Source: Ammoniphilus oxalaticus (GTDB taxonomy: Bacteria; Bacillota; Bacilli; Aneurinibacillales; RAOX-1). Taken from it: a stretch of DNA of 64,000 nt. This document shows, piece after piece, positions 1 through 64,000 of this stretch. Both the position numbers and the translations under genes were made by a program. Numbering within the stretch: the stretch's first letter is position 1; each line of letters opens with the position of its first letter. The DNA is taken from contig NZ_MCHY01000009.1 of the NCBI RefSeq assembly GCF_003609605.1, forward strand, positions 489,058 to 553,057, read 5' to 3'. The notes below the pieces were generated by a model. It made no database searches, was not told the origin of the DNA, and saw only the letters and a list, made by a program, of their open reading frames with translations.

Positions 1-1
1 G

Positions 2-358
2 GGAAAATTATTTTTTCATGGGGTAGATGAGGATGGAAACTCAGTCTACTCAATAGGGCGAAAGAGATCGAAGCTAGTGGCGCCTGCCTTAAAAAATCTA
101 AGTTTACTGTTCCAAGATAAATATCAGATCCGTGAGAAAGTCATCATCTCGAACACATCGCCAACGGTTCCTTTTGCCATGACAATCGGGGGGCTATTGT
201 CCAGGGGATTAAAAATTGATTCTATCGGCGTTCCGCTACTCGTTATAGGCGCTAAGCAAGCCGCCAAAGATATTATTCGATTGGTTGAGCATACAAAACA
301 AACAGGCAAATCAACCAATGCAAATGTAGTTGTATTAGATAATAAAACATTTACATAG
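2..358 (+). CDS. DUF3189-like protein, 3' part
   Basis: The reading frame is open from the first bases of the window to the stop at 358, so only the C-terminal 118 residues are present and the start lies outside. The visible part contains FHGVDEDGN near its beginning, a stretch with ISNTSPTVPFAMTIGG, and a C-terminal segment with GVPLLVIGAKQA. This pattern resembles the small Firmicutes DUF3189 family, whose function is not known. A GTG at 77 could serve as an internal start, but nothing like a ribosome-binding site precedes it and the upstream residues fit the family. The family assignment is from memory of its motifs and is moderate. Confidence 0.55.
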   Translation, partial: GKLFFHGVDEDGNSVYSIGRKRSKLVAPALKNLSLLFQDKYQIREKVIISNTSPTVPFAMTIGGLLSRGLKIDSIGVPLLVIGAKQAAKDIIRLVEHTKQTGKSTNANVVVLDNKTFT

Positions 359-394
359 CTGTAAATAATCCTCTCCTAAGATCACCGCGCGCGC

Positions 395-423
395 TTCCGA
401 CAGTCCCAAATTTCCTGTATACT
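395..423 (+). promoter_or_regulatory. Candidate sigma-A promoter of ywfO
   Basis: TTCCGA at 395-400 and TATACT at 418-423 are separated by 17 bp. They lie about 45 bp before the TTG start of ywfO. The -35 box is poor and the -10 box good. Confidence 0.5.
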
Positions 424-468
424 AATATGAATAATGAAACAAATGAGATGAGAAGGAGGGACCGTTTT

Positions 469-1746
469 TTGCAAACGGACACATTCATAACTCCTCTTTT
501 ATTAGATGAAGAAAAAGTGTTTAAAGATCCCGTGCATCGGTATGTCCATGTGCGTTATAAGGTAATTTGGGATTTGATCAATTCGATGGAGTTTCAGCGG
601 TTGCGACGGATTAGGCAGTTGGGCACGACGCATTATACGTTTCATGGCGCGGAACATAGTCGGCTGAATCACTCGCTTGGCGTGTATGAAGTGATGCGGA
701 GGATGGTGTCCAAGCTGGATCTATCGGAGGAAGAGATTCTGCTTTGTCTTTGCTCGGCGTTGCTTCATGATATCGGTCATGGTCCATTTTCGCATTCGTT
801 TGAAAAGGTTTTTAAGACGGATCACGAGCAGTGGACACAGCGAATGATTGAAGGCGATACGGAAGTGAATGAAATTTTGCGTGGGATTTCGGACGATTTT
901 CCAAAAAAGGTGTCTGAAGTGATCGGCAAGACACACCCCAATCAGATGATTGTCAGTCTAATCACGAGTCAATTTGACGCCGATCGGATGGATTATTTGC
1001 TTCGCGACGCGTATTACACGGGGGTCAATTACGGCACCTTTGATATGGAGCGGATTTTGCGTCTGCTACGGATTGTCGATGACCAAGTTGTGATCAAACA
1101 TAGCGGAATGCACGCGATTGAAGATTACCTCGTTTCACGCTATCAAATGTATTGGCAAGTGTACTTTCATCCGGTCACGCGGAGCGCGGAGGTCATTTTG
1201 CGTAAGATTTTTCAGCGAGCCAAACATCTTTATCAACAGCAATATGCTTTTTTAACCGATCCAGTCCCGATGATCCCCTTTTTTGAAGAGCGGGAAGTGA
1301 GTATTGACCAGTACTTGGCGTTTGATGAATCGACATTATTGTATTATATTCAACAATGGTGCCAAGAAGAGGATCCGATTTTTGCTGATTTGTGTCAACG
1401 CTTTTTGCACCGTCGGTTATTTAAATACGTTGAATTTGATCCGCAGCAGGATTATCGGACGTGGACCGAATTACAAAATTTGTTTCGCGAACATGGTCTT
1501 GATCCCGATTATTATTTAGAAGTAGACTCGCCTTCAGATTTGCCCTATGATTTTTATCGCATTGGACAAGAAGAGGGGGAGATGATGCCGATCTTGCTGG
1601 AAATGCCAGACGGGTCGTTACAGGAATTGTCAACACAATCGATCATTGTCAAATCGATCACGGGGAAGCGGCGGTTTGACCATAAGTTGTATTATCCAGA
1701 TGATCTCATTTCGGATGAGATCCGCAGTCGTTTAGGGGGGAAATAA
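469..1746 (+). CDS. ywfO: HD-domain phosphohydrolase, YwfO family
   Basis: This 425-residue protein belongs to the HD superfamily of metal-dependent phosphohydrolases, related to dNTP triphosphohydrolases and SAMHD1. The metal-binding residues are visible in order: H of GAEHSRLNHSLGV near residue 60, HD of LLHDIGHGPFSHSFE near residue 100, and D of FDADRMDYLLRD near residue 170. I chose the TTG at 469 because AGAAGGAGG at 451-459 sits about 9 nt before it; the ATG at 427 has no ribosome-binding site and lies next to the predicted promoter. In B. subtilis ywfO also precedes ywgA, and here only 3 bp separate them, so they are probably cotranscribed. The physiological substrate cannot be read from the sequence. 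Confidence 0.88.
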   Translation: MQTDTFITPLLLDEEKVFKDPVHRYVHVRYKVIWDLINSMEFQRLRRIRQLGTTHYTFHGAEHSRLNHSLGVYEVMRRMVSKLDLSEEEILLCLCSALLHDIGHGPFSHSFEKVFKTDHEQWTQRMIEGDTEVNEILRGISDDFPKKVSEVIGKTHPNQMIVSLITSQFDADRMDYLLRDAYYTGVNYGTFDMERILRLLRIVDDQVVIKHSGMHAIEDYLVSRYQMYWQVYFHPVTRSAEVILRKIFQRAKHLYQQQYAFLTDPVPMIPFFEEREVSIDQYLAFDESTLLYYIQQWCQEEDPIFADLCQRFLHRRLFKYVEFDPQQDYRTWTELQNLFREHGLDPDYYLEVDSPSDLPYDFYRIGQEEGEMMPILLEMPDGSLQELSTQSIIVKSITGKRRFDHKLYYPDDLISDEIRSRLGGK

Positions 1747-1749
1747 AAG

Positions 1750-2265
1750 TTGTTGCAGGAACATGCCAAAGTGTTGCAACTGATTAAGCAAGCGGGGGAA
1801 ATTGTCGGTCGAAAAAAATTGCAAAAGATCGTTTACATAACGCAAAAACTCCAGTTCGAACTAAATCAACGGTTTCAATTTCACTTTTTCGGACCGTACT
1901 CAGAGGAGTTAAGCCTTGAAATAGAGGAGTTAGGCGAACTGGGCTTTCTCCAGGAGAAGTTGGAGGATAAAGGGAACTATCGCGTGTATCGGTACCGGAT
2001 TACAGATAAAGGCGAAGATTTTTTAGCGCATGTGCCCGCAGAGGTGGGGAACGTGACGCCGATCGTGAATAAACTGAATCGATCGACGGCAAGGTTTTTG
2101 GAGTTAGTGTCAACTGTATTTTATTTCGAACAATTGAGTCGTTCTGAAGTGGAAGAAAAAGTATTTACATTGAAGGCCAAGTCTAATTACACGACCGATG
2201 AAATTAGTGAGGCCTATCGGTGGATTGAGCAGCTTAAAACGCTTTCGGCTGATTGCGTTAGATAA
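1750..2265 (+). CDS. ywgA: YwgA family protein
   Basis: This is a 171-residue protein starting at TTG 1750, with GGGGGGA just upstream inside the end of ywfO. The N-terminal half (KKLQKIVYITQKLQF, then HFFGPYSEEL) looks like a winged-helix fold of the type found in YwgA and antitoxin-like SocA/Panacea proteins. A conserved GPYS turn follows and a DKG segment lies near residue 95. Function is unknown. Order and spacing behind ywfO match B. subtilis, which supports the family name. No catalytic motif is seen. Confidence 0.8.
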   Translation: MLQEHAKVLQLIKQAGEIVGRKKLQKIVYITQKLQFELNQRFQFHFFGPYSEELSLEIEELGELGFLQEKLEDKGNYRVYRYRITDKGEDFLAHVPAEVGNVTPIVNKLNRSTARFLELVSTVFYFEQLSRSEVEEKVFTLKAKSNYTTDEISEAYRWIEQLKTLSADCVR

Positions 2266-2305
2266 GCGGCATCATGTAAAATGGTGGAAAAAGGGGGTCC
2301 GTTTC

Positions 2306-2803
2306 ATGTTGAAAAACAATAAAAATAAAGGCATGGATTTAAATATTATTAGCAAAACGAATACACATGGCGGTTTTGGAGCCGGGATGATCAATTTGAG
2401 CAATATGTCCGCGGTGATTATTGATGGGGAAGAGGCTTATATCGATATTGGCGCGCTACACGCGAAAAGCAAGATCGAACGCGGCATTAAGTTTTTACCG
2501 CAAAAAGATGAAGTGCCGAACGGGCGAAAATGCTGGATCGTCTGGGCAGCCGCTGATCGCAATGAAAACGGACCTTACTATGCGGGCCTGACCGCTTGTG
2601 AAATGCTCGTTGACCCAGAAGCGCGCCGCGGGTGGAAAATACTTGCTGACCACGTCAACAAAATGGATGCCGCGATGAAGCGTCGTTATATGTTGGATGA
2701 GCTAAATGATCAGGAAAAAGCGACGTTGCGTCACATGTTGGAGCAGCATAACGTGGAAATGTGGGCCAATTCGCCTGAAGAATTGAAAAATGCATTAACT
2801 TAA
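2306..2803 (+). CDS. ywhD: YwhD family protein
   Basis: The 165-residue product has the YwhD signature: GGFGAGMINLSNMSAVIID near residue 25, then GALHAKSKIERGIKF, and later GRKCWIVWAAADR. The ATG at 2306 is preceded by AAAGGGGG with good spacing; an open frame extends further upstream but overlaps ywgA without a ribosome-binding site. YwhD is conserved in Bacillales and has no assigned biochemical role. It closes the ywfO-ywgA-ywhD run, and a strong terminator follows at 2905. Confidence 0.85.
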   Translation: MLKNNKNKGMDLNIISKTNTHGGFGAGMINLSNMSAVIIDGEEAYIDIGALHAKSKIERGIKFLPQKDEVPNGRKCWIVWAAADRNENGPYYAGLTACEMLVDPEARRGWKILADHVNKMDAAMKRRYMLDELNDQEKATLRHMLEQHNVEMWANSPEELKNALT

Positions 2804-2904
2804 TATGCAATATTGAAAAGATTTTACGGTAAAGAATTGTGCTTCTAATAAAAAAGTTGTAAACTAATATATAGTGTTTATGCACTTTGATGAATACTAG
2901 GACA

Positions 2905-2946
2905 AACAAACAGGGTAGGGTCGCGACCTACCCTGTTTGTTTTTTC
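2905..2946 (+). terminator. Rho-independent terminator after ywhD
   Basis: A perfect 12-bp stem (AAACAGGGTAGG with its complement) around GTCGCGAC is followed by a T-rich run TTTGTTTTTT. It ends the ywfO-ywgA-ywhD transcript, about 100 bp beyond ywhD. Confidence 0.85.
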
Positions 2947-3008
2947 TAAGGATAAATCTCGCCCATCGAACGCACAATATACGTATCCCATGTGGTGAGG
3001 TGATAGCA

Positions 3009-3236
3009 ATGGAATTGGAACTGCAAGGTCATTTTGCCCGACATGGCGGCGTCCATTATGAATATAACGCGTCTGCCGAGGAGATCAATGCGTTTGTGAA
3101 TCAGCTTCCCGCTGATAAAAAGGAAAGCATGTTTGAAGTGATGCAGGAGTTAAGCGAAAATGGATTGATTACAGTCTTTAACGATGAGCTCTTCGCCGAC
3201 GGCGACGGTGAAATTGGCGGTAGCGAAGATTGTTAA
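3009..3236 (+). CDS. Hypothetical 75-residue acidic protein
   Basis: I do not recognise this gene. The ATG at 3009 follows GGTGAGGTGA with proper spacing and the frame ends just before a terminator, so it is likely real. The 75-residue product is acidic, soluble-looking and mostly helical, with a central segment DKKESMFEVMQELSENG and a C-terminus ending in GGSEDC, its only cysteine. It stands alone between two terminators, so it is probably a monocistronic unit. No promoter is obvious upstream. Confidence 0.65.
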   Translation: MELELQGHFARHGGVHYEYNASAEEINAFVNQLPADKKESMFEVMQELSENGLITVFNDELFADGDGEIGGSEDC

Positions 3237-3269
3237 TCGCGCGATCTTAACCGATTAACCGAAATTTAA

Positions 3270-3305
3270 AAGGGTATGTCCTCAGCATGAGGGCATACCC
3301 TTATT
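3270..3305. terminator. Bidirectional terminator between 75-aa gene and pbpG
   Basis: AAGGGTATGTCCTCA pairs with TGAGGGCATACCCTT across a GCA loop with one G.T wobble. On the plus strand it is followed by ATTTTT and on the minus strand by TTTTAAATTT. It can therefore end both the 75-residue gene and the convergent penicillin-binding protein gene. Confidence 0.8.
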
Positions 3306-3322
3306 TTTGTAGTCGCTAGTAA

Positions 3323-5359
3323 CTATCGATTAAAAATTCGCTTCCAGAATGGTTTCTTCTTTTCTCCTTCACCAGGCGACTTAGCTGGTGGATCAGCGGG
3401 TCCGTGTTCTGTACAATATTCCAACGGTTCCGTTCCAGCCGCAAAATAAACGAGTTCTTGCGTCGGACAATGGGCGCTTGCTAGCTTTTCATTTTGCGTA
3501 TCAATGTAGACCGACTGTACGCCTTCTGGCGTAGGGAACAATAGCGGCGGCTGATCCGTTAACGCTTGTTCCATAAAATCAGCCCAAAGCGGCACGGTGA
3601 GGCGGGAATCATCAACAGGATCCATTTTTGTACCTTCATCGTAGCCCATCCAGACCGATAAAGTGAGTTGTGGCGTAAACCCGACCAACCAAGCGTCGTA
3701 ATCGGTCGTGCCTGTTTTGCCCGCGACAGGTCGTTGCAGTTGCTCCGCCACGCGATACCCAGTTCCGCCGTCTTCAAATACAGACAGCATCAGGTCGGTC
3801 AAAAGAAATGTCGGAACCGCTTCAGCGACGCGTGTCTTTTTCGGCTTTTCCTCAGCTAACACGTTGCCGTCTTGGTCAACAATTTTCCAGATGGCGATGG
3901 GCTCCACTTTTTCCCCTTGGGCGGCGATGGTTGAATATCCAACAGCCATTTCCATCGGTGAAACGGGAATCGTTCCTAATGCGAGTGATGGCAACGCTTG
4001 AAGCTCGGAGTGGATCCCGATCCGATTTGCGGTTTCAACGACCTGTTCAGGACCGAGATGCATGTTTGTTTTTACCGCATAAATATTATCGGATTTAGCG
4101 ATTGCCGTCCGCAGCGTAATGTAATCATTCGCGTAAGAATTACCGTAGTTTTTAGGTGTGTATTGCTGGCCATTGCCATAGGTAAACACAGTCGGCTCGC
4201 TTTTGAATTCGGTCATCGGCGTAAACCCATTTTCAAGCGCAGCTAGGTAAACAAACGGTTTAAAGGAAGAACCGGGTTGTCGTTTGGCGAATACGCGGTT
4301 ATATTGACTCTCCTTATAATCCCGACCGCCTACCATCGCTCGAATGGCCCCCGTCTGCGGGTCCATCGCCACAAGCGCCGCTTGCAACGGTCGATCCTCT
4401 GGAATGTGCTTCGCTACCGTTTCTTCCGCTTTTTGCTGCATGACAGGGTCTAATGTGGTGTAAATCTTGAGGCCGCCGTGGACGAGTTGATCGTCTGATA
4501 ATCCATATTTCTTTTTAGCCACTTGGGTAATGTAATCGCGAAAATATGGGGCGATTACCTTTTCCGAGGCGGGGACGAGTCCAACCAACTTGATTTCCTC
4601 AGCATAGGCAAGATCTGCTTCTTCCTTCGTAATATATTCCTGCTCAACCATCGCGTTTAACACAGAACGCTGACGGCTTTTGGCGTTTTCTAGATGTAAG
4701 TAAGGAGAATAAATACCAGGTCCTTTTGGCACGCCCGCAAGCATGGCTGATTCGGCAAGCGATAATTCCGAAACATCTTTTCCAAAGTAGGTTTGGGCGG
4801 CAGCTTGGGCTCCATAGGCCGCGTGTCCATAATAAATCTGATTAAGGTAGAGGTCGAGTAATTGATCTTTTGAATAGTTTAATTCCAACTGGACGGTCAA
4901 GATCGCCTCTTTAATTTTACGCTCCCACGTTTTATCTAACGTCAAATACAAATTGCGGGCAAGCTGTTGACTAATCGTACTGGCGCCTTGCACTTTCGCC
5001 ATATGTTGCAAATCGACTAAAACCGCTTTGCCTAACCGCTTAAAGTCAAAACCGAGATGATTGTAAAAGTGTCGATCTTCAATCGCAATCGTTGCTTGTT
5101 TGAGATGATCGGGGATTTGCTCCAGCTCGACCACCGTGCGATTTTGCCCGCCGAACAGTCGATCGATCAATTGTCCGTCCTCGGCGTAGATGGAAGTCGT
5201 TTGTTCAATGTCAGACGGGGGCAACGGTTGAGATCGCAAGTAAAGGATGAGCAGGCCGATCAGCAGCGAGCCAATCACCGAAACGACAAAGCCGAAAAAG
5301 AAAAACTTTCTCGTAAAGCGAAGAAATTTTTGCAATGGGACCATGCTGTTCACTTCCAA
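3323..5359 (-). CDS. pbpG: Class A penicillin-binding protein (PBP1A family)
   Basis: This bifunctional cell-wall synthase has 678 residues. A single N-terminal membrane anchor (about residues 18-40) is followed by a GT51 glycosyltransferase domain with EDRHFYNHLGFD, GASTISQQLARNLYL and LNQIYYGHAAYG. The C-terminal transpeptidase has the serine motif SSFKPFVYL, then KSDN and KTGTTDYDAW. The short basic tail KKKPFWKRIFNR ends the protein. Its position next to speE-speB matches ywhE/pbpG (PBP2d) of B. subtilis, which acts in spore cortex synthesis; the orthology is inferred from synteny. The TTG start at 5359 is preceded by AAGGGGGC at 7 nt. The ATG five codons later lacks a good site. Confidence 0.88.
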   Translation of the reverse strand: MEVNSMVPLQKFLRFTRKFFFFGFVVSVIGSLLIGLLILYLRSQPLPPSDIEQTTSIYAEDGQLIDRLFGGQNRTVVELEQIPDHLKQATIAIEDRHFYNHLGFDFKRLGKAVLVDLQHMAKVQGASTISQQLARNLYLTLDKTWERKIKEAILTVQLELNYSKDQLLDLYLNQIYYGHAAYGAQAAAQTYFGKDVSELSLAESAMLAGVPKGPGIYSPYLHLENAKSRQRSVLNAMVEQEYITKEEADLAYAEEIKLVGLVPASEKVIAPYFRDYITQVAKKKYGLSDDQLVHGGLKIYTTLDPVMQQKAEETVAKHIPEDRPLQAALVAMDPQTGAIRAMVGGRDYKESQYNRVFAKRQPGSSFKPFVYLAALENGFTPMTEFKSEPTVFTYGNGQQYTPKNYGNSYANDYITLRTAIAKSDNIYAVKTNMHLGPEQVVETANRIGIHSELQALPSLALGTIPVSPMEMAVGYSTIAAQGEKVEPIAIWKIVDQDGNVLAEEKPKKTRVAEAVPTFLLTDLMLSVFEDGGTGYRVAEQLQRPVAGKTGTTDYDAWLVGFTPQLTLSVWMGYDEGTKMDPVDDSRLTVPLWADFMEQALTDQPPLLFPTPEGVQSVYIDTQNEKLASAHCPTQELVYFAAGTEPLEYCTEHGPADPPAKSPGEGEKKKPFWKRIFNR

Positions 5360-5438
5360 AAATCAGCCCCCTTTTTTTATATAAAAATTCAAAAAAATAA
5401 TCGCATAGGTAGTTCCATTATTGGGCAGTCTATTACAT

Positions 5439-5468
5439 TCTATACCTTGTTTCTATTGAATATTGCAA
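5439..5468 (-). promoter_or_regulatory. Candidate sigma-A promoter of pbpG
   Basis: On the minus strand TTGCAA (5468-5463) and TATAGA (5444-5439) are 18 bp apart. TTGCAA is its own reverse complement, so the same six bases also form the -35 box of the divergent speE promoter. Confidence 0.55.
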
Positions 5469-5491
5469 CTCAGAAAACGACCGAATATAAT
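5463..5491 (+). promoter_or_regulatory. Sigma-A promoter of speE-speB
   Basis: TTGCAA at 5463-5468 and a perfect TATAAT at 5486-5491 are separated by the ideal 17 bp, about 65 bp before speE. The -35 box is shared with the divergent pbpG promoter. Confidence 0.75.
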
Positions 5492-5557
5492 GAGAGGTTA
5501 GATAAACACTAATCATACCCTAAGCTAAGCGGAAAATGACAGAAAAGAGGAATGATC

Positions 5558-6388
5558 ATGGCGGGATTTTGGTTTACGGAAAAGCAAACCGATCATTTTG
5601 GAATTACGATGCGGGTCAACCAGACTTTACATACTGAACAGACGGACTTTCAAAAGTTGGACATGGTTGAAACGGAAGAGTTTGGCAATATGTTGCTGCT
5701 TGATGGCATGGTGATGACGACGCAAGTGGATGAATTTGTGTATCACGAGATGGTTGCTCACCCGATTTTGAACACACACCCTAATCCAGAAGCGGTGCTT
5801 GTCGTTGGCGGCGGGGATGGGGGTGTCCTCCGCGAAATTATGAAGCATGACAAAGTGGAAAAAGCGGTGCTCGTCGATATCGATGGCAAAGTGATCGAGT
5901 ATTCAAAAAAATATTTACCGGAAATCGCTTGCGAACTCGATAATCCGCGTGTTGAAGTGAAAGTCGATGATGGATTCATGCACATTATCAATAGTAAAGA
6001 TATGTACGATGTGATTATGGTCGATTCAACCGAACCGGTTGGACCTGCCGCGCCGTTGTTTGAACGCGGATTTTATCAGGGGATTTACGAAGCGTTAAAA
6101 GAGGATGGAATGTTTGTCGCCCAGACAGATAATCCTTGGTTTAAAGCAGATCTGATTCAAAAAGTGAGTCGCGATGTGCGCGAGATTTTCCCAGTTACGC
6201 GAACGTACATTGCCAATATCCCGACCTATCCGTCTGGGATGTGGACATTTACGCTTGGCTCTAAGAAATATGATCCGCTTGCGGTGAAAGTCGAAGAAAT
6301 TCCAGACCTACCGACGAAATATTATTCACCTGAACTGCACCATGCTTGTTTTGTGTTGCCGAAGTTCGTAAAGGCGCTCGTTGAATAG
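5558..6388 (+). CDS. speE: Spermidine synthase
   Basis: The 276-residue enzyme transfers aminopropyl from decarboxylated S-adenosylmethionine to putrescine. The Rossmann-type binding loop [11 protein letters not shown] is near residue 85, and the catalytic aspartate lies in [10 protein letters not shown] near residue 155. An N-terminal beta domain with [10 protein letters not shown] precedes them. Two ATG codons occur; I chose 5558 because GAAAAGAGG ends 7 nt before it, whereas the ATG at 5552 is too close. speB follows after 21 bp, giving the speE-speB arrangement of Bacilli in which agmatine is converted to putrescine and then to spermidine. Confidence 0.95.
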
Positions 6389-6409
6389 GAAGGGGCCTGA
6401 AGATACGCG

Positions 6410-7279
6410 ATGAAATTTGATGAAGCTTATTCAGGAAATATTTTTATCGGAGCGCAACAAGATTATGAACGGGCGCAAGTCGTGATTTATGGAATGCCCA
6501 TGGATTATACGGTGAGCTTCCGTCCCGGTTCTCGTTTTGGTCCCCGACGGATTCGCGAAGTGTCGATCGGATTGGAAGAGTATAGCCCGTATGTGGACCG
6601 CGAACTGGATGAAATCAATTATTATGACGCGGGCGATATTCCGTTAGCGTTCGGGAATGTATCGAGGGCGTTAGAACAGATTCAAGAGTTTGTCGGGCAA
6701 ACGCTCACTGACGGGAAATTTCCGCTTGGATTGGGTGGCGAACACCTCGTTTCGTGGCCGATCATTCAAGAAATGTACAAAAAGTATCCCGACCTCGTCA
6801 TTTTGCACTTCGATGCCCACACCGATTTGCGCGACGATTATGAAGGGGAACCACTGTCCCATGCGACACCAATCAAAAAGGCGTGCGATTTAATCGGCGG
6901 TAAAAATGTGTATTCATTCGGAATTCGCTCGGGCACGAAAGAAGAGTTTGAATGGGCGAAGAAACATATGAACTTGTTTAAGTTTGACGTGTTGGCGCCG
7001 TTGCAAAAAGTGTTGCCAACGCTTGGGAACAGGCCTGTCTATTTAACGGTCGATATTGATGTGTTGGACCCATCAGCGGCGCCGGGCACAGGCACATTGG
7101 AAGCGGGAGGTATTACTTCGAAGGAATTACTCGCTTCGATCCATGCAATTGGGGAGTCGGGCATCAACGTGGTTGGCTGCGATCTCGTCGAAGTCGCCCC
7201 GGTGTATGACCCGAGCGAGCAAACGCAAATCGTCGCTTCCAAAATCGTCCGCGAAATGTTGCTGAGTTTTATTAAGTAA
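6410..7279 (+). CDS. speB: Agmatinase
   Basis: This 289-residue ureohydrolase hydrolyses agmatine to putrescine and urea. The binuclear manganese site is complete: GGEHLVSW near residue 110, DAHTDLRDDY near residue 135, and DIDVLDPSAAPGTGT near residue 215; EVAPVYDP near the C-terminus is also conserved. The gene follows speE closely and shares its promoter. AAGGGG lies somewhat far (about 14 nt) from the ATG at 6410. It ends 13 bp before a terminator. Confidence 0.94.
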   Translation: MKFDEAYSGNIFIGAQQDYERAQVVIYGMPMDYTVSFRPGSRFGPRRIREVSIGLEEYSPYVDRELDEINYYDAGDIPLAFGNVSRALEQIQEFVGQTLTDGKFPLGLGGEHLVSWPIIQEMYKKYPDLVILHFDAHTDLRDDYEGEPLSHATPIKKACDLIGGKNVYSFGIRSGTKEEFEWAKKHMNLFKFDVLAPLQKVLPTLGNRPVYLTVDIDVLDPSAAPGTGTLEAGGITSKELLASIHAIGESGINVVGCDLVEVAPVYDPSEQTQIVASKIVREMLLSFIK

Positions 7280-7292
7280 GTTAGTTGGAAGT

Positions 7293-7330
7293 AAGGGGGA
7301 CCCGATTTTATAACTCGGGCCCCTTGTTTT
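7293..7330 (+). terminator. Terminator after speB
   Basis: AAGGGG and CCCGA pair with TCGGG and CCCCTT around an AT-rich loop, with small internal mismatches, followed by GTTTT. Confidence 0.75.
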
Positions 7331-7363
7331 GGTAAGTGAGCGGGTGGGCGAGTCATTTTACTC

Positions 7364-7387
7364 ACCCACAACATTGTTTAGTAAAAG
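7364..7387 (+). repeat. 24-bp dispersed element, single forward copy
   Basis: The copy reads ACCCACAACATT then GTTTAGTAAAAG. Immediately upstream, GGGTGGGCGAGT can pair with ACTCACCC, whose last bases are the first bases of the element. It lies between the speB terminator and the minus-strand small zinc-ribbon gene. Confidence 0.8.
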
Positions 7388-7414
7388 CCCGCGCCGCAGA
7401 AGCCGTTATGTACG

Positions 7415-7448
7415 AAAAAAGGTCTCGATCCGATTCGGCTCGAGACCC
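7415..7448 (-). terminator. Terminator of the small zinc-ribbon gene
   Basis: Read on the minus strand, GGTCTCGA pairs with TCGAGACC around GCCGAATCGGA-type loop bases and is followed by TTTTTT. It begins a few bases after the stop codon of the 44-residue gene and supports that gene being transcribed. Confidence 0.8.
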
Positions 7449-7454
7449 ACCCTA

Positions 7455-7589
7455 TTATTCTTCGCCCTCGTGGTACGTGTCGGAGATCAGGTCATTGCAA
7501 TTCCAACAATGACAACGGATAGCCTCCCATTTTGAAAGCTCATCTCCGCAGTAAATACAGCAATCGCGTAGATTCTTTTGCAAGGACAT
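7455..7589 (-). CDS. Small zinc-ribbon protein, 44 residues
   Basis: This short gene encodes a 44-residue (or 42 if TTG 7583 is used) protein with two cysteine knuckles: DCCIYCGDEL near residue 10 and RCHCWNCNDL near residue 26. Four to six cysteines spaced as CxxC and CxC/CxxC suggest a structural zinc ribbon. The sequence GGGAGG lies just before the ATG at 7589 (2 nt) and ideally (8 nt) before the TTG at 7583, so the TTG start is more likely. A minus-strand terminator follows directly. I do not recognise a named family; such tiny ribbons are common in spore formers. Function is unknown. Confidence 0.7.
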   Translation of the reverse strand: MSLQKNLRDCCIYCGDELSKWEAIRCHCWNCNDLISDTYHEGEE

Positions 7590-7693
7590 GACCTCCCTTT
7601 TTTAAATTCCCTCAAATCTTCTTTTTAGCTAGCTGAAAACGGTCACAAGTTCATTCTATTCGGACGGATCGATCGATATGCCTCAAGCAAAGC

Positions 7694-7722
7694 TTGTTTT
7701 TCCATAAAAAAATGCATAAAAT
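7694..7722 (+). promoter_or_regulatory. Candidate sigma-A promoter of ywiB-argS
   Basis: TTGTTT at 7694-7699 and TAAAAT at 7717-7722 are 17 bp apart and lie 25 bp before the chosen ywiB start. Confidence 0.55.
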
Positions 7723-7746
7723 AGGATGGATATAGGACGTGATGGA

Positions 7747-8163
7747 ATGAAACAAGTGAAAATAAATATACAAACGAATATGAGGCAACAAGGGCAGTCG
7801 CTCGAACAAATTTGCCAGGGGAAATTTTTCGCTAGAGCCGAAGGATGGAACTTGGTGTACCAGGAAGATTTGGGCGATAATCAAAAAGTGTCGACAACGG
7901 TGAAACTGCAAAACGGCATGGCGACGATCACCCGAACGGGAGCTGTGCGGATGCGCCAGGAATTTAAGCCGGGTCAGACGACGAAGGGGAATTATCAAAG
8001 CCCATATGGGCTGATGCAGATGGAAACGAAAACGGATGAAATTCGCTGGGAAGACCGGCAGTTTTTTCTTAGCTACCGTTTAAAGTTAAATGGTGATGAT
8101 ATGGGCCGCTATGAGGTCACGATGGAAATGGAGGATTACGATGAATATAGTAGAAAAAGTTAA
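7747..8163 (+). CDS. ywiB: DUF1934 family beta-barrel protein YwiB
   Basis: The 138-residue product is a predicted all-beta, calycin-like protein of the DUF1934 family, recognised by its place directly before argS and by motifs such as [18 protein letters not shown] and the final strand [13 protein letters not shown] chose ATG 7747 (AGGA about 10 nt upstream) over 7726, which sits right on the promoter. The last 23 bp overlap argS, so translation is probably coupled. Function is unknown. Confidence 0.82.
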
Positions 8164-9811
8164 GGCGACTATCGTCGAAGAGATCAAACAGGCGGCGATC
8201 GAAGCGGGTCTGGCGGAATCGGGCCAAATTCCAAACTTTGTGCTGGAAATTCCAAAAGAAAAAGCGCATGGTGACTACGCGACGAACATTGCGATGCAAT
8301 TAACCAAAATCGCGAGAAAGCCGCCTCGTCAAATTGCGGAAGCGATTATTGAACGGTTTCGGGCTGGACAGGCTCATGTTGCAAAAGTGGAAATCGCAGG
8401 TCCCGGTTTTATTAACTTTTATATGGATCATTCTTATATAACAGATATTATTCCGCAGGTGATCGAAGCAGGCGATCGCTATGGGACGACGACCGACGGA
8501 CAAAACGAAAAAATTCAAGTCGAGTTTGTCAGCGCGAATCCAACAGGGAGCCTTCATTTAGGACATGCCCGCGGGGCTGCCGTAGGAGATGCGTTGTGTA
8601 ATGTATTGGCGATGGCCGGTTATGATGTCAGCCGCGAATACTACATTAATGACGCCGGTAATCAAATCGCTAACCTTGCTTATTCGATTGAAGCGAGATA
8701 CAAGCAAGCGTTAGGGATGGACGCTGAGATGCCAGAAGATGGGTACCATGGTGAGGACATTATCGAATTTGGTCAACAGTTAGCGGCCGAAGCAGGCGAT
8801 CGCTATATTCATATGGAAGAGTCCGAGCGTTTTGAGTTCTTCCGGGAATACGGGTTGGAAAAAGAATTAGAAAAACTAAAGCAAGATTTAAAAGATTTTG
8901 GGGTTGAGTTCGATGTTTGGTTCAGCGAAACCTCGCTCTATGAAAAAGGGGAAGTCGTTGAAATTGTGGACAAGCTGCGCGGACGCGGTTACGTTTACGA
9001 TGAAGAAGGCGCGACTTGGTTGCGATCAACTGATTTTGGCGACGATAAAAATCGCGTCCTGATTAAAAATGACGGAAGTTATACGTACTTAACGCCAGAC
9101 ATCGCTTATCACCAGGATAAATTCGCGCGCGGGTTCACGAAGTTGATCAATATCTGGGGGGCGGATCATCACGGCTACATTCCGCGGATGAAGGCGGCGA
9201 TGCAAGCGCTCGGGTATGCAGCGGATCAACTTGAGGTTATCATTAACCAGATGGTTAACTTGTATCAAGGCGGTGAACGGGTCCGCATGTCGAAGCGAAC
9301 GGGGAAAGCGGTAACGATGCGCGAATTAATGGAAGAAGTCGGCACCGATGCTGTGCGTTACTTTTTCACGATGAGAAGCTCAGATGCCCATCTTGATTTT
9401 GACATGGACCTTGCGGTTTCCAAATCGAATGAAAACCCTGTTTTCTATGTTCAATATGCCCACGCTCGTATTTGTAGTATTTTTCGAAGAGCCGACGAAG
9501 AGGGGTTGAGCTGGAAACGAGAGGCGGCAGACTTGAGTTTGCTCATTTCGGAAAAAGAAGTCGAGTTGTTGCAAAAAGTCGGTCAGTTTCCAGAGGAAAT
9601 TTCGCTTGCTGCCGAACATTATGCGCCGCATCGCATCGTTCGCTACGTTCATGAATTGGCGACGATCTTCCATAGCTTTTACAATGCGGCCCCCGTCATC
9701 ACGGAAGATGTGGAGCTAAGCAAAGCGCGCTTGAACCTATTGCAAGCAGTCCAAATTACAACGCAAAACGCATTGCGCGTGATAGGCGTCAGCGCCCCCG
9801 AAAAGATGTAA
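8141..9811 (+). CDS. argS: Arginyl-tRNA synthetase
   Basis: This 556-residue class I synthetase charges tRNA-Arg. The HIGH-type signature is in [17 protein letters not shown] near residue 125. The KMSK-type loop is [12 protein letters not shown] near residue 385. The C-terminal DALR anticodon-binding domain ends the protein. The ATG at 8141 has GGAGG at 7 nt, inside the end of ywiB. Length and layout are normal for the family. Confidence 0.96.
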
Positions 9812-9830
9812 GTAATAAAGTCAGCGAGGA

Positions 9831-9857
9831 AAGCAGGCATTTTGATGCCTGCTTTTT
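9831..9857 (+). terminator. Terminator after argS
   Basis: AAGCAGGCAT pairs with ATGCCTGCTT around TTTG and is followed by a run of seven T. It lies about 20 bp after argS. Confidence 0.9.
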
Positions 9858-9890
9858 TTGTTTGTTAGTGAGAAGGAGGTTGATGATGAT

Positions 9891-10186
9891 GCAACGGTCA
9901 AATGCGCCCTTACAATTCGTCATAGACCAACTTGCGCGATCTAACGGGAGAAACGACCGTTGCATCACGATAAATCAACGTGGAATCGATTCCATCTTTC
10001 TGCAACGGGAAATGCGGCCTTTATAACGACAGCTCTGTCGCCTGTTTTATTCCAATGGTCGTTTCTCCCGTTGGAATTTTGCCCGAGGGGGTGCCCCCAA
10101 ATATCGATCCATAGTTGGAATTTCGTCCCTTAAGTATGGAGTGTTCATCGGAAATCCTCATCATAGTTGGAGTTTCCTCAACTATG
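9891..10186 (+). repeat. Cluster of inverted repeats (hairpin superfamily)
   Basis: This non-coding stretch between argS and the sigma-54 activator is packed with inverted repeats. GCAACGGTC (9891-9899) pairs with GACCGTTGC (9955-9963). AACGGGAGAAACGACC (9943-9958) is the exact reverse complement of bases 10057-10072. CATAGTTG (10162-10169) pairs with CAACTATG (10179-10186). The first unit, TCTAACGGGAG to CGTTGCA, matches the units upstream of rpmE at 36664-36968, and AACGGTC...CCCTTACA matches the units at 13921 and 14033. I see no convincing gene here. Confidence 0.75.
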
Positions 10187-10270
10187 GACGCCGCGCTAAA
10201 CCGTCCTAGCCTTCCCGTCCAACCAATCCACCCCTTGATTATTTCGTCAAATCATTATAGAGTAAATGTA

Positions 10271-10308
10271 TGCCTAAAAACTGGCGATAAGGTGCTTGAT
10301 TTTAGGCA
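10271..10308 (+). promoter_or_regulatory. 9-bp perfect inverted repeat before the activator gene
   Basis: TGCCTAAAA (10271-10279) and TTTTAGGCA (10300-10308) are exact complements 20 bp apart, ending 12 bp before the AGGAGGT ribosome-binding site of the sigma-54 activator. It could be an mRNA hairpin controlling translation or an operator for autoregulation; the sequence alone does not decide. Confidence 0.45.
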
Positions 10309-10358
10309 GTCGACTTTACGAGGAGGTCGAATGAATTATCGAGATTAGCAAAGAAACA

Positions 10359-11771
10359 TTGACCGCTATTTTGGGAACAATTGATGAGGGAATTCATGCG
10401 GTCAATGCGCAAGGATATACGATTTACTACAATCAATTTGCGGCCCAATTGGATGGGTTAGAGCAAGAAGAAGTGTTAGGCAAGCACCTATTAGAAATTT
10501 TCCCTTCATTAAATGTACAAACGAGCACCTTGCTAAAAGCGATCGAACTGGAAGAGCCGATTTATAATCAGCATCAACGTTATATGAATATCCGCGGCAA
10601 ACAAGTCGTCACGGTTAACAGCACGTTGCCGTTATTCGTTGATGGACAGTGTGTCGGAGCGGTGGAAATAGCCAAAGATATGTCCAGGGTGCAGGAACTA
10701 TCGGAGAAGCTTGTTGATCTGCAAGCGCAGATGGCTCAAAATCAGGCAAAAAATCAACGTCCATCGAAAAAAAAGCAGGCGCGTAACAATAATGGAACAA
10801 AATTTACATTCATTGATCTCATTTCTAAGAGTGAAAATATGGAGCAGCTGAAGGAATTAGGCGCGCGAGCGGCTAAAACGACTTCGCCCGTTTTAATTAT
10901 GGGTGAAACAGGCACGGGAAAGGAATTGCTCGTCCAGTCGATCCATAACGCCTCCCCGCGCAGCGAATCCGCTTTTATTGCCCAAAATTGCGCGGCCCTT
11001 CCAGCGACTTTACTAGAGGGAATCTTATTTGGCACGCGAAAGGGAAGTTTTACAGGCGCCGAAGATCGGCCAGGGTTATTCGAATTGGCGGATGGCGGCA
11101 CGTTGTTTTTAGATGAAATCAATAGCATGCCGTTGGAACTGCAAACAAAACTGTTGCGCGTGATTCAAGAAAACCGAGTGCGACGCGTGGGTGGGGCGAC
11201 TGAACTAGAAGTAGATGCTCGCATTATCGCCGCAATGAATGAAGATCCGCAGCAGGCTGTCGAAGAAAATCGCTTGCGTTCTGATTTGTATTATCGTTTA
11301 AATGTTGTCTCTTTTCGAATACCTCCCTTAAGGGAACGGCCGAACGACATTTCGTTGCTAACGGATCACTTTATAAAAAGTTTCAACTACCGTTTTGGCA
11401 AGTTGGTCACAGGGATTGATTCGGAAGTGGAGACGTTATTTCTCCAGTACGATTGGCCAGGAAACGTGCGGGAATTGGAACATACGATTGAAGCGGCGAT
11501 GAATTTAGTGGATGAAGATACGATTCGGATTCAAGATCTGCCGCCTCATTTTCAGCAACAACCGTTTGGAACCTCATCATCCTCCAAGTCAACGTCATCG
11601 GATTGGTTCAAAGATTTATCGTTACGCCAAGCTGTCAAACAAGTCGAAGAACGGATGATTCGCGAAGCGATTGCTGAAACGGATGGGAATATTTTGCAAG
11701 CAGCGAAGCGATTAGGCATCCCCAGACAGACTCTCCAGTACAAGCTATCTAAAATGGAATCTGAAGAATAA
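10359..11771 (+). CDS. Sigma-54-dependent transcriptional activator (PAS-AAA+-Fis)
   Basis: The protein has a single N-terminal PAS domain (TIDEGIHAVNAQGYTIYYN onward), a linker, an AAA+ domain and a C-terminal Fis-type helix-turn-helix (NILQAAKRLGIPRQTLQYK). The AAA+ part has Walker A GETGTGKE, the sigma-54 contact loop as GSFTGAED (usual GAFTGA with A to S), and Walker B GTLFLDEI. It resembles RocR and related activators of amino-acid catabolism. The first conventional start is TTG 10359, with no ribosome-binding site; the strong AGGAGGT at 10321 stands 7 nt before an in-frame ATT at 10335, which would add IIEISKET. The target is almost certainly kamA, 560 bp downstream. Confidence 0.88.
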   Translation: MTAILGTIDEGIHAVNAQGYTIYYNQFAAQLDGLEQEEVLGKHLLEIFPSLNVQTSTLLKAIELEEPIYNQHQRYMNIRGKQVVTVNSTLPLFVDGQCVGAVEIAKDMSRVQELSEKLVDLQAQMAQNQAKNQRPSKKKQARNNNGTKFTFIDLISKSENMEQLKELGARAAKTTSPVLIMGETGTGKELLVQSIHNASPRSESAFIAQNCAALPATLLEGILFGTRKGSFTGAEDRPGLFELADGGTLFLDEINSMPLELQTKLLRVIQENRVRRVGGATELEVDARIIAAMNEDPQQAVEENRLRSDLYYRLNVVSFRIPPLRERPNDISLLTDHFIKSFNYRFGKLVTGIDSEVETLFLQYDWPGNVRELEHTIEAAMNLVDEDTIRIQDLPPHFQQQPFGTSSSSKSTSSDWFKDLSLRQAVKQVEERMIREAIAETDGNILQAAKRLGIPRQTLQYKLSKMESEE

Positions 11772-11866
11772 ACGAGCTTATCCGAGAAATTAAAAGGATA
11801 GGCATGTTGTTCTGCCCTCAGCTAGGAATCGAATGGATGCAATTGGAAAATGGACGCTGAGCCTTT

Positions 11867-11896
11867 TTGTCCTCTCCACGGAGCCCATGTATAATA
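11867..11896 (+). promoter_or_regulatory. Candidate sigma-A promoter upstream of kamA leader
   Basis: TTGTCC and TATAAT are separated by about 17 bp, with the -10 box at about 11891-11896. Transcription would begin near 11903, some 430 bp before kamA, creating a long leader or separate small RNA. Confidence 0.5.
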
Positions 11897-11902
11897 AACA
11901 CT

Positions 11903-12203
11903 ATCAAAACAAAGTTGATGTGGGAAACGTGAAGTAAATCCAGTGAGTAAGCTTCAACGGTGAGCAGGGGTATGTTTTTGAAGATATTGCTTTTTCAAAA
12001 GCGGATTTCTGTTAGCTGTTTGAGATTGAGTAACAAGCTGAGAGCCAGGATTGAAAAACGATCGCGGAGACTGGGATCCCTTTTGGCTCAAACGGGCCAA
12101 GGGTAGGCTATCGGAATTATCGATGGTTTAAGGTGAGTCTATAATCAGGCGAAACCTGGGTACTCTAACCTCTATTTAGATGGAGGTGGTGAGGACCCAG
12201 GTT
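11903..12203 (+). ncRNA. Candidate structured leader or small RNA upstream of kamA
   Basis: Downstream of the sigma-A promoter this roughly 300-nt stretch has no credible gene but several self-complementary segments. TTTTTGAA pairs with TTCAAAA near 11975-12000. TGAGAGCCA near 12039 pairs with TGGCTCA near 12084. A 3' hairpin spans 12153-12203 with AACCTGGGT against ACCCAGGTT, plus inner CTC/GAG and CCTC/GAGG pairs. The terminal hairpin lacks a T-run, so it is not a simple terminator. No T-box, lysine-riboswitch or other class known to me fits. It may be a regulatory RNA or DNA-level binding region for the activator. Confidence 0.4.
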
Positions 12204-12237
12204 AATTATTAACTATGGCTGGTAAAATATGTAAACC

Positions 12238-12253
12238 TGGCGCGGTTATTGCA
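12238..12253 (+). promoter_or_regulatory. Sigma-54 (-24/-12) promoter of kamA
   Basis: TGGCGCGGTTATTGCA matches the sigma-54 consensus TGGCACG-N4-TTGCW at every defined base except one (A to G), with correct GG-to-GC spacing. Transcription would start near 12265, about 70 bp before kamA. The adjacent gene for a sigma-54 activator strongly supports this reading. Confidence 0.85.
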
Positions 12254-12335
12254 TGTTATATAGAGTAGATGCGAACATTTCCACTCAGCGTTTTTAATAA
12301 AAATAAATTGACTATCCTGGAGGATGATGAGTGAT

Positions 12336-13751
12336 ATGAATTTAGACATGAGCGTAACAAAGAGAAGTTGGAAAGATATTGAGATTTGGAAGGATGTTTC
12401 AGATGAGCAGTGGGATGACTGGATGTGGCAGTTAACAAACACAATTCGCACAGTCGATGATTTGAAAAAGGTCGTAAATCTAACCCCTGATGAAGAAGAA
12501 GGCGTGCGTATTTCTACACAAACGATTCCGTTGAACATTACCCCGTACTATGCGTCTCTGATGGATGCAGATGATCCAGAGTGCCCAATCCGCATGCAAT
12601 CCGTGCCTGTTTCCGATGAAATTATGAAGACAAAGTATGATATGGAAGATCCATTGGAGGAAGATGAAGATTCCCCGGTGCCAGGATTGACCCACCGTTA
12701 TCCGGACCGCGTGTTATTCCTAGTCACAAACCAATGTTCCATGTACTGCCGTTATTGCACGCGTCGCCGATTTTCCGGTCAAGTTGGAATGGGTGTGCCG
12801 AAAAAGCAGCTTGATGACGCGATCGATTATATTCGTCAAACACCTGAAGTGCGTGATGTGTTGCTATCAGGTGGGGACGCTTTGTTAGTAAATGATCGAA
12901 TCTTAGAATATGTTATTAAAAACTTGCGATCGATTCCGCATGTGGAAATTATTCGAATTGGAACAAGAGCGCCGGTCGTATTCCCGCAACGGATTACAGA
13001 AAATCTGTGCAATATTTTGAAAAAGTATCATCCTGTATGGGTGAATACGCACTTTAACACATCCCTAGAAATTACGCCTGAAGCAGTTAAAGCGTGCGAG
13101 ATGCTGGCGAATGCTGGGGTTCCGCTTGGAAACCAATCGGTTATTTTGGCGGGGATCAACGATAGTGTCCACATTATGAAAAAGTTAATGCACGATCTTG
13201 TAAAAATTCGCGTGCGTCCGTACTATATCTACCAGTGTGACCTATCCGAAGGAATCGGACACTTCCGCGTGCCTGTTTCAAAAGGATTGGAAATCATGGA
13301 AAACTTGCGCGGTCATACGTCTGGTTACGCGGTCCCAACGTTTGTCGTTGATGCCCCAGGCGGTGGCGGAAAGATCGCGGTGCAGCCGAACTATATCATT
13401 TCGCAAAGTCCAGATAAAGTCGTCCTGCGCAATTTTGAAGGTGTGATCACGAGCTATCCAGAGCCGAAAGAATATACACCAGGCAAAGCGGACGCTTATT
13501 TCGAAAAAGCGTACGGTGAAAAAGAGAAGAAGACGGATGTGGGTGTCGCGGCGTTGATGAACGACGAAAAATTCAACCTCGTGCCACAAGAGCTTAATAG
13601 AATGAGCAAACGCGAAAGCTACGAAGGTAAGGAAGATCACAGCTCTCTCAAAGACCGCAGAGAAACGCGCGATCAAATGATCGAGCGAAAAATGAAAGCT
13701 GAAGCGAAGAAAAGAGAGACTGGCGAAGATAAGATGAAAGCTTCATCATAA
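12336..13751 (+). CDS. kamA: Lysine 2,3-aminomutase
   Basis: This radical SAM, PLP-dependent enzyme interconverts L-lysine and beta-lysine. The 471-residue product has the cluster motif CSMYCRYC near residue 140, the SAM-binding GGD in LLSGGDALL, and the PLP segment VVDAPGGGGKI near residue 340. It is very close along its length to B. subtilis KamA (YodO). The charged C-terminal tail after about residue 420 is variable in the family. The ATG at 12336 has GGAGG 12 nt upstream; ATGs at 12324 and 12327 are too near that site. Control by sigma-54 suggests induction by lysine or nitrogen status, which is inference. Confidence 0.93.
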   Translation: MNLDMSVTKRSWKDIEIWKDVSDEQWDDWMWQLTNTIRTVDDLKKVVNLTPDEEEGVRISTQTIPLNITPYYASLMDADDPECPIRMQSVPVSDEIMKTKYDMEDPLEEDEDSPVPGLTHRYPDRVLFLVTNQCSMYCRYCTRRRFSGQVGMGVPKKQLDDAIDYIRQTPEVRDVLLSGGDALLVNDRILEYVIKNLRSIPHVEIIRIGTRAPVVFPQRITENLCNILKKYHPVWVNTHFNTSLEITPEAVKACEMLANAGVPLGNQSVILAGINDSVHIMKKLMHDLVKIRVRPYYIYQCDLSEGIGHFRVPVSKGLEIMENLRGHTSGYAVPTFVVDAPGGGGKIAVQPNYIISQSPDKVVLRNFEGVITSYPEPKEYTPGKADAYFEKAYGEKEKKTDVGVAALMNDEKFNLVPQELNRMSKRESYEGKEDHSSLKDRRETRDQMIERKMKAEAKKRETGEDKMKASS

Positions 13752-13765
13752 AAAAAGAGCAAGAT

Positions 13766-13809
13766 AGAGGGTTGTCCGCAAGGGCAGCCCTCTTTTATTT
13801 TTTTTTGGA
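13766..13809 (+). terminator. Terminator after kamA
   Basis: AGAGGG and CC pair with GG and CCCTCT (one bulge and one wobble) around GCAA, followed by TTTTATTTTTTTTT. Confidence 0.88.
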
Positions 13810-13920
13810 TGGGCTTGACCGCGTGGATTGAGGGATCGTGTAAGTGTCCGAAGCGCTGAAAATGTGGACTTGAGGAGGGAGTAGGAGGCGCGGGATATCC
13901 GTGGGGGATAGACCCATGTC

Positions 13921-14113
13921 TGTAACGGTCCGCGCGACCCTTACAGTTGGAGAGCATGGCTATCCTCGTGTTGTAATGGCGCATTAGACCTTTACAGTCG
14001 GTTAAATGGCCTGCGCCTCGGTTTGCGGGTTCTGTAACGGTCCGCGCGACCCTTACAGTTGGAAAGCATGGTTATCCTTGTGTTGTAATGGCGCATTAGA
14101 CCTTAACAATCGG
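13921..14113 (+). repeat. Two-copy 112-bp tandem repeat with hairpin units
   Basis: Two nearly identical 81-bp units lie at 13921-14001 and 14033-14113, a period of 112 bp. Each begins TGTAACGGTCCGCGCGACCC and contains CTGTAA pairing with TTACAG, then TTGTAATGG with CC-TTTACAG. The opening AACGGTC...CCCTTACA is shared with the hairpin cluster after argS at 9891. The array precedes the ECF sigma gene. No gene is seen between 13810 and 14255. Confidence 0.8.
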
Positions 14114-14255
14114 TGAAAATGAACCGTTCATGTTTTGGTGATTCAGTAATAATAATTGGACCGCTTTATCGTTTGGAGAAATGAAGTAATCTAAAACAAA
14201 TTGAAACCTTTTGCTTATGTATAATGCTCTAAGTAGTGAAGGGAGGTCAAACAAG

Positions 14256-14798
14256 GTGAAATATGATGTACATACCGTAAAGCGCGCGATTGCGGGGGAC
14301 AAGGAAGCCTTTGAACAACTGCTTTATTCGGAGGAAGAGAAATTATACTATACGGCGCTATCTTACACAGTTCAAAAAGAAGATGCGTTGGATGCGATCC
14401 AAGAAGCTGTATGTAAGGCTTACCTATCAATCAAGCAGTTAAAGCAACCGGATTTTTTTTCAACCTGGTTAATTCGCATTCTCATTCACGAGTGTTATCG
14501 TTTGCTAAATAAGAGGCAGAGAATGATTCCTTTTGAAGAAGAGGAATTGTTGAAAAAGTTAGAACATCACACAGATGAAATCAATCATTCAACCGAATTA
14601 ACAGAGATGCTATCACAATTAAATCCGTCTTATCAAACGGCGTTGATTTTATTTTATTATCGAGATTTACCGATTAAGCAAATTTCAGAGGTGATGGAAA
14701 AACCAGTTGGGACGATAAAAACATATTTACATCGTGGGAAAAAACAATTGAGAGAGGAAATGGAAAGGAGAGCCGATTGTCGTGAACAAGTCATTTAA
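14256..14798 (+). CDS. ECF-type RNA polymerase sigma factor
   Basis: The 180-residue protein has the two conserved parts of group IV sigma factors: region 2 (YTALSYTVQKEDALDAIQE, then FFSTWLIRILIHECY) and region 4 (LNPSYQTALILFYYRDL, then GTIKTYLHRGKKQL). The GTG at 14256 follows GGGAGG at 9 nt. It overlaps the next gene by 17 bp, which encodes a membrane protein of the anti-sigma type, so the two form a regulator pair. It resembles SigV/SigW-like extracytoplasmic factors, but its regulon is unknown. A TATAAT at about 14219 lies upstream without a clear -35 box. Confidence 0.88.
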   Translation: MKYDVHTVKRAIAGDKEAFEQLLYSEEEKLYYTALSYTVQKEDALDAIQEAVCKAYLSIKQLKQPDFFSTWLIRILIHECYRLLNKRQRMIPFEEEELLKKLEHHTDEINHSTELTEMLSQLNPSYQTALILFYYRDLPIKQISEVMEKPVGTIKTYLHRGKKQLREEMERRADCREQVI

Positions 14799-15843
14799 CA
14801 TGGATCGGAATGAAACGGATTTTCCGAAGGATGAGGTGCGGACCGCGATTTCTAGGGGCATTCAACAAGCGGAAAATCAAAAGCGGCCTAAGAAACGAAA
14901 ACCACTTTTTTATATGGCTGGCGCGACGGTCGCCGCAATTGGACTGCTGATAGGCTCTTCGTACGTATCCCCAGCATTTGCAAATAGTTTAGCTCAGTTG
15001 CCTATTATCGGATCGGTGTTTGGTGATTCTAACCTAATCGGATTGCAGCAAGCTCAAAAAAAGGGCTTAACAAGCAAAATTGGAGAGACTCAGACAGTCA
15101 ATGGTATTTCCGTGACATTAGATGAAATTTTGTATGATCAAAATGAAATTGCGATAGGTCTACAAATTGAGTCAGAGCAAGAGCTGGATGAACGCTTTAT
15201 GTCCTGGATGGACTTCACAATTAATGGAGAGATCCCCAGTGCTGGGGGCGGCGGATATAAGGAAGAGATCTTAACGCCAACCACTAGGACTGCCATTCAA
15301 CAAATAAGTGTTACTGAAGAAATGCCAGATACATTCGAACTAGGGTTGGTTCTCAATGGTAGCCGCGGAGAAAGATGGTACTTCTCAACGCCTATTAAAA
15401 AGATAACGGATATGATTAAAATTCCTATTCATCATTCACAACATGTTGACGGGATTGATCTTACGGTCCAAGAATTAGCGGTAAGCGCAACGGGCGTTGG
15501 TATATCCTATGAGAGTTCGGAAAAAGACACAGATTTTGTAATGAGCCGAGCAGATGCTTTCGAATTCCGAATGGAAGATCAAGACGGAAACGAAATTAAA
15601 AATCATTCGGGCGGTGTCGTCGGGGAACGTGTTAAAGATCGAATGGTTTATAAGAGCAATAAAAAGTTTGACCCCATCGAGTCAGGTGTAACGGAATTGA
15701 CCATTACGCCTTATTTAGCTCTTCCAACTAGCGGAGGCGGAGTGGAGTTTGACGAACATGGGGAAGCGAGGGAATTGGAATTTAAGGGAGATTCTTTGCA
15801 GCCTGTTGAGTTTAAATCTTTTAAAGTGAAGATTGAGCAGTAA
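14782..15843 (+). CDS. Membrane anti-sigma factor, DUF4179-type
   Basis: A 353-residue protein with a cytoplasmic N-terminus of about 42 residues ending in KRPKKRKP, one membrane segment (about residues 43-63), and a large extracytoplasmic part rich in beta strands. After the membrane come SYVSPAFANSLAQLPIIGSVF, typical of DUF4179 anti-sigma proteins, and a C-terminal immunoglobulin-like region of DUF5643 type. The GTG at 14782 overlaps the sigma gene, which favours translational coupling and stoichiometric expression. It probably holds the sigma factor at the membrane until an envelope signal arrives; the signal is unknown. Confidence 0.82.
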   Translation: MNKSFNMDRNETDFPKDEVRTAISRGIQQAENQKRPKKRKPLFYMAGATVAAIGLLIGSSYVSPAFANSLAQLPIIGSVFGDSNLIGLQQAQKKGLTSKIGETQTVNGISVTLDEILYDQNEIAIGLQIESEQELDERFMSWMDFTINGEIPSAGGGGYKEEILTPTTRTAIQQISVTEEMPDTFELGLVLNGSRGERWYFSTPIKKITDMIKIPIHHSQHVDGIDLTVQELAVSATGVGISYESSEKDTDFVMSRADAFEFRMEDQDGNEIKNHSGGVVGERVKDRMVYKSNKKFDPIESGVTELTITPYLALPTSGGGVEFDEHGEARELEFKGDSLQPVEFKSFKVKIEQ

Positions 15844-15884
15844 GGTAAATGAAGTAAATTAAGTATTTGACGTAGTCCTATTTT

Positions 15885-15928
15885 TCAACCTAGTGTCGCA
15901 TCATAACGTGGCGCTAGGTTGATTTTTT
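15885..15928 (+). terminator. Terminator after the anti-sigma gene
   Basis: CAACCTAG pairs with CTAGGTTG, with inner CGC/GCG after a bulge, and is followed by ATTTTTT. Confidence 0.82.
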
Positions 15929-16042
15929 CCCCCCTATTTAATCCCCCATTACTTAATCTAGAAAATATCTCGGTCTTTTTAAAGGTCGGGCATCGTATGT
16001 TCTATGTAGTGAATGTTCGAAATTTGACGAACGATTGCGGGC

Positions 16043-16054
16043 GAACGATCGTTC
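16043..16054 (+). promoter_or_regulatory. Palindrome, candidate operator of the fad operon
   Basis: GAACGATCGTTC is a perfect 12-bp palindrome about 20 bp upstream of a TATAAT at 16076-16081, so it would overlap or abut the -35 region of the fadF promoter. A further half-like copy, GAACGAT, lies at about 16028. The TetR-family regulator at 22624 in the same operon is the obvious candidate to bind it, but this is inference. Confidence 0.45.
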
Positions 16055-16121
16055 ATCTTTGCCCACTATCGCTAATATAATAACAATAACCGATAAAATA
16101 GCAGTAAAGGAGGACTCGCAT

Positions 16122-18182
16122 TTGTTCGCTTTCATTCACTTCCTCGCTTTCCTAATCGTCACCGGTTATGCGGTCTATTTGTTCGCGCATCTTGTATATA
16201 GTCGAATCGTGTTCATCAAACTTGGTCGTAAAGCAAATTTGAAAGTAGACATAAAACAGCGATTGCAAGAGTTCCTAGCAAACGTTTTCGGGCACAAAAA
16301 GTTGCTCAAAGATCCGAAAAGCGGAATCATGCACCTGATCTTATTTTATGGTTTTATCATTTTGCAATTGGGAGCGATTGAACTTATTTTCAAAGGCTTC
16401 CTAAAAGGGTTTTCGTATCCGATCGGCGCGGCCCATCGGTATTTTCAATTATCCCAAGAAATTACGGCTTTCCTCGTGTTAGTCGCAATTGGCTACGCTT
16501 TTTATCGGCGCTACATAGAAAAGCTGCCGCGTTTAAAAAGGGGTTTCAAAGCGGGGCTCGTTGTCTTCTTTTTATCTACATTGATGCTATCTATTTTCTT
16601 TACCTTAGCGTTTGAACGACTGTGGTTACTCGCAGAGGTCCAACAGCAGGCTAATTTCGTCGTTTATGCGCCCATCTCATCGTTGCTCGCCACTCTATTC
16701 TCGAGCGTTAGCGTGACGACAGCAGCCGTTCTATTTTATTTCTTTTGGTGGGTTCACCTGCTCATCCTCCTTTCCTTCCTTGTTTATGTCCCGCAATCGA
16801 AACACGCCCATATTTTATTCGCCCCAATCAACATTGCGATCCGCGACACAAAGCCAGCTGGTCAACTGACCTCGATCGACTTTTCTGATGAAACATTGGA
16901 AACGTATGGAGTCGGTCAAATCGTAGATTTCCGACAAAACCAGCTGATCGATTTATACGCTTGTGTGGAATGTGGTCGTTGTACGAACAGTTGTCCCGCC
17001 TCTCATACGGGAAAAACACTGTCACCGATGGAACTCATCGTCAAAATGAGGGATCACTTAACGGAAAAAGGGGCGGCGATAACGTCGCGGAGTCCTTGGC
17101 TGCCTGAATTTGCGTTTCAGCAGACGACGGCAACCCAACTGGCCAAAGCAAAGAATGCTCGCCAAACATTTAACGTGAATTTAATCGGAGATGTGATCAC
17201 CGAAGAGGAGTTGTGGGCTTGCACGACCTGTCGCAATTGTGAAGATCAATGCCCGGTTGCCAACGAACATGTGGAAATGGTGATTGATCTGCGTCGTCAT
17301 CTCGTTTTAACAGAAGGGCAAATGCCATCAGAGGCGGCTCGTTATTTTCAAAATGTGGAGCGGCAAAGCAATCCATGGGGGATCAGCCGCCGCGAGCGGA
17401 TCAACTGGCGGGAGCAACGGGAGGATATTGAGGTCTCAACGGTCCAAGAAATTGACCAATTTGACTACTTATTTTGGGTCGGTTCGATGGGTTCGTTCGA
17501 TCAACGCAGTCAAAAAATTGCCCAATCCCTGGCTAAAATCATGAATGCGGCTGGGGTCACGTTTGCGATTTTAGGCAACGAGGAACGCAACTCGGGAGAT
17601 ACGGCTCGTCGGATGGGCAACGAGTTTTTGTTCCAGCAGTTAGCAGAAGAAAATATCGCCATCTTGCAGAAATATAATGTAACGAAAATTATCACGATTG
17701 ACCCGCACATTTACAACACGTTTAAACATGAGTATCCAGAGTTTGGATTGAAAGCGGAAGTGTATCATCATACGGAATTAATCCTTCAGTGGCTCAAGGA
17801 AGGGCGCTTAAAGTTGACGAAAACGGTGGAGGAACAGGTCGCCTATCACGACTCGTGTTACCTCGGTCGCTACAACGAAATTTATGATATTCCCCGAGAA
17901 ATTTTGCGGGCGGTGCCAGGGGTTCATCTGCTTGAATTGGAACGCAATCGAGACGACTCGATGTGTTGTGGGGCGGGCGGCGGCATGATGTGGCTAGAAG
18001 AACGACAAGGGACGCGCGTGAATGAGGAGCGGACCGAGCAAGCGTTGGCCGTCAATCCAACAGCGATCGGCAGTAACTGTCCGTATTGTTTAACGATGCT
18101 CAGCGACGGAACGAAGGCGAAAGACGTGGAACAACAAGTCAAAACGTTGGACATCGCAGAGATCGTGGAAAAAGCGTTATAG
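16122..18182 (+). CDS. fadF: Membrane Fe-S oxidoreductase, FadF type
   Basis: The 686-residue protein has an N-terminal membrane part with about five to six segments, resembling the nitrate reductase gamma/heme b domain. A dicluster ferredoxin domain follows (CVECGRCTNSCP and CTTCRNCEDQCP). Two CCG domains of the heterodisulfide reductase type end it (CYLGRYNEIYD near residue 585, CCGAGGG near residue 630). Such proteins take electrons from electron-transferring flavoprotein during beta-oxidation and pass them to quinone. The TTG at 16122 has AAAGGAGG at 8 nt; an upstream ATG at 16035 lies inside the promoter. It heads the acyl-CoA operon. Confidence 0.85.
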   Translation: MFAFIHFLAFLIVTGYAVYLFAHLVYSRIVFIKLGRKANLKVDIKQRLQEFLANVFGHKKLLKDPKSGIMHLILFYGFIILQLGAIELIFKGFLKGFSYPIGAAHRYFQLSQEITAFLVLVAIGYAFYRRYIEKLPRLKRGFKAGLVVFFLSTLMLSIFFTLAFERLWLLAEVQQQANFVVYAPISSLLATLFSSVSVTTAAVLFYFFWWVHLLILLSFLVYVPQSKHAHILFAPINIAIRDTKPAGQLTSIDFSDETLETYGVGQIVDFRQNQLIDLYACVECGRCTNSCPASHTGKTLSPMELIVKMRDHLTEKGAAITSRSPWLPEFAFQQTTATQLAKAKNARQTFNVNLIGDVITEEELWACTTCRNCEDQCPVANEHVEMVIDLRRHLVLTEGQMPSEAARYFQNVERQSNPWGISRRERINWREQREDIEVSTVQEIDQFDYLFWVGSMGSFDQRSQKIAQSLAKIMNAAGVTFAILGNEERNSGDTARRMGNEFLFQQLAEENIAILQKYNVTKIITIDPHIYNTFKHEYPEFGLKAEVYHHTELILQWLKEGRLKLTKTVEEQVAYHDSCYLGRYNEIYDIPREILRAVPGVHLLELERNRDDSMCCGAGGGMMWLEERQGTRVNEERTEQALAVNPTAIGSNCPYCLTMLSDGTKAKDVEQQVKTLDIAEIVEKAL

Positions 18183-18203
18183 AAAAAAGGGGGAACGTTT
18201 TCG

Positions 18204-19391
18204 ATGGCAAAAACGGTCATTGTCAGCGCGGCTCGCACACCTTTTGGGCGGTTTGGAGGAAGTTTCAAATCGGTGTCTGCCGTCGATTTAGGGGCTGTTG
18301 CAATCCAAGAAGCGTTGCGACGAGCGGACCTTAGCGGTCAACATGTCGATGAAGTCATCATGGGGATGGTGTTGCAAGCAGGGGCGGGCCAAATCCCTTC
18401 ACGGCAAGCCGCGCGCCAAGCGGGCTTACCATGGGAAACACAGACTGAAACAATCAACAAAGTGTGCGCTTCGGGGTTACGAGCGGTGACGATGGGCGAT
18501 CAAATTATCCGCGCGGGTGATGCCGAGGTGATCGTTGCAGGCGGCATGGAAAGCATGAGCAACGTTCCTTTTGCCTTGCCCTCCGCCCGTTGGGGGGCGC
18601 GTATGGGTCATGTCGAATTGCAAGATTTGATGATCGGTGACGGGTTAACGTGCGCGTTCGAACAAGCGCATATGGCTGTTCACGGTAGTACGGTCGCCGC
18701 TGAATTCAACATATCGCGGGCGGAGCAAGATGCGTGGGCGTTGCGCAGTCAACAGCGGGCGGCGGCAGCGATCGAACAAGGAAAATTTAAAGAGGAGATT
18801 GTTCCCGTCTCCGTTCCGCAACGAAGAGGAGAACCGTTGCTCGTTGATACCGATGAAGCGCCGCGGGCGGATACGTATCTGGAAGCATTGACGAAATTAC
18901 GACCGATTTACGTCGCGGATGGCACGGTCACCGCGGGGAATGCCCCAGGCCTTAACGACGGAGCCGCTGCGTTGACGCTGATGTCCGAGGCAAAAGCGCG
19001 GGCGTTAGGGAACAAGCCGTTAGCGACGATTGTCGGTCATGCCGCGGTTGGTCAACAAGCCCGTTACATTGCGACGACTCCAGGTTTAGCGATTCAAAAG
19101 TTATTGCTCAAAACGGGTTATCAGCTTGAACAGATTGACTTATTTGAAGTGAATGAAGCGTTTGCCGCCGTTGTGTTGACAAGCGCTCAGTTGGTTGGCT
19201 GGGATCCTGAAAAAGTGAATGTCAACGGCGGGGCGATCGCCCTTGGTCATCCGTTGGGGGCAAGCGGGGCTCGCATTTTAATGACATTGATCTATGAGTT
19301 GCGACGTCGCGGCGGTGGGCTGGGGATTGCCGCGATTTGCAGCGGAGCCGCCCAAGGAGATGCCATTTTAGTTGAGGTAAATGGAGTGTAG
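18204..19391 (+). CDS. Acetyl-CoA C-acetyltransferase (thiolase)
   Basis: This 395-residue thiolase II family enzyme condenses or cleaves acetoacetyl-CoA. The nucleophilic cysteine is in [11 protein letters not shown] near residue 88, and the histidine in [17 protein letters not shown] near residue 350. The C-terminal catalytic cysteine is in [11 protein letters not shown], where the usual CxGGGxG reads CSGAAQG, a variation that could alter the active-site loop. It follows fadF after 21 bp and precedes a hydroxyacyl-CoA dehydrogenase, as in the mmgA and fadA operons of Bacilli. AAGGGGGAACG precedes the ATG. Confidence 0.92.
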
Positions 19392-19411
19392 AAAGGAGGA
19401 GGAAATTGGCG

Positions 19412-20266
19412 ATGACAACAATCCAAAATGTGATGGTGATCGGGGCAGGTCAGATGGGCAGCGGAATTGCTCACGTTGCGGCTGAGGCGGGGATGCGAAC
19501 AACATTGTATGATCTGAACACGAAAGCGGCGCAACAAGGATTGGCTACGATTAAACGAAATTTGGCTCGCAGTGTGGAAAAAGGACGGCAGAGCGCGGAA
19601 CAAGCGGCGCAGCTTTTGGAGCGGATTACCCTGTCTGACGATATAAACGATGCGCAGGCAGCGGATCTTGTCATTGAAGCGGTTGTGGAACGGATGGATG
19701 TGAAGGCGGAACTGTTTCGCCAGCTCGATACGATCTGCCCGCCGCATACCATTTTGGCGAGCAACACATCCTCGTTACCGATCACCGAACTCGCAGCGGA
19801 GACGGAGCGACCCGAGAAGGTGATCGGCATGCATTTTATGAATCCTGTCCCTGTGATGCGCTTAGTGGAGGTGATCCGGGGGTTGCGGACGTCCGATGAA
19901 ACGGTGGAGGCAGTTGAACAACTTGCCCTGCAAATGAACAAAACAGCGGTTGAGGTCAACGATTTTCCTGGTTTCGTCTCCAATCGGGTGCTGATGCCGA
20001 TGATCAATGAAGCAGTTTATTGCGTTCACGAAGGGGTGGCGACAGCGGAAGCGATCGATCAGGTGATGACGTTGGGCATGAATCATCCAATGGGCCCCCT
20101 CGCGTTAGCCGATCTGATCGGTCTGGACACCTGCCTCTATATTATGGAAACGTTGCATCACGGATTGGGCGATTCCAAGTACCGCCCTTGCCCCCTTTTG
20201 CGTAACTATGTAAAAGCGGGTTGGCTTGGCAGGAAAGCGGGTCGTGGTTTTTACAGCTATGAGTGA
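19412..20266 (+). CDS. 3-hydroxybutyryl-CoA dehydrogenase
   Basis: The 284-residue protein has the NAD-binding [11 protein letters not shown] near residue 12 and the family segment [16 protein letters not shown] near residue 140. [12 protein letters not shown] near residue 185 also fits the short-chain 3-hydroxyacyl-CoA dehydrogenase family (mmgB/hbd). It oxidises 3-hydroxybutyryl-CoA to acetoacetyl-CoA, the substrate of the thiolase before it. Two overlapping AGGAGG sites allow ATG 19412 (9 nt) or TTG 19406 (6 nt); I chose the ATG. Confidence 0.93.
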
Positions 20267-20293
20267 GTAAGCGATGGAGGGGAGCGAATTGTT

Positions 20294-21451
20294 ATGAACT
20301 TCCACTTTACGAAACAACAACAGCAAATGCGTGATATGGCGCGTGAGTTTGCCCAAACCGAGCTTGCCCCGCTTGTCGAGCAAATGGAGCAGACCGATCA
20401 ATTTCCGCTTGAACTCATCCGTAAAATGGGGCGAACAGGGTTGCTCGGTATTCCAATCCCAAAAAAATATGGCGGTCTCGGGTCCGACTTTATGTCATAT
20501 ATTCTGACTATTCAGGAGATTTCAAAAGTGAGCGCCGCGGTCGGGGTGATTCTAGCGGTCCACACCTCGGTTGGGACACAGCCGATCGTTTATTTTGGGA
20601 CGGAACAACAAAAACAAACCTACGTGACAAAGTTGGCTAGCGGTCAATCGGTCGGGGCGTTCGCTTTAACCGAATCGAGTTCGGGTTCTGATGCGGCAAA
20701 CATGCGGACAACGGCAACGATGAATGGCGATTATTATATATTAAACGGTACTAAAATTTTTATTACAAATGCGGGCGTGGCTGAAACGTATGTTACGTTT
20801 GCTGTCACTGATCGCAGCAAAGGGACGCGCGGAATTACCGCTTTTATCGTTGAGGCGGATACGCCAGGTTTCAGAGTGGGCAAGATGGAGAAAAAAATGG
20901 GGCTGTACGGTTCCAACACGGCCGAACTTATTTTTGAAAACGCGCGGGTGCCTGTTGAAAATCGGTTAGGGGCCGAAGGGGAAGGATTTCGAATCGCCTT
21001 AGCCAACCTTGATGTGGGTCGAATCGGGATTGCCGCTCAGGCGTTAGGGATTGCCGAAGCCGCATTGGAACATGGCTTGCATTACGCCAAGCAGCGGGTC
21101 CAATTTGGGCAACCGCTCGCGAGCCAACAAGCGATTTCATTCAAGCTGGCCGATATTGCGACCCAAACAGAAGCCGCTAAAATGCTCGTTTACCAAGCGG
21201 CGGCGTTGCGTGATCAGGGCTTTCGTTGCGGAAAAGAAGCGGCGATGGCCAAACGTTTCGCGACAGATACCGCGATGCGAGCGGCAGTCGAAGCGGTTCA
21301 GATTTTTGGCGGATACGGTTACTCGCGAGCCTACCCTGTTGAACGGTTGTTTCGCGACGCGAAAGTGACCCAAATCTATGAAGGAACCAATGAGATTCAG
21401 CGACTCGTGATTGCTCGACACTTGCTAGAAAAGGGAGGCGGGAACGGATGA
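20294..21451 (+). CDS. Acyl-CoA dehydrogenase (first copy)
   Basis: The 385-residue flavoenzyme belongs to the short-chain acyl-CoA dehydrogenase family. It shows the FAD-binding [16 protein letters not shown] near residue 120, the segment [21 protein letters not shown], and the C-terminal [17 protein letters not shown] carrying the catalytic glutamate. The gene ends in the ATGA overlap with the next dehydrogenase. Two different paralogues side by side suggest different chain lengths or branched substrates such as isobutyryl-CoA, consistent with icmF downstream. The exact substrate cannot be read. Confidence 0.92.
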
Positions 21452-22590
21452 ATTTTGGCTTATCGGAAGAACACCAAATGATGCAAAAGGTCGTCCGCGA
21501 ATTTGCCGAGCAGGTATGCGGCCCAAGCGCGGCGGAACGAGATGAGACGGAACAGTGGGATATGACCCTTTGGCGGAAGATGGCTGATTTGGGGTTGTGC
21601 GGGATTCCCTGGCCTGAAAAGTACGGTGGCGCGGGCGCTGATTATCTTAGTTATGTGATCGCTGTTGAAGAATTGTCTCGCATCGATGCGTCGGTCGGTG
21701 TGACCTTATCCGCTCACACTTCGTTAGCTGGCTGGCCGATCTACGCGTTTGGTAATGAACAACAAAAGCAAACGTATTTGCGAGCGATGGCCGAAGGGAA
21801 AAGCATGGGCGCGTATGGCTTGACCGAGGCGGGCTCAGGATCTGATGCGGCGGCGATGAAAACGTCGGCGGAACAGGATGGCGCGGAGTGGGTGTTAAAC
21901 GGTTCTAAAATATTCATAACAAATGGGGCTGATGCCGATATCTTTCTCGTTTTTGCGCAAACGGATCCTGCCAAAAAACACCGCGGGATTGCCGCCTTTA
22001 TTTTGGAAAAGGGGTTTTCGGGTTTTAAAGTTGGCAAGCTGGAGAAAAAACTCGGGATCCGCTCTTCATCGACGACAGAAGTGATTCTCGAAAACTGTCG
22101 GGTGCCTGCGGAGAATCTGCTAGGTCAAGTGGGTGACGGTTTTAAGATAGCGATGATGACACTTGACGGCGGTCGCAACGGCATTGCCGCGCAAGCGCTC
22201 GGGATCGCGCAAGGGGCATTCGACCATGCGTTGGAATACGCGCAAGAACGGGTTCAATTTGGCAGACCGATCGCCAAACATCAAGCCATCCAATTTAAAC
22301 TCGCTGACATGGCGACTAAAATCGAAGCGGCTCGACTCCTCACGTATCAGGCGGCATGGCGGGAGGATCGAGGGCTGGCTTACGGTTTACAATCCGCGAT
22401 GTCCAAACTATTTGCAGGCGATATCGCGATGGAAGTGACGATTGAAGCGGTGCAAGTTTTTGGAGGATATGGTTACACGCGAGAATATCCCGTCGAACGC
22501 TTTATGCGCGACGCGAAAATCACTCAGATTTACGAAGGAACCAATGAGATCCAACGGCTCGTTATCGCTAATCATTTATTAAAAGATTGA
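21448..22590 (+). CDS. Acyl-CoA dehydrogenase (second copy)
   Basis: This 380-residue paralogue of the preceding enzyme has [16 protein letters not shown] near residue 125 and the catalytic [17 protein letters not shown] at the C-terminus. It shares roughly half its residues with its neighbour, so this is an old duplication rather than a recent copy. The ATG overlaps the previous stop by 4 bp, giving translational coupling. Its stop codon overlaps a short inverted repeat that may be an operator of the downstream TetR gene. Confidence 0.92.
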
Positions 22591-22606
22591 GCTAACGCTC
22601 AGTCAA
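22587..22606 (+). promoter_or_regulatory. Inverted repeat before the TetR gene
   Basis: GAGCTAACGCTC (22589-22600) is an inverted repeat of GAGC around TAAC, extended as TTGAGC...GCTCA. It overlaps the stop of the acyl-CoA dehydrogenase gene and ends 18 bp before the regulator's TTG start. It could be an autoregulatory operator; it does not resemble the 16043 palindrome closely. Confidence 0.35.
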
Positions 22607-22623
22607 TTTATAGGAGGAGAACA

Positions 22624-23256
22624 TTGCAAGCTAAAAAAAGGTCGATCCCATCTTTAGTGAAAGATCCAAAATTGGTGCAAAAAAGACGCGAACAAATTGT
22701 AGAAGCGGCTGTCGGGTTATTTATCTCTAAAGGATTTCACAAGACGACCACCCGTGAAATTGCCAAAGCGTCCGGGTTCAGTATCGGGACGTTGTATGAA
22801 TACATCCAATCAAAGGAAGACGTACTCTATCTCGTGTGTGAATCGATTCATACTGAAGTCGAGAAAAAGATGGAGCAGGCACTGGTCGAGTCAAACAATG
22901 GGGCCGAGACGCTGCGGCAAGCGATTAGCGATTTTCTGCATGTGATGGATGAAGTCGATGATAAAGTGCTGTTGATTTACCAAGAGATTAAATCGTTGCC
23001 GCGCGAACCGATGCGGTATGTGTTGCAACGCGAAAGCCGCATTACGGAAATATTTGAAGAGATGTTACAGCGGGCGATTAACGATGGATCGCTGCGTCTC
23101 GACTCCCATTCCATTAGATTAATGGCTCACAACATCGTTATTTTGGGGGAAATGTGGGTGTTCCGTCGTTGGGCTTTACGCCAACGCTACTCGCTCGCTG
23201 AATATATCGAAATGCAAACGAATTTGCTGTTTGGCGGATTGCGAGTGGAAGCGTAA
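22624..23256 (+). CDS. fadR: TetR-family regulator, FadR-like
   Basis: The 210-residue protein has a TetR N-terminal DNA-binding domain: [20 protein letters not shown], then [23 protein letters not shown]-terminal ligand pocket of about 140 residues follows. In Bacillus and Geobacillus, FadR of this family represses beta-oxidation genes and is released by long-chain acyl-CoA. Its position inside the acyl-CoA operon supports the same role here, which is inference. The TTG at 22624 is preceded by AGGAGGAGAACA. The open frame of the next gene extends back over its end, but that gene's real start is later. Confidence 0.85.
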
Positions 23257-23290
23257 GCTGGTAATTAGGGTGAAAAGGGGGCAAGCGGGA

Positions 23291-26200
23291 TTGGCGCAAA
23301 AAACAGAAGTTTATCGACCGCAACACCATGTGCGCTTTGTGAGCGCCGCCGCTTTGTTTGATGGACATGACGTGTCGATCAACATCATTCGGCGCATGTT
23401 GCAAGCGTCTGGCGTGGAAGTCGTTCATCTGGGGCATAATCGATCCGTCGAAGAAATTGTTGCCGCCGCGATCCAAGAGGATGTTCAAGGCATTGCGATC
23501 AGCTCCTATCAAGGCGGTCATGTCGAGTTTTTGAAATATATGAAGGACCTATTGCGTGAAAAAGAAGCGGATCATATTCGGATTTTTGCGGGCGGCGGCG
23601 GGGTCATCATTCCTTCCGAGGCAAAAGAACTGCATGCCTATGGAATCGCAAAAGTTTTTTCTCCGGATGATGGACGAGAGCTTGGCTTGCAAGGGATGAT
23701 CAATCAGATGGTTCAGGAGTCTGATCAGCCGACACCGAAGCAAATGGCCCGTGATGTAGCGTTGCTCCAACAAAAAGATGTCGGGGCGATCGGGCGCTTA
23801 ATCACGTTCGCGGAGGACAGTGTTGAGCGCGGGGCGGAGGAAAACGCAGATTTACAAGCCGCCTTGCGGAAGTTGAAAAAACAGGCCTCGTCTACCCCAG
23901 TCTTGGGAATAACGGGCACGGGCGGAGCGGGCAAAAGCACGCTTACAGATGAGTTGGTTCGCCGTTTTTTACAGCAGTATCCGCAGCGAACGATCGCTGT
24001 CTTGTCGGTCGATCCGACGAAGCAAAAAACAGGCGGGGCGCTGCTAGGCGATCGGATTCGGATGAACGCGGTCCATCATCCGCGCGTGTATATGCGTAGT
24101 TTGGCGACGCGCGGTTCGCGAACAGAATTGAGTTTAGCGACAAGTCACGCAATCAACGTCGTGAAAGCAGCGGGTTACGATTTTATCATCGTTGAAACGA
24201 GCGGGATCGGTCAAGGGGATGCAGGGATTGTGGATTTGGTGGATGTGTCGATGTACGTGATGACGAGTGAGTTTGGCGCGGCGACACAGCTGGAAAAGAT
24301 TGAAATGATCGACTTTGCCGACGTGATCGTGATCAATAAATTCGAACGCCGCGGTTCGGAGGACGCCTTGCGTGATGTGCGCAAGCAATATAAACGGTCA
24401 CGTGGATTGTTTAGCGTCGCTGATGCGCATCTGCCCATTTTTGGGACGATGGCAAGCCAGTTTAATGATCACGGAACCGATGTTTTATTCGCTCATTTAA
24501 TGGAAGCTGTCGAGGCTAAGTGTGGAGGAAGCTGGGCGACGGGATTGGATTTGATACACCCAAAGGGGAGCCAGCAATACGTTGTCATTCCTGCGGGGCG
24601 GGCTCATTATCTAGGGGAGATTGTGGCGGCGGTCCGCGACTATCAAGCGTTCATCAAACAGCAGGTCGATGTTGCCCGCAAACTTTTTCAATTGCGCGGT
24701 GTGAAATCACTCGTTGCGGATGATGCTAACTTTGTTGCCAAATGTGAGGAGCAGATCGCTTTTTATGAGAAAAAGTTGGACCCTGAGTGGAAGCAGTTCC
24801 TAGATGAGTGGCCTGCCCGTCGCGAAGCGTATAGTCAAGATCAGTTAGTCAGCGCCTTTCGGGGTCGCGAGGTGGTCACTGAATTGTTTACGGAATCGTT
24901 GTCAGGCACGAAAATCCCAAAGCTCAGCTTGCCTAAGTTTGAGGATTGGGGCGAGATCCTGCGGTGGGCGATGCAAGAAAACCTGCCTGGCTTTTTTCCT
25001 TATACAGCGGGTGTGTTCCCCTTTAAACGGACAAACGAAGACCCCAAGCGTATGTTTGCCGGAGAAGGAACACCTGAGCGAACGAATCGCCGTTTTCACT
25101 TTTTGTGCGAGGGGGAACAGGCGAAACGATTGTCGACCGCATTTGATAGTGTCACCTTATATGGGCATGATCCTGACACACGCCCAGATATTTATGGGAA
25201 AATTGGAAACAGTGGCGTCAACGTTTGCACATTGGACGATATGAAAAGGTTGTACGCGGGGTTCAATTTGTGCGATCCGTCAACGAGCGTCTCCATGACG
25301 ATCAACGGCCCGGCTCCGATTTTGTTGGCGATGTATATGAACACGGCCATCGATCAGCAAGTTGATCGTTTTATCGAGGAACATGGACGCGAGCCAACGG
25401 AGGCGGAGTATGCGGAGATCAAAGCGGTTACATTACATGTCGTCCGCGGCACGGTGCAAGCCGATATTTTAAAAGAGGACCAGGGGCAAAACACGTGCAT
25501 TTTTTCCACTGAATTCGCTCTAAGAATGATGGGCGACATTCAACAATACTTCATCGATCAAAACGCGCGCAACTACTATTCTGTCAGTATCAGCGGCTAT
25601 CACATTGCCGAGGCGGGGGCGAATCCCATTTCGCAGCTGGCTTTTACCTTGGCTAATGGTTTTACCTATGTCGAATATTATTTAAGTCGCGGCATGCAAA
25701 TTGACGATTTCGCGCCTAACTTTTCTTTCTTTTTCAGTAATGGGTTGGACCCCGAATATACCGTGCTCGGTCGGGTCGCTCGTCGCATTTGGGCCACGGT
25801 CATTAAATATAAATACGGCGGCAATGAACGCAGTCAAAAACTGAAATACCATGTGCAAACATCAGGCCGTTCGCTGCATGCCCAAGAAATGGCGTTTAAT
25901 GACATCCGCACGACATTGCAAGCGCTGGTCGCAATCTATGACAATTGCAACTCGTTGCATACAAACGCGTATGATGAAGCGATCACGACACCAACCGAAA
26001 GTTCAGTCCGTCGCGCGATGGCGATCCAAATGATCATCAATCGCGAATTCGGCCTAGCTAAAAATGAGAACCCGTTGCAAGGCGCTTTTATTATTGAAGA
26101 ATTGACTGATCTTGTCGAAGAGGCGGTGTTGATCGAGTTTTTGCGCATCAACGATCGCGGTGGAGTGCTCGGAGCGATGGAAACACAATATCAGCGCGGC

Positions 26201-26545
26201 AAAATTCAGGACGAATCGATTTATTATGAGCATCAGAAGCATACGGGTGAACTGCCGATCATCGGCGTCAACACGTTTATCAATCCAAACGCCTCCGATG
26301 ACGATTATGAAATTGAGCTGGCTCGCTCCACCGAAGCGGAAAAGCAGCTCCAAATTCGAAACCTGCATGCTTTTTGGGAACAGCATCAAGAGGAGGCCCC
26401 AGCTGCCTTGGAGCGGTTGAAAATAGTCGCCCGCTCGGGAGAAAATATTTTCGCGGAATTAATGGAAACGGTCAAAGTCGCCTCACTCGGTCAAATTACC
26501 GAAGCGCTTTATGAAGTGGGCGGAAAATACCGGCGCAATATGTAA
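23291..26545 (+). CDS. icmF: Fused isobutyryl-CoA mutase IcmF
   Basis: This 1084-residue enzyme interconverts isobutyryl-CoA and n-butyryl-CoA using adenosylcobalamin. Domains run in order: a B12-binding domain ([12 protein letters not shown], with the axial histidine, near residue 24); a MeaB-like GTPase chaperone domain with P-loop GTGGAGKST near residue 215; and a C-terminal substrate-binding barrel ([11 protein letters not shown] near residue 575, [12 protein letters not shown] near residue 775). VFPFKR with phenylalanine favours IcmF over methylmalonyl-CoA mutase. The length fits the family. TTG 23291 has AAAAGGGGGC about 9 nt upstream; GTG 23270 is a weaker alternative. It closes the operon and links branched-chain and straight-chain acyl-CoA metabolism. 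Confidence 0.93.
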
Positions 26546-26613
26546 GCGGCAAGGGCGCGAATGAGGTGGGCGGGTAGGGGATAGGGGATGCAGGTAGGGC
26601 TCCTAGTTTTAGT

Positions 26614-26850
26614 AGGAGAAACTCCGCTTAAATCCGGGAATCTCCCGCATTCCCTCTCGGATCTACCGATTTCTCAAATTTAACAGGAGAAACTCCGCCT
26701 AAATCCGAGATATTCCCACGTTCCCGTCCAGATTTTCCGATTTTCCAAATTTAGCAGGAGAAACTCCGCTTAAATCCGAGATATTCCCGCGTTCCCGCCC
26801 AGATTTGCCGATCTCCCCATTTTAGCAGGAGAAACTCCGCTTAATTCCGA
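26614..26850 (+). repeat. 71-bp tandem array, four units, before rpoE
   Basis: The core AGGAGAAACTCCGC begins at 26614, 26685, 26756 and 26827, an exact 71-bp period; the fourth unit is partial. Each unit carries the mini-hairpin GGAG-AAA-CTCC, then TTAAATCCGAGATATTCCC and a run with TTCCCG-CCAGATT-GCCGAT. A single core copy also occurs at 29926 upstream of fbaA. No gene is seen between 26546 and 26955. The array ends about 110 bp before the rpoE promoter. Confidence 0.9.
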
Positions 26851-26959
26851 ATCTTCCCCCGCCCGTCCAGCTCCACCCCCAAAATCCCCGCAACGTCACC
26901 TCCCCGCAAGCCCGAATCAGCCCCCACTTTTTCCTTTTTCAAAAAACTGTAGGAAATGT

Positions 26960-26988
26960 TTGACACTGGTACTATTTTATATAAAAAT
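26960..26988 (+). promoter_or_regulatory. Candidate sigma-A promoter of rpoE
   Basis: A perfect TTGACA at 26960-26965 is followed at 16-17 bp by TAAAAA/AAAAAT, a weak -10 box in an AT-rich stretch. This lies about 50 bp before the rpoE start and argues against the upstream ATG at 26956 being used. Confidence 0.5.
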
Positions 26989-27036
26989 AGTGAATACTGG
27001 TTGGATAAGATTTCTGTGGGAAGGGAAGTGGATGCG

Positions 27037-27585
27037 TTGGCAGTTACGGAAAAAGATAAGTGGCAGGATGTTGCCCTTGTAGATATTTCTTATGAAGTTT
27101 TGAACCAAGCGAACAAATCGATGACGTATCGTGAGATCTTTCAAAATGCGGCCCAGTTAAAGGGGTTGACGGATGAAGAATTAATGAATCTTATTCCGCA
27201 GGTGTATACGGAAATGAACCTCGACGGTCGTTTCATTTGCATTAGCCCCGGGCAATGGGGTTTGAAAAAGTGGTATACATCCGAAGCGATTGAGGAGTCT
27301 GTTGAGGCCCTGGCCCGCAAGAAGGGCATCGATGACGATGATGAGGATTACGGCATCGAAGGGGAAGATGAAGTCGTTGAAGAAGTGTTTGCCGATGCGG
27401 AAGCTTTCAAAACGAAGAAAAGTTCGCGGGTGAAAGACGATGACGACGAAGAAGATGATGATGAGGAAGAAGATCTGGAAGAAGATCTAGAATTCGATGA
27501 CGAAGAGGAAGAAGAAGAGGAAGAAGAAGGGTTCGATGAGGAATACGACGAAGATGATGCCGACGACGCGGATGAAGATCGATAA
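27037..27585 (+). CDS. rpoE: RNA polymerase delta subunit
   Basis: The 182-residue protein has the folded HARE-HTH N-terminal domain of delta (VDISYEVLNQANKSMTYREIF near residue 15, RFICISPGQWGLKKWY near residue 70). Its disordered C-terminal half is almost entirely aspartate and glutamate. Delta promotes recycling of core RNA polymerase and weakens non-specific nucleic-acid contacts. TTG 27037 has GAAGGGAAG upstream; GTG 27028 is possible. The order rpoE-pyrG-spo0F-fba is that of B. subtilis. The repetitive GAN codons of the tail create a long serine-rich open frame on the other strand, which is an artefact. Confidence 0.93.
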   Translation: MAVTEKDKWQDVALVDISYEVLNQANKSMTYREIFQNAAQLKGLTDEELMNLIPQVYTEMNLDGRFICISPGQWGLKKWYTSEAIEESVEALARKKGIDDDDEDYGIEGEDEVVEEVFADAEAFKTKKSSRVKDDDDEEDDDEEEDLEEDLEFDDEEEEEEEEEGFDEEYDEDDADDADEDR

Positions 27586-27601
27586 CGCGGCATAATTAGA
27601 C

Positions 27602-27639
27602 TTGACAATCTGCTTGCCCCTCTTGTACAATTTTCGATG
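27602..27639 (+). promoter_or_regulatory. Sigma-A promoter of pyrG with GGGC start
   Basis: TTGACA (27602-27607) and TACAAT (27626-27631) are 18 bp apart. Seven bases after the -10 box the transcript would begin GGGCTTC at 27639. A GGGC start is the hallmark of reiterative G addition at low CTP in Gram-positive pyrG promoters. Confidence 0.8.
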
Positions 27640-27686
27640 GGCTTCACTTAAAGAAACGTAAAAAAATGTGTTTTATATGATAGATC

Positions 27687-27745
27687 AAACAAAAAACGCC
27701 CCTAAACCAACACGGGATAGGCATCGCGTTTTTTGTTTTTTTTTG
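27687..27745 (+). terminator. pyrG attenuator
   Basis: CAAAAAACGC pairs with GCGTTTTTTG, and inner CCTA pairs with TAGG, followed by a long T-run. The 5' arm contains GCCCCT, which could pair with a poly-G tail added at the transcript start, forming an antiterminator when CTP is low. It lies between the promoter and pyrG, as in B. subtilis. Confidence 0.78.
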
Positions 27746-27776
27746 TTCAAAATGGCAAATGCTAGGTACAAACTAA

Positions 27777-29429
<1,653 letters not shown>

Positions 29430-29438
29430 ATTCCATAA

Positions 29439-29470
29439 GAAGGAATTTCGGGTGGCGATCTCGAAATACT
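29439..29470 (+). promoter_or_regulatory. Possible sigma-H promoter of spo0F
   Basis: GAAGGAATT fits the sigma-H -35 consensus (RNAGGAWWW). After about 12 bp a GAAAT sits where GAAT is expected, so the -10 box is imperfect. spo0F of B. subtilis has a sigma-H promoter, which motivates the reading. Confidence 0.35.
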
Positions 29471-29547
29471 TGAAGTGGCCTAATTTTTTAGAAAAGACCG
29501 TGCGAGATATATAAAGTCCATTTCAATGAAAAGGGGAGGCAGCAAGA

Positions 29548-29913
29548 ATGGATCAAAACAAGGTGCTTATCGTCGACGATCAGTACGGCATTCGCGTGTT
29601 GCTTTTTGAAGTGTTTGGCAGGGAAGGATATGAAACGTTTCAAGCGGCTAATGGAAAAGAGGCGCTTGATATCGTTCATAATCAATCACCGGACCTGGTC
29701 ATTTTGGATATGAAAATACCAGGAATGGACGGTCTAGAAATTTTGCGTGAAATTAAGAAGATCGACCAAGAAATTAAAGTGATTATGATGACGGCTTATG
29801 GAGAATTGGATATGATCAAAGAAGCGACTGAGCTAGGGGCGTTGACTCATTTTACAAAGCCGTTTGATATCGATGAATTAAGATTAGCTGTCCGAAGTCA
29901 ACTAGCGGTATAA
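29548..29913 (+). CDS. spo0F: Sporulation phosphorelay response regulator Spo0F
   Basis: The 121-residue protein is a single receiver domain without an output domain. It carries the acidic pair VDDQYG, the phosphorylated aspartate in [12 protein letters not shown] near residue 54, the threonine in MMTAYGEL and the lysine in HFTKPFD. In B. subtilis Spo0F takes phosphate from sporulation kinases and passes it to Spo0B. Its place between pyrG and fbaA is the conserved one. AAGGGGAGGC precedes the ATG. Confidence 0.93.
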
Positions 29914-29925
29914 AATGGTCCGCTT

Positions 29926-29937
29926 AGGAGAAACTCC
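29926..29937 (+). repeat. Single copy of the GGAGAAACTCC core
   Basis: CGCTTAGGAGAAACTCC matches the core of the 71-bp array at 26614 in permuted form. It lies between spo0F and fbaA and forms a small hairpin, possibly a remnant of that array. Confidence 0.5.
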
Positions 29938-29983
29938 GATGGAGAGAATAAAAATTTTTGCATAAATGTGGAGGAGATTCCGT

Positions 29984-30850
29984 ATGCCATTAGTATCAAT
30001 GACAGATATGCTAAATAAAGCAGTAGAAGGTAAATATGCGGTTGGACAATTCAATTTAAATAACTTGGAATTTACGCAAGCGATTTTGCAAGCGGCTGAA
30101 GAAGAACAATCCCCTGTTATTCTTGGTGTGAGTGAAGGAGCGGGGCGCTATATGGGCGGGTTCAAAACGGTCGTGAACATCGTCAAAGGATTAATCGAGG
30201 ACTATCAGATTACCGTTCCCGTCGCGATTCACCTGGACCATGGATCCAGTTTTGAAAAGTGCGTGGAAGCAATCTATGCTGGCTTCACTTCGGTGATGAT
30301 CGATGGCTCCCATTTACCGTTGGAAGAAAACATCGCTTTGACGAAGCGGGTTGTCGATGTTGCTCATGCGTTAGGCATTTCCGTTGAAGCGGAGTTGGGT
30401 CGAATCGGCGGGCAAGAAGATGATCTGATTGTGGATGACGCGGAAGCTGCGTACGCCATTCCAGCGGAGTGCGATCAGCTCGTGCGCGAAACAGGTGTGG
30501 ATTGCTTCGCTCCGGCGCTTGGTTCGGTGCATGGTCCTTATAAAGGGGAACCGAATCTAGGTTTCGATCGGATGGAACAGGTGCAAAAGTTAACGGGTGT
30601 TCCGCTTGTGCTGCACGGAGGAACAGGGATTCCAACGAAGGATATTCAGCGAGCGATTTCGCTTGGAACAGCGAAAATCAACGTCAATACGGAAAGCCAG
30701 ATGACATCGGCGGCAACCGTGCGTAAAGTTTTGGAGGAAAATCCAAATCTATATGACCCGCGTAAATATTTAGGACCGGCCCGCGAAACGATTAAGGAAA
30801 CGGTTAAAGGAAAAATGAGAGAATTCGGTAGCAGCAACAAAGCCAAATAA
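29984..30850 (+). CDS. fbaA: Fructose-bisphosphate aldolase, class II
   Basis: The 288-residue zinc enzyme splits fructose 1,6-bisphosphate in glycolysis. The catalytic aspartate and zinc-binding histidine are in [13 protein letters not shown] near residue 80. Further metal and substrate residues lie in [22 protein letters not shown] and [11 protein letters not shown] 29984 has GGAGGAGA at 5 nt; the frame upstream to 29966 overlaps that site. A transaldolase gene follows after 28 bp, as in B. subtilis fbaA-ywjH. Confidence 0.95.
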
Positions 30851-30878
30851 AGCTTCTAAAACAACGAGGAGGAATAAC

Positions 30879-31523
30879 ATGAAGTTTTTCATTGACACGG
30901 CGAATACAGACGAAATTCGTGAAATAAATAATTGGGGTGTGTTGGCGGGCGTAACGACAAATCCTTCGCTCGTCGCAAAGGAAGGGCGCGACTTTATTGA
31001 AACGTTGAAGGAGATTATCGAAATTGTTGATGGACCCATCAGCGCCGAAGTGATCAGTACGGAAGCGACAGGTATGATTGAAGAAGCGAAGCAATTCACT
31101 TCCCTTTCTGATAACATCGTCATTAAAGTGCCAATGACATCGGAAGGTTTAAAAGCGGTCAAGCATTTTTCCGCAAATAACATCAAAACGAATGTGACCC
31201 TCGTGTTTAGCGCCAACCAAGCGTTGTTAGCCGCTCGAGCTGGAGCGACTTTTGTCTCGCCATTTTTAGGCCGGTTGGACGATATTGGATCTGACGGGAT
31301 GATCTTGATTGAAGACATCGTTGAAATTTTCGACGCGCATGGGCTTGATACGGAAATTATCGCCGCCAGCATTCGTCACCCGGTTCACGTTTTGGCAGCC
31401 GCAAAAGAAGGAGCCCATATCGGCACGATCCCATACAAGGTGTTTAAGCAAATCATTCAGCACCCATTGACTGACGCGGGAATCGAGCGGTTTTTGGCAG
31501 ACTGGGAGAGCGCCAAAAAGTAG
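30879..31523 (+). CDS. tal: Transaldolase, short MipB/TalC type
   Basis: The 214-residue protein belongs to the short transaldolase subfamily (also fructose-6-phosphate aldolase-like). [16 protein letters not shown] opens it, the Schiff-base lysine is in [12 protein letters not shown] near residue 85, and [20 protein letters not shown] follows. It acts in the non-oxidative pentose phosphate pathway. AGGAGG precedes the ATG. It is probably cotranscribed with fbaA and ends before a terminator. Confidence 0.93.
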
Positions 31524-31532
31524 ATTAGGGAT

Positions 31533-31557
31533 AAAGCACCTTCGTCAAGGTGCTTTT
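31533..31557 (+). terminator. Terminator after transaldolase gene
   Basis: AAAGCACCTT pairs perfectly with AAGGTGCTTT around CGTC; the T-run is short (TTTT). Confidence 0.75.
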
Positions 31558-31664
31558 ACCGTTTTAACTGAATTCCAGCTCTAGTTTTCGGCGGGCGGGA
31601 TCTTACCGAATTTTAGAGGAATATTCGTTGGGAAAATATAAACAAATGTGCTGGGGAGGGAACA

Positions 31665-32948
31665 ATGGAGAAGCTGTATATCAGTGGTGGAAATCCCTTG
31701 CGGGGGACGGTGACGATCAGTGGAGCGAAGAACAGCGCGGTTGCTTTAATCCCAGCATCCATTTTGGCTGAGTCTCCTGTCATCATCGACAACTTGCCCC
31801 ATATTAACGACGTTGAAATTTACATTAAAATTTTAAAGGAACTAGGGGCTGCCGTGAAGTTGGAGGGCTCGTCTTTATACATAGATCCGCGCGGGATTCA
31901 ATCCAAACCGTTACCGAACGGGAAGGTGCAGAAATTACGGGCTTCGTACTATTTGATGGGAGCGATGCTTGGCCGATTTGGCGAGGCGATGATCGGTCTG
32001 CCAGGTGGTTGCAATTTGGGTCCGCGCCCGATTGATCAACACATTAAAGGATTCGAAGCGCTTGGGGCGACCGTTGAATCGATGGACGGAAGTCTTTCCT
32101 TAAAAGCGACGGAACTACGCGGGGACAAAATTTATCTCGATGTGGTTAGCGTGGGGGCAACGATTAACATTATGCTTGCCGCGGCCCGCTCTGAAGGCTT
32201 AACAATTATCGAGAATGCCGCGAAAGAGCCAGAAATTATCGATGTAGCCACGCTGCTCACCTCGATGGGGGCAACGATCAAAGGGGCAGGCACCGATGTG
32301 ATTCGGATTACAGGGAAGTCGAAATTGCTCGGCTGTCGTCACTCAATTATCCCTGATCGAATTGAAGCGGGCACATATATGATTGCCGCTGCGGCAACTC
32401 GCGGCGATGTGACGATCGAACAAGTCATCCCGCGTCATTTAGAAGGAATCACCGCGAAGTTAGAAGAAATGGGCATTCGTGTGTTGGAAGGCGACGAGTC
32501 GATTCGCGTCGCGCCGCAAAAACAGACTCCTTTTCGTTCAGTTAACGTGCGCACAGGTCCATACCCTGGTTTTGCGACCGATTTACAACAGCCGATGACG
32601 TCACTGTTGAGTATTTCGGAAGGAACGAGTGTCGTCACCGACAGTATATACGCCGCTCGTTTTCGGCATGTCGATGAACTCGCGCGGATGGGAGCTAGAA
32701 TCAATGTGGAAGGTAGTTCCGCATTCATTGAAGGAAACGCCGCTGGTTTAAGAGGGGCTCAAGTGACTGCATCTGATTTACGAGCGGGAGCGGCGCTTGT
32801 TGTGGCTGCGTTGAGCGCCCAAGGTGTGACGGAGATCGGCGGGGTTGAGCACATTGATCGCGGATATGATATGCTGGAGGAAAAGCTGTTAGCGTTAGGA
32901 GCCAACGTGTGGCGCAAGGATGAAAGGGTGGGTATTCATGGAGCGTAG
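31665..32948 (+). CDS. murA: UDP-N-acetylglucosamine 1-carboxyvinyltransferase 2
   Basis: The 427-residue enzyme transfers enolpyruvate to UDP-GlcNAc, the first committed step of peptidoglycan synthesis and the target of fosfomycin. [14 protein letters not shown] carries the conserved lysine-asparagine, and the loop [15 protein letters not shown] near residue 118 keeps the fosfomycin-reactive cysteine. Location after the transaldolase gene matches murAB (murZ) of B. subtilis, the second MurA paralogue. GGGGAGGG precedes the ATG. The end overlaps glpX by 11 bp. Confidence 0.94.
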
Positions 32949-33903
32949 TTTAACCTTAGAATTGGTTAGGGTTACGGAAGCGGCAGCTTTAGCCTCATCA
33001 AGATGGATGGGGTTTGGCAAAAAAAATGAAGCCGACGATGCGGCGACGACCGCAATGCGAGCCGAATTTAACAAAGTACCGATGGATGGAACCGTCGTAA
33101 TCGGAGAAGGGGAAATGGACGAAGCTCCGATGCTCTATATTGGCGAAAAGATCGGCGCGGGCGACGGACCCGCAGTCGATGTCGCGGTGGATCCGTTAGA
33201 AGGCACGAACATCGTCGCCAAAGGCGTTTGGAACGCGCTTAGCGTGTTGGCGATCGCCGACCGCGGTAATTTGCTGCATGCTCCAGATATGTACATGGAT
33301 AAGATTGCGGTAGGTCCAGAATGTGTCGGGTCGATTGATATTAACCGCAGTGTGCGCGAAAATTTAGAGGCCGTGTCTAAGCGCAAAGGCAAAGAACTAC
33401 GCGATTTAACCGCTATCATCCTTGATCGACCGAGACACGAACAGCTCATTCAGGAAGTGCGCGATGCGGGTGTGCGGATTAAACTCATCTCTGACGGTGA
33501 TGTGGCGGCCGCGATCAATACCGCTTTTAGCGACACGGGCGTCGATATTATGTTGGGGGCTGGCGGAGCTCCCGAAGGCGTTATTTCCGCCGTCGCTTTG
33601 AAATGTCTCGGCGGCGAAATTCAAGGGCGGCTGTTGCCGAGTGATCAAGCGGAATATGATCGCTGCTTGGCGATGGGGTTGAAAGATCCGCGCCAAGTGC
33701 TGTTGATGGATGACCTTGTCAAAGGCGATGACGCGATCTTTGCCGCGACAGGCGTCACCGATGGGGAATTGTTGCAAGGCGTTCGCTTTAAAGGCGGTCG
33801 AGCCACAACGCATTCCGTTGTGATGCGAGCAAAAACGGGCACGATTCGCTTTATTAAGGGCGATCACTTACTTGCCTTAAAACCGAATTTGGTTATGAAA
33901 TAA
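32938..33903 (+). CDS. glpX: Fructose-1,6-bisphosphatase, class II
   Basis: The 321-residue metal-dependent phosphatase of gluconeogenesis has [17 protein letters not shown] near residue 58, the metal site VDPLEGTN near residue 85, and [16 protein letters not shown] near residue 205. ATG 32938 has AAAGGGTGGG at 5 nt and overlaps murA by 11 bp; the frame extending back to 32920 is not needed. A terminator follows before rho. Confidence 0.94.
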
Positions 33904-33948
33904 TAGATAGCGGGAAATAATGGTTAGCTGTTCGCGGCTATGTGGAAT

Positions 33949-33995
33949 AAAGGGGGTTGACGTCTCTCAAATTCATCGGGACGTCCCCTTTTGTT
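33949..33995 (+). terminator. Terminator between glpX and rho
   Basis: AAAGGGG and GACGTC pair with GACGT and CCCCTTT, with a small bulge, followed by TTTTG. Confidence 0.65.
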
Positions 33996-34035
33996 CCTAT
34001 CAATCTCATTGGAAAGATGGTGTGTAACTGAAGCT

Positions 34036-35340
34036 ATGGACATGCAATTAGCGCAATTAGAGGAGAAGAAATTAACAGATTTGTATAAGCTTGCGAAAGA
34101 TTTTCAGATTCCTTACTACGGAAACATGAAGAAAAAGGAACTGATTTTTGCTATCTTACGAGCCCAAGCTGAAAAAAGCGGGCACATGTTTATGGAAGGC
34201 GTCTTGGAAATTCTTGCGGATGGATACGGATTTTTACGTCCGATCAACTATTTACCGAGCGCGGAAGATATTTATATCTCTGCTTCCCAAATTCGTCGCT
34301 TTGACCTCCGAACAGGCGACAAAGTATCCGGCAAAGTTCGTCCGCCGAAAGAAAGTGAACGTTACTTCGGTCTACTGCACGTAGACGCTGTCAATGGGGA
34401 AGCCCCCGATTTAGCATCTGAACGACTTCATTTTCCTGCCTTAACACCTCTTTACCCTCAGAAGAAGCTCGTTTTGGAGACCTCACCTAATCGTTTATCT
34501 TCTAGAGTCATAGACATTTTAGCTCCTGTAGGGCTAGGCCAACGCGGCTTAATTGTCGCTCCGCCGAAAGCTGGAAAGACGGTTTTACTTAAGGAAATCG
34601 CAAACAGTATCGCCGAAAATTACCCGGAGATCGAATTGTTCGTGCTATTGATTGATGAGCGACCGGAAGAAGTAACCGATATGCAGCGTTCCGTGGAAGC
34701 GGAGGTAGTTGCGTCAACGTTCGATGAATTGCCGGAAAATCATATTAAAGTGGCAGAGTTAGTGTTGGAGCGAGCCCAACGGTTAGTTGAACATCGCAAA
34801 GACGTCGTCATCTTAATGGACAGCATCACCCGATTAGCGCGCGCCTACAACCTTGTCATTCCGCCAAGCGGTCGCACGTTGTCAGGAGGAATTGACCCGG
34901 CAGCATTCCACCGTCCAAAACGGTTTTTTGGTTCCGCGCGAAATGTGGAAGAAGGCGGTAGCTTAACGATTTTGGCGACTGCGTTAGTGGAAACGGGCTC
35001 GAGAATGGACGATGTTATTTATGAAGAGTTCAAAGGGACGGGTAATATGGAATTGCACTTAGATCGCAAGCTGGCTGAACGCCGCATTTACCCTGCGATC
35101 GATATTCGCCGTTCAGGCACGCGTCGCGAAGAATTGTTGTTAGCGAAACAAGAGTTGGAACAAATTTGGGCGCTGCGTAAAACATTATCTGAAAATCCAG
35201 AAGTAACGGATTTGTTTTTGCGGAAAATCGGCGATACGAAGACAAACGTGGAATTCCTGGAATCGATCGATACAGCGAACGGGAATGGAAAGTCAAAAGC
35301 GGGTTCCGGGGGCGGCCGTCCAGCATCGACGATGGTTTAG
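34036..35340 (+). CDS. rho: Transcription termination factor Rho
   Basis: The 434-residue hexameric RNA helicase has an N-terminal helical Rho_N domain ([16 protein letters not shown]), an RNA-binding cold-shock-like domain ([18 protein letters not shown]) and the RecA-type ATPase with Walker [16 protein letters not shown] near residue 180 and Walker [15 protein letters not shown]. The C-terminal tail is glycine and serine rich. The chosen ATG 34036 has only a weak ribosome-binding site (GAAG), and ATG 34042 is possible. rho is autoregulated in Bacilli, but no site is visible. Confidence 0.95.
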
Positions 35341-35361
35341 AAAAAGTAAGGAGTTATCATC

Positions 35362-36615
35362 ATGAATCTTGTGTATGCAGATGAACGGGGACAGGTATAC
35401 GATCACCCCCGTCTCGCGGCCATTGCTCGCAGCGGGGAAAATTTAATGGAAATTTTAGAAGAAGAACTGATTCCGCTGCCAGAGGGAGCCAGCTTGGTCA
35501 GTTTGCCGAACACACGACCTGTCGGTATGGATCCGAATACAGGCGAAATGCAGCTGATCGCTGAAGGCAGCGCAGTCGGGGCGTTGTTGCCGCAAGGTTT
35601 CACGCGACTGATGTTGCCAGGCTACATGAAGACCGATCCTGACTACAAATTTCCGTTGTTCGGTTATACAGCTGTCGTCTGGAAAGACAATCAGTTCTAC
35701 GTGGCCGCAACGCAAAGCGACGAGCATAATAAATGGAATCCTGCTCATTGTCCGCATGATGAAGTTAAACTGCGCGTGGATGAAATGTTAGCTCAGTATC
35801 CAGACAATCGGGTCGTTCAGCATCTTTCGCATTGCGCGTTGGAGTATGAATGTTTAACCGCGTCGAACACCTTTTTAAACCGCTGGGAAGGCGGCATCCC
35901 CGTTTCCTATTCATGCAACGCTGGCTGTTACGGTTGTATTTCCGAACAACCGGATGACAGCGGCTTTGTCGCTCCGCAAACACGGATGAATTTTAAACCG
36001 AACGCGGATGAGCTTACCGAGATTATGCTGCATCACTTGCAAACGCCTGAAAGCATTATTAGCTTTGGACAAGGTTGTGAAGGGGAACCGTCGACACAAG
36101 CGCGGTTGATCGTGGAATCGATCCAGCGGACGCGGGCGCAAACAAAGCAAGGCTATATTAACATGAATACAAATGGCGGCTTGACCGATCATATTAAAGC
36201 GATCGTTGACGCGGGTTTGGATTTGATTCGAGTCAGCACGATCAGCGCGATTGACGAGCATTACAATGTGTATTACAAACCGCGCGGTTACTCACTGCAA
36301 AACTTAGAGAAATCGTTACGCTATTGCGCGGATCGCGGGGTCTATTCGTCGATCAACTATTTGTGCTTTCCAGGCGTATTTGATCGCGAGGAGGAAATGG
36401 AAGCGATGATTGAATTCGTGCGTCGCTCTGGCGTCAACCTGATTCAATTGCGCAATCTAAACATTGACCCCGATAGCTATTTGGAAATGATCCCAAAACC
36501 GCAAGGCGAAATCTTCGGTATGAAGCAAGCGCTCGAAATTTATCGGCAGGAGTTACCGGACGTCGTGATTGGTTCCTATACACATGTACCACCGCGAACA
36601 TTTGCAGGGAAGTAG
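35362..36615 (+). CDS. Radical SAM protein of unknown function
   Basis: The 417-residue protein has the radical SAM cluster motif as CNAGCYGC near residue 190, preceded by GGIPVSYS and followed by EQPDDSGFVAP. Further features are a GEPS segment (GQGCEGEPSTQAR), the NMNTNGG strand and a C-terminal GSYTHVPPRTF. The 180 residues before the cluster are unusual for simple radical SAM enzymes and contain HCPHDEVKLR, possibly a second metal-binding part. It follows rho by 21 bp with GGAGT before its ATG. I recognise the fold but not the substrate. Confidence 0.78.
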   Translation: MNLVYADERGQVYDHPRLAAIARSGENLMEILEEELIPLPEGASLVSLPNTRPVGMDPNTGEMQLIAEGSAVGALLPQGFTRLMLPGYMKTDPDYKFPLFGYTAVVWKDNQFYVAATQSDEHNKWNPAHCPHDEVKLRVDEMLAQYPDNRVVQHLSHCALEYECLTASNTFLNRWEGGIPVSYSCNAGCYGCISEQPDDSGFVAPQTRMNFKPNADELTEIMLHHLQTPESIISFGQGCEGEPSTQARLIVESIQRTRAQTKQGYINMNTNGGLTDHIKAIVDAGLDLIRVSTISAIDEHYNVYYKPRGYSLQNLEKSLRYCADRGVYSSINYLCFPGVFDREEEMEAMIEFVRRSGVNLIQLRNLNIDPDSYLEMIPKPQGEIFGMKQALEIYRQELPDVVIGSYTHVPPRTFAGK

Positions 36616-36663
36616 TGTTGTCGGCGGCTCGGGTCCGATGATCTACGCTAGGTTCGACTAGGT

Positions 36664-36968
36664 TCTAACGGGAGTTTATGCCATTACAAAGGGTGTCCCC
36701 TCGTCCTCGGCTGCTGCAAAGGTCAAAACTCCCGTTGCAAGCAAGGTCGCGCGAATGGATTTTGGCTGCTCGACTAGGCTCTAACGGGAGTTTGTGCCGT
36801 TACACCGGGTGTCCCCTCGTCCTCGACTACTGCAAAGGTCAAAACTCCCGTTGCAAGGTCGCGCGAATGGATTTTGGCTGATCGACTAGGCTCTAACGGG
36901 AGTTTGTGCCATTACAAAGGGTGTCCCCCCGTCCTCGACTACTGCAAAGGTCAAAACTCCCGTTGCAA
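36664..36968 (+). repeat. Three-copy 112-116 bp hairpin array before rpmE
   Basis: Units start with TCTAACGGGAGTTT at 36664, 36780 and 36892 (periods 116 and 112). Each ends in AAAACTCCCGTTGCAA, so AACGGGAGTTT and AAACTCCCGTT form an 11-bp stem around a loop of about 50 nt containing GGGTGTCCCC. Linkers between units read GGTCGCGCGAATGGATTTTGGCTG. The unit ends match those of the cluster after argS (9941). Between 36969 and 37139 I see only low-information sequence with a GGGGGGGG run near 37111. Confidence 0.9.
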
Positions 36969-37139
36969 TTTGTCCAGAGCAGTCTGCATTCGGTCCAAAG
37001 ACGGCCACCACCTTTTACTTATATTATGTTGGAGTCAAATCGCAGTCAGGACGTTGAAGATAGGGCCTCACCAGGATCCGCCGGCCTTCCGATTTTTATT
37101 ATCTCAAGTTGGGGGGGGCTCGACTTTCTTAATTCGGAG

Positions 37140-37169
37140 TTGAAACAGACCTTTTCCTCGTGCTATAAT
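37140..37169 (+). promoter_or_regulatory. Sigma-A promoter of rpmE
   Basis: TTGAAA (37140-37145) and a perfect TATAAT (37164-37169) are 18 bp apart, with TGC directly before the -10 box (extended -10). Confidence 0.75.
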
Positions 37170-37234
37170 ATTTCTTGTGTTTTGAGTAATACTCTGGCCT
37201 TACAGGAGGACCAGGGCGGAAAGAGGTGAAATGA

Positions 37235-37432
37235 ATGAAATCGGCTATTCATCCTGAATACAAAGTTACAAAAGTGACTTGCGCATGCGGTAACGAATTC
37301 GAAACAGGATCTGTGAAAGAAAACCTTCGCGTTGAAATCTGCTCTGAGTGCCATCCTTTCTATACAGGTAAGCAGAAGTTTGTGGACGCAGGCGGACGAG
37401 TGGACAGATTTAAAAGAAAATACGGAATCTAA
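37235..37432 (+). CDS. rpmE: Ribosomal protein L31, zinc-binding (C+) form
   Basis: The 65-residue 50S protein keeps four cysteine ligands: VTCACGNEF near residue 13 and [10 protein letters not shown] near residue 38. This is the zinc-containing type, replaced by YtiA-like forms under zinc limitation. AGAGGTGAA precedes the ATG at 37235. A terminator follows. B. subtilis has tdk next; here a lipoprotein gene takes that place. Confidence 0.95.
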
Positions 37433-37456
37433 TCCAATATTTTTGGGTCAAACGAG

Positions 37457-37495
37457 ACGAGCGGGGAAGCAAATAGCCTGCTCGTTTTTTGTTTT
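37457..37495 (+). terminator. Terminator after rpmE
   Basis: ACGAGC pairs with GCTCGT, with an inner AGC/GC pairing, followed by TTTTTTGTTTTT. Confidence 0.8.
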
Positions 37496-37625
37496 TCCTC
37501 CAATCTGTCTTGATCGGCTTTGGCCATCCTTCGACTTCGCCGACTGTCCATCCGTCGGCCTCCCTGTAAGTCCCACTTTAAAGTTGCCGCCCTACGGTTA
37601 AGCTAAACCCAAGGGAGGTGCTACC

Positions 37626-38087
37626 ATGCAAAAAAAATCATTCGCTGCGCCGTTACTATGCCTCGCCTTATCGGTTATGACAGCTTGTTCCAGCGGGTTA
37701 GGATATGACGATCGACCGCATCAACAGCGGGTGAACTCTTATGGGGCGCGTGATTATACGCATCAAACGGGAGCGTATGATCATGGTCCTGGTTACAACA
37801 ACGATTTCCAACCGGCCGACATGAACCCTACTTTGATCACAGGAACAAACGATTTATATAATGTGTCGGGCGATGCTCAGATTATGGCTGATTTAGCGTC
37901 TACCGTTCCCGGAGTAAAGGCCGCTCGCGCCCAAATTATTGGCGGAACCGCTCATGTTAAAGTCAGAATTGCAAAAGGGGCTGACGCGCTGCATGTTAGA
38001 CAAACCGTTTTAGAGCGAGTCGAGAAAAAAATGCCTCGCTACCAGATCAATGTAAAAAGAATGTTTGGAGTCGGAGTCGGAGGCTAA
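37626..38087 (+). CDS. YhcN/YlaJ-family sporulation lipoprotein
   Basis: The 153-residue protein has a lipoprotein signal peptide with lipobox TAC at residues 19-21 (SVMTACSSG). A hydrophilic stretch rich in H, Y and D follows, then a BON-like YhcN domain from about residue 75 (NVSGDAQIMADLASTVPGVK, later VKVRIAKGAD). Members are made in the forespore or spore coat and some affect germination; that role here is inferred. AGGGAGGTG precedes the ATG. Its stop lies inside the following terminator stem. Confidence 0.82.
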   Translation: MQKKSFAAPLLCLALSVMTACSSGLGYDDRPHQQRVNSYGARDYTHQTGAYDHGPGYNNDFQPADMNPTLITGTNDLYNVSGDAQIMADLASTVPGVKAARAQIIGGTAHVKVRIAKGADALHVRQTVLERVEKKMPRYQINVKRMFGVGVGG

Positions 38088-38105
38088 TCGCTTCCGACTT
38101 TTTTC
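38075..38105 (+). terminator. Terminator overlapping end of lipoprotein gene
   Basis: AGTCGGA pairs with TCCGACT around GGCTAATCGCT, followed by TTTTTT. The 5' arm lies within the last codons of the gene. Confidence 0.8.
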
Positions 38106-38147
38106 GTATGTTTAGAGTGAACGCATGCGGGGAAAACTAGGGACACA

Positions 38148-38176
38148 TTGACGAGAACGGTAATTATCTATATAAT
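38148..38176 (+). promoter_or_regulatory. Sigma-A promoter of prfA-prmC
   Basis: TTGACG (38148-38153) and TATAAT (38171-38176) are separated by exactly 17 bp, 41 bp before the prfA start. Confidence 0.85.
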
Positions 38177-38216
38177 TAGACTGTTATAAGTTACTTATAT
38201 ATTGAGGTGAACGGTT

Positions 38217-39290
38217 TTGTTTGATCGCTTAGGAGCAGTAGAAGAGCGTTATGAAAAGTTAAACGAATTACTCTGTGACCCCGCTGTAATGAATGACCCT
38301 ACAAAGCTACGCGAATATTCCAAAGAACAATCTGACATCCAGGAGACGGTCGAGGCTTACCGTGAATATAAATCTGTAACTGAGCAACTTAACGATGCGA
38401 AAAGCATGTTGGACGAGAAGCTCGATGATGAGATGCATGAAATGGTAAAAATGGAGATCGATGAGCTGGACCAGCAAAAAAGCGAGTTGGAAGAACGACT
38501 GCATGTACTGTTATTGCCGAAGGATCCGAACGATGATAAAAACGTTATTATCGAGATTCGCGGCGCGGCGGGTGGAGATGAGGCGGCGTTGTTCGCTGGT
38601 GATCTTTACCGCATGTACACACGCTTCGCTGAGAAAAATGGTTTTAAGACAGAGATCATTGAGGCAAGCGCCAGCGACCTTGGCGGATTTAAGGAAGTGA
38701 TTTTCGCCGTGAAAGGCAAAGGGGCTTTCAGTAAGTTAAAATTCGAAAGTGGAGCCCATCGTGTGCAACGGATTCCGACAACCGAATCGGGCGGCCGTAT
38801 TCATACATCGACGGCGACCGTTGCCGTGTTGCCTGAGGCGGAAGATGTGGAAGTTGAAATTTTGGATAAAGATATTCGAATTGATACATTTTGTTCTTCC
38901 GGCGCGGGGGGACAAAGTGTTAACACGACGAAATCGGCTGTCCGCGTGACCCACGTGCCATCAGGGCTTGTCGTGAGCTGTCAGGATGAAAAGTCGCAAA
39001 ACACAAATAAGGAAAAAGCGTTGCGTGTGCTACGCGCTCGTTTGTATGATTTGGAGCAACAAAAGGTAGCGGATGAGTATGGCGAACTCCGTAAAAGCAA
39101 GGTCGGAACAGGCGACCGCAGCGAGCGAATTCGCACATACAATTATCCGCAAAGCCGGGTGACAGACCATCGCATTGGGCTAACATTGCATAAGTTGGAA
39201 CAAGTATTGAATGGGGAAATGGATGAAATTCTTCAATCGTTGATCATTCAAGAACAAGCTGATTTATTAGAAAATGTGGAAGGTCTGTAA
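38217..39290 (+). CDS. prfA: Peptide chain release factor 1
   Basis: The 357-residue factor recognises UAA and UAG. The stop-codon reading motif PxT is PTT in [11 protein letters not shown] near residue 188, and the hydrolysis motif is [12 protein letters not shown] near residue 235. The TTG start at 38217 has GAGGTGA at 7 nt. prmC, which methylates the glutamine of GGQ, follows after 1 bp, a conserved pairing. Confidence 0.96.
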
Positions 39291-39291
39291 C

Positions 39292-40137
39292 ATGAGCAGC
39301 CTTACGGTAAGAGAAGCCCTGCAAAGGGCTTCTTCGTTTTTATCGGAGATAGAGGATGGCTCGTTTTTGGCCGAATTAATCATTCGACATGTGTTAGGTT
39401 GGACCCGAACCGATTTTTTCATGCGGATTGATGAACGCCTCACCGTCGAGCAATGGACCGAGATAGAGCAACTTACACGTAAAAGGCAGGCGGGAATCCC
39501 GTTGCAATATTTAATTGGCGAGCAAGAATTTTATGGACTCCCATTTAAAGTGGACGCCTCGGTGCTGATCCCGCGCCCCGACACGGAAATACTGGTGGAG
39601 CAAGTATTGAAGCTACGCGATCCTGAAAAACCATCTGTCGTCGCAGATATAGGCACAGGTAGCGGAGCAATAGCGGTCACGCTAGCGACCCACTCTGTTT
39701 GGCGGCTGTATGCGGTCGATATCGCGGCGGACTCGTTGCGGTTAGCGGAGGAAAATAGCCGTATCAATGACGTAGCCGATCGGATCACCTTTTTGCGCGG
39801 TGATTTGCTCACCCCTCTACCGGAAAAGGTCGATATACTCGTCTCCAACCCACCTTATATTCCATCGCGCGACATCGAGCAACTTGATGTTCAGGTGCGG
39901 AACCACGAACCGCTTCGCGCTTTGGATGGGGGACTGGATGGACTGGATTTTTATCGGCGGCTTTGCGCGGGCATTTCCGAAGCAGTGAAACCTGGCGGTC
40001 TAATCGCTTTTGAAGTCGGCATGGGTCAGGCCCGGCAAGTCGAACAATTGTTGTTGGACACGGGATGCATCGAGCAAACATTGGTCGTCTGCGATCTAGC
40101 CGGTATCGAGCGCGTTGTTATTGGCACAAAAGTTTAA
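39292..40137 (+). CDS. prmC: Release factor glutamine methyltransferase
   Basis: The 281-residue SAM-dependent enzyme methylates the GGQ glutamine of release factors. Its N-terminal helical domain is followed by the SAM-binding VADIGTGSGAIAVTLA near residue 120 and the active-site NPPYIPSRD near residue 190. ATG 39292 begins one base after the prfA stop, with GGAAGG inside prfA; an in-frame ATG at 39274 overlaps that gene. Confidence 0.94.
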   Translation: MSSLTVREALQRASSFLSEIEDGSFLAELIIRHVLGWTRTDFFMRIDERLTVEQWTEIEQLTRKRQAGIPLQYLIGEQEFYGLPFKVDASVLIPRPDTEILVEQVLKLRDPEKPSVVADIGTGSGAIAVTLATHSVWRLYAVDIAADSLRLAEENSRINDVADRITFLRGDLLTPLPEKVDILVSNPPYIPSRDIEQLDVQVRNHEPLRALDGGLDGLDFYRRLCAGISEAVKPGGLIAFEVGMGQARQVEQLLLDTGCIEQTLVVCDLAGIERVVIGTKV

Positions 40138-40142
40138 GTGGG

Positions 40143-40173
40143 CGGGGCTCTCCGAGTGGAGGCCCTTTCTTTT
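40143..40173 (+). terminator. Terminator after prmC
   Basis: GGGC and CTCC (bulged T between) pair with GGAG and GCCC around GAGT, followed by TTTCTTTT. The last bases are also the start of a reverse copy of the 24-bp element. Confidence 0.78.
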
Positions 40174-40253
40174 ACTAAACAATATTGTGGATGAATTCAG
40201 CGCCCGCCCATGGGCTTTTCCCGTGTTGACTTTTACTAAAGAGTGTTGTGGGT
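40169..40253 (-). repeat. 24-bp dispersed element, two reverse copies
   Basis: Copies at 40169-40192 and 40230-40253 (61 bp apart) both read CTTTTACTAAA then GTTGTGG on the plus strand. They lie between prmC and the two-TM protein gene. Confidence 0.88.
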
Positions 40254-40276
40254 GGGGAGCAATTTAAAATACCATA

Positions 40277-41200
40277 ATGAAATGGGTCGCAGGTCGATCC
40301 CTTGCGAATATCCTCCATTCCTATACAATTGGGAAAAGGGGGTTTTTTAGGCTGGATAAAAAGGGTCTGTTAATCACGGGTGTAGGGCTGCTATTACTTT
40401 CCCTATTTCCGACGGGGTTGATTATGATCGAATCGATGAGTGAAAGCAGAGTCTCAGAAAGATATAAGATCTCCTCACTTTCTTTCAATGAGTATGCGGG
40501 CGATGATGCTTTGGACCAAAGCATTGAAGCGGTGTATGAGATTCGGGATTCCCCACCTTACCAACAAATTAACAATGTGTCAGTTTCACATCAACTGATC
40601 GACCGAAACAGCGTAGAAAAACAACTCAGAACGGTTGGCGAATTTTTAACGGAAATGAAAAATGAACAAAATGTACGATATAAAAGATCGTATCGCTTCC
40701 ATGATCAGAAGTTGGTTATAAAAGAGGATTTAACGAGGGACCACGATCATACTTTAGAAATCAATGATCGTATTGTGGATCATCGCATAGAACGGTGGCC
40801 GAGCGAGGTAATCGGTCCAGAGCCAGCGCTCAACCTGCGTTATAAAAATGTTGGGTTCGTAATGAAAACGGATCAAAATTCGGGACAAGCTGAATTAATT
40901 GTAGTTCAACAAACAGCGCCCCGCTTGTGGCGCATTCGAACGTTTAATGAAACAGGCTTGTTGATTGAGCGGCAGTATTCGTTGCGGGCCCTTCGCCAGG
41001 AGGCGGTCATGGTCAAAGCCGTAAATCTTTCAGGGGCGCATGATGGGAGAATCGGTTACCGCTCCCAAATTACACAAGGTTACCCGACCTACCTATTTCC
41101 GATTCTCTATCCATATGGTACATCGCTGCTTTCAGTAGCGCTTATCCTTTATTATTTTGCGGAACTACGGCCACAGGCGCCTTCGAAAAAAAGAATTTAA
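40277..41200 (+). CDS. Hypothetical protein with two membrane segments
   Basis: I do not recognise this family. The product is up to 307 residues, with a hydrophobic segment near residues 32-50 (LLITGVGLLLLSLFPTGLI) and another near the C-terminus (YGTSLLSVALILYYF). Between them is a large soluble, probably extracytoplasmic domain rich in charged residues. The start is unclear: ATG 40277 has no ribosome-binding site, while AAAAGGGGG at 40335 stands about 9 nt before an in-frame CTG at 40352, which would begin right before the first membrane segment. In B. subtilis a different small membrane gene stands before spoIIR. Copies of the 24-bp element flank the gene on both sides. Confidence 0.6.
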   Translation: MKWVAGRSLANILHSYTIGKRGFFRLDKKGLLITGVGLLLLSLFPTGLIMIESMSESRVSERYKISSLSFNEYAGDDALDQSIEAVYEIRDSPPYQQINNVSVSHQLIDRNSVEKQLRTVGEFLTEMKNEQNVRYKRSYRFHDQKLVIKEDLTRDHDHTLEINDRIVDHRIERWPSEVIGPEPALNLRYKNVGFVMKTDQNSGQAELIVVQQTAPRLWRIRTFNETGLLIERQYSLRALRQEAVMVKAVNLSGAHDGRIGYRSQITQGYPTYLFPILYPYGTSLLSVALILYYFAELRPQAPSKKRI

Positions 41201-41220
41201 CTACGGGGCTGCCTGAATTG

Positions 41221-41385
41221 ACCCCCAACACTCGTTAGTAAAAGTGTTTGCAGATTACCTTAATCAGGGGTTCGAAATCGCGCCCCCAACACTGTTTAGT
41301 AAAAGGGGGTACTCACCGAGGCCAGCAGAATCCGTAAATTAAGAGGCTACTGCACGTCCCCACCCCCAACACTCGCTAGTAAAAG
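41221..41385 (+). repeat. 24-bp dispersed element, three forward copies
   Basis: Copies at 41221-41244, 41282-41305 and 41362-41385 (61 and 80 bp apart). Each has CCCCCAACACT then TAGTAAAAG. GGGG segments upstream of the first two could pair with the CCCC of the element. The remaining bases of the 41201-41556 gap hold no gene that I can see. Confidence 0.9.
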
Positions 41386-41556
41386 CCGCAGCCTCTTTTG
41401 AGCTGCCCCGCCCCATACCGAACCGTATCACGGCCTACTCGGTTTGCCCCTAAATTGCCCAAACAATTCTAAAAATAGAAAATTGGGTTTAAAAAAACTC
41501 TTTTCTGTCGAGACTGTTTGCTAAGGAGATAGAAAAGAGAGGGGATTACGAAGGGC

Positions 41557-42171
41557 ATGAGAAAAGTAAGCTTGGTTTTATTTTCAGTAATGATCTTAGT
41601 TATGAGTTGGGAAAATCAAAAATCGGTTGCGGCTTTATTTTCAGGCGATGGGGTTCCTGAACAGTCGATTCGCTTGCGGATCATTGCCAACAGCGATGCT
41701 CCTCAAGATCAAATTTTAAAAAGAAAGATTCGCGACAACATCAATAACTACCTTGCCGATCAAGTGGAAGAGCTAGATTCACTAGAGCAGGCGAGACAAA
41801 AGATGCATGCAGAGCTTCCCGCGTTGGAAGAAATCGTGGAACAAACGGTGGCTGACAGCGGGTTCACATATGAGAGTAACGTAGAATTAGGCGTCGTTCC
41901 TTTTCCGACAAAAATGTACGGACAATACGTTTATCCGGCTGGCGATTATGAAGCGTTGCGGGTGACGGTTGGTGAAGGGCGCGGTCAAAATTGGTGGTGT
42001 GTGTTGTTCCCGCCGTTATGCTTTGTGGATATTACGACAGGCGATGCCGTCAAAAAGGACGAGCAGGGGAACCACGAGTTAGCAGACGGGGGCGATGGCG
42101 CGCCGCAAGTTCAGGTTAAGTTTTTCTTGTTTGAAATCTTCCAAAAACTATGGAAAAGCATTTTCGGCTAA
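41557..42171 (+). CDS. spoIIR: Stage II sporulation protein R
   Basis: The 204-residue protein starts with a signal peptide (residues 1-26, ending near SVAALFSG) and has the SpoIIR domain: IRLRIIANSDAPQDQ near residue 38 and WWCVLFPPLCFVD near residue 145. Made in the forespore and secreted, it triggers the SpoIIGA protease that activates pro-sigma-E in the mother cell. AGAGAGGGG lies upstream of the ATG. B. subtilis spoIIR is read by sigma-F, but I could not find a convincing sigma-F promoter here. Confidence 0.93.
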   Translation: MRKVSLVLFSVMILVMSWENQKSVAALFSGDGVPEQSIRLRIIANSDAPQDQILKRKIRDNINNYLADQVEELDSLEQARQKMHAELPALEEIVEQTVADSGFTYESNVELGVVPFPTKMYGQYVYPAGDYEALRVTVGEGRGQNWWCVLFPPLCFVDITTGDAVKKDEQGNHELADGGDGAPQVQVKFFLFEIFQKLWKSIFG

Positions 42172-42181
42172 TCTAAAAAGA

Positions 42182-42211
42182 TTGACAGAATGAAAAGAGC
42201 CCATGTATCAT
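42182..42211 (+). promoter_or_regulatory. Sigma-A promoter of the SAM-riboswitch transcript
   Basis: TTGACA (42182-42187) and TATCAT (42206-42211) are 18 bp apart; transcription would begin about 40 nt before the aptamer. Confidence 0.7.
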
Positions 42212-42255
42212 ATCATTAACTAACCTTATATAGTGGAAATAAAATTGAAATCGAT

Positions 42256-42462
42256 TTTCTTATTCGGAGCAGGTGGAGGGACTGGCCCTATGAAACCCGG
42301 CAACCCGTTAGGACCAATAACAATTCCTAAAGAGGGTGCTAATTCCTGCAGGTGGCGATCCGATCATCTGAGAAATAAGGAGGAACTCAGTATAACGAGA
42401 TAGAGATGGATGACGAGAGACCTTCTACCTTTTTTTGCAAAGCGTAGAAGGTCTATTTATTT
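42256..42462 (+). promoter_or_regulatory. SAM-I riboswitch (S-box) with terminator
   Basis: The aptamer shows the S-box core: GGTGGAGGGACTGGCCC, then TGAAACCCGGCAACC, then AGAGGGTGCTAATTCCTGC. CTTATT and AATAAG close P1. A downstream hairpin (AGACCTTCTAC with GTAGAAGGTCT, 42418-42450) followed by ATTTATTT serves as terminator. Binding of S-adenosylmethionine should end transcription before the methionine-synthesis gene that follows. Confidence 0.95.
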
Positions 42463-42489
42463 GGAAGATGGCAGAGGGGGAGCGAGAAC

Positions 42490-44343
42490 GTGAAGGATCA
42501 TCTGTTACAGTATATACAGAAAAACATACTCATTGGAGACGGAGCGATGGGAACGTTGCTTCATGGTTATGGCGTGCCTGTTGGCGCGTGCGGGGAAGAG
42601 TGGAATTTGACCCGCCCGGATTTAATTCGAGAAATTCACGCGAGTTATCTTGCGGCCGGCGCTACTTTAATAGAAACAAATACGTACGGAGCGAACCGTG
42701 AAACGTTATCAAAGTACGGGTTAGAGGATCAAGTTGAGGCCATTAATCGGGCCGCGGTCCAGTTGGCAAGAGAAGCGATTGGCGATGAAGCGTACATTGT
42801 TGGCGCGGTCGGCGGCATTTTAGGCGGCAGAAAAACCAATTTTGATCGCGAAAAACTACAGTATGCCTACGATGAACAAATCAATAGTTTGCTAAAGGAA
42901 TCGTTGGATGGAATCATGCTTGAAACGTTTTGCAACGTGGAAGAAGCGATCATCGCGATCGAAGCGATTAAGCGGGTAAGCTCGATTCCCGTCCTCTGCC
43001 AACTATCGGTCCAGGACCTGACTCGCACATTGGATGGTTATCCGTTAGATGAAGCTTTTGGTCGACTTTTGGAGGCGGGAGCGAGTGTCGTTGGGCTAAA
43101 CTGTTACAATGGACCCGCGAACCTAATCCGTTCTTTTGAAAAGTTGAACTTACCTGAAGGGACCTTATTATCGGCTTATCCCAACGCGGGTTTGCCCGCC
43201 TATGTGGACGGAAAATACGAATATGAGTCTTCGCCTGAATATTTTGCGGAAAGCGCTGAAAAATTGGTTGAACTGGGTATCCGCATTATCGGCGGGTGTT
43301 GCGGGACAACGCCTGAGCATATCTCCGCTGTCGCCAAACGCCTAAAAGGAAAAGAGCCGCAACGGGTGCAAGTGAACGAACGAGCGTTGCGACCGGATCG
43401 TGTTGTGATTCCGTATCCAGAGATCAGTTCTGAAAAAACGATCCCGCAATTGGCTCGCGAACGAACGACGGTGATTGTCGAGTTGGATCCGCCGCGGGAA
43501 TTGGACTTCGAACCGTTTTTAGATGGAGCGGCTGCCTTAAAAGAAGCAGGGGTCGATGCGATCACGATGGCGGATAATTCACTAGCGATGACGCGGATGA
43601 GCAACATGGCGCTAGGGGCGATCGTCAAAGAAAAAATTGGCGTCCGTCCACTCGTTCACATGACTTGCCGTGACCGTAATTCAATCGGCCAGCAATCCCA
43701 CCTGATGGGACTGCACGCGTTAGGGATTGACCATCTCTTAGCGATTACGGGAGACCCGACGCGGTGCGGCGATTTACCGGGGGCTTCCTCAGTGTACGAT
43801 ATGACCTCATTTGAATTGATTCGGATGATCAAACAGCTTAATGAAGGAATCGGCTTCTCCGGTAGAGAGTTGAAAAAGCGTTCGACCTTTACTGTCGCAA
43901 CCGCTTTTAATCCAAACACGCGTCATTTGCATAAAGCAGTGGAACGATTGGAGAAGAAGCTCGAGGCAGGGGCGGATTACATCATGAGCCAACCGCTGTA
44001 TGATCACGACCAGTTTGCGCAAGTAGCGGAAGCGACCGCTCATTTAGACGCGCCGATGTTTGTCGGGATCATGCCGTTGACAGGTCATCGCAATGCCGAA
44101 TTTTTGCACAATGAAGTGCCGGGCATTCAGTTGTCTGATGAAGTGCGATCCCGCATGGCCAAGTTTGAAGGGGATGACGCCCGCAAACAAGGAGTCGAAA
44201 TCGCCCTCGAACTGTTGGAAACCGCGCAACGTTATTTTAACGGAATCTATTTGATCACACCGTTCATGCGTTATGAAATGACCGTCGAGCTGGCTCTGCA
44301 AGCGAAAAAAGGGGTAAAAGAAGATCACCTCGCTCGAAACTAG
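42490..44343 (+). CDS. yitJ: Homocysteine S-methyltransferase / methylenetetrahydrofolate reductase fusion
   Basis: The 617-residue protein joins two enzymes. Residues 1-290 form a homocysteine methyltransferase domain with zinc cysteines in LNCYNGP near residue 205 and GGCCGTTPEH near residue 268. Residues from about 320 form a flavin-dependent methylenetetrahydrofolate reductase (VELDPPRELD, then LLAITGDPTRCGD). Such fusions provide methyl groups and carry out methionine synthesis. The GTG start at 42490 follows GGGGGAGCGAG. Control by the SAM-I riboswitch directly upstream matches yitJ of B. subtilis. Confidence 0.93.
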   Translation: MKDHLLQYIQKNILIGDGAMGTLLHGYGVPVGACGEEWNLTRPDLIREIHASYLAAGATLIETNTYGANRETLSKYGLEDQVEAINRAAVQLAREAIGDEAYIVGAVGGILGGRKTNFDREKLQYAYDEQINSLLKESLDGIMLETFCNVEEAIIAIEAIKRVSSIPVLCQLSVQDLTRTLDGYPLDEAFGRLLEAGASVVGLNCYNGPANLIRSFEKLNLPEGTLLSAYPNAGLPAYVDGKYEYESSPEYFAESAEKLVELGIRIIGGCCGTTPEHISAVAKRLKGKEPQRVQVNERALRPDRVVIPYPEISSEKTIPQLARERTTVIVELDPPRELDFEPFLDGAAALKEAGVDAITMADNSLAMTRMSNMALGAIVKEKIGVRPLVHMTCRDRNSIGQQSHLMGLHALGIDHLLAITGDPTRCGDLPGASSVYDMTSFELIRMIKQLNEGIGFSGRELKKRSTFTVATAFNPNTRHLHKAVERLEKKLEAGADYIMSQPLYDHDQFAQVAEATAHLDAPMFVGIMPLTGHRNAEFLHNEVPGIQLSDEVRSRMAKFEGDDARKQGVEIALELLETAQRYFNGIYLITPFMRYEMTVELALQAKKGVKEDHLARN

Positions 44344-44427
44344 CATTTTACCGTTGTCTTTTTTGGCATAACTATCATTCTAGAACATATAAATCATAGA
44401 AAAGCTAGAATGAGGGGGACGAGTAAC

Positions 44428-44886
44428 GTGCTAAATAACAATAGTGTGGTACGGATGGCAACGAAACAAGATGTGTCGGCGATAGTGAAACTTTTAGAAC
44501 AGGGTAAACTAAACGCAACAGGAATTGAGCAACATATTGAAAACTTTTTAGTTGTGGAACAAACGGAGCCGCGACGGATTATCGGAACAGCCGGCTTAGA
44601 AATAAGCGATGAAAAACGCGGATTGCTCCGTTCACTGGCGCTCGATTCGACCTACCTCGAAGCAAACGCATTAATGGAGTTGGTGAGAATTTTGTTAGCA
44701 TTTGCTGTACAAAAAGGGGTACAAGAAATTTATTTGCTAACACCCTCCACTTCTTTTTTCGAGTTTTTCGGATTTGAGGCGATTGAACACACGGATACGC
44801 CCGCCTCGATCCAACAATCGGCCCATTTTCGACAAGCAAAAACAGACTTATCCACGGTGATGGTCTATCAAACACGAAAAAAGTAA
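44428..44886 (+). CDS. GNAT-like N-acetyltransferase (YwlB-like)
   Basis: The 152-residue product has a degenerate GNAT fold: VVRMATKQDVSAIVKLLEQG at the start, IIGTAGLEISDEKRGLLRSLALDSTYL around residue 55, and FFEFFGFEAIEH near residue 112. The acyl-CoA loop R/Q-x-x-G-x-A is poorly kept, so activity is uncertain. GTG 44428 has GGGGG at 10 nt; the ATG at 44410 overlaps that site. Its place before sua5 corresponds to ywlB of B. subtilis. Confidence 0.75.
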   Translation: MLNNNSVVRMATKQDVSAIVKLLEQGKLNATGIEQHIENFLVVEQTEPRRIIGTAGLEISDEKRGLLRSLALDSTYLEANALMELVRILLAFAVQKGVQEIYLLTPSTSFFEFFGFEAIEHTDTPASIQQSAHFRQAKTDLSTVMVYQTRKK

Positions 44887-44915
44887 CATTTTGTTGAGGA
44901 AAAGTTATGAACAAG

Positions 44916-45066
44916 TTATCCACAGAGTGTTGATAACTTGTTTGTTTATCTACAGGTAAAGAAGTAAATACGTATTTAAAAAGGATTTTGATGGATTATG
45001 ATCAGTTATCAAACGAAAGTATGGCATGTGGATAATGTTGTGGAGGAACAAAAATATTATCCACAA
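44916..45066. promoter_or_regulatory. DnaA-box cluster around the sua5 start
   Basis: Three perfect DnaA boxes (TTATCCACA) occur in 151 bp: 44916-44924 (+), 45027-45035 (-, as TGTGGATAA) and 45058-45066 (+). TTATCTACA at 44946-44954 is a fourth with one mismatch. Two boxes lie inside the first codons of sua5. The first also lies in a hairpin (ACAAGTTATC with GATAACTTGT, 44911-44940) followed by TTGTTT, which may end the GNAT transcript. Confidence 0.78.
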
Positions 45067-46104
45067 CTCGATGAGGCGTCCGCTTTATTGCGCGCAGGTG
45101 AGGCGATCGCTTTTCCGACGGAAACAGTCTATGGATTGGGGGCTAACGCGCTTTCCTCAGCGGCGGTCAAACGCATTTTTGAAGCAAAAGGGCGTCCAAG
45201 TGACAACCCGTTAATTGTCCACATTGCCGATCAGCAAGCTGTTCACCAATTGGTCCGCTCGATTCCTGAAAAAGCGCAGCGGTTGATGGACGCTTTTTGG
45301 CCGGGTCCATTGACGTTGATCTTCCCTAAAAAAGAAGGGATTGCCGCGGAGGTGACAGCGGGTTTAGATTCGGTTGGGATTCGGATGCCTGATCATCCTC
45401 TCGCGCTTGCGTTGATTCGAGCAACGGGTTTGCCGTTGGCTGCTCCAAGCGCTAACCGATCGGGACGACCGAGTCCGACGACCGCGGCGCATGTCGAGGA
45501 AGATTTGCAAGGCAAAATCGCGGGGATCGTCGATGGCGGCGCAACAGGCGTTGGCGTGGAATCAACTGTGCTAGATGTGACGCTCGATCCTCCGATGATT
45601 CTGCGACCTGGCGGCGTGACAAAGGAAGCGCTCGAGCGTGTGGTTGGAAAAGTTGCGGTAGACCCCGCGGTGACGATGCAAGCAGATGAGCAGCCTCGGG
45701 CGCCAGGGATGAAGTATCAGCATTATGCCCCGCAAGCGGAGATGTGGACCGTTGACGCCCCGTCAGTCGAGGCGCAAACGGCGCTCATTCGCGAACGGAT
45801 TGGACAAGCCCGTCGCTCGCTTGGAGACGAAAGCCAAGAGGGCAGTCATCGTGAATTGAAGATAGGTGTGCTCGCGACGACAGAAACGCAAGCCGAATAC
45901 GCGGGAATCGCTGATTATGTCGCTGTATGCGGTTCGCGGCATGACCTGGCGAGTGTCGCTCGCGGCTTGTATGACGCGTTGCGCAGCTTTGATCAGCAGC
46001 AAGTCGAATTCATTTTAGCTGAATCGTTTCCAACGACAGGAGTTGGGGCCGCGATCATGAACCGTTTGAACAAAGCCGCTGGCAATCAAGTCATCCGAGC
46101 CTGA
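44998..46104 (+). CDS. sua5: L-threonylcarbamoyladenylate synthase
   Basis: The 368-residue protein (YwlC) makes threonylcarbamoyl-AMP for the t6A37 tRNA modification. The N-terminal YrdC domain has AIAFPTETVYGLGANA near residue 35, then KGRPSDNPLIVH and APSANRSGRPSPT. The C-terminal Sua5 domain starts after the linker APGMKYQHYAPQA near residue 240. The ATG at 44998 is preceded by AAGGA at about 12 nt. DnaA boxes at its 5' end suggest control linked to replication, as inferred for ywlC in B. subtilis. Confidence 0.93.
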   Translation: MISYQTKVWHVDNVVEEQKYYPQLDEASALLRAGEAIAFPTETVYGLGANALSSAAVKRIFEAKGRPSDNPLIVHIADQQAVHQLVRSIPEKAQRLMDAFWPGPLTLIFPKKEGIAAEVTAGLDSVGIRMPDHPLALALIRATGLPLAAPSANRSGRPSPTTAAHVEEDLQGKIAGIVDGGATGVGVESTVLDVTLDPPMILRPGGVTKEALERVVGKVAVDPAVTMQADEQPRAPGMKYQHYAPQAEMWTVDAPSVEAQTALIRERIGQARRSLGDESQEGSHRELKIGVLATTETQAEYAGIADYVAVCGSRHDLASVARGLYDALRSFDQQQVEFILAESFPTTGVGAAIMNRLNKAAGNQVIRA

Positions 46105-46169
46105 TGTCATGATTCTAAACCTGTCCGCATATCCTTGGGTAGACAAGAGGATGTGGGGAGGGAATCGTT

Positions 46170-46736
46170 GTGGAGTGGGACATCGTCCAGTGGGGTCAAT
46201 TCTATACGGTTTTGATGATTGGATTGGCGCTTGGCATGGATGCCTTTTCAATGGGACTCGGAATGGGCATCATGGGAATTCGACTGAAAACCATTGCAAA
46301 AATCAGTTTAATCATTGGATTTTTCCATATTTTAATGCCGTTGCTTGGCATCGCCGGCGGCATTTTCCTTTCAACTTTTATCGGCGATATTGCCACGTTA
46401 ATCGGAGGGGTATTTCTCTGTTTTTTGGGAGCCAATATGCTGTGGGGATCATTTTTTAGAGCGGAGCAAGAGAGTCAAATTTTTCAAACGGGCGGATTCG
46501 GATTAATTATATTTGCTCTTATTGTAAGCTTAGACGCTTTGTCTGTCGGCTTCTCGTTTGGATTGTTTGACGTCGATATGACGTTAGCTGTACTCGTGTT
46601 CGGAGCGATGGGAATGATCATGGCGGCAGCGGGACTATTACTCGGAAAAAAACTCGGTGACCGCATTAGTAGTCATTACGGCGAAGCGATGGGTGGAGCG
46701 ATCTTGCTTGCGTTCGGCCTAAAGTTTTTGTTGTAG
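46170..46736 (+). CDS. mntP: Manganese efflux pump MntP
   Basis: The 188-residue membrane protein has six predicted segments and the paired motifs of MntP: GLALGMDAFSMGLG near residue 18 and ALIVSLDALSVGFSFG near residue 118, with the metal-binding aspartates. The GTG at 46170 has GGGGAGGG upstream. A small inverted repeat (CATATCCT with AGGATGTG, about 46127-46153) lies between it and sua5. It corresponds to ywlD of B. subtilis. No manganese riboswitch precedes it. Confidence 0.92.
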   Translation: MEWDIVQWGQFYTVLMIGLALGMDAFSMGLGMGIMGIRLKTIAKISLIIGFFHILMPLLGIAGGIFLSTFIGDIATLIGGVFLCFLGANMLWGSFFRAEQESQIFQTGGFGLIIFALIVSLDALSVGFSFGLFDVDMTLAVLVFGAMGMIMAAAGLLLGKKLGDRISSHYGEAMGGAILLAFGLKFLL

Positions 46737-46757
46737 GGCGGCGGGCGAGGGATGGCG

Positions 46758-47489
46758 ATGGAATTATTGACGCTCAGTCTTTCGGTCGGGTTTATGACGA
46801 CGTTTGGCGTAATGTTGGGCTTAAATTATGGACAGCCTAGTCGAAGGGCGCTCGCCTTTTATTTAGGCTTGGCCACGGGGATCATGAGTTTGATCATCGT
46901 GATGGACCTGCTGCCCGCCGCCTTTGGGCAAGGTCCAATCGAGGCAGTCGGGATCGGACTTGGTTGTGGACTATTGATGATGCTCATTCTTTACGAAGGA
47001 TTGCATCGCCGTCTGCATAATCGGCCCGTCAATGTGTTCGATCAAGAATCCAATTATTTGCGAATGGGATTATCGATTTGCGTGGCTATGATTGTCCATC
47101 ATATTCCAGAAGGGATTGCGATTGGAGCTGGTTATGAAACACATCATCAGCTCGGCGTGATCATCGCCCTGTCGATTGCTTTGCATAATATTCCAGAAGG
47201 TATTGGAATGGCGATACCTTTGCGGATGGCGGGCATGCGGAGGCGGACGATTCTGTTGGTTTCATTGATCATTAGCTCGTGCATCCCATTCGGGGCTTAT
47301 TTGGGAAAGTATTTGTTTGTCCAGTCCGTATTTATGGTGAGCTTTGGAATGGCGTTTGCCGCAGGATCGATGGGATTTATTGTGTGGAAGGAGCTCGCTC
47401 CTGTTTCATTGAAGCATCATCGCTTGTTCGCCCTGTTGGGAATGGCGTTCAGTCTTGTCCTAATTTTTTTGATTCAAATATTGAGGTGA
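46758..47489 (+). CDS. ZIP-family metal transporter
   Basis: The 243-residue protein has about eight membrane segments and the two ZIP signature helices: MIVHHIPEGIAIGAG near residue 116 and IALHNIPEGIGMAIP near residue 142, which hold the metal-binding histidines and glutamates. ZIP proteins usually import zinc, iron or manganese. ATG 46758 has GAGGG at about 6 nt; ATG 46752 is too close to it. Standing right after an Mn exporter, it may balance the same metal, but the direction and ion are inferred. Confidence 0.88.
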   Translation: MELLTLSLSVGFMTTFGVMLGLNYGQPSRRALAFYLGLATGIMSLIIVMDLLPAAFGQGPIEAVGIGLGCGLLMMLILYEGLHRRLHNRPVNVFDQESNYLRMGLSICVAMIVHHIPEGIAIGAGYETHHQLGVIIALSIALHNIPEGIGMAIPLRMAGMRRRTILLVSLIISSCIPFGAYLGKYLFVQSVFMVSFGMAFAAGSMGFIVWKELAPVSLKHHRLFALLGMAFSLVLIFLIQILR

Positions 47490-47496
47490 ATGGCAG

Positions 47497-47946
47497 ATGA
47501 AGATTTTATTTGTATGCACAGGGAACACGTGTCGCAGTCCGATGGCAGAAGGGCTTTTAAAGCAAATGGTTCAGACGGAGCAAATAAAGATCGAAGTTCA
47601 GTCAGCGGGAATTGCAACGTTTGTGGGGGCGCCGTTGGCTGATCATACGGATACGATTTTAAAAGAACGAGGCTTTACGCTTGAACACCAATCGCAACCC
47701 GTTACGGACGAGTTGTTGCGTTGGGCGGATTTGATTTTGACGATGACAGGCGGTCATAAAAATGCAATTGGGCAACGTCATCCGCATGCATTGGATAAAG
47801 TGTTTACCCTGAAGGAGTACATTGGAGCCAGCGGCAATCAGGATATTGTTGATCCATACGGGGGGCCGCTAGAAGCGTATCGGGCTACAGAACAGGAATT
47901 GGTTGAAACGTTGCGTCACGTTTTGCGCAAACTGGCGGAAAATTAA
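47497..47946 (+). CDS. ywlE: Protein arginine phosphatase YwlE
   Basis: The 149-residue enzyme belongs to the low-molecular-weight phosphatase family. The P-loop is VCTGNTCRSPMAEG near residue 6, with threonine in the position that gives phosphoarginine selectivity in YwlE. The general acid aspartate is in VDPYGGP near residue 117. It reverses McsB arginine phosphorylation, which marks proteins for ClpCP. GAGGTG precedes the ATG, 7 bp after the ZIP gene. Confidence 0.93.
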   Translation: MKILFVCTGNTCRSPMAEGLLKQMVQTEQIKIEVQSAGIATFVGAPLADHTDTILKERGFTLEHQSQPVTDELLRWADLILTMTGGHKNAIGQRHPHALDKVFTLKEYIGASGNQDIVDPYGGPLEAYRATEQELVETLRHVLRKLAEN

Positions 47947-47982
47947 TCGGGTGTCGTTGTTGGCGGGGCGTTTAGCGTTCAC

Positions 47983-48122
47983 GCCCACAACATTGTTTAG
48001 TAAAAGGGAGCGCGCCTTGACTGACTCAATCGCCTCCCATCACTCGCCCACAACATTCGTTAGTAAAAGTCAATACACATCAGGTAGGCGCCTCGCTTAC
48101 CCACAACACCCGTTAGTAAAAG
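47983..48122 (+). repeat. 24-bp dispersed element, three forward copies
   Basis: Copies lie at 47983-48006, 48046-48069 and 48099-48122 (63 and 53 bp apart), all with CCCACAACA and TAGTAAAAG. Before the first, GGGCGT can pair with ACGCCC; before the third, GGTAGGCG with CGCTTACC. In both cases the 3' arm runs into the element. No gene is seen from 47947 to 48295. Confidence 0.9.
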
Positions 48123-48295
48123 GGGCCCCCGCGTGATCAGATCAACCCGCGCCGCAGTCGGAGTCAATTGGAGCAGTGGAACAAACAGAAGGCGCATTCA
48201 AAAAAATCAAGCGGTGGGATTAACTGGGGAGTTATGTTAGAATAAAACGTAGATGTAGTTATTAACACTTTTTATAATAAACGGAGGGAATCCCC

Positions 48296-48742
48296 TTGAA
48301 GATCATACTTGGCGCCGATCATGGCGGATATCAACTAAAAGAGGAGATCAAGCAGTTGCTCGATTCACTTGGCATCGTGTATGAAGATGTCGGTTGTGAC
48401 TGCGAGCAATCGGTTGATTACCCTGATTACGCGTTACCTGTTGCTCAGCGGGTTGCATCGGGCGAATTTGAACGAGGCATTCTTGTTTGCGGGACAGGCA
48501 TTGGGATGTCGATTGCCGCAAACAAAGTAAAGGGTGTTCGTTGCGCCTTAACACACGATCTTTTTTCCGCAAAAGCGACGCGTGAGCACAATGATTCAAA
48601 CGTGTTGGCGTTAGGGGCGCGTGTCATCGGTCCAGGGTTGGCCCTCGAGATTGTGAAAGTGTGGCTCGGCGCTGAGTTTGAAGGCGGGCGACATGCAGGC
48701 CGCGTAGAAAAAATCGCTCAAATTGAGGGATCTGATGTTTAA
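48296..48742 (+). CDS. rpiB: Ribose-5-phosphate isomerase B
   Basis: The 148-residue enzyme interconverts ribose and ribulose 5-phosphate. It shows ADHGGYQLKEEI near residue 6, the catalytic cysteine in GILVCGTGIGMSIAANK near residue 66, and REHNDSNVLALGARVIG near residue 98. The TTG start at 48296 has GGAGGG upstream. It overlaps ywlG by 8 bp, as in the B. subtilis ywlF-ywlG pair. Confidence 0.94.
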   Translation: MKIILGADHGGYQLKEEIKQLLDSLGIVYEDVGCDCEQSVDYPDYALPVAQRVASGEFERGILVCGTGIGMSIAANKVKGVRCALTHDLFSAKATREHNDSNVLALGARVIGPGLALEIVKVWLGAEFEGGRHAGRVEKIAQIEGSDV

Positions 48743-49289
48743 TCCGCAACGGATTGGCGAACAATTGGAAACGGCAGTTGGTGAGTTGTTAGCAGAGGCG
48801 CCGTTAAATTCCTCGCAGATCCTTGTCGTTGGGACAAGCACGAGTGAAGTGGTCGGCGCGCGCATTGGCACAGCAGGCAGCGCGCAAGCTGCGGAAACGA
48901 TTTATCGCGTGTTGTCAAACGCGCGTCAGAAGTCGGAATTTCATCTCGCTTTTCAATGTTGCGAACATTTAAATCGGGCTCTTGTTGTGGAGCGAACGAC
49001 GGCTGCGACATTTGGCCTGGAGGAAGTGTCCGTCATCCCAGTCGCTAAGGCGGGGGGATCGATGGCAGCATACGCTTATCATCAGTTTTCAGAACCTGTC
49101 ATGGTTGAGGTCATTCAAGCCGATGCGGGCATTGATATTGGGGATACGTTGATCGGCATGCACTTGAAACGAGTGGCTGTTCCGTTTCGATCCGACACAG
49201 TGCGTTCCATTGGTGAGGCCCATCTAACCATGGCTTACACACGTCCAAAATTAATCGGGGGAACCCGAGCTGTTTATACGCGTGAGTAA
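48735..49289 (+). CDS. ywlG: YwlG family protein (DUF436)
   Basis: The 184-residue protein belongs to the DUF436/TIGR01440 family of unknown function. It has SQILVVGTSTSEVVGARIG near residue 28, CCEHLNRALVVER near residue 74, and VPFRSDTVRSIGEAHL near residue 152. ATG 48735 has GAGGGA close upstream within rpiB. It lies between rpiB and glyA as in most Bacilli. Confidence 0.88.
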   Translation: MFNPQRIGEQLETAVGELLAEAPLNSSQILVVGTSTSEVVGARIGTAGSAQAAETIYRVLSNARQKSEFHLAFQCCEHLNRALVVERTTAATFGLEEVSVIPVAKAGGSMAAYAYHQFSEPVMVEVIQADAGIDIGDTLIGMHLKRVAVPFRSDTVRSIGEAHLTMAYTRPKLIGGTRAVYTRE

Positions 49290-49353
49290 TGCTTACTGAA
49301 GGCTGTAAATAAAAACATAAAAAGTTGGTTTATTACATTAGGGAGGGAAATAC

Positions 49354-50607
49354 ATGTTTGAATTTTTAGGGAAAAATGATCCGCAAATTGCGAAGGCAAT
49401 CAATCAAGAATTAGGCAGACAGAGAAGTGAAATTGAACTAATCGCATCTGAAAACTTTGTTAGCGAATCGGTGCTTGAAGCAATGGGCACAGTGTTAACA
49501 AACAAGTATGCGGAAGGATATCCAGGCCGTCGCTACTATGGCGGTTGCGAATTTGTGGATATTGTTGAAGACTTGGCTCGCGACCGAGCGAAAGAGTTAT
49601 TTGGAGGCGACCACGTAAACGTGCAGCCGCACTCTGGAGCGCAAGCAAACATGGGCGTGTACTTTTCTGTGTTAGAGCCAGGCGACACGGTGTTGGGAAT
49701 GAATCTATCTCACGGCGGTCACTTGACCCACGGTAGCCCCGTTAACTTCTCCGGTAAAATCTACAACTTTGTGGACTACGGTGTAACCGAAGATACGAAT
49801 TTGATCGATTATGATGATGTTCGGGCAAAAGCGCTAGAGCACAAGCCGAAAATGTTAGTTGCCGGCGCAAGCGCGTACCCGCGAGCAATCGACTTCAAGA
49901 AAATGCGTGAAATTGCTGACGAAGTTGGCGCGTACTTTATGGTTGACATGGCTCATATCGCTGGGTTAGTTGCGACAGGTCATCACCAAAGTCCAGTTCC
50001 GTATGCGCACTTTGTAACAACAACGACGCACAAAACATTGCGCGGACCTCGTGGCGGGCTGATCATTTGTAACGAAGAATTTGCTCGTGACATTGATCGC
50101 ACGATTTTCCCAGGTGTGCAAGGTGGACCATTAATGCACGTGATTGCGGCAAAAGCGGTTGCGTTGGGTGAGGCGTTGAAGCCTGAGTTCAAAACGTACA
50201 GTGAACAAGTCATCAAAAACGCGTCTCAATTGGCATCTTCTTTGCAAGAAGCGGGCGTTACAATCGTATCTGGCGGAACGGACAACCACATTGTGTTGCT
50301 TGACGTGCGCAGCCTGAACATGAACGGTCGCGATGCGGAAGAGTTGTTGGAAAAAGTAGGCGTAACGACGAACAAAAACACGATTCCATTTGACCCGGAA
50401 AGCCCGTTTGTAACGAGCGGAATCCGTACAGGATCGCCAGCAGTGACGTCACGCGGGTTCGATGAAGCAGCAATGAAGGAAGTTGCGGCAATCATGGCTC
50501 TGGCGTTGAAAAACCCAGAAGACGAGGCAAAACACGCGGAAGCTCGCCAACGCGTAGATGCTTTGTGCGAACGTTTCCCACTTTATCCGGGTATGAAATT
50601 AATCTAA
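49354..50607 (+). CDS. glyA: Serine hydroxymethyltransferase
   Basis: The 417-residue PLP enzyme converts serine and tetrahydrofolate into glycine and methylenetetrahydrofolate. The PLP lysine is in [14 protein letters not shown] near residue 225, and [13 protein letters not shown] and [13 protein letters not shown] lie in the N-terminal part. GGGAGGG precedes the ATG. It ends before a good terminator. Confidence 0.97.
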
Positions 50608-50637
50608 CTTTTAAACTTTTGTTTAGAAAATAAAGAC

Positions 50638-50682
50638 AAGAGCTAGGTCTGCTACTATGTGGCGGATTTAGCTCTTTTTTTG
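50638..50682 (+). terminator. Terminator after glyA
   Basis: AAGAGCTA pairs with TAGCTCTT, with inner GC pairs and a small internal loop, followed by a run of seven T. Confidence 0.82.
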
Positions 50683-50700
50683 GTTAGATTGGAAACAGGG

Positions 50701-50729
50701 ATGACGAAGGGTAGCGGCAGTGGTATAAT
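50701..50729 (+). promoter_or_regulatory. Candidate sigma-A promoter of upp
   Basis: ATGACG (weak -35) and TATAAT (50724-50729) are 17 bp apart; TGG directly before the -10 box makes it an extended -10 promoter. Confidence 0.6.
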
Positions 50730-50789
50730 ATTCCGCAGCATATCAGTTGAAGCGGGGTACATACTAAAAGGTAACAGGAGGGGACCACG

Positions 50790-51419
50790 ATGGGAAATTT
50801 ATATATTTTTGATCATCCTTTGATTCAACACAAACTGACATACATACGCGATAAACAGACCGGAACGAAGGAGTTCCGCGAGCTCGTTGACGAGGTGTCC
50901 TTGTTGATGGCTTACGAGATCACCCGTGATTTGCCGTTGCAAGAAGTTGAAGTGGAGACGCCGGTCACCACATGTAAATCAAAAGTGATCGCTGGCAAAA
51001 AACTAGGTCTTATTCCAATCCTGCGGGCGGGGATCGGGATGGTGGACGGTTTTTTAAGTTTAATACCTTCCGCAAAAGTAGGTCATGTTGGGTTATACCG
51101 TGATCCTGAAACGTTGCAACCGGTAGAATATTATTTGAAGTTGCCAAGTGATATTCAAGACCGTGTGTTAATCGTGATTGATCCGATGTTAGCTACGGGC
51201 GGGTCTGCGGAAGCGGCGATTACCGCTTTGAAAAAGCGCGGGGCGAGACAGATGAAGTTAATGTGCTTGATTGCTGCGCCCGAAGGGATCGAAAAGGTGC
51301 GAGCGGAGCATCCAGATGTGGATATCTATGTTGCCGCTATTGATCAACAGTTGGATGAACATGGGTATATTGTGCCTGGCTTAGGAGACGCTGGAGATCG
51401 TCTGTTTGGGACGAAGTGA
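50790..51419 (+). CDS. upp: Uracil phosphoribosyltransferase
   Basis: The 209-residue enzyme salvages uracil with PRPP to UMP. The PRPP loop is [16 protein letters not shown] near residue 130. The uracil-binding segment [15 protein letters not shown] closes the protein. AGGAGGGGA precedes the ATG. mnaA follows after 26 bp and may be cotranscribed. Confidence 0.96.
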
Positions 51420-51445
51420 TTGGGAAGGGACGGGGAGACAGACAC

Positions 51446-52576
51446 ATGAAGAAAAGAATTATGACCATTTTCGGTACAAGGCCGGAGGCGATCAAAATGG
51501 CTCCGCTTGTTCATGAGTTAAAAAAATATGATGAATTTGAGCCGATCGTTTGTGTAACGGCTCAACACCGACAAATGCTGGACCAGGTGCTAGAGATTTT
51601 TGAGATCGAGCCAGACTATGATTTAAACATCATGCAGGACCGCCAAACCTTGGTTGACGTTACCAACCGCGCCTTGGCTGGACTTGATCAGGTGATGAAA
51701 GAGGTCAGGCCGGATATGGCGCTCGTGCATGGTGATACGACAACGACATTTGTTGCGGGCTTGGCCGCTTTTTATAATCAGGTGGCGATTGGCCACGTGG
51801 AAGCTGGACTGCGTACATACAATAAGTACTCTCCTTATCCGGAAGAAATCAATCGTCAATTGACGAGCGCGATGACCGATTTACATTTCGCTCCAACAAC
51901 GCTGTCAGCGGACAACCTCCGCAAGGAAAATCGCAAAGAGAATTCCATTTTTATTACAGGGAACACGGTGATCGACGCGCAAAAGACGACGGTTCGAGAG
52001 GATTACACACACCCAGCGCTCGAGGAGTTAGCGGGTTTGCGTTTAGTGTTGATGACCGCCCATCGTCGCGAAAATTTAGGAGAACCGATGCGTGGGATGT
52101 TCCGCGCAATTCGGCGTTTAGTAGACGAGCATGAAGATATTGCGGTCGTTTATCCTGTCCATCTCAATCCGCTTGTGAAAGAAGCGGCTGAGGAGATTCT
52201 TGGTGAGCACCCGCGGATTCGGCTGATTAACCCGTTGGATGTGGTTGATTTTCATAATTTCATGGCCCGTTCCTATTTGATTTTGACTGATTCAGGCGGT
52301 ATTCAAGAGGAGGCTCCCGCGTTTGGGGTGCCAGTGCTGGTGTTACGGGATACGACAGAGCGCCCAGAAGGCATTGATGCAGGGACATTGAAGTTGGCGG
52401 GCACAGATGAGAATGTCATTTTTAACATGGCTGATGAGTTGCTCAGCGATGAAGCGGCTTACAGTCGCATGTCCAAAGCGGAAAATCCGTATGGCGATGG
52501 TGAAGCATCGCGTCGAATTGCAGAAGCGATCCTTTATTATTATGGCTATCGGAAAGAGAGCCCGATCCCGTTTTAA
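51446..52576 (+). CDS. mnaA: UDP-N-acetylglucosamine 2-epimerase (non-hydrolysing)
   Basis: The 376-residue enzyme interconverts UDP-GlcNAc and UDP-ManNAc. FGTRPEAIKMAPLVHEL opens it, VHGDTTTTFVAGLAAF is near residue 95, and the UDP-binding DSGGIQEEAP near residue 285 is intact. UDP-ManNAc feeds linkage units of teichoic acids and the pyruvylated secondary polymers that bind SLH domains. An SLH surface protein is encoded 1.4 kb downstream, so the two may work together. ATG 51446 has GGGGAGA at 7 nt. Confidence 0.95.
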   Translation: MKKRIMTIFGTRPEAIKMAPLVHELKKYDEFEPIVCVTAQHRQMLDQVLEIFEIEPDYDLNIMQDRQTLVDVTNRALAGLDQVMKEVRPDMALVHGDTTTTFVAGLAAFYNQVAIGHVEAGLRTYNKYSPYPEEINRQLTSAMTDLHFAPTTLSADNLRKENRKENSIFITGNTVIDAQKTTVREDYTHPALEELAGLRLVLMTAHRRENLGEPMRGMFRAIRRLVDEHEDIAVVYPVHLNPLVKEAAEEILGEHPRIRLINPLDVVDFHNFMARSYLILTDSGGIQEEAPAFGVPVLVLRDTTERPEGIDAGTLKLAGTDENVIFNMADELLSDEAAYSRMSKAENPYGDGEASRRIAEAILYYYGYRKESPIPF

Positions 52577-52597
52577 GAGAAGATTGCCGAAAGGAAG

Positions 52598-52641
52598 AAA
52601 GACATTTCGCTACTATTAGATGGTGGTGGAGTGTCTTTTTT
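52598..52641 (+). terminator. Terminator after mnaA
   Basis: AAAGACA pairs with TGTCTTT across a loop of about 28 nt with some inner pairing, followed by TTTTTTG. Confidence 0.65.
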
Positions 52642-52666
52642 GCGTTATGGACAGGGAGCGCCTCGA

Positions 52667-52858
52667 CTTTTACTAAACGATGTTGTGGGTTAACTGTTAA
52701 TAAGAGGTTGTCTTAAAGGCGGTTTTACTTCGCGACTAAAAAATAATGGCTTTTACTAAATAGTGTTGTGGGTGAAATTGTGGATATAGAGCGACTTGTT
52801 AAGGTGTTTCTTTTGGCCATGTTCAAATTAATGACTTTTATTAACGAATATTGTGGGT
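52667..52858 (-). repeat. 24-bp dispersed element, three reverse copies
   Basis: Copies lie at 52667-52690, 52750-52773 and 52835-52858 (83 and 85 bp apart), reading CTTTTAYTAA then TTGTGGGT on the plus strand. They stand just beyond the 3' end of the minus-strand transposase-derived gene. Confidence 0.9.
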
Positions 52859-52898
52859 AAAGTGTGGACTAGGTGGACATGCAAAGAAATTAAATTTT

Positions 52899-53570
52899 TT
52901 AGCAAGCTTGTTTAATCGTTTGGTATGTTTGGACAATAGGGATCGAGCAAAGCAGTAAAAATAGATTTTCAATTTGAACATACCTAACTAAATATACTTG
53001 ATTGCGGGCAAAGCGAAACCAGGCTAAGTACCTGCTTAGATATTTTACTTTGATCCAATTACGAAACCTCATCCATTCCTGGAATTCCTTTTCTTCCTCT
53101 TGGGTTAAATCGACTAAACGGAATGGAACAACATCTTTAAAAGTAATGTAGGGAGAGCTCCAACGATCGCGAAGATTTTCGCGCGTATATTGATAAAAGA
53201 AGTCCTTTTCTATTTGCTGAAGCGCGTGGAGCGCCTTATGGCGCCAATAAAAAGCCGTAACATAATGGATCCCCGCGCAAACAGCGCAATTGTGTAAAGA
53301 ATAGCCGCGAATCATACAAAATAAAAATTCAACAAATTTATAGGGGTGATGCGTGTAATGAAGAGGAGTGCTCGTAAGATCATTAAAAGTACGATTACAA
53401 CTCTTGCATTTGTATCGCTTTCGTTCGCGGTATTGACCATGACCAATTACGTGGTTGCTTTTACAGTTTGGACAGTGGCGCGCAGATCCTTGGTTACTAA
53501 GAGTCTTTATAAGTTGTAGGTAAATTTCAGGAGTAGAGAAGCGACGGAAAAACATAGTTCTTTTCTTCAT
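52899..53570 (-). CDS. Transposase-derived zinc-ribbon protein, catalytic domain missing
   Basis: The 223-residue protein has an N-terminal zinc ribbon (CPNCKSNHVIGHG, then YKCKSCNRTFNDLTSTPL) and a helical part with FYWRHKALHALQQI near residue 130. These match the first half of IS1595/IS1-type transposases. The DDE catalytic domain that should follow is absent; instead there is an 80-residue tail rich in aromatic and basic residues. The ATG at 53570 has GAGGAGGT at 7 nt, and a promoter with an SOS-like box lies upstream. I found no terminal inverted repeats of an insertion sequence. It may be a domesticated DNA-binding protein or a truncated remnant. Confidence 0.65.
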   Translation of the reverse strand: MKKRTMFFRRFSTPEIYLQLIKTLSNQGSARHCPNCKSNHVIGHGQYRERKRYKCKSCNRTFNDLTSTPLHYTHHPYKFVEFLFCMIRGYSLHNCAVCAGIHYVTAFYWRHKALHALQQIEKDFFYQYTRENLRDRWSSPYITFKDVVPFRLVDLTQEEEKEFQEWMRFRNWIKVKYLSRYLAWFRFARNQVYLVRYVQIENLFLLLCSIPIVQTYQTIKQAC

Positions 53571-53594
53571 CTGATGGACCTCCTCTCTTTAATG

Positions 53595-53608
53595 GGAACA
53601 CACGTTCC
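53595..53608 (-). promoter_or_regulatory. LexA/SOS-like box
   Basis: Read on the minus strand, GGAACGTGTGTTCC matches the Bacillus SOS consensus CGAACRNRYGTTYC at all positions except the first. It lies one base downstream of the -10 box of the transposase-derived gene, where LexA would block transcription. Confidence 0.6.
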
Positions 53609-53609
53609 T

Positions 53610-53638
53610 ATTATAGCTTATTATGAGGAATTGGTCTA
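53610..53638 (-). promoter_or_regulatory. Sigma-A promoter of the transposase-derived gene
   Basis: On the minus strand TAGACC and a perfect TATAAT (53615-53610) are about 17 bp apart, about 40 bp before the ATG. Confidence 0.55.
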
Positions 53639-53702
53639 CTTCGTTTAATTGAACAAAGTGTGACAATTTTTCTTGCCATTTTTAAGGAAGGAGATGGTGC
53701 CT

Positions 53703-53807
53703 ACCCCCAACATTGTTTAGTAAAAGCGGGTACATCCTACAATCGCCCCTCGCAATACCTGGCCTACCCGAGTTCGTCTCCTCACCCCCAACACTATTTA
53801 GTAAAAG
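53703..53807 (+). repeat. 24-bp dispersed element, two forward copies
   Basis: Copies lie at 53703-53726 and 53784-53807 (81 bp apart), with CCCCCAACA and TTTAGTAAAAG. They stand on the 5' side of the transposase-derived gene, opposite in orientation to the three copies beyond its 3' end. The rest of 53616-53960 holds no gene that I can see, apart from a weak TATAAT at 53916-53921. Confidence 0.9.
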
Positions 53808-54013
53808 CCTGTACACCTCGAATCCACGCGCTCCCCCAGACTCACCACTACAATTGTCGACAACAATTTACAACCTTTGGCAGCAATTTCGAAACATTCT
53901 AGCTTTCGTTACGTCTATAATTAGTAGAGTTAATAGAGAAAAAAACTTGGGAGGGGATATCCATTATTCTGTCATATACTAGGGAGCAGACTAGCAAGGG
54001 AGCCGTTTGGACA

Positions 54014-56836
54014 GTGGTCCTAGCGATGCTTTTATCGCTTGCCCTGCCTTCTGTTGCCGCCAATGCCCAGTCCGCTGGGACATTGCCGATTCAACTTGTG
54101 TCGGAACAGCAGATCGGGGAAGGTGTCGTATTACAAACGTATAACAAGCAAATTGCTGGGAAAAAGTCATGGGTTTATGTTACAAAAGTAGACTTGAACA
54201 ATTCCTATGCGCAGGTTAAACCGATCTATGGTAAAAATGGAACGTTTGCCGCAAAACAAAGCGTAGAGGCATTAGCTCGTGAAACGGGAGCGATCGCCGC
54301 AGTCAACGCTGACTTTTTTAATATGCAAAAACGTACCCCATTTGGCATGGCTGTCGATCAAGGGGAAATTGTTTCATCCATGGCGAGAGTGCCAGCTTGG
54401 TCTAGTTTAGGTATTTTTCAAGATCGCACCGCGGTCATCGACCACTTTACTTACAAAGGAACGGTAACGACTCCGAGTGGAGAAACGTTCCCAATCCAAG
54501 GGGTAAACAAAGAGGAATACATGGCGACGGGTATTCAGAGTCACAAAGATCAAATTAACCTTTACACGCCGCGATTTGGTTCAACGAGTTTTGGATCGCG
54601 TCCAGGACTTACTGACTACACGGAAGTTGTCGTGGAAAATGGGATCATCAAAGACATTCGCGTCAACCACCCACAGGGCGCTCCGATTCCCGCGAATGGG
54701 TTCGTGTTGTGGGGGAACGGATCAGGGGCTAATTTCCTCGGCAAATTTAAAGTTGGCGAAGCTGTACAAATAAGTTCGGCGCACGCCGCTGTCAGCAGTG
54801 GTCGACAGGATGTTTTAGCGGCAATGGGCGGACATCTATTACTCGTTGATAATGGGAAGGTGTTGAATCCATATGACCGTACGATTACGGGGAAAGTATC
54901 GCGCTCCGCAGTTGGAGTGTCCCAAGATGGAAAAACCCTTTATCTAGCGGCAGTGGAGGGGCCGTCCAACAGTCGCGGAATGGAGCTCGGCGAACTGGCC
55001 CAAACAATGCATGAGATTGGCGCATATCGGGCGGCGAACCTTGATGGCGGAGGTTCAACAACGATGGTCGCTCGTAAGCTGGCAGAAACGAATTTGACGG
55101 TGCTAAACGTTCCGCAATATCGAACACAGCGTCAAATTCCGACCGCGATTGGTGTATTCAATACGGCGCCGAAAGGCGGGGCGATCAAAGGCTTTAAAAT
55201 TGAAGGTCCCGCTCAAGTTGTAAAAGGAACTGAGGTCGCATTCCAAGTTGCCGGGGGATGGGATCAGCATTTCCATCCATACGCGATCAATCAGGCCCAA
55301 GTTACGTGGACAGGCCCGAACGCCTTCAATGGCAATAAAATGCTGGCGTTAACAACGGGTACCCACGATGTTACGGCGACTTACCAAGGACTGCAACAGA
55401 CTCGAAAGTTGGAAGTAGTTGGAGCATCGGCGGTGTCCAAGTTAATCGTCGAACCGTCGATCATCGCCGTGAACAAGGGGCAGTCAACTAACTTCAAAGT
55501 GAAAGTTCAAATGAAAGACGGAAAAACGCTCGATGTTTCGCCGTTAGCCGTTACAACGTCTGTTAGCCCAGAACTCGGAACCGTAGAAGGATTTACTTTT
55601 ACAGCGGGACAGGCGGACAATAAAGGGACAATCAATGTCAATTTTGATGGAATCCAGTTGAACGTACCTGTTTCTGTCGGTACCTCTCGACAACCTTTTG
55701 AAAACTTTGAAAACTTTCAACAAAAATTAAGTTTCTTAGCCCTACCGCAACAGCTCGCGGGACAAGGGTCGTTTCGATTGACCCAGCCTGGCGAACCGGT
55801 TTATAGCGGACAAAAGGGATTAAAACTTCAATACAATTTTGCCAATGTCGCAGCAAGCGAGAACCGTTTTGCTTACGGTCTCATTGGGGAAGCGCCGCTT
55901 ACGTTGCCAGGAACGCCGCTCGGTGTCGGCCTATGGGTACACGGAGATGGCAGCAATCACTGGTTGCGATCGGAAATTATTGATGCCAACGGCAAAACGC
56001 ATTACATGACTTACACACGTGAAATCGATTTTAACGGATGGAACTACGTCGTGGGGAACATGCCTGCGGAAGTGGTTTATCCTGTGAAAATGAAAAGCAT
56101 CTATGTCGTGAGTGTGCCGGAAGGGGCTCAGAGCCGTCCGAACCAAGGCGCATTGTATTTTGATGAGATGACCTTGTATCAACCGTATGACCCGGCGAAG
56201 CCATCGCAACCGATTCCGTCGCCAACCGAAAAACCAGCAGCCCCAGAACCCGTTCCAGCGCCGTCAACACCACAACCGCCACAACCAAATGTAGCGGACA
56301 ATCCTTTTAAGGATGTAAAAAAAGGAGCTTGGTATGAGACGCCAGTTGTAGCGCTTTATAAAGATGGGATTATCAGCGGCATGTCAAAAGATACGTTTGC
56401 CCCTGAAAATCCGCTTACGCGCGCTCAGTTTATGACGTTATTGGACAAGTGGTTAGAGTGGGAATTGGAGGGTGACGAGGAACTTGATTTCAATGATCAA
56501 ATTCCAGATTACGCGGCGCCTGCTGTCAAAGCGGCTGTAGCCAAAGGGATCGCCCAAGGATTCCCTGGAAAACTATTTAAGCCGAATGAGCCCTTAACAC
56601 GCGCCCAAATGGCGGTTATGCTGTATAACGCATTGCTCGATCGCGGTGACGAATTCGAGAAGAAGCCATCACCGACGTTTACTGATCAAACTGACATCCC
56701 AGATTGGGCTCAGGAAGCGGTGAAGGTCATGGCTGGACAAGGGTATATCAAAGGAATGGAAAACGCCTTTGAACCTCAAGGCCAAGCAACCCGCGCTCAA
56801 GCGGCAGCCTTGATCCATCAAATTAAACAACAATAG
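54014..56836 (+). CDS. S-layer-homology surface protein with phosphodiester glycosidase domain
   Basis: The secreted protein has 940 residues from GTG 54014. A signal peptide (LAMLLSLALPSVAANAQS) leads to a NAGPA-type phosphodiester glycosidase (DUF2233) domain, about residues 60-385, with AAVNADFFN and NLDGGGSTTMV. Immunoglobulin-like and beta-sandwich parts follow, then a proline-rich linker near residue 735. Three SLH domains (each with a TRAQ motif) end it and bind cell-wall polymer. AAGGGAG precedes GTG 54014. A stronger GGGAGGGG at 53949 stands 6 nt before an in-frame ATT at 53963, and that start would supply the missing positive charges of the signal peptide. It probably trims phosphodiester-linked sugars at the surface. 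Confidence 0.85.
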   Translation: MVLAMLLSLALPSVAANAQSAGTLPIQLVSEQQIGEGVVLQTYNKQIAGKKSWVYVTKVDLNNSYAQVKPIYGKNGTFAAKQSVEALARETGAIAAVNADFFNMQKRTPFGMAVDQGEIVSSMARVPAWSSLGIFQDRTAVIDHFTYKGTVTTPSGETFPIQGVNKEEYMATGIQSHKDQINLYTPRFGSTSFGSRPGLTDYTEVVVENGIIKDIRVNHPQGAPIPANGFVLWGNGSGANFLGKFKVGEAVQISSAHAAVSSGRQDVLAAMGGHLLLVDNGKVLNPYDRTITGKVSRSAVGVSQDGKTLYLAAVEGPSNSRGMELGELAQTMHEIGAYRAANLDGGGSTTMVARKLAETNLTVLNVPQYRTQRQIPTAIGVFNTAPKGGAIKGFKIEGPAQVVKGTEVAFQVAGGWDQHFHPYAINQAQVTWTGPNAFNGNKMLALTTGTHDVTATYQGLQQTRKLEVVGASAVSKLIVEPSIIAVNKGQSTNFKVKVQMKDGKTLDVSPLAVTTSVSPELGTVEGFTFTAGQADNKGTINVNFDGIQLNVPVSVGTSRQPFENFENFQQKLSFLALPQQLAGQGSFRLTQPGEPVYSGQKGLKLQYNFANVAASENRFAYGLIGEAPLTLPGTPLGVGLWVHGDGSNHWLRSEIIDANGKTHYMTYTREIDFNGWNYVVGNMPAEVVYPVKMKSIYVVSVPEGAQSRPNQGALYFDEMTLYQPYDPAKPSQPIPSPTEKPAAPEPVPAPSTPQPPQPNVADNPFKDVKKGAWYETPVVALYKDGIISGMSKDTFAPENPLTRAQFMTLLDKWLEWELEGDEELDFNDQIPDYAAPAVKAAVAKGIAQGFPGKLFKPNEPLTRAQMAVMLYNALLDRGDEFEKKPSPTFTDQTDIPDWAQEAVKVMAGQGYIKGMENAFEPQGQATRAQAAALIHQIKQQ

Positions 56837-56872
56837 TAGCGAGCTTTGCTCCGGGATCAGCTTTTCTGAATT

Positions 56873-56912
56873 AAAGAGCCCCTCTTAATCGTTATGCGAG
56901 AGGGGCTCTTTC
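56873..56912 (+). terminator. Terminator after the SLH protein gene
   Basis: AAAGAGCCCCTC pairs perfectly with GAGGGGCTCTTT around a 14-nt loop, followed by CTTG. The stem is strong and nearly symmetrical. Confidence 0.78.
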
Positions 56913-57062
56913 TTGTGGTTTTCAGGTCGAATCGCATTGCATTGCGGTTAACGGGAAGTAGCTCCTGAAGGAATCGGTTTGACAAAGATGGAACGTCTTC
57001 GTTGTTTTGCGCATAGAACTTGAAGCTGGGTAGTGAAATCCAATTAAGGGTGATACCCATGA

Positions 57063-57086
57063 CTTTTACTAGTGAATGTTGTGGGC
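57063..57086 (-). repeat. 24-bp dispersed element, one reverse copy
   Basis: The copy reads CTTTTACTAGTG then AATGTTGTGGGC. It lies between the SLH gene terminator and the forward cluster at 57300. No gene is supported from 56913 to 57625; the open frames crossing this region run through the repeats and lack ribosome-binding sites. Confidence 0.8.
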
Positions 57087-57299
57087 CCGACTTTGGGCCT
57101 AGCTAAGAATGATGACTTGCTCCATATGTCTGGGTGGAGACCTGATTTCAGCAGGGTTGCTCATTAAACGAGCATTAACAAGGAGGCCGTTGGGTTGTGT
57201 CGATGTATCGCTGATAAACCTAGAGTCAAAAGGCAGTTTCGTGTTATTACAGCGACGCAGTGGGGTTCGTGTTGTAAATGGAATAATGGCCGATATACC

Positions 57300-57487
57300 A
57301 CCCACAACACTGTATAGTAAAAGCCTTAACTATGTATCTCGCTCTTCGACATAAAAAGCGCGGGCGCTCCCGAATTACCTACCCCCAACATTGTTTAGTA
57401 AAAGGGGATTCCCTGTTCGGCCCACTGAGTGCTTACTTCCCTCGCGGCTCTCAAAGGGGACTCACCCCCAACACTCTATAGTAAAAG
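57300..57487 (+). repeat. 24-bp dispersed element, three forward copies
   Basis: Copies lie at 57300-57323, 57381-57404 and 57464-57487 (81 and 83 bp apart). GGGG directly before the last copy can pair with its CCCC. The cluster ends about 140 bp before the atp operon promoter. Confidence 0.9.
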
Positions 57488-57625
57488 CGACTATCTCCTT
57501 AAAACCCCGCTCAAAATTCAGGCCGCCTCCAACAAATCAAGTTGTCAGTAAATTCGGCCGATTTGCTTCCGTTTGGAAAATGACACAAAACAGTGTTTAT
57601 TTGACCGGAAAATTCATTTCGATTA

Positions 57626-57654
57626 TTGACAAATACCTAGCGAATCAGTACTAT
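57626..57654 (+). promoter_or_regulatory. Sigma-A promoter of the atp operon
   Basis: TTGACA (57626-57631) and TACTAT (57649-57654) are separated by exactly 17 bp. Transcription would begin near 57661, right at the sequence GGAGGAAAAATAA. Confidence 0.82.
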
Positions 57655-57660
57655 GATGAA

Positions 57661-57688
57661 GGAGGAAAAATAAATGAATAAATCCTAG
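57661..57688 (+). promoter_or_regulatory. 5'-terminal ribosome-binding site and four-codon ORF in the atp leader
   Basis: The predicted transcript starts with GGAGG, 8 nt before ATG 57674, which opens a reading frame of only four codons (M-N-K-S) before TAG at 57686. A ribosome-binding site at the extreme 5' end is known to stabilise some Bacillus mRNAs. The main coding region starts 160 bp downstream. Confidence 0.5.
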
Positions 57689-57833
57689 GAAAAATCATTT
57701 GTTTTTTTGGCCAATGTTCGTATGGTAAGCGATTGGTAAGTCCAACAGTAGTCACTAGAAATAAGGGGTAGCTTTACTACCTCTATTCATGGTGGGTAAA
57801 CTGCGCTTAACTATCCTTGTGGAGGTTATGTCT

Positions 57834-58055
57834 ATGCCGAATCCGCAGCAATCACCTTGGAAGGGCTTGTCTCTTGTCTCCGTGATTGGTATGGATGTTG
57901 GAATTGGGACGTACGTGGGTGTTTGGCTAGGAAAGAAAGTAGACGTATACTTAAACTCGGCCCCATGGGGACTTGTGGGCGGTGTCTTTGTAGGTGTTGC
58001 TACTGGTGTGTTAGTGGCTGTGCCCATAATTAAGAGGCTTCTAGGGGATAGTTAA
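57834..58055 (+). CDS. atpZ: AtpZ/AtpI-family protein
   Basis: The 73-residue membrane protein has two hydrophobic segments: SLVSVIGMDVGIGTYVGVWLG, and LVGGVFVGVATGVLVAVPII. It belongs to the small AtpZ family at the head of atp operons, proposed to help Mg2+ or Ca2+ transport or c-ring assembly with AtpI. ATG 57834 has GGAGG at 8 nt; the open frame extends further upstream without a suitable site. atpI begins 3 bp after its stop. Confidence 0.85.
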   Translation: MPNPQQSPWKGLSLVSVIGMDVGIGTYVGVWLGKKVDVYLNSAPWGLVGGVFVGVATGVLVAVPIIKRLLGDS

Positions 58056-58057
58056 AG

Positions 58058-58456
58058 ATGAATGCATACAAAATGGGAATCCAACGAATGGTAATCTGGA
58101 CCGCTTCTGCATTGGTCGGCGCCATTGCTGGCTGGATATTCAGTTCGTATCGCGCGTGGTTTGCAGGTTTTATTTTAGGTTGCTTTTTCGGGTTGATTAG
58201 CGCGGTTTATACCGCATGGAGAATCAATCAGTTCGGAGAAATGTTAACAAGTAAAGTAGATGGTCAAAAGAAGCAGCGATCATTAGGGACGTCAACGAGA
58301 TTTGGACTGGCTGTCTTGGCGACAGTGATCACGATCAAATTTCCGCAACATTTTCATACGCCAGCGATGGCGATTGGGTTGGTGACACCTATGGGAATTG
58401 CTTTTATTGATATGTTTTATCACAACTTAAGTGAAAAAGACGAAACCCGCGGGTGA
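58058..58456 (+). CDS. atpI: ATP synthase subunit I
   Basis: The 132-residue membrane protein has four hydrophobic segments, as in subunit I, which aids c-ring assembly. The first two carry WTASALVGAIAGWIF and GFILGCFFGLISAVY. A short charged loop with KVDGQKKQ lies in the middle. AGGGG lies before the ATG, and the gene follows atpZ by 3 bp. The weak overall conservation is typical of the family. Confidence 0.85.
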   Translation: MNAYKMGIQRMVIWTASALVGAIAGWIFSSYRAWFAGFILGCFFGLISAVYTAWRINQFGEMLTSKVDGQKKQRSLGTSTRFGLAVLATVITIKFPQHFHTPAMAIGLVTPMGIAFIDMFYHNLSEKDETRG

Positions 58457-58471
58457 AGGGGGTGAAATGCA

Positions 58472-59203
58472 ATGGATACTAGCGCAGCGATGGGAAGGCT
58501 GTTTGGCTTGGATTTTAACCTAGCTATTGTTTTGACGACAACTGCTTCCGCAATCATTGTATTTTTAATTGCGCGAGCTGGGGCTGCCGCCGCGATCTCA
58601 TCAGTTAATTCCGCTGCTCATGCGCCGAGAGGAGCGCAGAACTTTATGGAGTGGGTTATTGAATTCGTCCGTAATGTTATAGGCAGCACAATGGATATGA
58701 AAAAAGGTGAACGCTACCTCGGTTTGGGAGTTACTATAATTTTGTACATTTTTGTCTCTAATATGATAGGGCTTCCCTTAACCTTTGTAGCGGGTAATGA
58801 AGTATGGTGGACAACGCCGACCGCTGATCCGCATGTTACGCTTTCTTTATCAGTTGCAATGATTATTTTGACACAGATTTTTGGATTGCGTGATCTCGGT
58901 GTGGGAGGCTATCTAAAAAGTTATTTACAACCACAAGCGTGGATGGTGCCGTTGAACATCATTGAGCAGTTTGCCAGCGCGCTGACGCTTGGAATGCGTC
59001 TATTTGGTAATATGTTTGCTGGTGGATTGTTGTTAGGGTTATTAGCAAGCGCTGTCTATTCAGGACCGTTCGCTATGATTGGAGCAGCTGTCCCGATGAT
59101 TGTGTGGGAAATGTTTAGTATTTTCGTAGGAGCGATTCAGTCTTTCGTCTTCCTCATCTTGACAATGGTTTATATTTCCCATAGAATCGCTGTCGACCAC
59201 TAG
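58472..59203 (+). CDS. atpB: ATP synthase subunit a
   Basis: The 243-residue membrane subunit forms the proton half-channels. The essential arginine is in LTLGMRLFGNMFAGG near residue 175, and the last helix has AIQSFVFLILTMVYI. Five to six membrane segments are predicted. AGGGGGTG precedes the ATG. Confidence 0.95.
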   Translation: MDTSAAMGRLFGLDFNLAIVLTTTASAIIVFLIARAGAAAAISSVNSAAHAPRGAQNFMEWVIEFVRNVIGSTMDMKKGERYLGLGVTIILYIFVSNMIGLPLTFVAGNEVWWTTPTADPHVTLSLSVAMIILTQIFGLRDLGVGGYLKSYLQPQAWMVPLNIIEQFASALTLGMRLFGNMFAGGLLLGLLASAVYSGPFAMIGAAVPMIVWEMFSIFVGAIQSFVFLILTMVYISHRIAVDH

Positions 59204-59292
59204 GTTTTATTATCTCTATTTTCATACCTTGAGATTTAAATAGAACTAAAACAAATTATTTAATTACACATTTATGAAGGAGGTCTCTTGTT

Positions 59293-59508
59293 ATGACAGG
59301 AGTATTAGCAGCAGCAATTATTGCAGCAGCAGCAGCTATTGGAGCGAGTATTGGAATTGGTATGATCGTCGGTAACACAGTGAAAAGCATGGCGCGTCAA
59401 CCAGAAATCAGAGGAAATCTGCAAACAACAATGTTTATCGGTATTGGTCTACTTGAGGGTATTCCGATCATTGCGATCGTTATCGCGTTTATGGCTTTAG
59501 GTAGCTAA
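59293..59508 (+). CDS. atpE: ATP synthase subunit c
   Basis: The 71-residue hairpin protein builds the rotor ring. Helix 1 is rich in Ala, Gly and Ile, the polar loop is ARQPEIRGN, and the ion-binding glutamate is in [11 protein letters not shown] near residue 55. The residues around it do not form the sodium-binding pattern, so proton coupling is likely. AGGAGG precedes the ATG. A stable stem-loop follows before atpF. Confidence 0.96.
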
Positions 59509-59525
59509 GCGAATCTTGACATTAA

Positions 59526-59557
59526 AATGGCGACGCTCTACGCAGAGCCTCGCCATT
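59526..59557 (+). promoter_or_regulatory. Intercistronic stem-loop between atpE and atpF
   Basis: AATGGCGA and GCTCT pair with AGAGC and TCGCCATT around the loop ACGC, giving 13 pairs with one C-C mismatch. No T-run follows, so it is not a terminator. It may protect the 3' end of atpE mRNA and so raise the amount of subunit c, which is needed in about ten copies. Confidence 0.7.
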
Positions 59558-59602
59558 CCTTATGTTTTGGAAAATGGAAAGTCGTAGAGGAAGGTGACAT
59601 TC

Positions 59603-60091
59603 ATGGATTTAGAAATTCAATGGGGAACGGCTCTGTATTCGCTAGTAGTGTTCTTTGTGTTGCTCTTATTGTTGCGTAAATATGCGCTTAAACCCATTCT
59701 AGGTGTGATGGAAGCGCGTCAAGATAAAATTACGAATGATATCACTACCGCAGAAAAGAATCGCGAAGAAGCGATGAAGTTGCTGGAAGAGCAAAAGCAA
59801 GCGATCCAAGCGGCTCGTCAAGACGCGGCGAAGATCATCGAAAACGCGCGCGTGGCCGCGGACAAGCAAGCGGAAGATATTTTAATTAAAGCGGCGGCTG
59901 ATGTCGAACAGTTCAAAAAGAACGCTCAAGCTGAAATTGTTAGCGAAACAGAGAAGGCGATGGCGGCATTACGTGAACAAGTTGGAGCTTTATCTATTAT
60001 GTTGGCGACAAAGATTATTGAAAAAGAGTTAGACGATAATCAACAAGAGAAGTTGGTGTCCGACTTCTTTAAAGAAGTAGGGGAAGCCTAA
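59603..60091 (+). CDS. atpF: ATP synthase subunit b
   Basis: The 162-residue stator subunit has one N-terminal membrane segment (ALYSLVVFFVLLLLLRKYAL) followed by a long charged coiled coil. ATG 59603 has GAGGAAGGTG at 6 nt; GTG 59594 lies inside that site. It overlaps atpH by one base. Confidence 0.94.
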   Translation: MDLEIQWGTALYSLVVFFVLLLLLRKYALKPILGVMEARQDKITNDITTAEKNREEAMKLLEEQKQAIQAARQDAAKIIENARVAADKQAEDILIKAAADVEQFKKNAQAEIVSETEKAMAALREQVGALSIMLATKIIEKELDDNQQEKLVSDFFKEVGEA

Positions 60092-60639
60092 TGAGTAGCC
60101 CGATTGTAGCAAAACGTTACGCGTATGCCTTTTTTGAGGTGGCTTCTGAAAAAAACCAAGTCGACGCGATTGAGCAAGAACTTCAATTAATTAAGCAGGC
60201 AATGGATGAAAACCCTGCCTTTTTGCAATTTTTGCAACACCCACAAATTACGAAAGCTGAAAAGAAGAAAGAAATCACAACTGTGTTTAAGGATAAAATC
60301 AGTGAAATCACGCTGGATTTCTTTAATCTTTTAATTGACAAAAGCCGCGAAGATATCATTACCTTCACTCCGGTTTTTTTCACGGAAAAAGCGAATGAAG
60401 CGCGTGGGTTGGTTGATGCGGTGGTGACATCCGTTGAGCCGTTGTCTGAAGAACAGGAAGCGGGCATCGCTCAGTCGTTTAATCGATTATTGAATAAAGA
60501 AATTCGAATTCAAAACCAGCTCGATCCATCAATTATGGGTGGTGTCATCGTACAGATTGGTGATCGCTTGTACGACGGAAGCGTGGCTGGAAGATTGAAT
60601 CGTTTACAGCAGAGCTTCAGGCAAGCTCAAGTGAGATAG
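60091..60639 (+). CDS. atpH: ATP synthase subunit delta
   Basis: The 182-residue subunit links the F1 head with subunit b. It shows the N-terminal helical domain (KRYAYAFFEVASEKNQ) and the C-terminal IRIQNQLDPSIMGGVIVQIGD typical of the family. Its ATG overlaps the atpF stop (TAATG), so translation is probably coupled. Confidence 0.94.
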   Translation: MSSPIVAKRYAYAFFEVASEKNQVDAIEQELQLIKQAMDENPAFLQFLQHPQITKAEKKKEITTVFKDKISEITLDFFNLLIDKSREDIITFTPVFFTEKANEARGLVDAVVTSVEPLSEEQEAGIAQSFNRLLNKEIRIQNQLDPSIMGGVIVQIGDRLYDGSVAGRLNRLQQSFRQAQVR

Positions 60640-62166
<1,527 letters not shown>

Positions 62167-62224
62167 TTCATTCGATCTGACTGAGGACTGCAATTAAACT
62201 GAATCTATAAAGGTGGTGAATTCA

Positions 62225-63100
62225 ATGGCTGCTGGAATTCGTGAAATAAGACGAAAAATTAGAAGTGTCACCAATACGAGACAGATCACGAGAGCGATGG
62301 AAATGGTTGCTGCGGCAAAACTACGCCGCGCCCAAGAGCGCGCCCAATCTTCGCGACCTTATTCGGAGAAAATGCAGGATGTGATTCATAGCATCGCCAA
62401 GGCTACAACGGCGAGCCATCCAATGTTGGAAACGCGCCCGATTAAGAAGACAGGCTACTTAGTCATCTCAGCAGACCGCGGTTTGGCGGGCGGGTTGACA
62501 AGTAACTTGATGCGTAAAATTGTCGCGACGATTGAAGAACGCCATCAAAATCATGATGAATTCGTATTGTTTGTGGCAGGGAAAAAAGGACGCGACTTTT
62601 TGTCGAAACGCGGTTATCCGATCCTCGATTCCGTCGTGGATATTCCAGATTCCCCAAACTTTGCGGATATTCAAAGTATCGCAAACCAAGCCGTTAATCT
62701 TTTTGCGGAAGAGGAAATTGATGAGTTGAACCTTTTCTACAGTGAGTTCCAAAGCGCCTTGTCACAAGTGCCAACCGAAATTCGTCTACTTCCTTTAGCG
62801 GAAGTAGAGCAGGATACTGCGCAGGAAAGTGACTCATCTGGGATGGTTTTGGAATATGAATATGAGCCTTCTCCAGAGGCGGTATTGGAAGTGTTATTGC
62901 CTCGTTACGCAGAAACGTTGATTTTCAGCGCGTTGCTTGAATCGAAGGCGAGTTTCCAAGGGGCGCAAATGACAGCGATGGGCAGCGCGAGTGAAAACGC
63001 GAGCGAGTTGATCGACGATCTAACGTTAATGTTCAACCGTTCTCGACAAGCTGCGATTACGCAAGAGATCTCGGAGATCGTTGCGGGCGCCAATGCTTAG
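62225..63100 (+). CDS. atpG: ATP synthase subunit gamma
   Basis: The 291-residue central shaft has the N-terminal helix REIRRKIRSVTNTRQIT, the segment ISADRGLAGGLTSN near residue 80, and the C-terminal helix NRSRQAAITQEISEIVAG. ATG 62225 has AAGGTGGTGA upstream; GTG 62213 lies within it. Confidence 0.96.
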   Translation: MAAGIREIRRKIRSVTNTRQITRAMEMVAAAKLRRAQERAQSSRPYSEKMQDVIHSIAKATTASHPMLETRPIKKTGYLVISADRGLAGGLTSNLMRKIVATIEERHQNHDEFVLFVAGKKGRDFLSKRGYPILDSVVDIPDSPNFADIQSIANQAVNLFAEEEIDELNLFYSEFQSALSQVPTEIRLLPLAEVEQDTAQESDSSGMVLEYEYEPSPEAVLEVLLPRYAETLIFSALLESKASFQGAQMTAMGSASENASELIDDLTLMFNRSRQAAITQEISEIVAGANA

Positions 63101-63170
63101 CGCATGGACTGTAGTTGATTGGTAAGGCGTTGATCTTTGGTCGACATTTTGTTCGGTTAAGGATCAATGA

Positions 63171-64000
<830 letters not shown>

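Follow-up and report, generated by a model that had tools for sequence, protein, structure and literature searches.

What does a cluster of DnaA boxes do at the start of sua5/ywlC, the gene for L-threonylcarbamoyladenylate synthase? The question arises from a 64-kb stretch of Ammoniphilus oxalaticus DNA (the window, to which coordinates refer unless a genome or locus handle precedes them), whose initial annotation had proposed a maintained DnaA-titrating or DnaA-regulated site linking replication with the t6A modification of tRNA. It bears on how initiation is kept in step in Gram-positive bacteria of the B. subtilis kind, where Hda, SeqA, datA and DARS are missing (PMC13220808; PMC numbers stand throughout for excerpts of the papers). 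The DnaA-box cluster is known as an element, and what becomes newly visible in the present study is the depth of its conservation and its double coding, as boxes and as codons. A literature search turned up no paper that describes in-frame DnaA boxes in sua5 or their conservation, the primary papers on the clusters (Okumura 2012 and Ishikawa 2007) lying outside its reach.

An ordered array of DnaA boxes at the ywlB-sua5 junction

The two strands of the window together contain exactly three perfect TTATNCACA boxes, every one of them reading TTATCCACA. They span 150 bp (44916-45065) and cover the junction between ywlB and sua5/ywlC as well as the first 23 codons of sua5. The latter gene (44998..46104, + strand) was assigned from matches to PF01300, PF03481 and TIGR00057, and a domain search identified a GNAT acetyltransferase at the ywlB position (44410..44886, + strand). 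The upstream array starts with a DnaA-like box with one mismatch, TTATGAACA (44905..44913, + strand), at whose equivalent place all three family relatives carry a perfect box, as judged by eye. Perfect box TTATCCACA follows 11 bp further on (44916..44924, + strand), then, after another 12 bp, the reversed one-mismatch box TTATCAACA (44928..44936, − strand), and finally the one-mismatch box TTATCTACA (44946..44954, + strand), which is the near-perfect box of the initial annotation. Inside the gene a perfect box occupies codons 10-13 (45027..45035, − strand, register +29) and a second one codons 20-23 (45057..45065, + strand, register +59); between them a decayed site with two mismatches, recognised by eye, is found where other species have a box (45039..45047, − strand, register +41). 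The cluster of three perfect boxes and one near-perfect box is therefore as first described, apart from its last box ending at 45065 and not at 45066, and two of the perfect boxes indeed fall inside the coding region, both within sua5.

The A+T content is 69.6% in 44905-45065 versus 52.7% across the window. A promoter scan between the upstream and the in-gene boxes gave no good match and two weak ones, one per strand, with 0.8 expected. Domain searches established the gene order GNAT, Sua5, MntP, low-molecular-weight phosphatase, RpiB and DUF436, which we take to be matched by the order past ywlB-ywlC in B. subtilis.

The number of boxes is ordinary, since 23 of 100 dinucleotide shuffles reach three (mean of 1.67 perfect boxes per 64 kb); their clustering, however, is not. 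When the 135 TTATNCACA of the whole genome were placed randomly, only 2 of 2000 runs produced any triple whose starts fell within 141 bp. A chance origin of the array was rejected on this random placement, on shuffles and on the reversed-pattern counts given below. Several DnaA boxes are thus clustered outside oriC beyond chance, as in a cluster of the B. subtilis type.

Relationship to the ywlC cluster of B. subtilis

In B. subtilis, DnaA binds in vitro to the DNA upstream of ywlC, a region listed sixth with 9 sites and a Kd of 0.25 µM for ATP-DnaA (PMC4447404); the initial annotation was correct in naming ywlC as a DnaA-bound locus outside oriC. The gene is described as repressed by DnaA (PMC4447404, PMC12112137, PMC8203912), and ywlC-lacZ expression is lower in a mutant whose DnaA level is roughly doubled (PMC12112137). 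The fusion covers 240 bp before and 73 bp after the start codon (PMC12112137) and would therefore contain any in-gene boxes placed at the present registers.

Compared with published descriptions of the B. subtilis cluster, the array of the window is its ortholog: it lies at the same ywlB-ywlC junction, shows the same consensus and surrounds the ywlC start with several boxes in both orientations. It differs in belonging to a distant species, in which the array is known from sequence and DnaA binding is putative. In B. swezeyi (locus L134) there are two perfect boxes at sua5 and none in the gene.

Conservation of the cluster across Bacilli

The class draw comprised 398 genomes, of which 371 gave a Sua5 match and 115 were examined in the DNA upstream of sua5: 85 distinct genomes among the better-scoring listed matches (89 rows initially, four repeats being dropped) and 30 later ones from families omitted or thinly covered. 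Each sua5 start was fixed by aligning the protein with that of the window. At least one perfect box is present at sua5 in 84 of the 115 genomes, that is, in 75/85 of the first set, which is skewed to relatives with a similar Sua5 (family f22 contributes 23 of the 85, and f2 and f22 together 34), and in 9/30 of the later set; the other 31 have none. At the level of families, 35 of 56 include a box-bearing genome (29/38 plus 6/18 new ones, summed by hand). From -250 to +120 of sua5 the 85 genomes hold 221 perfect boxes versus a single match to the reversed pattern, and 50 shuffles of these regions gave a mean of 1.34 perfect boxes and a maximum of 4. The box density is 7.1 per kb at sua5 versus 0.11 elsewhere in the loci (89 rows, the four repeats included).

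We also considered 80 named loci, with class labels that we assigned from the names and with at least two of the 80 overlapping the 115 genomes (L114 and L119, which appear to be G067 and G338). At least one box was tallied by hand in 31 of 40 Bacilli and in 0 of 40 others. The bearers include Brevibacillus, Cytobacillus, Niallia, Neobacillus, Lysinibacillus and Virgibacillus, and the nine Bacilli without a box include three Paenibacillus, Sporolactobacillus, Exiguobacterium and Marinilactibacillus. The box-free loci from outside the class are mostly Clostridia, together with other or unplaced Bacillota and one labelled Thermococcus. In a tree of 69 Sua5 proteins, drawn from the 85 and stripped of the tail, presence and absence of boxes require four changes, and seven of the ten box-free rows form one group; the tree was made by a 'quick' method and is unrooted, so that losses are not proved by it.

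The conservation is deep but not universal, and the site is kept in much of the class Bacilli. Its absence from 31 of the 115 genomes and from nine of the 40 named Bacilli loci indicates that the cluster is dispensable. The proposal of a maintained site accordingly stands for the 84 genomes with a perfect box and not for the 31 without; absence from relatives, which had been named as the observation that would speak against it, was encountered in that part of the sample. That different families keep boxes at identical gene borders suggests an old control common to them.

Boxes written in the codons of the Sua5 tail

Counted from the aligned start, the in-gene boxes occur at registers +29 (−), +41 (−) and +59 (+), all three of which start on the third codon position. 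For the 85-genome set, to which the codon and register counts are restricted, register +29 is perfect in 50 loci and has at most one mismatch in 61, the corresponding numbers being 9 and 38 for register +41, and 29 and 53 for register +59. The commonest upstream spacing in these loci is 11 bp (++) and the second 12 bp (+−); the pattern + 11 + 12 − was seen by eye in the window and in three family relatives, with some of the boxes bearing one mismatch. This fixed-register pattern is not class-wide: of the 30 later genomes, G069 is the sole one with a perfect box at +29 or +59, and G087 has Y-P-Q without a perfect in-gene box.

The in-gene boxes encode V-D-[N/K] and Y-P-[Q/H]. Within the first 34 codons of the 85 genomes, 84 of 102 such motifs are exact boxes, where 9.9 are expected. 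Separately, and with expectations derived from each gene's own codon use, this corresponds to 60/73 exact boxes versus 7.55 for V-D-[N/K] and to 24/29 versus 2.36 for Y-P-[Q/H], and the family average (24 families with motifs) gives an exact share of 0.76 versus 0.09 expected. Nearby sense genes outside the cluster, used as a control, have boxes in 3/24 V-D-[N/K] and 3/12 Y-P-[Q/H] motifs. An earlier codon control from long frames on both strands, in which 14/58 and 11/22 are exact, was replaced by these sense genes because antisense frames may pick up the clusters themselves; both controls lower the contrast. The synonymous positions are held as well: V-D-[N/K] sites use GTG in 69/73 and GAT in 65/73 cases, Y-P-[Q/H] sites use CCA in 29/29 and TAT in 29/29, and a T precedes the motif in 68/73 and 24/29 cases, respectively. 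Such a pattern suggests that the DNA sequence of the sua5 tail, beyond the protein alone, is under selection.

The V-D-[N/K] motif is present in the first 34 residues at 61 of the 75 box-bearing loci, being absent from the other 14, and at none of the 10 loci without a perfect box. The Sua5 Pfam domain begins at residue 30 and the in-gene boxes are in the preceding tail; among the five best relatives of solved structure, the alignment starts at residue 22 or 25 in four, whereas in the fifth it starts at residue 6 and has a gap in the tail. Both the Pfam start and the structural alignments thus place the tail largely outside the common fold.

We lean towards the view that the N-terminal tail of Sua5 in much of the class Bacilli is a by-product of regulatory DNA, in which boxes at three registers dictate V-D-N, V-D-N and Y-P-Q, selection for DnaA binding having fixed that part of the protein, and that these boxes would form, with those at tsaD and rlmH described below, an old and position-conserved DnaA-sink system around oriC. 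The converse, in which the protein itself requires the V-D-N...Y-P-Q tail and the codons of the tail give rise to the in-gene boxes incidentally, could appeal to the occurrence of the tail in many species, to the conservation of T-K-x-W ahead of the boxes and to the Y-P-Q of G087. It is nevertheless very improbable, as the synonymous positions and the preceding T are held, the box array extends upstream of sua5, and none of the 10 loci (of 85) lacking any perfect box keeps V-D-[N/K]. In-frame boxes of this kind offer a handle, since synonymous recoding would strip the DnaA sites and leave the protein untouched, and the reverse is equally feasible; they are also a warning that conserved protein tails can mirror selection at the DNA level.

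Companion boxes and position around oriC

Several of the other B. subtilis clusters have their counterparts in this genome, which holds boxes at tsaD (gcp), rlmH (yydA) and oriC; those at trmE are a less certain counterpart. Six perfect boxes are located at the 3' end of tsaD (G000:C9:48414-49021, L005:4415-5022) and three between a CxxH/CxxC protein gene and rlmH (G000:C9:363571-363634, L008:5572-5635), so that companion boxes are present at the gcp/ydiF and yydA equivalents, as in a system of the B. subtilis type. The trmE boxes, one perfect and two with one mismatch, lie inside the gene start, whereas those of B. subtilis are upstream (PMC4447404). The yqeG/sda cluster of B. subtilis has no equivalent: in the genome-wide box list the nearest perfect TTATNCACA is more than 10 kb away from YqeG (C8:229580), although a single cluster need not be accompanied by one there. 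Downstream of the tsaD boxes comes a gene with no confidently assigned family (L005:2437-4647), which these boxes could also serve.

Among 50 Bacilli genomes from 48 genera, 41 have perfect boxes at sua5, 44 have them 3' of tsaD and 30 have them 5' of rlmH, at densities of 7.35, 5.18 and 4.45 per kb, respectively, versus 0.145 in the rest of the loci.

The site had been described as far from an origin gene, which is true within the window; the only DnaA match of the genome (C9:335105), however, is on the same contig as sua5 at about 199 kb, and the site is therefore origin-proximal. Long contigs gave the distances to dnaA for 12 genomes: sua5 is 110-443 kb away, to one side, in 12/12, and tsaD 206-603 kb away, to the other side, in 11/12. 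This placement around dnaA may reflect gene order alone, and G015 and G305, two of the 12, keep the nearness to oriC without sua5 boxes, which makes position weak evidence. In G303 (C1:3054348-3055001) tsaD is on sua5's side of dnaA, the match covering residues 139-355 in an open frame of 1891 codons.

A second or former replication origin at sua5 might also be suspected, since the boxes are ordered and the DNA is rich in A+T. The oriC of the same genome (G000:C9:334942-336753), which carries the same TTATCCACA boxes, has DnaA-trios beside dnaA-dnaN, unlike the sua5 site: a DnaA-trio run is present in the dnaA-dnaN gap and none occurs within 44801-45200. With the one DnaA match 199 kb away, and with B. 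subtilis clusters reported to act against initiation (PMC11019786), an origin here is extremely unlikely. The candidate was rejected because both a DnaA-trio run and a nearby dnaA are absent.

A probable DnaA sink that also represses sua5

The best reading of the array, to which we give a probability of roughly 0.7, is an origin-proximal DnaA sink, orthologous to the ywlC cluster, that also represses sua5. In this mechanism DnaA would bind cooperatively to the ordered array straddling the sua5 start codon (+ 11 bp + 12 bp − ahead of the gene and, in complete cases, − 12 bp − 18 bp + within it). The cluster, about 200 kb from oriC, would be copied soon after initiation, and its early copying would double the DnaA-holding capacity, leaving less free DnaA for re-initiation; occupation of the array would repress sua5 as well. 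We infer both DnaA binding at this site and DnaA holding as its main function. The titrating or regulatory site of the initial annotation, supported by binding and repression at ywlC in B. subtilis and by the conservation in 84 of 115 genomes, survives in this form, although separated from t6A. The proposed link between replication and t6A is not supported in that form, as boxes are also found 3' of tsaD and at rlmH and trmE, of which rlmH serves the modification of rRNA and trmE that of the wobble uridine. Two box sets do flank t6A genes, sua5 and tsaD, and this could result from gene order; the factor common to the boxes at sua5, tsaD, rlmH and trmE is position near oriC. We know of no need for DnaA control of t6A.

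Experiments in B. subtilis bear on this reading from two sides. Removal of six clusters outside oriC leads to early initiation (PMC5295017, PMC13220808). The phenotype is strong only when all six are gone (PMC5295017), and about 10-fold more DnaA causes no over-initiation (PMC13220808), and these two results weaken a simple sink; in the excerpt of a review, moreover, the argument goes against a strong regulatory role (PMC5295017). The datA and DARS loci of E. coli are comparable in that they, too, are chromosomal DnaA-box clusters away from oriC and adjust the activity of DnaA. With IHF, however, datA stimulates DnaA to hydrolyse its ATP (PMC5295017), whereas B. subtilis lacks IHF, datA and DARS according to a review (PMC13220808), and we claim no sequence relation.

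The alternative to be weighed most seriously is a transcriptional switch, in which DnaA represses sua5, and hence t6A capacity, according to the replication state, the holding of DnaA being the by-product. The boxes straddle the start codon in conserved registers, a position that fits gene control at least as well as a sink, and DnaA represses ywlC in B. subtilis (PMC4447404, PMC12112137). The companion boxes, however, are at genes of unlike function, one set being 3' of tsaD, and of the nine genomes without sua5 boxes among the 50, six have at least two at tsaD, as a shared sink would allow; two of the nine have none at sua5, tsaD or rlmH and fit neither the sink nor the switch well. The redundancy of the clusters and their unlike neighbour genes thus favour the sink, and the fixed place around the start codon favours gene control. 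While these considerations give no firm ranking, we regard the switch as a rather unlikely explanation.

Other groups of boxes in the genome

Additional groups of boxes were observed in the same genome. Three perfect boxes lie between two small ORFs (G000:C13:74600-74691, L010:5601-5692), one of which (L010:5176-5523) has no Pfam match, and another three just 5' of a gene for a YifB-family AAA ATPase (G000:C8:464582-464681, L011:5583-5682). On the dnaA contig, two back-to-back boxes make up a palindrome immediately behind a small ORF and the gene for an Alp7A-like actin (G000:C9:368625-368642, L008:10626-10643). Near a contig end, pairs of perfect or one-mismatch boxes 11 bp apart occur three times (G000:C9:701035-702031, L009:9036-10032), adjoining a short ORF that resembles, by eye, an L,D-transpeptidase.
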